Shown one piece after another: positions 1 to 36,950 of a stretch of DNA of 36,950 nt. Within the stretch, counting starts at the first letter, position 1; the number at the start of each line of letters is the position of its first letter. This DNA is from Chryseobacterium gleum. GTDB taxonomy: Bacteria > Bacteroidota > Bacteroidia > Flavobacteriales_D > Crocinitomicaceae. The stretch is from NCBI GenBank assembly GCA_943326315.2, contig CALPSU020000002.1, positions 1 to 36,950 on the forward strand, given 5' to 3'. The notes under the pieces were generated by a model. That model saw only the letters and a program-made list of their open reading frames with translations, did no database searches and was not told the origin of the DNA. The position numbers and the translations under genes were made by a program.

Positions 1-2
1 CC

Positions 3-10
3 TATATTTG
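3..10 (+). promoter_or_regulatory. Putative Bacteroidetes -7 box TATATTTG upstream of the GtrA-family gene
   Basis: Exact match to TAnnTTTG; the ATG follows at 20. The -33 region lies outside the window. Confidence 0.5.
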
Positions 11-19
11 GCATGTATT

Positions 20-502
20 ATGGAAAAAATTAGACAATATATTTTTAACTTTTTGGATATTTTTTATCCAATTTTTAAACCATTTTTTAATAAACAAACC
101 TACCACTACTTAGCTTGTGGTGGAGGAAACACGATTTTCGCTTTAGCACTATACTATTTCTTTTATCATTCGGTATTTCATAAGTTAAATTTAGATCTGG
201 GGTTTATAGCACTAAAACCTCATATAGCATCTATGTTTTCAACCACACTAATTACTTTTCCTATAGGTTTTTTCTTTACTAAATATATTGTTTGGAGTGA
301 CAGTACTTTGTCAGGTAAAAAACAACTTTTTCGTCATTTAAATTTCACCATATTTGCTATTTTCATGAATTATGGTTTATTAAAATTATTTGTAGATCAT
401 TACGATTGGTGGGCTATGCCAAGTCAGATCTTTACAACTTTTATAATTGTTATTTTTAGTTACTTAACCCAGAAGTATATTTCTTTCAAAAAAGCGAATT
501 GA
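20..502 (+). CDS. GtrA-family small multi-pass membrane protein
   Basis: ORF track 8..502; likely start is ATG at 20 (MEKIRQYIFNF...). Four hydrophobic segments with GtrA-like pattern (YFACGGGNTIFALALYYF..., FPIGFFFTKYIVW). Confidence 0.75.
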   Translation: MEKIRQYIFNFLDIFYPIFKPFFNKQTYHYLACGGGNTIFALALYYFFYHSVFHKLNLDLGFIALKPHIASMFSTTLITFPIGFFFTKYIVWSDSTLSGKKQLFRHLNFTIFAIFMNYGLLKLFVDHYDWWAMPSQIFTTFIIVIFSYLTQKYISFKKAN

Positions 503-512
503 ATACCATCCT

Positions 513-1583
513 TTAATCTTGCATAGCAATCAAATAACAAAACGCCTCATTTATTTCATTTTCATTAATATTTTGATCGAAAACACAATTTCCTATTTCA
601 GTAATTAAGCAACACTTGATTTCTCCTTCGAAATTCTTTTTATCGTTTCTCATCAATTCAATCATTTCAGGAATTGCTTCTAATTCTAATGGTAATAGTG
701 GGAAAATTTTAGATAATGTTGTCTCAATTTCTTTCCAATCTTTTTCATTCAAAATCCCTTTTTTAAACGATAAAAAAGATTCTGCTATCATCCCAATACC
801 TACAGCGTGTCCATGAGAAACAGGTGTGTTTTCTAAAAAATAACCTTCAATTGCATGACCAATAGTATGACCAAAATTTAATTTTTTTCGACTATTGTTT
901 TCTAATGGATCTGCTTTAACGATTTCATTCTTTAATATAACCGATCTTCCAATTTTATCTTCATCCATTAAATCTTCTAAAGATGTTATTGAAACTAAAT
1001 CATTCCAATATTCTTTATCTAAAATCAAAGCATGCTTGAGCATTTCAGCATATCCATTTAATAATTCCTCTTCTGGAAGAGTAGCTAAAAATCCTTTGTC
1101 AATAAACAATGCTTTTGGATTTGAGAAAGTACCTATTTGATTTTTGTGTACACCCAAATCAATTCCAGTCTTCCCGCCTATTGATGCATCAACCATTGCC
1201 AATAAAGAAGTTGGAATATTAATGAAATCAACCCCTCTTTTGTAAACTGAAGCAACAAAACCTCCCATATCAGAAACAATTCCGCCTCCTAAATTAATGA
1301 TCACATCTTTTCGTCCAATTTTATATTCTGTCAATGCTTCAAACACCTGGAAACAAACTGCCATCACTTTGTTTTCTTCCCCTATAGGAAGTAACATTAC
1401 TTCGGCTTCTTGCAATTCTTCAAAACTTGTAATCATAAATTCTAAACAATAATCATGCGTGTTTTCATCTACTATGATCACTTTTTTAGAATTCGCATAG
1501 GTTGTTTTAAGCAATGTATGAAAATTAGATTCTACTAGATCACCTAATTCAATTATATAATCATTTGCTTGAATTTGTTTCAT
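513..1583 (-). CDS. aroB: 3-dehydroquinate synthase
   Basis: Motifs GGGIVSDMGGFVASVYKRGVDFINIPTSLLAMVDASIGGKTGID and KLNFGHTIGHAIE...HGHAVGIGM are diagnostic of AroB. Confidence 0.95.
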   Translation of the reverse strand: MKQIQANDYIIELGDLVESNFHTLLKTTYANSKKVIIVDENTHDYCLEFMITSFEELQEAEVMLLPIGEENKVMAVCFQVFEALTEYKIGRKDVIINLGGGIVSDMGGFVASVYKRGVDFINIPTSLLAMVDASIGGKTGIDLGVHKNQIGTFSNPKALFIDKGFLATLPEEELLNGYAEMLKHALILDKEYWNDLVSITSLEDLMDEDKIGRSVILKNEIVKADPLENNSRKKLNFGHTIGHAIEGYFLENTPVSHGHAVGIGMIAESFLSFKKGILNEKDWKEIETTLSKIFPLLPLELEAIPEMIELMRNDKKNFEGEIKCCLITEIGNCVFDQNINENEINEAFCYLIAMQD

Positions 1584-1611
1584 TTTTGAAGAAATTATGT
1601 TTATTATTTAA

Positions 1612-1645
1612 CAAATGTAAATATTCATAATAACATTCTATACAA
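1612..1645 (-). promoter_or_regulatory. Putative promoter of aroB: TTG (1643-1645) - 23 nt - TACATTTG (1612-1619)
   Basis: Matches the TTG/TAnnTTTG pattern on the minus strand; 28 nt lie between the box and the ATG at 1583. Confidence 0.5.
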
Positions 1646-1662
1646 CTTAATCAAAAAGAGTA

Positions 1663-1670
1663 TATTTTTG
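1663..1670 (+). promoter_or_regulatory. Putative -7 box TATTTTTG for proline dehydrogenase
   Basis: Exact TAnnTTTG match ending 5 nt before ATG 1676; the called GTG start at 1670 uses the final G of the box. Confidence 0.45.
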
Positions 1671-1675
1671 TGAAT

Positions 1676-2842
1676 ATGATATCTTTCGAAAATACAGAAA
1701 TTGCTTTTAAAAGTAAATCTAATGCAGATTTAAATAGAGCTTATTGGCTATTTAAAATAGTTGGAAACTCCAGTATGGTAAAATTTGGAAAATCGGCTAC
1801 TAATTTTTCAATTCGATATAAATTACCTATAAAGTCTTTAATCAAAAAAACTATTTTTAAACAATTCTGTGGAGGAGAAACAATTGAAGAATGTGTTCCA
1901 ACAATTGAAACACTTGGATCTTTTGGAATCGGAACAATATTAGATTATTCAATTGAGGGAAAAACCTCAGAAGAAGATTTCGATTTAACTACTAAAGAAA
2001 TAATTTCTACGATTTTAAAAGCTAAAACTAATTCTTCTATTCCTTTTGCTGTATTTAAAGTAACTGGAATTTCACGATTTGAGATTTTAGAAAAAGCTAA
2101 CGATCCTTCTGCTGAATTATCAGATCTTGAACAAAAAGAATTAAACGATGTAAAAAAACGTGTTGATTCCATTTGTAAAAGTGCTTTTGAAAACAATATT
2201 TCTGTTTTTATAGATGCGGAAGAATCTTGGATTCAAAACACGATTGATACTATTGCTCTTGAAATGATGTTAAAATTCAACCGAGAAAGAGCAATTGTAT
2301 ATACAACTGCTCAAATGTACAGACACGACCGTTATGAATATCTAAAAAAAGAAATTGAAAAAGCTAAAGAAGCTAATTATTACTTCGGAGTAAAATTAGT
2401 AAGAGGAGCTTATATGGAAAAAGAAAGGCTTCGTGCTTCAGAAATGGGATACCCGTCTCCAATTCAACCGGATAAAAAATCTACAGATATCGACTTTGAC
2501 AAAGGATTAGAGCTATTAGTTGATTCAATTCCTACAGTAGCTATTTGTGCAGGAACACATAATGAAGAAAGCTCTCAGTTTTTGGCAGATTTAATAGAAA
2601 AAAAAGGACTTAACAAGTCTGATAAAATTATTTATTTTGCACAATTATTAGGAATGAGTGATCATATTTCTTACAATCTAGCTTTTAACAAGTTTAATGT
2701 TGCTAAATATGTACCTTATGGGCCAATTGAAGAAGTTTTACCCTATTTATTAAGAAGAGCTGATGAAAACACTTCAGTAGCTGGTCAAACGAGTAGAGAG
2801 CTTGGCTTAATTATTAAAGAGAAGCAGAGACGAAAGAAATAA
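1676..2842 (+). CDS. Proline dehydrogenase (ProDH / PutA PRODH domain)
   Basis: ORF track 1670..2842; ATG at 1676 is more likely. Motifs VKLVRGAYMEKER, TAQMYRHDR and PYGPIEEVLPYLLRRADENTS are characteristic of proline dehydrogenase. Confidence 0.92.
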   Translation: MISFENTEIAFKSKSNADLNRAYWLFKIVGNSSMVKFGKSATNFSIRYKLPIKSLIKKTIFKQFCGGETIEECVPTIETLGSFGIGTILDYSIEGKTSEEDFDLTTKEIISTILKAKTNSSIPFAVFKVTGISRFEILEKANDPSAELSDLEQKELNDVKKRVDSICKSAFENNISVFIDAEESWIQNTIDTIALEMMLKFNRERAIVYTTAQMYRHDRYEYLKKEIEKAKEANYYFGVKLVRGAYMEKERLRASEMGYPSPIQPDKKSTDIDFDKGLELLVDSIPTVAICAGTHNEESSQFLADLIEKKGLNKSDKIIYFAQLLGMSDHISYNLAFNKFNVAKYVPYGPIEEVLPYLLRRADENTSVAGQTSRELGLIIKEKQRRKK

Positions 2843-2861
2843 TAATAAAAATTATTATTTC
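2836..2861. terminator. Perfect AT-rich hairpin at the convergent ProDH / giant protein 1 junction
   Basis: GAAATAATAAT-AAAA-ATTATTATTTC: 11-bp perfect stem, 4-nt loop, overlapping both stop codons. No GC in the stem core, so termination strength is uncertain. Confidence 0.5.
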
Positions 2862-3165
2862 TAGCGAATCAAATTTACCACTCCTGTAATTACTTTTCTT
2901 TTATCCTGATTTTTTATTTTAAAATCTATCTTCCAAGTATAAGAGTCGTCTTGGCTCATTTCCCCATCAACACCATAAGTTCCTGACCAACCCTCATTTA
3001 CATCATGTGATTTAAAAACGACTTCTCCCCATCGATTATAAATAACCATTGTAAAATCAAATGGATCATATCCTTCTGTAAAAACAGGTTTAAATGTTTG
3101 ATTAATCTGATCTGCATCTGGAGTAAAAGTATTTGGAACTAAATAAATCAATTCTTCAATCATTA
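2861..3165 (-). other. T9SS type B (gliding motility-associated) C-terminal sorting domain of giant protein 1
   Basis: VPNTFTPDADQINQTFKPVFTEGYDPFDFTMVIYNRWGEVVFKSHDVNEGWSGTYG...YTWKIDFKIKN...GVVNLIR resembles the TIGR04131/CHU_C pattern. Confidence 0.85.
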
Positions 3166-6100
3166 CAACTTTTTCAAAAGTAGTATCACTACAGTTTTGA
3201 TTTGTTTTAACAATAAGAGTTATTATTTGTTCTCCAAAAACATTTTGAGGAAAAGAATGTGAAGGGTTAAAAGAATCTGAAACATCTCCATCAGCAAAAC
3301 TCCAAGAATAAGAATCAGCTCCAATGGATTTATTATCCATATGAACAATTGTATTAAAACTATTCAAGATATTTGGATAAGCACTAAAAGATGCCATAGG
3401 TTTTGAATTTATAACAATATTAATTGCTTTAGAAACACTACATCCTTCAGCCGATGAACTTTCAATAAAATAGATTCCACTTTTTGAGATTGAAGTAGGA
3501 TTTGAAATAAACGTTAATCCAGCTGAATTAGTACTAAAAGATAAACTTCCACCACTACTTCCATTAGTCCATCTTGGGTCTGTTAAATCTATTACATCAG
3601 GAGTACAAACCGCCGGAGGATTAATAATATTTAGTATTGGTAATGGATTTATAGTTACGGATAATGTTGTACTAATTGCACATTCTCCAGCTATTGGAGT
3701 GAAAGTATATATTGTTGTTCCTATAATAGAAGTGTCAACTAAAGGAATATCCCAAGAACCATTTATAATAGGATCATCGTTTGAACTTATTGAAAGTATA
3801 GGAGGCTCAGTTCCTTGACAAATTTCATTAATTGTTCCAAACTGAGGAATTCTTAAAGGATTTACGGTAATTGAAGTTACATCTGTTTTGGAACAACCAT
3901 TAATATCAATTCCAGTTACAGTATAATTAAGCGTACCAATTGGTGGAATAAAAGAAATACCATCTGTAACGCCATTATCCCAAGTGTAAGTTAGAGCTCC
4001 ACTAGCATTTAAAGTTACTGAGGTTCCTGTACAAATTACTATAGAATTTCCAGCTTCAACAATTGGTAAAGGATAAATAACTACAGAAGTTGATGCTGAA
4101 TTTTGACAATTATTTATATCAGTACCAACAACATTATAGCTAACGGTTCCTACTGAAGGAGTAAAAGCTACAGCATCAGTTAAGCCATTTGTCCAGCTAT
4201 AAGTTGAAGCTCCGCCTGCTGTAAGTATTATTTGAGTTCCTTCACAAGCGGAAGAAAAATTCGGTGTTGCTGTAACGATTGGAAGTTGATTAACAGTTAT
4301 AGTTCCTGAGGATTCTATACTGGAACATCCTGCAAAAGTATAAATTACAGAATAGGATTCCGAAGTAGCTAATGTAGCAGTTAGTGAAGCATCTGTTGAA
4401 GCGTCACTCCATAAAAATGTTCCACCAATAATGGAAGTATTAGTAGTTAATACAGCAGTTTGACCTGAACATATAGAAGTAGAATTTACGGTAATATCCG
4501 GTATAGGATTCACAGTAATAACACCTGAAGCTATTAAACTTGAACATCCTGACAAAGTATATACAACTGAATATGTAGTTGTCGAATTTGGACTAGCAAC
4601 TAAGGTAGATCCATTGGACAAATCGTTCCATAAATATGTACCACTAGGTAAAGAAGGTGTTGTTGTTAATGTAGCACTACTCCCATTACAAATAGTACTT
4701 GAACTAACTGAAATACTTGGTATAGGATTAACATTTACAGTACCAGATACCGAAAGACTTGGACATCCAAAAGTATAAATCACGGAATAGGATGTTGTTG
4801 TAGAAGGTGTAACCGAAATTGTTGAACCTGTAGAAGAATTATTCCAAACAAAAGTTCCTCCAACTATCGAAGGAGTAGCCGTTAATATCGCACTTGTTCC
4901 ATTACAAACAGTAGTTGAATTTACAGTAACTGTTGGCACCGGTGTAACTGTTACTGTTCCTAATGCTGATAAACTTTCACAACCGGCCAAAGATGTATAG
5001 ACGACAGTATAAGGTGTCGTTACTAGAGGGCTAACATTGAGAGTAGAATTAATAGAGGCATCGTCCCATAAAAAACTACCTCCTACTATAGTAGGTGTGG
5101 CTGTTAATATTGAACTACCACCTGGACAAATTTGAGTTGAATTTACCGTTACAACAGGAATTGGATTTACCGTAACTACACCAGAAGCTTCTAAACTACT
5201 ACAACCAGTCAAAGTGTAAATTACAGAATAAGTTGTAGTGGATGAAGGGCTAACTACTAAAGTTGACCCAACTGAAGAATTATTCCATAAATAGGTTCCT
5301 CCTCCAATTGAAGGAATTGCAGTTAAAGTTGAACTGGCTCCATTGCATATTGAGTTAGAATTTACGGAAACTGTTGGTGTAGGATTAACAGTTATAGTTC
5401 CAATGGAACTTATACTTGGACAAACAAAAGTATAAATAACTGAATACGATGTTGTAGATCCTGGTGAAACTGTAATACTTGATCCAGTAGAAGAATTATT
5501 CCATAAATAGGTTCCTCCAAGAACAGAAGGTGTAGCTGTTAATGTTGCACTAGTACCACTACATACTGTCTCTGAATTTACAGTTACAGTTGGGACTGAA
5601 GTTAAAGTCACAGTGCTATTTGCAGCAATACTTGAACAACCCACGAAAGACGTATATATAACTGAATAGGATGTATTTGCTAGTGGGGATACTGTTAATG
5701 AAGAAGCTGTTGATGCGTTATTCCACATAAAAGTACCTCCACCAAAAGATGGTATTGCTGTTAAAGTAGTAGAATTTCCTGGACAAATTGACGGTGAATT
5801 AACGCTTAAAGTTGGAATCGGGTTAACATTTACAGTTCCTGACCCAGCTAAACTAGAACAACCAGAATATGTATAAATTACAGTATATGAAGTTGTTGTA
5901 GAAGGTGAAACTGTTAAAGTAGCATCTACAGAAGCATCACTCCATAGATATGTACCTCCACCAATTGACGGGGAAGCTGTTAAGGTAGCACTAACACCAT
6001 TACAAACAGTTTGGGAGTTTACTGCTACAGTAGGTATTTGATTTACTGTCACAGTTCCAGAAGCAGAAAGACTTGGGCAACCATAATCATAAACTACCGA

Positions 6101-9100
6101 ATAACTTGTAGTTGAATTAGGTGAAACTGTAAGAGTAGATCCAGTAGTTCCATTACTCCATAAATAAGTACCATTTCCTATCGACGGAGTAGCTGTAAGC
6201 GTTGCACTTGATCCATTACATATTGATGTTGAGCTTACTGTAACTGTTGGAGTAGTAGTTACAACTACTGTTCCTGTTGCCGTTAAACTTGAGCAACCAG
6301 ATAAAGTATACACTACAGAATATGCTGTATTTGCTAATGGGGATACTGTTAATGTTGAACCAGTAGATGCATCACTCCATAAATAAGTACCTCCACTAAC
6401 GGCAGGTGTTGCTGTTAATGTTGCTGTTCCTCCTATACATATTGCTGGAGGGGTAATTGTTATGATCGGTAAAGAATTAACAGTCACTACACCTGAACTA
6501 GCTAAACTAGAACATCCTGCTAAAGTGTAAATTACAGAATAAGTAGTATTTACTGAAGGGGAAACTGATATTGCATCTGCTGTTGCGGAGTTACTCCATA
6601 AATATGTCCCTCCGGTTACTGATGGAGTTGCCGTTAAAGTTGCACTTGCACCAGAACAAATTGTTTGGGAATTTACTGTCACCGTTGGACCGGGGCTCAC
6701 CGTAACGGTTCCAGAAACAGGAGCACTAGAACAACCCAATGTGTATACTACTGTATAACTAGTAGTTGAATTTGGTGAAACGGTTAATGTTGACCCTGAA
6801 GATGCGTTACTCCATAAAAAGGTTCCACCTCCTAAAGATGGAGTTGCAGTTAATGTTGCACTAACACCATTACAAATAGTTTCTGAATTTACGGTTACTG
6901 TTGGTACAGCTGTTAAAGTTACACTTCCAGATCCTGACAAACTAACACAACCTATACTAGAAGTATAAACAACAGAATAAGTTGTTGTAGCTGAAGGCGA
7001 TACATTAATAGAAGATGTGGTTGATGAATTACTCCACAAATAAGTCCCTCCAGTTTCGGATGGCAAAGCATTTAGAGTTGCTGATCCACCAGGACAAATC
7101 GTTGTTGAATTTACAGTTACAGTAGGATTAGATTTTACAGTAACAGTGCCTGAACCTGGTAAACTTGGACATCCAGCAAAAGTGTAAATCACCGTATAAA
7201 TAGTTGTTGAAACAGGAGTTATTGTTAAAGTTGATCCTGTCTCTCCTGTATTCCATAAGTATGTTCCTCCTGCTATTGAAGGAGTTGCTGTTAATGTTGC
7301 ACCTATCCCTTCGCAAACTGTTTGAGAATTAGATGAAATTGTTGGAATTGAATTAACGGTAACAGTTCCAGAAGCTGAAGCACTTGGGCATCCAAATGTA
7401 TAAACCACAGAATACGAAGTAGTAGCTCCAGGTGAAACAGTTAAAGTTGCACCTGTTGTTCCATTGCTCCATAAATATGTACCTCCAACTGAAGCGGGAG
7501 TTGGAGTTGCAGTTAAGGTTGCACTAGCACCGGAACAAATGGTTTCAGAACTTACTGTTACAGATGGTGGAGTTGTTAAAGTTACTGTGCCTGATCCAGC
7601 GATACTAGAACATCCTGCTAAAGAATAAACCACTGTGTAAGTAGTAGTCGCTCCAGGTGAAACGGTTAAAGTAGATCCTGTCCCTCCTGTATTCCATAAG
7701 AATGTTCCTCCTGCTGCTGAAGGTGTAGCTGTTAAGGTAGCTGAACCTGATGAACAAATAGCTGAGGAATTTACTACAACTGTAGGGATTGATTTTACTG
7801 TAATAGTTCCAGATCCGGCCAAACTAGAGCAACCTAAGAATGTATAAACTACCGAATATGTTGTAGTTGAAGAAGGAGATATTATCAATTCTGACCCTGT
7901 CTCTCCTGTATTCCATAAATATGTTCCTCCTCCAATGGATGGAGTGGCAGTTAAAGTAGCACTAGATCCTGCGCAAACTGTTTGCGAATTTACGGATACT
8001 GTAGGAATCGGATTAACAGTAATAGTTCCTGACCCTGCCAAACTCGAGCAACCTGTTACTGAATAAACTACCGAATATGTTGTAGTTGAAGAAGGTGAAA
8101 CTGTTAATGAAGCTCCGGTTGAAGCATTACTCCATAAATAAGTACCTCCTGAAGCTGATGGAGTTGCTGTTAAAGTAGCACTTGCACCATTACAAATAGT
8201 TGATGAATTAACCGTAACTGTAGGAACTGAATTAACTGTAACAGTTCCTGATGCAGATAAGCCTGGACAACCTAAAGTATAAATTACTGAATAAGTAGTT
8301 GTTGATGTTGGAGAAACTGTTAAAGTAGAACCCGTTGAAGAATCTTCCCATAAAAAAGTACCTCCTGTTGTTGATGGGGTTGCCGTTATTGTTGCACTTC
8401 CACCCTCACATATTGTTGAGCTACTTACTGTTACTGTAGGTATAGCATTAACTGTAACTGTTCCGGAGGCCGATGGACTAGGGCAACCTAACGTATAGAC
8501 AACCGAATAGGAAGTATTTGCTGTCAATGAAACGGTTATTGATGATGAAGTAGATCCATTACTCCACAAATAAGTCCCACCAGCTGCAGAAGGGGTTGCA
8601 GTTAATGTTGCATTACCTCCACTACAAATATTAGTATTATTAACTGTTACAGTAGGTGCGGTTGTAACAGTTACGGTACTTGGCATTGATAAACTCGAAC
8701 ATCCTCCTAAAGTATATACCACAGAATAAGTTGTAGTAGCTGAAGGTGATACATTAATTGTCGATCCTGTTGCTCCATTACTCCATAAAAAAGTACCTCC
8801 TGCTGAAGATGGAATTGCAGTTAAAGTTGCGCTCCCTCCACTACAAATTGTCGTACTATTTACGCTTACTGTAGGTGTTGGATTTACATTTACAATTACA
8901 TCATCCGTAAAAGTATAGGTAAGGCCACAATTTGTTGTAGTTAATTTTGCTGTATAAGTAGTAGTTGCTAAAGGATTAACAGTTGCTGTAGTTGAACTAC
9001 TTAAAACAGTTGCACCTTGTAACCATTGAACAGTTCCAACAGTAGCACCATCTGGTAAAAATCTCCACCCTTCATTTGTTGCAGACCATTGACTTGAATT

Positions 9101-9865
9101 TCTATTAGGAACTACTGTCGCAATTGTACCATTTGAATTTTGAATTCCTAATGTTGCGTTCCCTCCATTCCAGCTAGAACATAACGGTTTATCTTTCAAA
9201 AAAACATCAATAATATTTGATGTTTCGTACAAAACAATTTGCTGATTAGCAATCTTATTATTGCATGAAGATGAGTACATCGGAACATTAGACCATGAAA
9301 CAGTAAAAGTTCTACATGGTGCAACGCCAGATGCTATATATCTAATCTCACTCACTAATCCTCCTCCTGGATCTATACTTGGATCCATATCGTGAACCGG
9401 ACCAAATATTGCATTTCCAATTAAGGGTGTGGCAGATGTTGATGGGATATTATCAGAAGATGAAAAGGCGTATCCAGATGTTTGATTCGCTTTTGCTAAA
9501 TTGAATGTCAAAGCTCCGTTTGCACCAACTACACATTGGGTGTATTGATTTCCGAAAAATGTAAAACAAAACCCAATGTTAAAAACAGCACCATAATAGT
9601 CATCTTTATTTGTTGCTAATGCTAAAGCTCCTGCTGTAAATGAATTAGGCGCATAAGGAGTCGCTGCAACAGTATAACTTGTAGTTGCTTTGATAGTATT
9701 ATAAGTGCTCGTCAAATTTGCTGGAGAGCCAGAACAAATAGTTTGATCATTACCCGCAGCAATAGATGGACATTGAGAAAACGAATTAATTGATAAAAAA
9801 AAGAAAATAATTATTCCAACAAAAAATGTTCGAATAATTATTAGTTTGTTTATGTGTGATCTCAT
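2861..9865 (-). CDS. Giant secreted repeat protein 1 (2334 aa): signal peptide, nidogen/Ig-like N-terminal region, 21 close plus 2 divergent Ig/PKD-like repeats, PKD domain, T9SS type B sorting domain (CHU_C / gliding motility-associated C-terminal)
   Basis: Single long ORF. Hydrophobic N-terminus INKLIIIRTFFVGIIIFFFLSINSFSQ. Repeats of the form PTVTVNSxTICxGxSATLTATPSxxGGTYLWSNxSTGSTLTVSPxxTTxYSVVYTxxGCxS. PKD-like FSAYPNI...SYSWSFADGDVSDSFNPSHSF. C-terminus YLVPNTFTPDADQINQTFKPVF...FTMVIYNRWGEVVFKS...GWSGTY. Confidence 0.93.
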   Translation of the reverse strand: MRSHINKLIIIRTFFVGIIIFFFLSINSFSQCPSIAAGNDQTICSGSPANLTSTYNTIKATTSYTVAATPYAPNSFTAGALALATNKDDYYGAVFNIGFCFTFFGNQYTQCVVGANGALTFNLAKANQTSGYAFSSSDNIPSTSATPLIGNAIFGPVHDMDPSIDPGGGLVSEIRYIASGVAPCRTFTVSWSNVPMYSSSCNNKIANQQIVLYETSNIIDVFLKDKPLCSSWNGGNATLGIQNSNGTIATVVPNRNSSQWSATNEGWRFLPDGATVGTVQWLQGATVLSSSTTATVNPLATTTYTAKLTTTNCGLTYTFTDDVIVNVNPTPTVSVNSTTICSGGSATLTAIPSSAGGTFLWSNGATGSTINVSPSATTTYSVVYTLGGCSSLSMPSTVTVTTAPTVTVNNTNICSGGNATLTATPSAAGGTYLWSNGSTSSSITVSLTANTSYSVVYTLGCPSPSASGTVTVNAIPTVTVSSSTICEGGSATITATPSTTGGTFLWEDSSTGSTLTVSPTSTTTYSVIYTLGCPGLSASGTVTVNSVPTVTVNSSTICNGASATLTATPSASGGTYLWSNASTGASLTVSPSSTTTYSVVYSVTGCSSLAGSGTITVNPIPTVSVNSQTVCAGSSATLTATPSIGGGTYLWNTGETGSELIISPSSTTTYSVVYTFLGCSSLAGSGTITVKSIPTVVVNSSAICSSGSATLTATPSAAGGTFLWNTGGTGSTLTVSPGATTTYTVVYSLAGCSSIAGSGTVTLTTPPSVTVSSETICSGASATLTATPTPASVGGTYLWSNGTTGATLTVSPGATTSYSVVYTFGCPSASASGTVTVNSIPTISSNSQTVCEGIGATLTATPSIAGGTYLWNTGETGSTLTITPVSTTIYTVIYTFAGCPSLPGSGTVTVKSNPTVTVNSTTICPGGSATLNALPSETGGTYLWSNSSTTSSINVSPSATTTYSVVYTSSIGCVSLSGSGSVTLTAVPTVTVNSETICNGVSATLTATPSLGGGTFLWSNASSGSTLTVSPNSTTSYTVVYTLGCSSAPVSGTVTVSPGPTVTVNSQTICSGASATLTATPSVTGGTYLWSNSATADAISVSPSVNTTYSVIYTLAGCSSLASSGVVTVNSLPIITITPPAICIGGTATLTATPAVSGGTYLWSDASTGSTLTVSPLANTAYSVVYTLSGCSSLTATGTVVVTTTPTVTVSSTSICNGSSATLTATPSIGNGTYLWSNGTTGSTLTVSPNSTTSYSVVYDYGCPSLSASGTVTVNQIPTVAVNSQTVCNGVSATLTASPSIGGGTYLWSDASVDATLTVSPSTTTSYTVIYTYSGCSSLAGSGTVNVNPIPTLSVNSPSICPGNSTTLTAIPSFGGGTFMWNNASTASSLTVSPLANTSYSVIYTSFVGCSSIAANSTVTLTSVPTVTVNSETVCSGTSATLTATPSVLGGTYLWNNSSTGSSITVSPGSTTSYSVIYTFVCPSISSIGTITVNPTPTVSVNSNSICNGASSTLTAIPSIGGGTYLWNNSSVGSTLVVSPSSTTTYSVIYTLTGCSSLEASGVVTVNPIPVVTVNSTQICPGGSSILTATPTIVGGSFLWDDASINSTLNVSPLVTTPYTVVYTSLAGCESLSALGTVTVTPVPTVTVNSTTVCNGTSAILTATPSIVGGTFVWNNSSTGSTISVTPSTTTSYSVIYTFGCPSLSVSGTVNVNPIPSISVSSSTICNGSSATLTTTPSLPSGTYLWNDLSNGSTLVASPNSTTTYSVVYTLSGCSSLIASGVITVNPIPDITVNSTSICSGQTAVLTTNTSIIGGTFLWSDASTDASLTATLATSESYSVIYTFAGCSSIESSGTITVNQLPIVTATPNFSSACEGTQIILTAGGASTYSWTNGLTDAVAFTPSVGTVSYNVVGTDINNCQNSASTSVVIYPLPIVEAGNSIVICTGTSVTLNASGALTYTWDNGVTDGISFIPPIGTLNYTVTGIDINGCSKTDVTSITVNPLRIPQFGTINEICQGTEPPILSISSNDDPIINGSWDIPLVDTSIIGTTIYTFTPIAGECAISTTLSVTINPLPILNIINPPAVCTPDVIDLTDPRWTNGSSGGSLSFSTNSAGLTFISNPTSISKSGIYFIESSSAEGCSVSKAINIVINSKPMASFSAYPNILNSFNTIVHMDNKSIGADSYSWSFADGDVSDSFNPSHSFPQNVFGEQIITLIVKTNQNCSDTTFEKVVMIEELIYLVPNTFTPDADQINQTFKPVFTEGYDPFDFTMVIYNRWGEVVFKSHDVNEGWSGTYGVDGEMSQDDSYTWKIDFKIKNQDKRKVITGVVNLIR
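4285..8886 (-). repeat. Tandem array of 21 Ig/PKD-like units (about 72-75 aa, about 219 bp each) in giant protein 1
   Basis: Counted by hand from the translation; each unit carries one IC/VC-x-G cysteine and one GC-x-S type cysteine, and starts at a Pro-rich linker (PTVTV...). Confidence 0.92.
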
Positions 9866-10162
9866 ATTATTGCAATTTATAAATATATCCTCACACGAAA
9901 GACGTATTACGACTTTACTAGTTGCTTAAATTTTATTATTAAATTTAATTTCAAGGAAATCAAAAATAGCAACAATTGAACAATAATTCTAGTAAAAAAG
10001 TTCCTATATTATCAAAGTAGGACTTTCAATTAATATTCTAATGGAAAAATCTTAATAAACTTTTATATAGCAAAAAAAAAAAATCTGTATAAAAAACTAT
10101 TATTCTATAAAAAAATCAAACTTCAGTCCATAAAAATCATTGTAATAAATAATTAACCGAAA

Positions 10163-10192
10163 TAAAAAAAGTCCAGTATAACTTGATACTGG
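10163..10192 (-). terminator. Rho-independent terminator downstream of giant protein 2
   Basis: On the minus strand: CCAGTAT-CAAGTT-ATACTGG (7-bp stem) followed by AC and TTTTTTT, about 17 nt after the stop codon at 10209. Confidence 0.75.
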
Positions 10193-10208
10193 AAATAAAA
10201 GGTGAGTT

Positions 10209-10515
10209 TTATCTTAAAAGATTTACATTTCCTGTTTTAATTATTTGAGATTCATCTTCCTTAGTTAAAAATTTAATTTTCCAAACATAACTTCCCGAAA
10301 AAGCTTGCTCACCTGAAGAATTTAATTTTCCATTCCATCCCTCATTTAGATCATTTGTTTCAAAAATGACATCTCCCCATCTATTAAAAATTAAAAAAGA
10401 ATACTCTTTTGGAGATACGCCTGATCCAAATATTGGTTGGAAAATTTCATTACTACCAATACCATCTGGTGTAAATGAATTTGGAACAAAGTATAATAAT
10501 TCTTCCTTTTCAAAA
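10209..10515 (-). other. T9SS type B C-terminal sorting domain of giant protein 2
   Basis: VPNSFTPDGIGSNEIFQPIFGSGVSPKEYSFLIFNRWGDVIFETNDLNEGWNGKLNSSGEQAFSGSYVWKIKFLTKED...TGNVNLLR. Confidence 0.85.
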
Positions 10516-13500
10516 ACATATCTAATTGCAGTGTCTTTACATCCAAAATCAGATATTGCAATTAAAATAACCTCATGCTTGCCATAAGAATCACTTGGAT
10601 AAATATGAGTTGGATTTATTGATAAATAATCTGTGCTTCCATCTCCGAAATCCCAAATGTAAAATTCAGCACCTATAGAAGAGTTCGGAAAAGAAGTAAT
10701 CGGACTAATGTTCGAAAATTCCTGAGGTGTTGCGATAAAAGCTGCTACAGGTTTTGGATGAATCGGAACAGTAATTGTTGTATCAACTACACAACTACCT
10801 GCTTCATTTATTGGAGTGAAAGTGGTTGAAATTAATCCTGGATTAGCTGTACTAACTGGTGTCCAAGTTCCATTAACAATTGGGGAATTGATAGTAGATA
10901 AAGGCATAACCGGATTTTCTTTCCCTTGACAAACAGAGAGATCTTCTGGACTAAACATTGGAGTAACAGAAGGTTTTACCAATACATTTATACGAGCTGT
11001 ATCACTAATACAACCAGTTAATATGTCTTTCTGAGCAACTGAATAATATGTAAATATTGGTGTTGTAGTATTTTGAGATGGTGCAGAACCCAATGGAACA
11101 TTAGAATTTGAAGCATACCAAATTGGTGTCAATCCTGCCCCACCCGAAGGGACAGGAACATATCCCAAAGTACTTGCATTTTCACCTTTACAATAAGAAA
11201 CAAAAGAAGTAACCAATGGCTTACTTGGCTTTGGTTTTATATTCAAATTAGCTGTTGACGAGTTCTGACATCCTGTTGTGCTATTAGTAACAGAAACTGA
11301 AAAAGAATTTAATCCTGGGTTTAAAGCTGTAAATGGTAAATTGTTCACTATTCCATTACTCCAACTTGGAACGCCAGAATTTGAAGTTGCATTTAATGTT
11401 ATTTGTTGTCCTTCACAAACTTCAGCTGAATAAGTAGAAATAGCTATAACTGGTAATGGATTAACGTTTATTGTCCCTGATACTGGTAAAGTTGCACAAA
11501 GTCCACCGGTTAAAGAAATTGTATAACTGAAATTATTTTGAATGGATGGTGCACCTGAGATTGTAATCAAATTTGCATTCCAATTACCTGTAATTCCAGA
11601 AGGTAAGCCTGAGAATATAGCTCCGGTAGCTCCTGTTGTATTATAAAAAATGTTTGAAATCGTTGAACTTAAACACGGAGTTTGGGCATTTGAACCTACA
11701 GCTGAAGTAAGTGTAATTGTATTTTTGGCATTTACAGTAATTGAACCAGATTTTGTAATTATTCCACAACCTCCTGTTAAAGTTACAGTATAAGGAAAGA
11801 TGCCAACTGAATTTGTCATACCAGTTATTGTATAAGTATCATTTGACCATGAACCACTTAAACCTGCTGGTAAAACTGTAATAGTTGCTGCTGAAACTCC
11901 AGTTGTGGTATATACAATTGGTGTTATTTGTGTATTTGGACAAACTGCTTGTGCATCTGTACCAACATTTGAACTTAAAGTAATCGTATTATTAGGAATG
12001 ACATTAAACGAACCTAATTCTGATATTGATCCACATCCGCCAGTTAAAGTAATTGTATAATTCTGATTAACAGAAACCGTAGGAGCTCCAGAAATAGTTA
12101 CCACACCTCCACTCCAAGAACCTATAACTCCCGCTGGTAAGCCAAAGAAAGTTGCACCTGTTGCACCTGAAGTATTATAGGTAATATTTGAAATTGAAGT
12201 ATTAATACAAGGTGTAGGTCTATTTGAAGATAAAGCAGAAGTTAATGTAATTGTATTCAATGGTGTTGATGTAATCATTCCAGATAAAGAAGCTGAACCA
12301 CAACCGCCTATTGTTGTTACCGTATAATTATAAGGTAATAAACTTGAAACAGAAGGAGTTCCTGATATTGTAACTATATTATTAGACCAATTTCCATTTA
12401 CTCCTGCAGGTAAACCTGAGAAAGAAGCTCCTGTTGCACCAGAAGTTGAATAGGTAATATTACTAATCGGCACATTCATACAAACCGTTTGGTTATCAGT
12501 TCCTCCTAATGATGTAATATTTAATGCATTAACTGTTACTATATCAATTCTTCCACCTGTTGTAACTAAACCACAACCTCCTTGAAGTGCAATTGAATAA
12601 GTATTGAGGCCTGAATTTGCAGGAGTACCAGAAATAGTAATAACACCAGTTACCACATTAAAATTTTGTGTCATTCCTAATGGTACTCCGAAGAATACTG
12701 CATTAGTAGCTCCTGTAGTAGAATAGGTTACATCAATTGCCGGATTTGTAACACAAATAGATTGGTTATCAGAACCTAAAGCAGATGTCAAAGCAATAGT
12801 ATTTAAAGCTGTAACATTAATTGTACCACCTAATGTTGGGTTACCACATCCACCAGATAATGAAATTATATAGCTAAATGGACCTGATTGTGTTGGTGTA
12901 CCAGAAATAGTAAATGAATTTCCTACCAAAGCACTCACTGTTAAACCTTGTGGCAATCCAGTGACAACTCGATCCGTTGCACCAGTTGTTGTATACGTTA
13001 TATTTGTTATTGGAGTACCTATACAAAGCGTTTGAGCCGCAGTTGCAGGTAAAGAAGTTAAAACAATTGTATTATCAGGTGAAACATTAATCGTACCTCC
13101 TGCCGAAATATTTCCACAGCCTCCTGTTAATGTTACTGTATATGCAGTACTTCCTGAAACGCTCGGTATTCCATATATTCTTGCTACATTTCCAATCCAA
13201 GTTGAATTTAACCCGGATGGTAAAGAAGAAAATGTTACTCCTGAAGCACCTGTTGTAGAAAATGTAATATCAGTTATTGAATTGTTTATGCAGACAGATG
13301 GATTATCAGAACCAATTCCTGAAGTTAAAGCTATTGTGTTTAAAGTCGAAACACCTATAGTACCATTAATTGTTGCAGGTCCAGATCCTCCAGTTAAAGA
13401 AATTGTATAAGATGTTGGTCCACTAAAAATTGGAGTTCCCGATATTGTAATAGTATTAGACGTGAAATTTCCAGTAACTCCAACTGGTAAACCACTAAAA

Positions 13501-16500
13501 CTTGCAGCTGTATATCCAGATGTTGTGTAAGTAATATTAGTTATTGGATTACTTACACAAGTTATTTGAGAATCTGTACCTGTTATAGAGGATAAAATGA
13601 ATGTATTTGTTGGTAAAACATCAATCGTACCAGTAATTACTCCTGCTCCACAGCCTCCACTCATTGTAATAGTGTACATTTTTAAACCAGCAACTGTTGG
13701 TGTTCCTGAAATCGTTAAAGTATTGGTTGGTAAATCAAAAACATAACCTATTCCAGAAGCCAAATTACTAACGGTAAAACCTGTTGCTCCGCTTGTTAAA
13801 TAACTGATATTAACAATTGGAGTATTGATATAAACTGTTTGAGCATCTGTTCCAATTGCAGAACTTAACACAATTGTATTATTTGCTTTCACATTAAATG
13901 TCCCAGTTGCAGTAATCGTTCCGCAGCCACCTGTGAACGCTAATGAATAATTATGAGTTCCTATTATTGCAGTTGATCCAGAAATTGTTACAACATTTCC
14001 TGATAAAGATGCAGAAATTCCAAGTGGTAAACCTGTTGCAGTTAAAGAAGTTGCTCCTGTTGTTGCGTAAGTAATCGCGGTTAAAGGAGAATTTACACAA
14101 ATAGTTTGTGTATTGTCTGTTCCAACTAAAGAAGATAAAGAAATGGTATTGTTTGGAGTAACATCAATAGTTCCAAACGCTTGAATATTTCCACAACCAC
14201 CAGTTAAAGTAACGGTATAACTATAATTACCTGCTACTGATGGCGTTCCGGAAATCGTAACTGTATTAAATCCAAACGAACCTGTTACACCAGTTGGTAA
14301 ACCTGTAAAAGTTGCTCCTGTTGCATGAGCTGTTGTGTATGAAATAGTTGTAATAGGATTGTTAATACATAAATTCTGATTATTTGTACCTGCAACCAAC
14401 GGAGCGGTAATCGTGTTTATAGGTTTAATCACGACAGTTACAGGTTTCACGTCAGAACAAGCTGTAACACTTACTGTTTTAATGAAATAAATTCCACTTG
14501 TTGTAATAGCAGTTTCCCCTATTACCGGTGTCGTACAACCTATTTCATTCCAATAAGAAATGACCCCTGTTTCTGCTCCTGTTTGATTGAATGCTGAAGT
14601 AAGATTAACTGTAGCTGGTGCACAAACCGCTAATGGATTAGTAACAGCTAAAGAAACTGGACAACTACAATCATTCACTGCAACTGTAACAGGTTCTATA
14701 ACAAAACAAGTTCCTATTGTTGATTTAATATAGTAAGTACCTGAAAGAGGAACTGCAGTTTCATCTGCAATTGGAGTTAAATTACACGTTGCATCTTCCC
14801 AATACGAAAGTATTGAACCTGAAGAAGAACCTAAAGTAACAGAGGCATTAGTTAAATCTACCATTGCTGGTTGACAAGCTGCTGCTGGAGAAGTAATCGT
14901 TAAAGTTGGCACTGCATTGATTGTTATTGTTCCATTTACAGAAGGTATAGAACAACCCCCGATTAATACAATTGTATAAGTTCCTCCATCTAAAAGTGAA
15001 GTAGTTCCTGAAACCGTTAATGTATTTCCAGATAAAGAACTTGTAATTCCCGTTGGAAGTCCAGTAACATTAGCACTCGTTACAGCTCCACTTATGTTGT
15101 ATGTAATTGGTGAAATAGCATCCGTAACGCAAATCGCCTGATTATCTGAACCTACTATAGAACTCAAAGTAATCGTGTTTAAAGGAGTAACAATAATAGA
15201 ACCTGAAGCGTTTACTACTCCACATCCACCTGTTAAAGTTAAAGTATAATTAAAAGTTCCTGAAACCAAAGATGTTCCTGAAATCGTATAAATCCCTCCA
15301 GATAAATTCCCTGTCACACCTGCTGGTAAACCTGAATCTGTCACTCCAGTAGCACCAGATACAGTATATGTAATGTTTGTTATTGAGGTATTAATACATT
15401 TGGTTTGAGCATTCGTTCCAAAAGCAGAAGTGAAATTAAGGATAGAAGTTGGCGTAACTGTTATAATTCCTGAAGCAGTATTTGAACCACATCCACCAAT
15501 CATACTTACTGAATAAGGGAATGATCCTGATCCAGTTGGTGTTCCTGTAATTGTAACTAAATTACCAACATAAGAATAAGTTACTCCTGCAGGTAAACCT
15601 GAAATAGTAACACTAGTAACTGCTCCAGTTGTTGTGAAAGTAATATCTGTTAAAGCACTTGCCAAACAAATAGTTGGATTGTTTGAAGAAACTCCTGATG
15701 TTAAAGTAATTGTATTATCTAGTGTTACATCAATTGTTCCTGAAGTTGAAATATTACCACACCCTCCAGTTAAAGTTACTGTGTAAGCAAAATGTCCTGA
15801 AACATTTGGTGTACCTGAAATCGTTACTATGTTTGAGGACCAAGTTCCATTTACTCCTGCTGGTAATCCTGAGAAAGTAGCTCCGATTGCTCCTGAAGTA
15901 ACGTATGTAATTGGAGTAATTGCCGAATTAATACATTTTGTTTGTACCTCTGTTCCTACAAGTGAAGATTGTGTAATGGTATTATCTAAAATAACCCCCA
16001 TTGTTCCTGATTTTGAAACAACACCACATCCACCAGTTAAATCGACAGTATACGTATAAGCTCCAGCAACAGTTGGAGTTCCTGAAATAGTAATTACATT
16101 CAAAGCCCAAATTGCTGAAAGACCTGCTGGAATATTCGTGAAATTCGCTCCAGTTGCACCTGTTGTAGAATAGGTTATTGGAGTAATTGCTGTATTTATA
16201 CAAGGAGTTTGTGAATCCGTTCCAGCTAATGAACTTAATGCAATGGTATTTCCTGTGATAATAGTACCTGAACCTGTTACTGATAAACTTCCGCAACCTC
16301 CATTTAAGGTAATCGTGTAAGGATAATTCCCTGCTACAACTGGTGTTCCGGATATTGTAATTGCATCTGCTAGCCATGTTCCAGTAACACCTGAAGGTAA
16401 GCCTCCAAAAGTTGCGCTTGTAGCACCTGTAGTTGAATAAGTAATATTCGTTAAGATGTTGTTTACACACACTGTTTGAATATCCGTACCAATAGCAGAT

Positions 16501-19500
16501 GTAAGAGTGATCGTTTTGTCAGGTGTAACGGTAATAGTTCCAGTTTTTGTAATCGTTCCGCAACCTCCTGTCAAGGTAATTGTATACGGAAAAGATCCTG
16601 ATACAGTTGGTGTACCTGTAATCGTATATACATTTCCAGACCATGAACCTGAAACTCCAGCAGGCAAACCTGAATCAGATCCACCGATAGCTCCAGTTGT
16701 TGAGTATGTAATTGGAGTAATTAACGTATTGATACATTTTGTTTGAGTATCTGTTCCTAACGCAGAAGATAAGTTAATTGTATTATCAGGAGTAACAGCA
16801 ATTGAACCTATAGTTGAAATGTTACCACAGCCTCCTGTCAATGTTATGGTATAAGAATATGGAGATGCTACTGAAACAGAGGGTGAACCCGAAATCGTAT
16901 AAATATTTCCTAACCATGAACCTGTAACTCCTAATGGTAAACCAGAATCTGTAGCTCCTAAAACTCCAGTTGTTGAATAAGTGATATTGGTAATAGGCGT
17001 GTTGATGCATTTAGTCTGATTATCCGTTCCTAATAAAGAAGTTAAAGTAATTGTGTTTAAAGGAGTAACGTTGATTGTTCCGTTAATCGTTACTGTACCA
17101 CAACCGCCTGTCAAAGTAATTGTATACGGAAAAGATCCTGATACAGAGGGTGAACCCGAAATCGTATAAACACTACTCGACCAAGATCCAGTCACTCCAG
17201 CAGGTAAACCTGAATCACTTCCACCAATAGCTCCAGTTGTTGAATAAGTAATAGGTGTTATTAAAGTATTGATACATTTTGTTTGATTGTCTGTTCCTGC
17301 GGCTGAAGTTAAACTGAACGTGTTATTAGGTGTAACGGTAATAGTACCTGTTGCTGTGATATTTCCACAACCTCCAGTTAAAGTAACAATATAAGTATAT
17401 GGTGATCCAACTGAAACAGAAGGAGAGCCAGTAATCGTATATACATTTCCAGACCAAGATCCTGAAACACCAGAAGGTAAACCTGAATCCGTAGCTCCAA
17501 GAACTCCAGTAGTTGAATAGGCAATATCAGTTATTGAAGTATTGATACATTTGGTTTGATTGTTAGTTCCTCCTGCGGATGTTAAAACGATAGTATTTAA
17601 TGCCGTTACATTAATTGTTCCTCCAGTCGTTATTGTTCCGCAACCTCCTGTTAATGTTACGATATATGGGTAAGATCCTGCAACAGTCGGTGTACCAGTA
17701 ATTGTAAATACATTTGCATTCCAACCACTTGTAAAACCTAAAGGCAAACCAGATACACTAGCACCAGTTGCCCCAATTGTTGAATACGTAATAGTTGTTA
17801 TTGGAGTATTCACACAAATCGTTTGTAAATCAGTACCAGCTGCAGAAGTTAATGAAACTGAATTAATAGGTAAGACTGTAACTGTAGCAGAAACTGTTGT
17901 TGAACATCCTAGAACAGTAACAACATAATTAATTAAGCTTGTACCATTTGTTATACCTAAAACTACTCCTGAGGAAGAATTAACTGAAGCAATTCCTGTT
18001 GAAGCACTATTCCAAACACCTCCTGAAGTACTGTTACCTAAAGTAGTTGAAGAAGCTGGACAAACGGATAACGTTCCTGTAATTGCTCCTACTATTGGTA
18101 AAGAGTATACTGTAACGGTTGTTGTGACAGTTTTTGTACACCCACCTGAAGTTACTGCATAACTAATCAGACTTGTTCCCGCAGATACTGGAGTAACAAC
18201 ACCTGTTAAAGCATTAATAGTAGCAACACCTGTTGAAGCACTTGACCAAACACCACCAGTAGTAGCATTTGCTAAAGTAGTAGTAGCTCCCATACATACA
18301 TTTGTTGTTCCAGTAATTGCAGGAACGGTTGGTAATGGAAGGGTTTGAACATTAACCGTTGAAGTATTAGAACAACTGAATGCATTAGTGGTAGTAAAAG
18401 TGTATGAAGTTGTTCCTGCGGCTACTGGAGTTAAGGTTGGAGTTAATGTGGATGAACCAGCTGTCATATCCGCTGTTGGTGACCAAGTGTATGTTGTTGC
18501 GATTGGATTATTGAAATTTAAAGTCCAGCTATCAATTGTTCCAGTATTTCCTGTAAATGAATCACCAATTCGAATTGACCAAGTTCCATTTGCAGAAGCA
18601 CAAGCTTGGCTATTCGTCATAAAAGTTGCAAAAGCTGAAGCTGTTCCTGATGGAATAAAATTACCAGTAAAAGGAGCGGAACCAGCCGACATTAATGTTG
18701 AAGCCGTGGAAGTATATGTAGTATTTACAAAATTGTCTCCTGTACTTCCATTTGCATTTAATAATTGTATACTTTGATTACAAGGATTAAATAAATAAGC
18801 AATTAAATCTTGATCATTTGGATGGGAAACATTTAAAACTAAAGAAGATAAACTCCACCCTGTTTGTAATCCAGAAACAGTAAGATTAGATGTTGCATAT
18901 GTACCAGTAGATCCATTCCAACCTGCACCAACTAAATTATCAGGAATTGCAGTTGTAGAGGTATTTAAAAACGCTGAATTAATCGTTACTGGAGCATTAA
19001 CACTTGCTGATAATGTTACATTTCCTCCTAAACAAAATGGGGTAACACTAGCAATATTTGAAGTAGTTTGCGGCATTACGTTGATTGTTCCTAATGCTGT
19101 TAAAGCTGTACATCCTCCAGATAAAGTAACAGTATACTTATAGATGACGGGTAAAGTCGAAGTAGGTGTTCCAGAAATAGTAATAACATTTGCAGCCCAA
19201 TTCCCAATAACTCCTGTTGGTAAGCCCGAGAAGGTTGCACCTGTTGCACCTATTGTAGCATATGTAATATTTGTTATAGGTGAAGTTAAACAAACCGTTT
19301 GAGCGTTGGTTCCTACTGCAGATGTTAAGGCAATTGAAGTACTTGAATTCACTATAACTGTAGAGGATTGAACTGGAGATAAATCATATCTACAAGCTCC
19401 AATTTTAATTGCATTCACAACCAAAACTACATTGGAGGTTGCATTAGCTTTTGTAATTGCTAACAATCCTAGAGCATCTGTTAAAGTTGTTTGTTCAGCT

Positions 19501-22500
19501 CCGCCATCAATTGTATAGATTAAATAGCAAGGTAAAGCAGCACTTAAATCGTCAATAACCGAAACATTAAAAGTAGCAGTTTGACCAGAACAAATAGGAG
19601 TAACGGGAGTAATTGTTACTGTAAAAACTGGAATATAGGGAATTCCTTCAAATGCTCCCATCCATGGACAAGTTGGACGAATTAATAATGTAGAATAATC
19701 ATCCGGAACAGTCGCTTGTAAATTATCACCTGTACTTTGAACATTATTTTTATTGTAATTTGTTACATGTCCAGTCGCATCAATCGTAATTGTTCCAGTT
19801 TTACAATTTGCAGCCTGACTAGAAGCACCTTGAAAAGCCGCTAATGTTGTTTTATTTACTGCATTCCAATTTGATAATACAGCTCCGGAAGACCCACTTG
19901 CTTCCATCCAGTTGTAATCAAATGTTCCTGAAGGTGCACCTGAATATCTAACAGCAATATGACTTGCAGTTCCACCAGAATTTGTTCTATTATTTTGGAA
20001 AACATTATTTCTAACATTTGGTGTACCTGTACTCCCCAAAAATGCAAAAGCATTTGAATTATTTGTTCCAGTTGTAGCCGTTCCAAATAATTTAACTGTA
20101 TTGTGATATATATTAACCGCTTTTGTTGAATTTGAATTATCCATTATCCCACGGAATGTTGGAGAGTTAATTCCATTATCTAATAATACTATATTATTAT
20201 ATACATTTGCTTGATTAGTTGAACTTATAAGAATCCCAACTAACCAAGCGCTTGAGCTACTTGATACAACACTCATTCTTTGAATTAAGTTTTTCTGTAT
20301 TGTTGCATTTCCATTTCCAGTTAAATATGCCCCTGAACAAACACCTGCACCTGATAAACTAATGTCTTGAATACTATTTTCTGAAAATAAAACAGGAGTA
20401 CTGAAGGTAATAGAAGGGTTACTGTAAAAACCTGAAAATGCACCTTGACTTGTATTAGTTGAAGCAGTTGTAATATTTTGTATTGTATTACCCGTTATTT
20501 TAATAACATTGGCTGCCCCAAATCCTAAACCAATACTTTTTAAAGAAAATGCTAAAATAGAACCTCCTGAAGCACTTGATACACCAGAAAAATTTTGAAT
20601 AGTATTACCGGATGCTGTAACAGAACCAGAAGCAATCATAATTCCATAGGCAAGACCTGCATTTTGAATCGTTACAGTATTTATTGTATTTCCTGTAATC
20701 TTTGCTACTGAAGTTAAAGAAGAACCTGGATCAAAGAATACACCTGCAAAAGCACCACTTATTGTTGAAGTGTTAGTGCTGTTTGAAGTAATTGTATTAA
20801 TCGTATTTGATAAGATTTGAATATCAGCTGTAGCAGAAGGAGAAGTACCTTCATCAATATGTATTGGACGAATACCTCCTGCTGTTCCCGACGAAGAAAG
20901 AGTTAAATTATGAATGTTATTATTTTGAATTAAAACCCCTCCTTCACGTTCATAATGAATACCATTCAATAAACCATTTCCTGAAGCAGTAATTGCATAG
21001 ATTTCATTATCATGAATATTAGGTACACCAGACATAGTAGATCCTGTTTTCACTCCAATCCCAGTAAATGAACCTGCACCATAACTTAGCGTACCAGCAG
21101 TTTTACAATTTGTTAATGTATTCGAATAAACAGAAATAACGGATGTTGAAGAAAAATCAGAATAATCACCTATTTCAATTAAAAGTAAACTTGAATAGGT
21201 ATCCGTTCCTAGTTGCGTAAAATTTTGAATACTATTATTATGAATACTATAATTTGTTGCACTTACCGATCCTCCAGACATTGCCCCAATAGCAGAAGCA
21301 TAATCGAAAGTATTAAAAGACATATTATCTATATCTGTTGCATTTCCAAATGTATTGTTATAAATCTGGTGGCTGCCATATCCATTTACATAAACAAGCC
21401 ATTGGGAAGTTGTACCTCCTGAAGTAATTGTTTTGATATCAAAATTTTGAAAAACATTATCATTTATTATTGCATCATAATCTGTTTCCCAATTTATAAC
21501 CTTGTAATGAATCCCTAATGCAGTTCCTTGTAATTTAATATTAGCGGCAAGTGTTCCAAACGTATTATTATTAATTGCAGCAGCGCCAACATTATAAATA
21601 TGGATAGCCATAAACTCAGGTGAATTTGTACCTGATGCTAGGGTATGAGTCATATTTATTCCTGCAAATTTATTATAAGCAATAGAACTTGTAGTACTTG
21701 TGCTGTAATAATATATTAGTTTTGTATTAGGTGATTGCCCTGCTAAAGCTCCAGTTATACTTATATCACTTGCGACAGTTTGACTGCCAAAAACATTTCC
21801 TTTTCCAACAGATCCAATAATATATCTAGCTGATCCTTTAGCGGATATACAAGTAAAAGGACTACTTACATGCGCATCAATCTGAAAATTTGAAAATACA
21901 TTTTGCTCTATAGTTATTAATCCGTCAGACGTAGATTCAATACAACTCAATCCCTGACTAGTTGCTGTTGAACTTGACAAAGACAAAGTAAATTTTGTTC
22001 CACCAGCAGAAGCAGCCGTACCTCCAAAATAATTTCCATTTACATTTGCACCATCACTACTAAGTCCTAATTCAAGAAAAACAATATCATTATAATAATC
22101 TGTTGAAATTGAAATTGAGCTAGTTTGATAAAATGAATTTCCAGTAATTACCCAGTTTCCATTGGTAGCACCTCCACTACCATATAATCTCACCCAACTA
22201 TCTCTACCTAAATCATAAAAATGATTTCCACTTAATGTCGTACCGGAATTATTTGTTATTGCGCTTGAACTTGAATATAATCCATATCCCGGAGTTCCGC
22301 CTGATGATTTTGTAATATCATTGTATCTTATAATATTTCCAGAATTGATTCCTGATGCAAAATCACCAATATTAATTACTTGACCTAAAGTTGGAGATGC
22401 AGGAAAAACGGCTGAAGTATAAGAAGAGCCTTTAAAAGTAGTGTACTGAATTATGTTATTTGTTGCACCAGTACTTAGCGTTAATGCATTTGCCCATTGA

Positions 22501-22967
22501 CCTGTATTTGGATTATCGATAATTAAACTATTAACCGCTCCATTACCATTTAATCGACCATCAATAGTAACATTATCAGCTCCTTTTAACTCAACTAAAG
22601 CATCATTCAAATTTAAAGAAATTGTCCTTGTTCCTCCTGTTGGATAAATCGAAACTGAAGTATAGTTTGCAGCACCTGTTCCACTTGAATTTAAAGTTGC
22701 AGAAGCAGTCTCGGTAGAGTTAGCATTGATTTGTAAAACAACAGCACCGGTCAAAGTACCATTGTTAATTGCAGTAAAAGCTGCTTTCAAAGTGGTATAA
22801 GTTTGGCCTGTACCAACTGTAGATTGAGAATAGATATTCCCAAAAGAAAATATACAAAGCAAAACCAAAAAAAATGGCTTTAATAGCAAAGTTAATTTCA
22901 TCGAATAGATTGATTTTATGAAAGTGGAAAGAATTAAATCGGATGGACTATAGTATGTTTTTTTCAT
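10209..22967 (-). CDS. Giant secreted repeat protein 2 (4252 aa): signal peptide, beta-helix-like N-terminal region, P-domain-like module, 23 Ig/He_PIG-like repeats, PKD domain, T9SS type B sorting domain
   Basis: Single 12.76 kb ORF. Signal peptide best seen from Met23 (MKLTLLLKPFFLVLLCIFSFGNIYSQ), so the start may be internal. Repeats NTITLTSAxGTDxQTxCINTxITxITYSTTGATGATFSGLPAGVxGSWSxNxVTISGTPxVSGxxPYTxTLTGGCGxI. C-terminus YFVPNSFTPDGIGSNEIFQPIF...YSFLIFNRWGDVIFETNDLNEGWNG. Confidence 0.93.
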   Translation of the reverse strand: MKKTYYSPSDLILSTFIKSIYSMKLTLLLKPFFLVLLCIFSFGNIYSQSTVGTGQTYTTLKAAFTAINNGTLTGAVVLQINANSTETASATLNSSGTGAANYTSVSIYPTGGTRTISLNLNDALVELKGADNVTIDGRLNGNGAVNSLIIDNPNTGQWANALTLSTGATNNIIQYTTFKGSSYTSAVFPASPTLGQVINIGDFASGINSGNIIRYNDITKSSGGTPGYGLYSSSSAITNNSGTTLSGNHFYDLGRDSWVRLYGSGGATNGNWVITGNSFYQTSSISISTDYYNDIVFLELGLSSDGANVNGNYFGGTAASAGGTKFTLSLSSSTATSQGLSCIESTSDGLITIEQNVFSNFQIDAHVSSPFTCISAKGSARYIIGSVGKGNVFGSQTVASDISITGALAGQSPNTKLIYYYSTSTTSSIAYNKFAGINMTHTLASGTNSPEFMAIHIYNVGAAAINNNTFGTLAANIKLQGTALGIHYKVINWETDYDAIINDNVFQNFDIKTITSGGTTSQWLVYVNGYGSHQIYNNTFGNATDIDNMSFNTFDYASAIGAMSGGSVSATNYSIHNNSIQNFTQLGTDTYSSLLLIEIGDYSDFSSTSVISVYSNTLTNCKTAGTLSYGAGSFTGIGVKTGSTMSGVPNIHDNEIYAITASGNGLLNGIHYEREGGVLIQNNNIHNLTLSSSGTAGGIRPIHIDEGTSPSATADIQILSNTINTITSNSTNTSTISGAFAGVFFDPGSSLTSVAKITGNTINTVTIQNAGLAYGIMIASGSVTASGNTIQNFSGVSSASGGSILAFSLKSIGLGFGAANVIKITGNTIQNITTASTNTSQGAFSGFYSNPSITFSTPVLFSENSIQDISLSGAGVCSGAYLTGNGNATIQKNLIQRMSVVSSSSSAWLVGILISSTNQANVYNNIVLLDNGINSPTFRGIMDNSNSTKAVNIYHNTVKLFGTATTGTNNSNAFAFLGSTGTPNVRNNVFQNNRTNSGGTASHIAVRYSGAPSGTFDYNWMEASGSSGAVLSNWNAVNKTTLAAFQGASSQAANCKTGTITIDATGHVTNYNKNNVQSTGDNLQATVPDDYSTLLIRPTCPWMGAFEGIPYIPVFTVTITPVTPICSGQTATFNVSVIDDLSAALPCYLIYTIDGGAEQTTLTDALGLLAITKANATSNVVLVVNAIKIGACRYDLSPVQSSTVIVNSSTSIALTSAVGTNAQTVCLTSPITNITYATIGATGATFSGLPTGVIGNWAANVITISGTPTSTLPVIYKYTVTLSGGCTALTALGTINVMPQTTSNIASVTPFCLGGNVTLSASVNAPVTINSAFLNTSTTAIPDNLVGAGWNGSTGTYATSNLTVSGLQTGWSLSSLVLNVSHPNDQDLIAYLFNPCNQSIQLLNANGSTGDNFVNTTYTSTASTLMSAGSAPFTGNFIPSGTASAFATFMTNSQACASANGTWSIRIGDSFTGNTGTIDSWTLNFNNPIATTYTWSPTADMTAGSSTLTPTLTPVAAGTTSYTFTTTNAFSCSNTSTVNVQTLPLPTVPAITGTTNVCMGATTTLANATTGGVWSSASTGVATINALTGVVTPVSAGTSLISYAVTSGGCTKTVTTTVTVYSLPIVGAITGTLSVCPASSTTLGNSTSGGVWNSASTGIASVNSSSGVVLGITNGTSLINYVVTVLGCSTTVSATVTVLPINSVSLTSAAGTDLQTICVNTPITTITYSTIGATGASVSGLPLGFTSGWNANVFTITGTPTVAGSYPYIVTLTGGCGTITTGGTINVTALNTIVLTSAGGTNNQTKCINTSITDIAYSTTGVLGATDSGLPSGVSGSWSGNVYTITGSPSVSVGSPYTYIVTLTGGCGNITATGTITVTPNNTFSLTSAAGTDNQTKCINTLITPITYSTTGAIGGSDSGLPAGVTGSWSSSVYTISGSPSVSGSFPYTITLTGGCGTVTINGTINVTPLNTITLTSLLGTDNQTKCINTPITNITYSTTGVLGATDSGLPLGVTGSWLGNIYTISGSPSVSVASPYSYTITLTGGCGNISTIGSIAVTPDNTINLSSALGTDTQTKCINTLITPITYSTTGAIGGSDSGLPAGVSGSWSGNVYTITGTPTVSGSFPYTITLTGGCGTITKTGTITVTPDKTITLTSAIGTDIQTVCVNNILTNITYSTTGATSATFGGLPSGVTGTWLADAITISGTPVVAGNYPYTITLNGGCGSLSVTGSGTIITGNTIALSSLAGTDSQTPCINTAITPITYSTTGATGANFTNIPAGLSAIWALNVITISGTPTVAGAYTYTVDLTGGCGVVSKSGTMGVILDNTITQSSLVGTEVQTKCINSAITPITYVTSGAIGATFSGLPAGVNGTWSSNIVTISGTPNVSGHFAYTVTLTGGCGNISTSGTIDVTLDNTITLTSGVSSNNPTICLASALTDITFTTTGAVTSVTISGLPAGVTYSYVGNLVTITGTPTGSGSFPYSVSMIGGCGSNTASGIITVTPTSILNFTSAFGTNAQTKCINTSITNITYTVSGATGVTDSGLPAGVTGNLSGGIYTISGTSLVSGTFNYTLTLTGGCGVVNASGSIIVTPLNTITLSSIVGSDNQAICVTDAISPITYNISGAVTSANVTGLPTGITSSLSGNTLTVSGTTSLLDGGTYTIVLIGGCSIPSVNGTITINAVPTLTITSPAAACQPAMVDLTNASVTLGSSSGSILSYWEDATCNLTPIADETAVPLSGTYYIKSTIGTCFVIEPVTVAVNDCSCPVSLAVTNPLAVCAPATVNLTSAFNQTGAETGVISYWNEIGCTTPVIGETAITTSGIYFIKTVSVTACSDVKPVTVVIKPINTITAPLVAGTNNQNLCINNPITTISYTTAHATGATFTGLPTGVTGSFGFNTVTISGTPSVAGNYSYTVTLTGGCGNIQAFGTIDVTPNNTISLSSLVGTDNTQTICVNSPLTAITYATTGATSLTATGLPLGISASLSGNVVTISGSTAIIGTHNYSLAFTGGCGTITATGTFNVKANNTIVLSSAIGTDAQTVYINTPIVNISYLTSGATGFTVSNLASGIGYVFDLPTNTLTISGTPTVAGLKMYTITMSGGCGAGVITGTIDVLPTNTFILSSITGTDSQITCVSNPITNITYTTSGYTAASFSGLPVGVTGNFTSNTITISGTPIFSGPTSYTISLTGGSGPATINGTIGVSTLNTIALTSGIGSDNPSVCINNSITDITFSTTGASGVTFSSLPSGLNSTWIGNVARIYGIPSVSGSTAYTVTLTGGCGNISAGGTINVSPDNTIVLTSLPATAAQTLCIGTPITNITYTTTGATDRVVTGLPQGLTVSALVGNSFTISGTPTQSGPFSYIISLSGGCGNPTLGGTINVTALNTIALTSALGSDNQSICVTNPAIDVTYSTTGATNAVFFGVPLGMTQNFNVVTGVITISGTPANSGLNTYSIALQGGCGLVTTGGRIDIVTVNALNITSLGGTDNQTVCMNVPISNITYSTSGATGASFSGLPAGVNGNWSNNIVTISGTPSVSSLLPYNYTVTTIGGCGSASLSGMITSTPLNTITLTSALSSNRPTPCINTSISNITYNTSGATGATFFGLPAGVIGSWSGGVVTISGAPTVSVNQNYTITLTGGCGSISELGSFNVIPNNTITLSSNVGTDAQAVCPNTQITPIVYTTTGVSAATITVLPAGLSGSWSNDTYTITGMTNSVGIFPYTVTLTGGCGIITKSGSITVNAKNTITLTSAVGSNAQTPCLSSTISNIFYNTTGATGAIFSGLPSGITGNWNANLITISGAPSIQNNFSYTISLTGGLCATLPVSGTINVNPLPVIAISTYSAEVCEGQQITLNATSNSGVPSWSNGIVNNLPFTALNPGLNSFSVSVTNSTTGCQNSSTANLNIKPKPSKPLVTSFVSYCKGENASTLGYVPVPSGGAGLTPIWYASNSNVPLGSAPSQNTTTPIFTYYSVAQKDILTGCISDTARINVLVKPSVTPMFSPEDLSVCQGKENPVMPLSTINSPIVNGTWTPVSTANPGLISTTFTPINEAGSCVVDTTITVPIHPKPVAAFIATPQEFSNISPITSFPNSSIGAEFYIWDFGDGSTDYLSINPTHIYPSDSYGKHEVILIAISDFGCKDTAIRYVFEKEELLYFVPNSFTPDGIGSNEIFQPIFGSGVSPKEYSFLIFNRWGDVIFETNDLNEGWNGKLNSSGEQAFSGSYVWKIKFLTKEDESQIIKTGNVNLLR
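11462..14420 (-). repeat. Second block of 11 tandem units of about 89 aa in giant protein 2 (units 12-22 in my numbering)
   Basis: Hand count from NTITAPLVAGTNNQNLCINNP... to ...NTITLTSAVGSNAQTPCLSS...TINVNPL. Confidence 0.88.
14430..14915 (-). repeat. Two divergent modules interrupting the repeat array of giant protein 2
   Basis: PTLTITSPAAACQPAMVDLTNASVTLGSSSG...SGTYYIKSTIG and SLAVTNPLAVCAPATVNLTSAFNQTGAETG...SGIYFIKTVSV. Homologous to a single module in giant protein 1 (NIINPPAVCTPDVIDLTDPRWTNGSSGG...SGIYFIESSSA). Confidence 0.8.
14915..17868 (-). repeat. First block of 11 tandem units of about 89 aa in giant protein 2 (units 1-11); one more related unit lies upstream of the P-domain near 19070-19350
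   Basis: Hand count from NSVSLTSAAGTDLQTICVNTP... to ...NTITLSSIVGSDNQAICVTD...TITINAV. GLPxGV...TISGTPxVxG resembles the He_PIG Ig-like pattern. Confidence 0.88.
18510..18990 (-). other. Proprotein convertase P-domain-like module within giant protein 2
   Basis: IPDNLVGAGWNGSTG...SLVLNVSHPNDQDLIAYLFNPCNQSIQLLNANGSTGDNFVNTTY...GTWSIRIGDSFTGNTGTIDSWTLNF. Confidence 0.65.
19690..22790 (-). other. Beta-helix-like N-terminal region of giant protein 2 (about 1000 aa)
   Basis: Many N/S/T/G-rich segments of the type GNNIIRYNDITKSSG, ISIYSNTLTNC, IQNNNIHNLT, KITGNTIQNI, VRNNVFQNN, typical of parallel beta-helix repeats. Confidence 0.7.
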
Positions 22968-23333
22968 TATATTATTTTCTAAAAAATTCAGTTCAATTGT
23001 TCAACTTAAAATAAATAGAAATAGTATCTACTTATTTTATTTTAGAAATAAAGAAAAAATAAAATTTTAATTTGAAGCTTTTGGAGAGAAATTGGTTATT
23101 TAAAACCTGCTTAATAATAAAATTTTATTACTTACTAGCTTGAATTTATAAACTTGCTATTTATTCAAATTTTGATAACAGTACAAATTAAGATAAATTG
23201 AATTGAACTAACAAGTATACTCTAAAGCATATAAATATTGATTCATGAATCTAGTCATTTGGGGTGAACGGTTGCTTTTAAAATGAACTATTCCAATTGA
23301 TAAATAATATATAAATTGAATATTTATACAAAA

Positions 23334-24236
23334 TTATCTCTCTAGCCAAGTAATGTCTTTTGTTAATAAATCTAAAGTCATTTTTTCTCTACTTCCATCT
23401 TCCAATTTCAAATTATATTCCCAACTTGCATTTGCTGGTAAACTCATTAAAATAGACTCTGTCCTTCCTCCTGAAAGTAATCCAAACTTAGTTCCTCTAT
23501 CGTTAACTAAGTTAAATTCAACATATCTACCTCTTCTCAAGTTTCTCCATTCAATTTCTTGATCTGAGAAAGTTTTATTTCTTCCTAACTCAGCTTGTTG
23601 ATTATAAAGTATCGTAAAGTTATCGCCTAACTCTAAAGCAAAATCTAATAACTTTTCTTTCGAGATACCAGACTCTGCTGTTTGATGATCATAAAATATT
23701 CCACCTACTCCTCTAGTTTCATTTCTATGAGGAATAAAAAAGTAATCGTCAGCCCAATTTTTAAACTTATTATAAAATTCTGGATGGTATTTATCACATA
23801 TAGATTTTAATCCTTGATGAAATAATTTTGCTTGTTCTGGAACAATATAATGAGGAGTTAAATCTATTCCACCTCCAAACCAAAAAGTTCCATCATTTAG
23901 TTCAAAATACCTTACATTCATATGGATTATTGGAACATGAGGATTATTAGGATGTAAAACAATTGAGACACCTGTAGCGAAGAATTCATCCCCCTCTAAA
24001 CCCAATTGTTTTTTCATTACATCCGAAACAGGTCCATAAACAGCTGAAAAAGCAACTCCTCCTTTTTCAATTAAATTCCCTTTTCGAATAATTTTTGTTA
24101 ATCCACCACCTCCTTCTTCGCGAACCCAATCGTCTTCTATGAATTTAGAAACTCCATCAATCTCTTCTAATCGCTTACAAATACGAGATTGAAGAGCTTT
24201 CATCTCATCGGCTATTAACTCTTTATTCATTCGCAT
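23334..24236 (-). CDS. hemF: Oxygen-dependent coproporphyrinogen III oxidase
   Basis: Motifs FGGGIDLTPHYIV, WADDYFFIPHRNETRGVGGIFYDH, EWRNLRRGRYVEFNLVNDRGTKFGL. Start overlaps the upstream gene's stop by 14 bp. Confidence 0.95.
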   Translation of the reverse strand: MRMNKELIADEMKALQSRICKRLEEIDGVSKFIEDDWVREEGGGGLTKIIRKGNLIEKGGVAFSAVYGPVSDVMKKQLGLEGDEFFATGVSIVLHPNNPHVPIIHMNVRYFELNDGTFWFGGGIDLTPHYIVPEQAKLFHQGLKSICDKYHPEFYNKFKNWADDYFFIPHRNETRGVGGIFYDHQTAESGISKEKLLDFALELGDNFTILYNQQAELGRNKTFSDQEIEWRNLRRGRYVEFNLVNDRGTKFGLLSGGRTESILMSLPANASWEYNLKLEDGSREKMTLDLLTKDITWLER

Positions 24237-25977
24237 CAGCTACTTTAACAATTTCAAAATCTTGTTGTTGGAGAATGAATACATTGCTGTTTTCAAAACC
24301 ATTCCCCTTTCCTTTTTGAGTCATATTAAAATTACTCATCACTCCAAATGAAGGTTCTTTATTCAGTAAATACTTCATCCCAAAATAAAGCATAACATCA
24401 TAACCTTGAACTGACATTTTAGTCATATCAGCATTATATGTTTTTCTAAATGTTTTATTTAATGATTTAGTATTTTCATATGTATAGTTAAAATCATTAG
24501 GTGCCGAAAAATGAAACTTATATTTATTTTTATAGGCGCCATTAATGTCTTCAAAATTCTGCCATTCTTTTGTTCCAAACACCGTAAAGTCACCTGCTAC
24601 ATTTGAACTCGATGAGATTAATGCATTCATGAATTTTTTTGATGTAGCCTCGTCTGTAGATGGTATAATTAAGATAATGTCACCACCTTTTTTAATATAT
24701 GTTTTAAAATCTAATAATGTCGTTTCTATCAATTTTGGTCGTGTTCCGTTGAAAGGTAATGTTAAAAAAGATTCTCTAAAACGTTCATATAATAAAATAT
24801 CCTTTTCACTCAAAGGCTTAACCAAAATTATTTGTTCCTTTGAATTTCTTTTTAATAAATATTTTGCAGCTCCTTCAATTAAAGTAATATCAGAAGGTAT
24901 TGCTGCATATACAAATGGATTCTCTTTTAAAATCTCTGTATTAGAAGAAACTGGGCAAACAAAACGAATATTCTTTTCTCGACACCAATTTGCAACAATT
25001 TTCATTTTGTCTGGGAATAAAGGACCAATAATCATATCCATTGACAACAGCTCTGGTTTCTTTAATATCCCACTTATAGTGTTAGTATCATTCTGAGAAT
25101 CAAAAATATAAAACTTTGCATTTAACCCAATCTTTTGAAGTGAGTCAATTGCCAATTTAGCTCCCATATAAAATTCGGTGGCTAAACTTGAAACATGCTC
25201 AGAATGACCTGCTCCTTTGTCTAAGAAAAATGGTAAAAGTAAAGCTATTGAATATTCCTCTTTTGCCTTAAAATATAGTAGCGTAGAATCAATCTTTTTA
25301 AGTTCGATTAGTTTAACTTCTCTTATTTCATTTTTTTGAATTTTCTCATTTTTAACTGGAATTTTTATTACATCTCCTGGTCGAATTTTATTATTTTTTA
25401 ATCCACTAACAGCTTGAATATCTTCGACAGGAACCATAAAACGTTTTGAAATACTATACATTGTTTCGTGAGACAGAACAACATGGTCAATAATAGTATC
25501 TGAAAAAACAATTCTAGTAGATTTTACCTCATTTGATGCAATGCTTCCAGTAGGTAAAATTAATACCATGCCTATTTTCATACTCTTCTCAACCTCTGGA
25601 TTCAATTCCTTTAGTTGATCAATTGTAATATTATATTTTTTAGATATTCCATACAATGTTTCCTGTGCTTGAACTGTATGTGTTGTAGAATTAGAAGGTT
25701 TAATATTTGAAGCCGCTTCAGGATTCTTCAAGCGAACATGGAAAGGTATTATAATTTTCTGACCATCTTTAATGCCATTTTCTACTCCAGGATTTGCTAA
25801 AACTATCTCATCTACAGGAGTATTATATAAGACATGGATTCCCCACAAAGAATTTCCAGATTGAACAATATGCACAAAATATTTTTTCCCTTCAATCTCT
25901 TCAGTTATGGCGTCTTTTGGTTGAGCAAAAGAGTTCATACAAAAGAAAAGAAAGTATACAAATGTCCAGTTTTTCAT
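24223..25977 (-). CDS. LysM-repeat protein fused to a periplasmic substrate-binding (type 1 PBP-like) domain
   Basis: N-terminal signal, then three LysM-like units (HIVQSGNSLWGI..., HTVQAQETLYGI..., HVVLSHETMYSI...), then a PBP-like region (SIALLLPFFLDKG...FYMGAKLAIDSL...MDMIIGPLFPDKMKIV). Confidence 0.85.
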   Translation of the reverse strand: MKNWTFVYFLFFCMNSFAQPKDAITEEIEGKKYFVHIVQSGNSLWGIHVLYNTPVDEIVLANPGVENGIKDGQKIIIPFHVRLKNPEAASNIKPSNSTTHTVQAQETLYGISKKYNITIDQLKELNPEVEKSMKIGMVLILPTGSIASNEVKSTRIVFSDTIIDHVVLSHETMYSISKRFMVPVEDIQAVSGLKNNKIRPGDVIKIPVKNEKIQKNEIREVKLIELKKIDSTLLYFKAKEEYSIALLLPFFLDKGAGHSEHVSSLATEFYMGAKLAIDSLQKIGLNAKFYIFDSQNDTNTISGILKKPELLSMDMIIGPLFPDKMKIVANWCREKNIRFVCPVSSNTEILKENPFVYAAIPSDITLIEGAAKYLLKRNSKEQIILVKPLSEKDILLYERFRESFLTLPFNGTRPKLIETTLLDFKTYIKKGGDIILIIPSTDEATSKKFMNALISSSSNVAGDFTVFGTKEWQNFEDINGAYKNKYKFHFSAPNDFNYTYENTKSLNKTFRKTYNADMTKMSVQGYDVMLYFGMKYLLNKEPSFGVMSNFNMTQKGKGNGFENSNVFILQQQDFEIVKVADANE

Positions 25978-26026
25978 TTTTGAAGTTTTAGAATTTTGAA
26001 TAATTTATCATCGAACCCTATCTTAG

Positions 26027-26046
26027 GGACAGGGCATTCCCTGTCC
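26027..26046. repeat. REP-like GC-rich palindrome downstream of guaA
   Basis: GGACAGGG-CATT-CCCTGTCC: perfect 8-bp stem, 4-nt loop, in otherwise AT-rich intergenic DNA. Confidence 0.6.
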
Positions 26047-26060
26047 ATACGAAAAATAAA

Positions 26061-27593
26061 TCATTCCCACTCAATCGTTGCTGGTGGTTTTGAACTAATA
26101 TCGTAAGTAACTCTGTTAATTCCTTTTACCTGATTTATTATTTTATTTGAAATTTTAGCTAAAAACTCATACGGTAAATGACACCAATCCGCTGTCATTC
26201 CATCCGTTGAACTTACAGCACGAAGAGCAACTGCATTTTCATACGTTCTCTCATCTCCCATTACCCCAACTGATTGAACAGGTAAGAAAATAGCTCCAGC
26301 TTGCCAAACATCGTCATAAAGGCCATCTTCTTTTAAACCTGAAATAAAAATATAATCTACTTCTTGTAAAATTCTAACTTTTTCAGCCGTTACTTCTCCT
26401 AAAATACGAATTCCAAGACCTGGGCCAGGAAATGGATGTCTTCCTAAAATTGCAGGATCTATACCCATTGATTTCCCTACTCTTCGAACCTCATCTTTAA
26501 ATAATAAACGTAATGGTTCTACTACCTGAAGTTTCATGTAATCCGGTAATCCACCAACGTTGTGATGAGATTTAATTGTTTGTGAAGGACCTCCAGAAAA
26601 AGAAATAGATTCAATAACATCTGGATAAATTGTACCTTGACCTAACCATTTTGCATCCGTAACCAATTTAGATTCTTCATCAAAAACATCAATAAATACT
26701 TTTCCTATTGCCTTTCTTTTTAATTCTGGATCTGTTAATCCTTTCAATTCAGAATAAAATAATTCAGAAGCATCAACTCCTTTCACATTTAATCCCATTC
26801 CTTTATAAGAATCTAAAACAGATTGATATTCATTTTTACGAAGTAGTCCATTATCTACAAAAATACAATGCAAATTATCTCCAATTGCTTTGTGTAATAA
26901 TACCGCTGCCACAGATGAATCTACTCCTCCTGATAAACCTAATATAACTTTATCTGATCCAATTTTTTCTTTTAATGCAGCAACAGTTGAATCTACAAAT
27001 GAATCTGGTGTCCAATTTTGGCTACATTTACAAATATCAACTATATAATTTTTCAATAAAATAGCACCTTCAAGAGAATGATAAACTTCTGGATGAAATT
27101 GAATTCCAAATGTTTGCTCACCTTCGATATGATATCCTGCGATTTCAACATCTTCAGTACTTGCAATGATTTTATAATTAGATGGTATAGTTTTAACAGT
27201 ATCGCCATGTGACATCCAAACCTGAGAACCAATTGACATTCCTTTTGTCAAAACATTCGTTTGATCAACATGTGTCAAATTAGCTCTTCCATATTCTCTT
27301 ATTGTAGAAGGTAAAACTTCCCCACCGAAATTATGAGATAAATATTGAGCTCCAAAGCACAAACCTAACAAAGGAAATTTGCCTTTTATCTCCTCTAAAT
27401 TTGGGCTTGGCGCCTTCTCATCTCTCACTGAAAATGGACTACCTGAAAGAATTACTCCTTTGATAGAATCATTCATTTCTGGACATTTATTCCAAGGAAC
27501 AATTTCACAATAAACATTCAACTCTCTCACACGACGTGCAATCAATTGCGTATACTGTGAGCCAAAATCTAGTATAAGTATCATTTCTTTCAT
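26061..27593 (-). CDS. guaA: GMP synthase (glutamine-hydrolysing)
   Basis: [57 protein letters not shown]-terminal PATIEWE. Confidence 0.97.
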
Positions 27594-27597
27594 TTTG

Positions 27598-27631
27598 CAA
27601 AGATAGTTTTTTTTAGAATTTTAACTAACAA
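27598..27631 (-). promoter_or_regulatory. Putative promoter of guaA: TTG (27629-27631) - 23 nt - TATCTTTG (27598-27605)
   Basis: TTG/TAnnTTTG pattern on the minus strand with the same 23-nt spacing as the aroB promoter; only 4 nt before the called ATG. Confidence 0.5.
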
Positions 27632-27756
27632 CTAATCACTAAAAGCTATTTACAATTTAAAGCGTCAAAGTGTCAGAAAAAACATATTGGAACAATTTTA
27701 GATGAAAACACGAGAAATAAAACGTAAATAACAATATAAAATTTCAGAAATAACCG

Positions 27757-27764
27757 TATTTTTG
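27757..27764 (+). promoter_or_regulatory. Putative -7 box TATTTTTG for secA
   Basis: Exact TAnnTTTG match; ATG 27789 lies 24 nt downstream. The TTG start called at 27762 falls inside the box. Confidence 0.5.
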
Positions 27765-27788
27765 ACTTCTAAAATCAATAAAAACAGT

Positions 27789-30700
27789 ATGATACAGGGA
27801 TTATTAAAAAAGATATTTGGGGATAAATCGGCTAACGATCGTAAAACATACCAACCTATAATAGATAAAACATTAGAGTTTTCTTCAAAATTCACCTCTT
27901 TATCAGACGATGAATTACGTGCTAAAACTTCTTATTTTCAAAATCTTATTAAAGAAGGGACGAAAGAGTTAGAAACTGAAATTGAAGTTTTAAACGATAA
28001 GGCGAACGATCCAAAAACTGTTGTATTTGATAAAGAAGCTATTTTTGAGAAAATTGACAAATTATCAAAATCTGTTGATGAAAAAATAGAGGAAATTTTA
28101 GAAAATATTCTTCCAGAAGCATTTGCTGTTATAAAAGAAACTGCCCGCCGTTGGTCTGAAAAAGGTCAATTACTAGTAACTACTCAACAATTTGACCGCG
28201 ATTTAGCTGCAAAAAAAGATGGTATTACGATAGATGGTGATATGACCATCTGGCATAATAAATGGACTGCAGCAGGAGCTGAAGTTGAATGGAAAATGAC
28301 TCATTACGATGTTCAGTTAATGGGAGGTGCTGTTTTGCACAGAGGTAATATTGCTGAAATGCAAACAGGTGAAGGGAAAACATTAGTTGCTACACTTCCT
28401 GTATACTTAAATGCACTTGCTGGAAAAGGTGTTCACTTAGTAACTGTGAATGACTACTTAGCGAAACGTGACTCTGAATGGATGGGCCCATTATATCAAT
28501 TCCATGGTTTAACAGTTGATTGTATAGATAAACATAGACCTAATTCACCTGAAAGAAAACAAGCATATTTAGCGGATATTACTTTTGGAACTAATAATGA
28601 ATTCGGTTTCGATTACCTACGTGACAACATGGCAGGAAGTATCGATGACTTGGTTCAACAAAAACACCATTATGCAATTGTCGATGAAGTCGATTCTGTT
28701 TTAATTGATGATGCTAGAACACCATTGATTATTTCAGGTCCAACTCCAAGAGGAGACGAGCACGAATTTCATCAATTGAAACCAAGAGTTGAAACAGTTG
28801 TTTCTGCTCAACGTCAATATGTAAATCAATGTTTAGCAGATGCTAAAAGACTTCTTACCGTTATTAATACTCCGAATGACGATAAAAAAGATGCTAAACA
28901 AATGTTGGAAGATGGTGGTATAGCATTATTAAGAGCGCACCGTGGTTTACCAAAAAACAAAGATCTAATTAAGTTTCTTTCTGAGCCAGGAATGAGAGCT
29001 CAATTGCAAAAAGTAGAAAATTTCTACATGCAAGATCAAAATAAACACATGAAAAAAGTAGATTGTGAGCTTTTCTTTGTGATTAACGAGAAAGACAATA
29101 CAATTGAACTTACAGAAAAAGGAATTGAATTAATTTCAGGTAAAGACGACCAAGATTTCTTTATCATGCCAGATATCGGTCTTGAAATCGCGAATCTTCA
29201 AAAACAAAATTTAGCAAAAGAAGATTTCCTTGAAGGAAAAGATAACTTAATACGTGATTACAGTATAAAATCGGAAAGAATTCATTCTGTTTCTCAATTA
29301 TTAAAAGCATATTCTTTATTTGAAAAAGAAGTTGAATATATCATTTTAGATGGTAAAATTAAATTAGTTGATGAGCAAACAGGACGTGTAATGGAAGGTC
29401 GTCGATATTCAGACGGATTACACCAAGCGATTGAAGCGAAAGAAAACGTAACTGTTGAAGACGCAACACAAACTTACGCTACAATAACACTTCAAAATTA
29501 TTTCAGAATGTACCATAAATTATGTGGTATGACTGGAACAGCGGAAACAGAAGCGAAAGAATTTTGGGACATATACGAATTAGACGTTATAGTAATCCCT
29601 TCAAACCGAGGCATAATAAGAAAAGATCATAACGATTTCGTATACAAATCAGCAAGAGAAAAATTCAATGCTGTTATTGAAGAAGTAGAGAAATTAGTTG
29701 AAGAAGGTAGACCAGTTTTAGTTGGTACAACTACCGTTGAAATTTCAGAATATTTAAGTAATATGCTTAAATCTAAAGGAGTTACTCATAAAGTATTGAA
29801 TGCAAAATATCACCAACAGGAAGCTGAAATTGTTGCTGATGCTGGTAAATCTGGTGCTGTGACTATTGCTACTAATATGGCTGGACGTGGAACGGATATA
29901 AAATTAGGGGAAGGAGTAAAAGAAAAAGGAGGTTTAGCTATTATTGGTACTGAACGTCATGATTCTCGCCGAGTTGACCGCCAATTAAGAGGTCGTGCTG
30001 GTCGTCAAGGAGATCCAGGATCATCTCAATTCTTCGTTTGTTTAGAAGATGATTTGATGCGTAAATTTGGATCTGAAAGAATTGCGAAATTAATGGATAG
30101 AATGGGACTTAAAGAAGGGGAAGTAATTACCCACGGAATGGTTTCTAAATCTATTGAAAGAGCTCAGAAGAAAGTAGAAGAGAATAATTTTGGAATGCGT
30201 AAAAGATTGCTAGAATACGATGATGTAATGAATGCTCAACGTAAAGCAATCTACAAAAAACGTCACAATGCACTTTTCGGAGATCGTTTAGATTTAGATA
30301 CCGATAATATGTTTTACGATATTTCAGAATCTATCGTTTCTCAACATGGAGGCGGAAGTGGATTCGAAGATTTCGAAATGGATTTATTAAGAATTTTAAA
30401 TGTTCAATCTCCAGTAGGTGCAGATGAATATAAATCTATAGATAAAAAGCAATTGACAGAAAAAATTTACGATGAAGTATGTGCCCATTATATTCGTAAA
30501 AATGAAAAAATTGCCTCTCGTGTTTTCCCTCAAGTAAAACATGTGTATGAAACTATGCCTGGCCAATTTAAAAATATCGTATTTCCATTATCTGATGGGA
30601 AACGTGAAATTAAAATGGAATTGGATCTAGAATCAGCATATAAATCTGAAGGGAAAGACATTTCTAAAGAATATGAAAAAAACATTACTTTAGGTATGAT

Positions 30701-31145
30701 TGATAATGAATGGAAAGAACATTTACGTGAAATGGATGATCTTCGTTCTGCTGTTAACAATGCTCAATACGAACAAAAAGATCCTTTATTAGTATATAAA
30801 TTAGAATCGTTTGATTTATTTAAAAATATGTTGCAACGTTTAAATACAGAAACAACTGAATTTTTAATGAAAATTGATATACCGTACGAAGAAGAAATTG
30901 AAAGTACAAATAAAGCTATTTCACATCAAGACAATTATTCTAAAGCAAAAATAGGTGCAGGAGCTTCAAATACTTCAGCTACTAGGGCGCCTCAATTTCA
31001 AGGGAGTGAAGGATATGATCAAGCTATGCAAAGTTCTCATCAACAAATAGAGAAACAACAACCTGTAATTGCTGAACCAAAAGTGGGAAGAAATGATCTT
31101 TGCCCTTGTGGAAGTGGCAAGAAATTCAAACAATGTCACGGATAG
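27789..31145 (+). CDS. secA: Preprotein translocase ATPase SecA
   Basis: ORF track 27762..31145; ATG at 27789 (MIQGLLKKIFGDKS) is more likely. Motifs MQTGEGKTLVATLPVYLNAL, VDEVDSVLIDDARTPLIISG, TNMAGRGTDIKLG, and C-terminal zinc motif CPCGSGKKFKQCHG. Confidence 0.97.
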   Translation: MIQGLLKKIFGDKSANDRKTYQPIIDKTLEFSSKFTSLSDDELRAKTSYFQNLIKEGTKELETEIEVLNDKANDPKTVVFDKEAIFEKIDKLSKSVDEKIEEILENILPEAFAVIKETARRWSEKGQLLVTTQQFDRDLAAKKDGITIDGDMTIWHNKWTAAGAEVEWKMTHYDVQLMGGAVLHRGNIAEMQTGEGKTLVATLPVYLNALAGKGVHLVTVNDYLAKRDSEWMGPLYQFHGLTVDCIDKHRPNSPERKQAYLADITFGTNNEFGFDYLRDNMAGSIDDLVQQKHHYAIVDEVDSVLIDDARTPLIISGPTPRGDEHEFHQLKPRVETVVSAQRQYVNQCLADAKRLLTVINTPNDDKKDAKQMLEDGGIALLRAHRGLPKNKDLIKFLSEPGMRAQLQKVENFYMQDQNKHMKKVDCELFFVINEKDNTIELTEKGIELISGKDDQDFFIMPDIGLEIANLQKQNLAKEDFLEGKDNLIRDYSIKSERIHSVSQLLKAYSLFEKEVEYIILDGKIKLVDEQTGRVMEGRRYSDGLHQAIEAKENVTVEDATQTYATITLQNYFRMYHKLCGMTGTAETEAKEFWDIYELDVIVIPSNRGIIRKDHNDFVYKSAREKFNAVIEEVEKLVEEGRPVLVGTTTVEISEYLSNMLKSKGVTHKVLNAKYHQQEAEIVADAGKSGAVTIATNMAGRGTDIKLGEGVKEKGGLAIIGTERHDSRRVDRQLRGRAGRQGDPGSSQFFVCLEDDLMRKFGSERIAKLMDRMGLKEGEVITHGMVSKSIERAQKKVEENNFGMRKRLLEYDDVMNAQRKAIYKKRHNALFGDRLDLDTDNMFYDISESIVSQHGGGSGFEDFEMDLLRILNVQSPVGADEYKSIDKKQLTEKIYDEVCAHYIRKNEKIASRVFPQVKHVYETMPGQFKNIVFPLSDGKREIKMELDLESAYKSEGKDISKEYEKNITLGMIDNEWKEHLREMDDLRSAVNNAQYEQKDPLLVYKLESFDLFKNMLQRLNTETTEFLMKIDIPYEEEIESTNKAISHQDNYSKAKIGAGASNTSATRAPQFQGSEGYDQAMQSSHQQIEKQQPVIAEPKVGRNDLCPCGSGKKFKQCHG

Positions 31146-31160
31146 AAATTAAATAATTTT

Positions 31161-31195
31161 ATACCCTTCAATACTAATTGGAGGGTATTTTTTTT
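31161..31195 (+). terminator. Rho-independent terminator of secA
   Basis: ATACCCTtCAAT-ACTA-ATTGgAGGGTAT (12-bp stem with one T-G wobble) followed by a T run. Confidence 0.85.
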
Positions 31196-31368
31196 AATAT
31201 TCATATATTTTTATTTATCTTTAAAAATTAATGAATAATGAGGTTATTAAAAATACAAATTAATTTTAATAGTGATTTAGATTGTACTTTTTGGTTTAAT
31301 TTAGAAAGTTAAAAAGTTAATAAAATTACTACAAAAATTATCGTTTAATTAAAAAGTAACTTAATCTG

Positions 31369-33264
31369 ATGAAGTTATTTAAACCAATAATATTTTTTTT
31401 GATAGTATTTCAAAATCTAATTTTAAATGCTCAATCAGATGCTTGTTCAGGAGCTACTAATTTGCCTGTTAATTCGAGTTGTTCTTCCCAAAATTTTTCT
31501 GTTTCTTCTTCATTTTCAAATACTGGATTAATAAATGCAAGTTGTGGAACTGCAGGTACAGATTTAGAAGATGGTTGGTATACTATCTCAGCAACATCAA
31601 CATCTACAACTATAGAGGCAACACCTTCCTCTTACAGCATGGAATTAGCTGCGTTTTCAAGTTGTACTTCTGGAGAATTAGCATGTAGCTATGTTACTTC
31701 AGGAACAAAAGCTTCAATTATTTTTAACACAACAATCGGTACAACCTATTACATACAACTACACAGAAAATCAGGCACTTCAAATAAAACGATGTCTGGA
31801 ACTATTTGTGCATATCAAACTCCTCCTCCACCCTCGAATGACGATCCTTGTTCAGCAACTGCTTTAACAGTTAATACAAGTTGTAATTATAAATCCTATA
31901 CAAATACAGCAGCAACAGCTACAAGTGGTGTTACAGCTCCTGGCTGCGCAAATTACTTAGGAGGTGATGTCTGGTATACTGCTGTAATACCCGCATCGGG
32001 TTCTCTCGGAATAAATTCAAAATCGAGTACAATTACGGATGGGGGAATGGCAATCTATTATGGGACATGTAATTCATTAACATTAATATCGTGCGATGAT
32101 GCAAGTAGTGCCAACTCAGGCAATATGCCTTTTATAAATATCTCAACAAGACCTGTAGGCTCAACTGTATATATTCGGTTTTGGGAAAATGGAAATAATA
32201 ACAACGGTTCTTTTCAAATATGTGCTTCAGAATTAAATGCGTGCGGTAATGACCAAACTAATGATTATTGTAGTAATCCAGCACAACTATTTAAAGGTTC
32301 TGGCAATTGGTCAAGTAGTACATCTTCTACATACACTCCTGATCGCCCTGGAAATATAAGTAGTATATTTTGTGGTGGCGGAGTTACAACCATAGATAAT
32401 AATTCATGGTATCAATTCACAGCATCAAGCACTACAGAAACTTTTAACTTTTCTTCAGTATCAAATTGTTTAAATAATAAGGGAATACAAGCACAAGTTT
32501 TTGCAGTTACAAATAATTCCTCCTCATGCTGCACTGCATTCACTTCTAAATCAAACTATTACAATCCAGGAAATAGTACAACGCTTGGAACAGTAACGGC
32601 AACTGGATTAACAATTAACCAAACATATATTTTAATGGTAGATGGGTATGCAGGAGACCAATGCGATTTTACAGTAACAGGTTGGACTGCGACAGGAATT
32701 CTAACAACTCTTTCGATAGAGCTTAATTCCTTTTATGGAAAAACTGAAGAAAATGATAATATATTATATTGGGAAACACTCACTGAAAAAAATAATGACT
32801 ATTTTATCATAGAAAAATCTAATGATGGCATTACCTTTGAAACGGTAGGTCACGTTTCAGGAAATGGTACTACAAATGAAATAAAAACATATAACTTCAT
32901 TGATAAAAATAATTTAACAAATTTAGTTTATTATAGATTAATTCAAGTTGACATTAATGGTGAAAAACATAAATTCGATATTATTTCACTTAGAAAAACA
33001 AGTGATAAATTTGGAATAATAAACTTATATCCAAACCCAACTAAAAATATTTTATATGTAAATGTAAATACCGAAAATTCAGAGGATGAAGAAATTGAAA
33101 TTTTTGATCAGTATGGGAACTTTGTTCAATCAGAATTTATCTTAACTAAAAATCTATCTACTCTGAAAATAAATATTGAAAATTTAAAAAATGGACTTTA
33201 TTTCATACGATTAAAAAACAAATTAAATCAATCTAATATCATGCATAGATTCGTTATATTTTGA
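31369..33264 (+). CDS. Secreted protein with T9SS type A-like C-terminal sorting domain (631 aa)
   Basis: Signal peptide MKLFKPIIFFLIVFQNLILNAQS; extracellular modules each starting DxCxxAxxL; C-terminus INLYPNPTKNILYVNVNTEN...FDQYGNFVQS...LKNGLYFIRLKNK (Por_Secre_tail pattern). Confidence 0.88.
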   Translation: MKLFKPIIFFLIVFQNLILNAQSDACSGATNLPVNSSCSSQNFSVSSSFSNTGLINASCGTAGTDLEDGWYTISATSTSTTIEATPSSYSMELAAFSSCTSGELACSYVTSGTKASIIFNTTIGTTYYIQLHRKSGTSNKTMSGTICAYQTPPPPSNDDPCSATALTVNTSCNYKSYTNTAATATSGVTAPGCANYLGGDVWYTAVIPASGSLGINSKSSTITDGGMAIYYGTCNSLTLISCDDASSANSGNMPFINISTRPVGSTVYIRFWENGNNNNGSFQICASELNACGNDQTNDYCSNPAQLFKGSGNWSSSTSSTYTPDRPGNISSIFCGGGVTTIDNNSWYQFTASSTTETFNFSSVSNCLNNKGIQAQVFAVTNNSSSCCTAFTSKSNYYNPGNSTTLGTVTATGLTINQTYILMVDGYAGDQCDFTVTGWTATGILTTLSIELNSFYGKTEENDNILYWETLTEKNNDYFIIEKSNDGITFETVGHVSGNGTTNEIKTYNFIDKNNLTNLVYYRLIQVDINGEKHKFDIISLRKTSDKFGIINLYPNPTKNILYVNVNTENSEDEEIEIFDQYGNFVQSEFILTKNLSTLKINIENLKNGLYFIRLKNKLNQSNIMHRFVIF

Positions 33265-33280
33265 TCCTAAATCTTTAAAT

Positions 33281-34057
33281 ATGATTAATAAAATTGAAAA
33301 TTTAGTAATAATTGGCGCTGGTAATGTTGCCTCACATCTATCTAGAGCTCTTATAAAAAAGATTGAAATAAAAGGAATTATTAGTAAAAATAAAGTTTCT
33401 GCAATAAAATTGTCAACTGAATTAAACTGCCCTTTTATTGAGGACTTATCATCCCTTCCAGTTTGTGATTTAGTTCTAATATGCTCTAATGACGATTCTA
33501 TTTCTGAAATTGAATCTCAAATCCCACCACATTTAAAAGTAGCTTATACTTCCGGTAGTGTTGAATTAAATTCAATTTTAAATAGAAAAAATTATGGGGT
33601 CTTCTACCCTCTTCAAACTTTTTCAAAAAATAGTGAACTCGACACTTCTTCTATTCCTTTTTTTATTGAGGCTACCAATATAGAATTTGGTCAACAATTG
33701 TTTGAATTAGGAACTACAATTAGCTCTCAAGTTTCTTATGCATCCTCAATCGAAAGGAAGAAACTCCATATTTCAGCAATATTTGTTAATAATTTTACAA
33801 ATCATTTGGCTTATTTAGCGAAAGAATATTCTGATAAAAACAACCTAAATTGGCAACATTTAATACCATTAATAAAAGAAACTACTAATAAAATAATAGA
33901 AGCTTCACCTGAAAATTCACAAACTGGACCTGCAAGAAGAAACGATCAATCAATAATAGAGGAGCATCTTTCAATGTTAGATGGAGATTCAAAAAAAATA
34001 TACCAATTATTATCTGAAAGTATTGTTAACACGTACTCAAAAAAAATAAAATCATGA
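33281..34057 (+). CDS. Rossmann-like / DUF2520 domain protein
   Basis: NLVIIGAGNVASHLSRAL..., GVFYPLQTFSK, FVNNFTNHLAYLAKEY, TGPARRNDQSIIEEHLSML are typical of this family. Confidence 0.85.
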   Translation: MINKIENLVIIGAGNVASHLSRALIKKIEIKGIISKNKVSAIKLSTELNCPFIEDLSSLPVCDLVLICSNDDSISEIESQIPPHLKVAYTSGSVELNSILNRKNYGVFYPLQTFSKNSELDTSSIPFFIEATNIEFGQQLFELGTTISSQVSYASSIERKKLHISAIFVNNFTNHLAYLAKEYSDKNNLNWQHLIPLIKETTNKIIEASPENSQTGPARRNDQSIIEEHLSMLDGDSKKIYQLLSESIVNTYSKKIKS

Positions 34058-34572
34058 TAAGCTACAAAGAACGATTAAACAAAGTAACAACTCTTATTTT
34101 TGATATAGATGGAGTTTTAACTAATGGTGATATAATAATCTTCAATGGAGACATGGTTAGGATACTAAATTCTAGGGACGCTTATGCCCTTCAATATGCC
34201 TCTAAAAATGGATATCGTATTTTAGTTATTACTGGTGGACAATCAGAAGAAGTAAAAGATCGATTAATGGAGGTTGGAGTTACGGAAGTTTGTCTTTCCT
34301 CGTTCAATAAAATTAATGTTTACAATAAACTAAAAGAAAAATACAAATTCACAGACGAACAAGCCCTGTATATGGGAGATGACATTCCAGACTATGAAGT
34401 TATGAAGCAAGTAGGTGTTGCAACCTGCCCTCAAGATGCATGTATTGAAATCAAACATATTTCACATTACCAATCGCCATTTAATGGCGGAAGACATTGT
34501 GTAAGAGATGTAATAGAACAAACGTTACGGGTTCAAAATAAATGGTTCGGAGAAAATAGTTTTGAATGGTAA
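34054..34572 (+). CDS. KdsC-like HAD phosphatase (3-deoxy-D-manno-octulosonate 8-phosphate phosphatase family)
   Basis: DIDGVLTNGDIIIF, ITGGQSEEVKDRL, YMGDDIPDYEVM, GGRHCVRDVIEQTL. Overlaps the upstream gene by 4 bp (ATGA). Confidence 0.88.
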   Translation: MISYKERLNKVTTLIFDIDGVLTNGDIIIFNGDMVRILNSRDAYALQYASKNGYRILVITGGQSEEVKDRLMEVGVTEVCLSSFNKINVYNKLKEKYKFTDEQALYMGDDIPDYEVMKQVGVATCPQDACIEIKHISHYQSPFNGGRHCVRDVIEQTLRVQNKWFGENSFEW

Positions 34573-34586
34573 AACCATTCAAAACT
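34558..34586. terminator. Perfect 13-bp hairpin overlapping the KdsC-like gene's stop codon
   Basis: AGTTTTGAATGGT-AAA-ACCATTCAAAACT; TAA stop at 34570-34572. Confidence 0.6.
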
Positions 34587-34588
34587 TA

Positions 34589-34610
34589 GAGACGCGATTC
34601 ATCGCGTCTC
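34589..34610. repeat. REP-like GC-rich palindrome
   Basis: GAGACGCGAT-TC-ATCGCGTCTC: perfect 10-bp arms in AT-rich convergent intergenic DNA. Confidence 0.65.
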
Positions 34611-34634
34611 AAACCATAATTCATCAAAATTCAT

Positions 34635-36125
34635 TCACAAAAACAAAATCATTTTTGTAACAATCCGTTTATCCTTTTCAATAATTGAAATAAAATAATT
34701 TCCATTTTCAATATTTTGACATTTCATTTGAAGATTCTGAGAAGACTCTGAATGAACCGTTTCGCCATAAACCAATTTTCCAGAAAGATCTCGAATTTCT
34801 AATTTACCTTCAAATCCTATAGGTAATTCAATCTTAAAATCCCCATTTGTTGGATTTGGATAAATGGAAAACAAATCTTTATCACTTGATAATATCTCTT
34901 CAATTTTAACCAAACTATTTGGGAAAGGAATACCTGTAGTACTTGGATAAACATCATTTGAACCAACTTTGGTAACAAAAACATTGTTACTTCCAGCACC
35001 AAAATTAGAATTATATCCCACCAAGATTACACCTCCATCATTCGTAGGAATAATTTGTCCAGGAATATCATCTCCATAACTTGAAATTCCTAATTCATGA
35101 TTATCATACACTAAATCACCTCTAAAACGGCCCAAATATAAATCTTTACCTCCCGAATAAGTCCCTGAATTTATTTGATTATAAGCAATGAATAATTTAT
35201 CAACCGTTAAGTATTGAGATATTTGTTCGTACGATTCCATGTTAGGAGATGAATAAGCAAATTCATAAATAAAATTTCCTGTTATACCAACTTTTGCTGA
35301 ATATCCATCATAATCGTTTGGTATTTTATTTTTTCGATACCCAATTATATTAATTTCAGTGCCTACGATACATAGATCATTTATCTTATAATCTCCATCG
35401 TTTCCATAATAATGTTCCCACTGAATAGTTCCATTCACATTTAAACATACTAAATAAGCCTTTTGTTTCAATGAATCAGAAACATAAATCTCTCCTCCAA
35501 TAATAACTGTAGAACCATTTAATATCCGAATACTTGTGGCTAAATCTTCTCCTAAACCGCCCATTCTTTTCGTCCATAGAGTGTCGCCATTTTTATCCGT
35601 TTTAACAATATAAATATCATTGTTTCCAGCAGTACCAGAATTAGTTTGACCAACCATAATTATACTAGTATCAGCTAATAATACAGCATCATTTACTTTT
35701 TCCCAACCTGATCCTCCGTAGCTTTTTTGCCATAAAAAGTTTCCAGATTCATCCGTCTTAACCAGATAATTATCGAATCCTCCATTTCCAATTGAATTTG
35801 TATATCCAGCAATGTAAAAACCTACATTCTTTTTATACATAACCCTTCTTCCTCCTTCAGATTCTAATCCACCATAATCTTTTGACCAAATCCGATTTCC
35901 TAAACTATCAATTTTTAATAAAAAAGCTTGAGAAGGTCCATCTTTAAAGCTACTAGAACATCCTGTAATTACATAACTACTATCTTCTAACTGAACAATT
36001 CCTTCGCCAAAATCAGTTCCATTATTGGTGTAAATTTTATAAAAATCAGTCTGGCCAAATGTTATAAAAGAAACACAGAGAATCAAGATTAACAGTAAGA
36101 ATTGATATTTAATAAACCCCTTCAT
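34635..36125 (-). CDS. Secreted beta-propeller-like protein with T9SS type A-like sorting domain
   Basis: Signal peptide; repeated WxKxxGGxxxExxxxxxxxxDxxxxxxGxTxSxGxGxxDxYxVKTDxxG units; C-terminus FSIYPNPTNGDFKIELP...RDLSGKLVYGE...IENGNYFISIIEKDKRIVTKMILFL. Confidence 0.85.
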   Translation of the reverse strand: MKGFIKYQFLLLILILCVSFITFGQTDFYKIYTNNGTDFGEGIVQLEDSSYVITGCSSSFKDGPSQAFLLKIDSLGNRIWSKDYGGLESEGGRRVMYKKNVGFYIAGYTNSIGNGGFDNYLVKTDESGNFLWQKSYGGSGWEKVNDAVLLADTSIIMVGQTNSGTAGNNDIYIVKTDKNGDTLWTKRMGGLGEDLATSIRILNGSTVIIGGEIYVSDSLKQKAYLVCLNVNGTIQWEHYYGNDGDYKINDLCIVGTEINIIGYRKNKIPNDYDGYSAKVGITGNFIYEFAYSSPNMESYEQISQYLTVDKLFIAYNQINSGTYSGGKDLYLGRFRGDLVYDNHELGISSYGDDIPGQIIPTNDGGVILVGYNSNFGAGSNNVFVTKVGSNDVYPSTTGIPFPNSLVKIEEILSSDKDLFSIYPNPTNGDFKIELPIGFEGKLEIRDLSGKLVYGETVHSESSQNLQMKCQNIENGNYFISIIEKDKRIVTKMILFL

Positions 36126-36950
36126 ATTTTACATCTTACTCTAAATAACAACGATTGACCAAAACCTTTTTTTGAAATTGCGCCATAAAGATCTTGCGAA
36201 GCAATACCTATAGACCACTTATTTATTTTAAAACTTGAATAGAGTCCAATTTTTAAATTTGAGAATCCTCCAATAGACACTTGTGAACCTAGATCAATAT
36301 TTTTAGTAGCTGAAAAATGTGCTCCACCATATAACATCGGAGTATAAGCTAAAGAAGGATACACTCTAATACCAAAAAAAGATTGCCATTTACCACTATG
36401 ATTTTCGTTTACTATTTTTCCAAATTGTAAAAAACCAGGTAATATCATTGTTTTCTTTTCAATTGTTTTTTGAATATTTAAAGTATCTAATAAAACAATT
36501 GAATCTTTAAAAATACTATTATCACCGTATAGTTGATTTAATTTAAAACCATCGTACTTATAAGTTGAATCAACCAAATAAGTTTGCAAACCTGAATAAT
36601 AATTTGCTACGCCAATATTTTTAGTTATAATTTGAAATATAGATTTATTCTTTCCATTAATTTCTACTGAAAAACGATAATCTAAATCTATTCCTAAACC
36701 GATACCTTTTATAAATGATTTTCCTTTTGTCGATCTAAAAATACCATGAGCATCCATTGAAGTATTCATTCCGTCTTCAGTTTGGGTTAAGCCCGATTTA
36801 TTTAAATATCCACCGATATAATTATCTACGGTGTAATAATTAAGAGAAAAGTTTGATTTTGTAGTTTTATTAATTAATCCAAATCCAATTTTTTGAAAAG
36901 TCTGAAAAGAAAAATAAGTTCCTGAAATATCAGCGGTTTTACCATAATAA
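36122..36950 (-). CDS. C-terminal part of an outer-membrane-type beta-barrel protein (possibly DUF5723-like), truncated by the window edge
   Basis: The frame stays open from the called Met at 36769 to the window end (upstream translation ...YYGKTADISGTYFSFQTFQKIGFGLINKTTKSNFSLNYYTVDNYIGGYLNKSGLTQTEDG-M). Ends RVRCKI with an ATGA overlap to the next gene. Confidence 0.7.
   Translation of the reverse strand, partial: YYGKTADISGTYFSFQTFQKIGFGLINKTTKSNFSLNYYTVDNYIGGYLNKSGLTQTEDGMNTSMDAHGIFRSTKGKSFIKGIGLGIDLDYRFSVEINGKNKSIFQIITKNIGVANYYSGLQTYLVDSTYKYDGFKLNQLYGDNSIFKDSIVLLDTLNIQKTIEKKTMILPGFLQFGKIVNENHSGKWQSFFGIRVYPSLAYTPMLYGGAHFSATKNIDLGSQVSIGGFSNLKIGLYSSFKINKWSIGIASQDLYGAISKKGFGQSLLFRVRCKI

Follow-up and report, generated by a model that had tools for sequence, protein, structure and literature searches.

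The window analysed here (a 36,950-nucleotide stretch, positions 1 to 36,950 of contig CALPSU020000002.1, assembly GCA_943326315.2) has as its first giant gene one whose product contains 21 tandem Ig-like units, and the locus raises the question of whether these units follow an order of three kinds (A, B and C) and whether such an order means that the array grows and is homogenised three units at a time through unequal exchange, as the initial annotation proposed. The analysis shows that the three-unit order is real, ancient and weak, and that it is not evidence for present-day three-unit exchange. In this way the order separates the growth of the rod, by blocks, from its present behaviour, which is apparently fixed.

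Domain organisation of the giant protein

The gene (2861-9865, minus strand, as are all the features of the protein given below) encodes 2334 aa. The protein has a signal peptide-like start, a unique N-terminal domain (8873-9712), the 21 units (72-74 aa each, occupying 4280-8872), a further Ig-like region, a PKD_4-like domain that falls below the gathering score (3179-3337) and, at the extreme C-terminus, a CHU_C type IX secretion signal domain (PF13585, 2900-3139) that matches its profile with 45.3 bits against a cut-off of 27. It is a type B (CHU_C) protein of the type IX system, with secretion predicted from this C-terminal match, and also, by profile, a tandem-domain protein of the Ig_7 family (PF19081), with a whole-protein score of 253 (cut-off 27.3) and 17 matched stretches. 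Units 13-15 are modelled with confidence (mean pLDDT 92.7) as three beta-sandwiches in a row, and the domain make-up suggests a role as a stalk or adhesin.

Homologues of the N-terminal domain, 56-62% identical, are found in two congeners (L020 and L021), where they are joined to other repeat types: HYR-like repeats stand behind the domain in one genome (G010) and a PAGATAPGN-type Ig-like unit in the other (G011). Stalks appear to have been swapped behind a conserved N-terminal head among these congeners. No unit-by-unit ortholog of the array was found in the genome set compared, and the ortholog search over contigs of named genomes returned only more distant matches (35-48% identity). The named relatives, without exception, and the CHU_C signal indicate Bacteroidota as the source.

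The A-B-C order of the units

The initial annotation had placed units 5-19, numbered from the N-terminus, in a repeating B-C-A order with blocks of about 657 bp. This reading holds: when all 21 units were extracted the named motifs were present, permutation and leave-one-out tests agree, and the five B-C-A blocks, which together span 8002-4718, measure 660, 657, 654, 657 and 657 bp. Class B comprises unit 5 (7784-8002, with SQTVC), unit 8 (7124-7342), unit 11 (6467-6685), unit 14 (5813-6031, assigned by motif and phase) and unit 17 (5156-5374); the SQTVC/SQTIC motif is seen in units 5, 8, 11 and 14, and the segment WNTGETGS is common to units 5 and 8. Class C comprises unit 6 (7565-7783, ending in VTLT), unit 9 (6902-7123, with TSSIGC), unit 12 (6248-6466, ending in VVVT), unit 15 (5591-5812, with TSFVGC) and unit 18 (4934-5155, with TSLAGC); the expected VT[LV]T/VVTT endings are present, and units 9, 15 and 18 carry both ICPG and the longer TSxxGC loop. 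Class A comprises unit 7 (7343-7564, with SETIC), unit 10 (6686-6901), unit 13 (6032-6247), unit 16 (5375-5590) and unit 19 (4718-4933), and SETIC/SETVC is seen in units 7, 10 and 16. All A units have the shorter loop before the second cysteine, although the length of about 72 aa ascribed to this class is wrong for unit 7, which reaches 74 aa through a 2-aa insertion elsewhere.

Towards the C-terminus, unit 20 (4499-4717) is placed in class B by its score, in keeping with the phase, so that the B-C-A order covers units 5-20, one unit more than first described, and unit 21 (4280-4498) is the most diverged of all and has no clear class. At the other end, units 1 (8654-8872), 2 (8438-8653) and 3 (8222-8437) lie outside the phased run and score as C, A and A, followed by unit 4 (8003-8221), which scores as B and is the nearest to the consensus; with the reading C, A, A, B the phase is broken before unit 5.

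Within units 5-19, DNA identity peaks at offsets 3, 6, 9 and 12, with means of 0.677, 0.662, 0.661 and 0.648 respectively, against 0.624-0.649 at the others. Since units 5-19 had been picked by eye, the permutation test was corrected over all segments of at least 9 units and periods 2-7; period 3 alone stands out, with no other close, at a corrected p=0.0022 for DNA (best segment, units 4-19) and p=0.0006 for protein (units 4-20). Leave-one-out prediction with class profiles was right for 14 of 15 units, unit 14 being the sole miss, against a null mean of 5.3 and a null maximum of 11, and 0 of 300 label shuffles did as well. The array is, on this similarity excess beyond chance at multiples of the offset, a higher-order (multi-unit) repeat. 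The source genome is a fragmented assembly (2.54 Mb, 340 contigs, 83% complete), which could lend some credit to an assembly artefact or a chance pattern, but the units are too diverged to confuse an assembler and the corrected p values are at most 0.002, leaving this explanation a probability close to nil.

Distribution of the signal along the unit

The period-3 signal is concentrated at the domain junctions, namely in the 13 residues that open each unit and the 12 that close it. The protein excess is 0.084 in alignment columns 1-13 and 0.088 in columns 66-77, against 0.013 (p=0.10) in the core columns 14-52, where a weak excess is also found in DNA (p=0.023), and the columns that best distinguish the classes are 7, 59 and 74. 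The unit ends form the linker and, going by the usual arrangement of Ig domains, would also form the pole in contact with the following domain.

This concentration of the signal on unit ends and amino acids, with essentially none in codon choice, is what would be expected if selection alone had produced the pattern, that is, if units had arisen in any order, with no block duplication, and had later taken on three types of junction to give the rod the register of three domains that it requires (such as a regular twist or a spacing for partner binding). We regard this as quite unlikely, because the sister pairs at offset 3 described below are supported by whole-unit DNA, the core also carries the weak DNA excess, shared oddities such as WNTGETGS fall within the core and sister arrays show visible block duplications. 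History and selection are not fully separable at this locus, since same-residue codons are near saturation.

Age and origin of the array

DNA identity between units is 55-75%, with no pair above 75%, and the period-3 excess amounts to only about 3 points on an identity of 65%. Codons for the same residue are identical in 0.491 of cases, while 0.442 would be expected at saturation, so that they are nearly saturated, and they show no excess at offset 3, where the value of 0.10 lies within the range of the other offsets (0.05-0.13). Third positions do show an offset-3 excess in units 5-19, which is nominally significant (p=0.007, uncorrected) and loses significance over units 1-21. The longest exact tract shared at offset 1 is 33 bp (units 4 and 5), against 23 bp at offset 3. 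This is not a homogenised, satellite-like higher-order repeat, identity being about 67% at offset 3 and about 64% between neighbours, with codon choice free of any offset-3 excess. In a giant adhesin-like protein of a bacterium, a faint multi-domain order can thus still be recognised long after silent sites have nearly saturated, with the memory at the junctions.

In the unit tree, the supported sister pairs include 5/8 (93/89 support), 16/19 (93/85, with 75% DNA identity) and 17/20 (97/95), all at offset 3, and also 2/7, which is not; supported branches are few, and the tree neither recovers nor rejects the three classes as clades. Array growth was also simulated, using simple models (neutral sites with rate variation and no selection) that rank modes of growth and do not give rates. 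Growth by single units reached the observed period-3 score of 4.7 in 0 of 120 runs. With random block sizes of 1-6 units, a score of at least 4.7 was reached at period 3 in 12% of runs and at some period in 62%, whereas pure three-unit growth at matched divergence gave a median of 12.9.

The proposal of growth in three-unit steps is therefore upheld in part. Single-unit duplications alone are unlikely to account for the array, given the simulations and the three sister pairs, and it is well supported that block duplication lies behind it, although three need not be special. The part that finds no support is expansion and homogenisation at the present day. The period-3 excess and the sister pairs at offset 3 would agree with ongoing unequal exchange in three-unit steps, but a near-identical pair of units is found nowhere in the array, same-residue codons lack an offset-3 excess, identities from block to block are uncorrelated between the classes, the signal sits at the domain ends, pure three-unit growth would score far above the observed value and it is offset 1, not 3, that has the longest exact tracts, so that we consider it very unlikely.

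A stronger competitor is that blocks of 1-6 units were duplicated in a random mix and period 3 came out on top by chance, a view that is compatible with the explanation preferred here and differs from it only on whether three is special. The 62% of simulated runs and the periods of 2, 3 and 5 seen in relatives speak for it; against it, the order spans 16 units and extends up to offset 12, for which repeated in-phase copying would be needed. We place it slightly short of even odds.

The preferred explanation, to which we assign a probability of about 0.7, is that the array would be the Ig_7 rod of a type IX-secreted stalk or adhesin, shaped by ancient block duplication, drift, selection on junctions and a frozen length. 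Units 5-20 would have been built long ago by multi-unit block duplication, in which a three-unit block (or multiples of it) was repeated several times, with the phase breaking near the N-terminal end of the array. After these duplications the units would have drifted apart, and class identity would have persisted chiefly at the contacts between the end of each domain and the beginning of the one that follows, probably because selection maintained the three kinds of junction. The array would now be frozen in length, since its units are too unlike one another for frequent slippage or recombination. This explanation is weakened by the identities between blocks, whose correlation among the three classes is near zero, whereas simple repeated block copying should correlate them, although the comparison has low power at this divergence.

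Comparison with known repeat proteins

Among solved structures, the only convincing sequence match of the unit profile (E=1.6e-4) is to GhpA (grappling hook protein A) of Aureispira sp. CCB-QB1 (PDB 9flp and relatives), whose fragments are also the top 8 fold matches; both proteins are long Ig-like rods. Chain A of 9flp has two stretches in which unit matches recur every 249 aa (at 3079/3328/3577 and at 1737/1986/2235/2484), which corresponds to three units. This three-unit repeat is sharper than that of the window protein, with near-equal scores, as read from the table of profile matches and not from the GhpA sequence itself. GhpA differs in its size (5,898 aa), in its units of about 83 aa and in an identity of 23-27% in the fold alignment. 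The rod of the window protein is related to GhpA in sequence and in fold, with nothing that points to hook formation. The match ties the family to GhpA, whose cryo-EM structures can be used for asking what mechanical role a three-domain repeat has. A broader idea, which we hold to be unlikely though somewhat less so than selection alone, is that the giant Ig rods secreted by the type IX system in Bacteroidota follow a junction code of three domains, which GhpA would in principle share and in which A-B, B-C and C-A interfaces would differ, set the twist of the rod or the spacing of its ligands and be kept by selection after the silent-site history has been nearly erased. The giant rod is otherwise an ordinary type IX-secreted protein, and is of note as a fossil record, for the focus on its junctions and for the link to GhpA.

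For domain repeats, an established way of growing is the duplication of several domains at once, which is reported to be the common mode and suggested to be favoured, perhaps, by selection against aggregation (Bjorklund et al. 2006, PMC1553488). Such repeats (nebulin, for instance, by sevens) likewise give an autocorrelation peak at a multi-unit offset, but that work deals mainly with eukaryotes, while here the array is a bacterial one of Ig_7 domains with a very weak periodicity focused on junctions. Periscope proteins are likewise surface stalks of tandem folded domains, in which variable length accompanies repeats of high identity, reaching 82-100% between adjacent domains in Sgo_0707 (Whelan et al. 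2021, PMC8201768); the 55-75% DNA identity between the present units shows no such likeness of adjacent repeats. The A-band of titin also has ordered Ig-type super-repeats along a giant rod, and its pattern reflects the structure of the filament (PMC7427331); titin is eukaryotic, and the window protein has no known binding partner. Our search of the open literature found no paper in which higher-order repeats are named for bacterial adhesins.

Arrays in related genomes

Of 150 genomes of the family, 129 contain Ig_7-like matches, and the period test was applied to some thirty other array runs of at least 7 units each. A strong higher-order period was found in one of them (L052, period 5, p=0.0005, with no third-codon-position signal), and another (L083) is marginal at period 3 in protein (p=0.024, with no correction for how many arrays were tested). 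L052 is a 26-unit Ig_7 array (G103:C6) collinear with L097 (G398:C11), from a second species, over 7.1 kb at 92% DNA identity, and both copies stop at a contig edge.

Arrays that contain near-identical units show live block duplication. In L049, units 5 and 6 were copied to 7 and 8 (98% and 94% identity, with 86% between 5 and 6), which is a recent two-unit block, and L061 has a three-unit pattern in which units 1/4 and 2/5 share 84% and 86% but 3/6 only 77%. In sister species, on the other hand, diverged arrays can for the most part be aligned one unit against one, and the diagonals are clean for the pairs L048/L082, L059/L085 and L087/L069 and noisier for more distant pairs. Since such diverged arrays are largely collinear, with little or no change in length, a fixed length would be expected for the window array as well, and is probably a better prediction than strain differences in steps of 219 aa.

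The neighbouring protein in the window (P0002, 4,252 aa, 10209-22967, minus strand) has 23 units of about 89 aa. Its units 3-6 (aa 1791-2149) form a local A-B-A-B pattern with 70-79% DNA identity, units 4 and 6 being the closest at 79%, and no array-wide period was detected in this protein (best p=0.98, with slots that are approximate where the array is interrupted). Elsewhere in the source genome, contig C165 ends inside a second Ig_7 array (L089) with two nearly identical adjacent units, which is perhaps a live array that has been collapsed.
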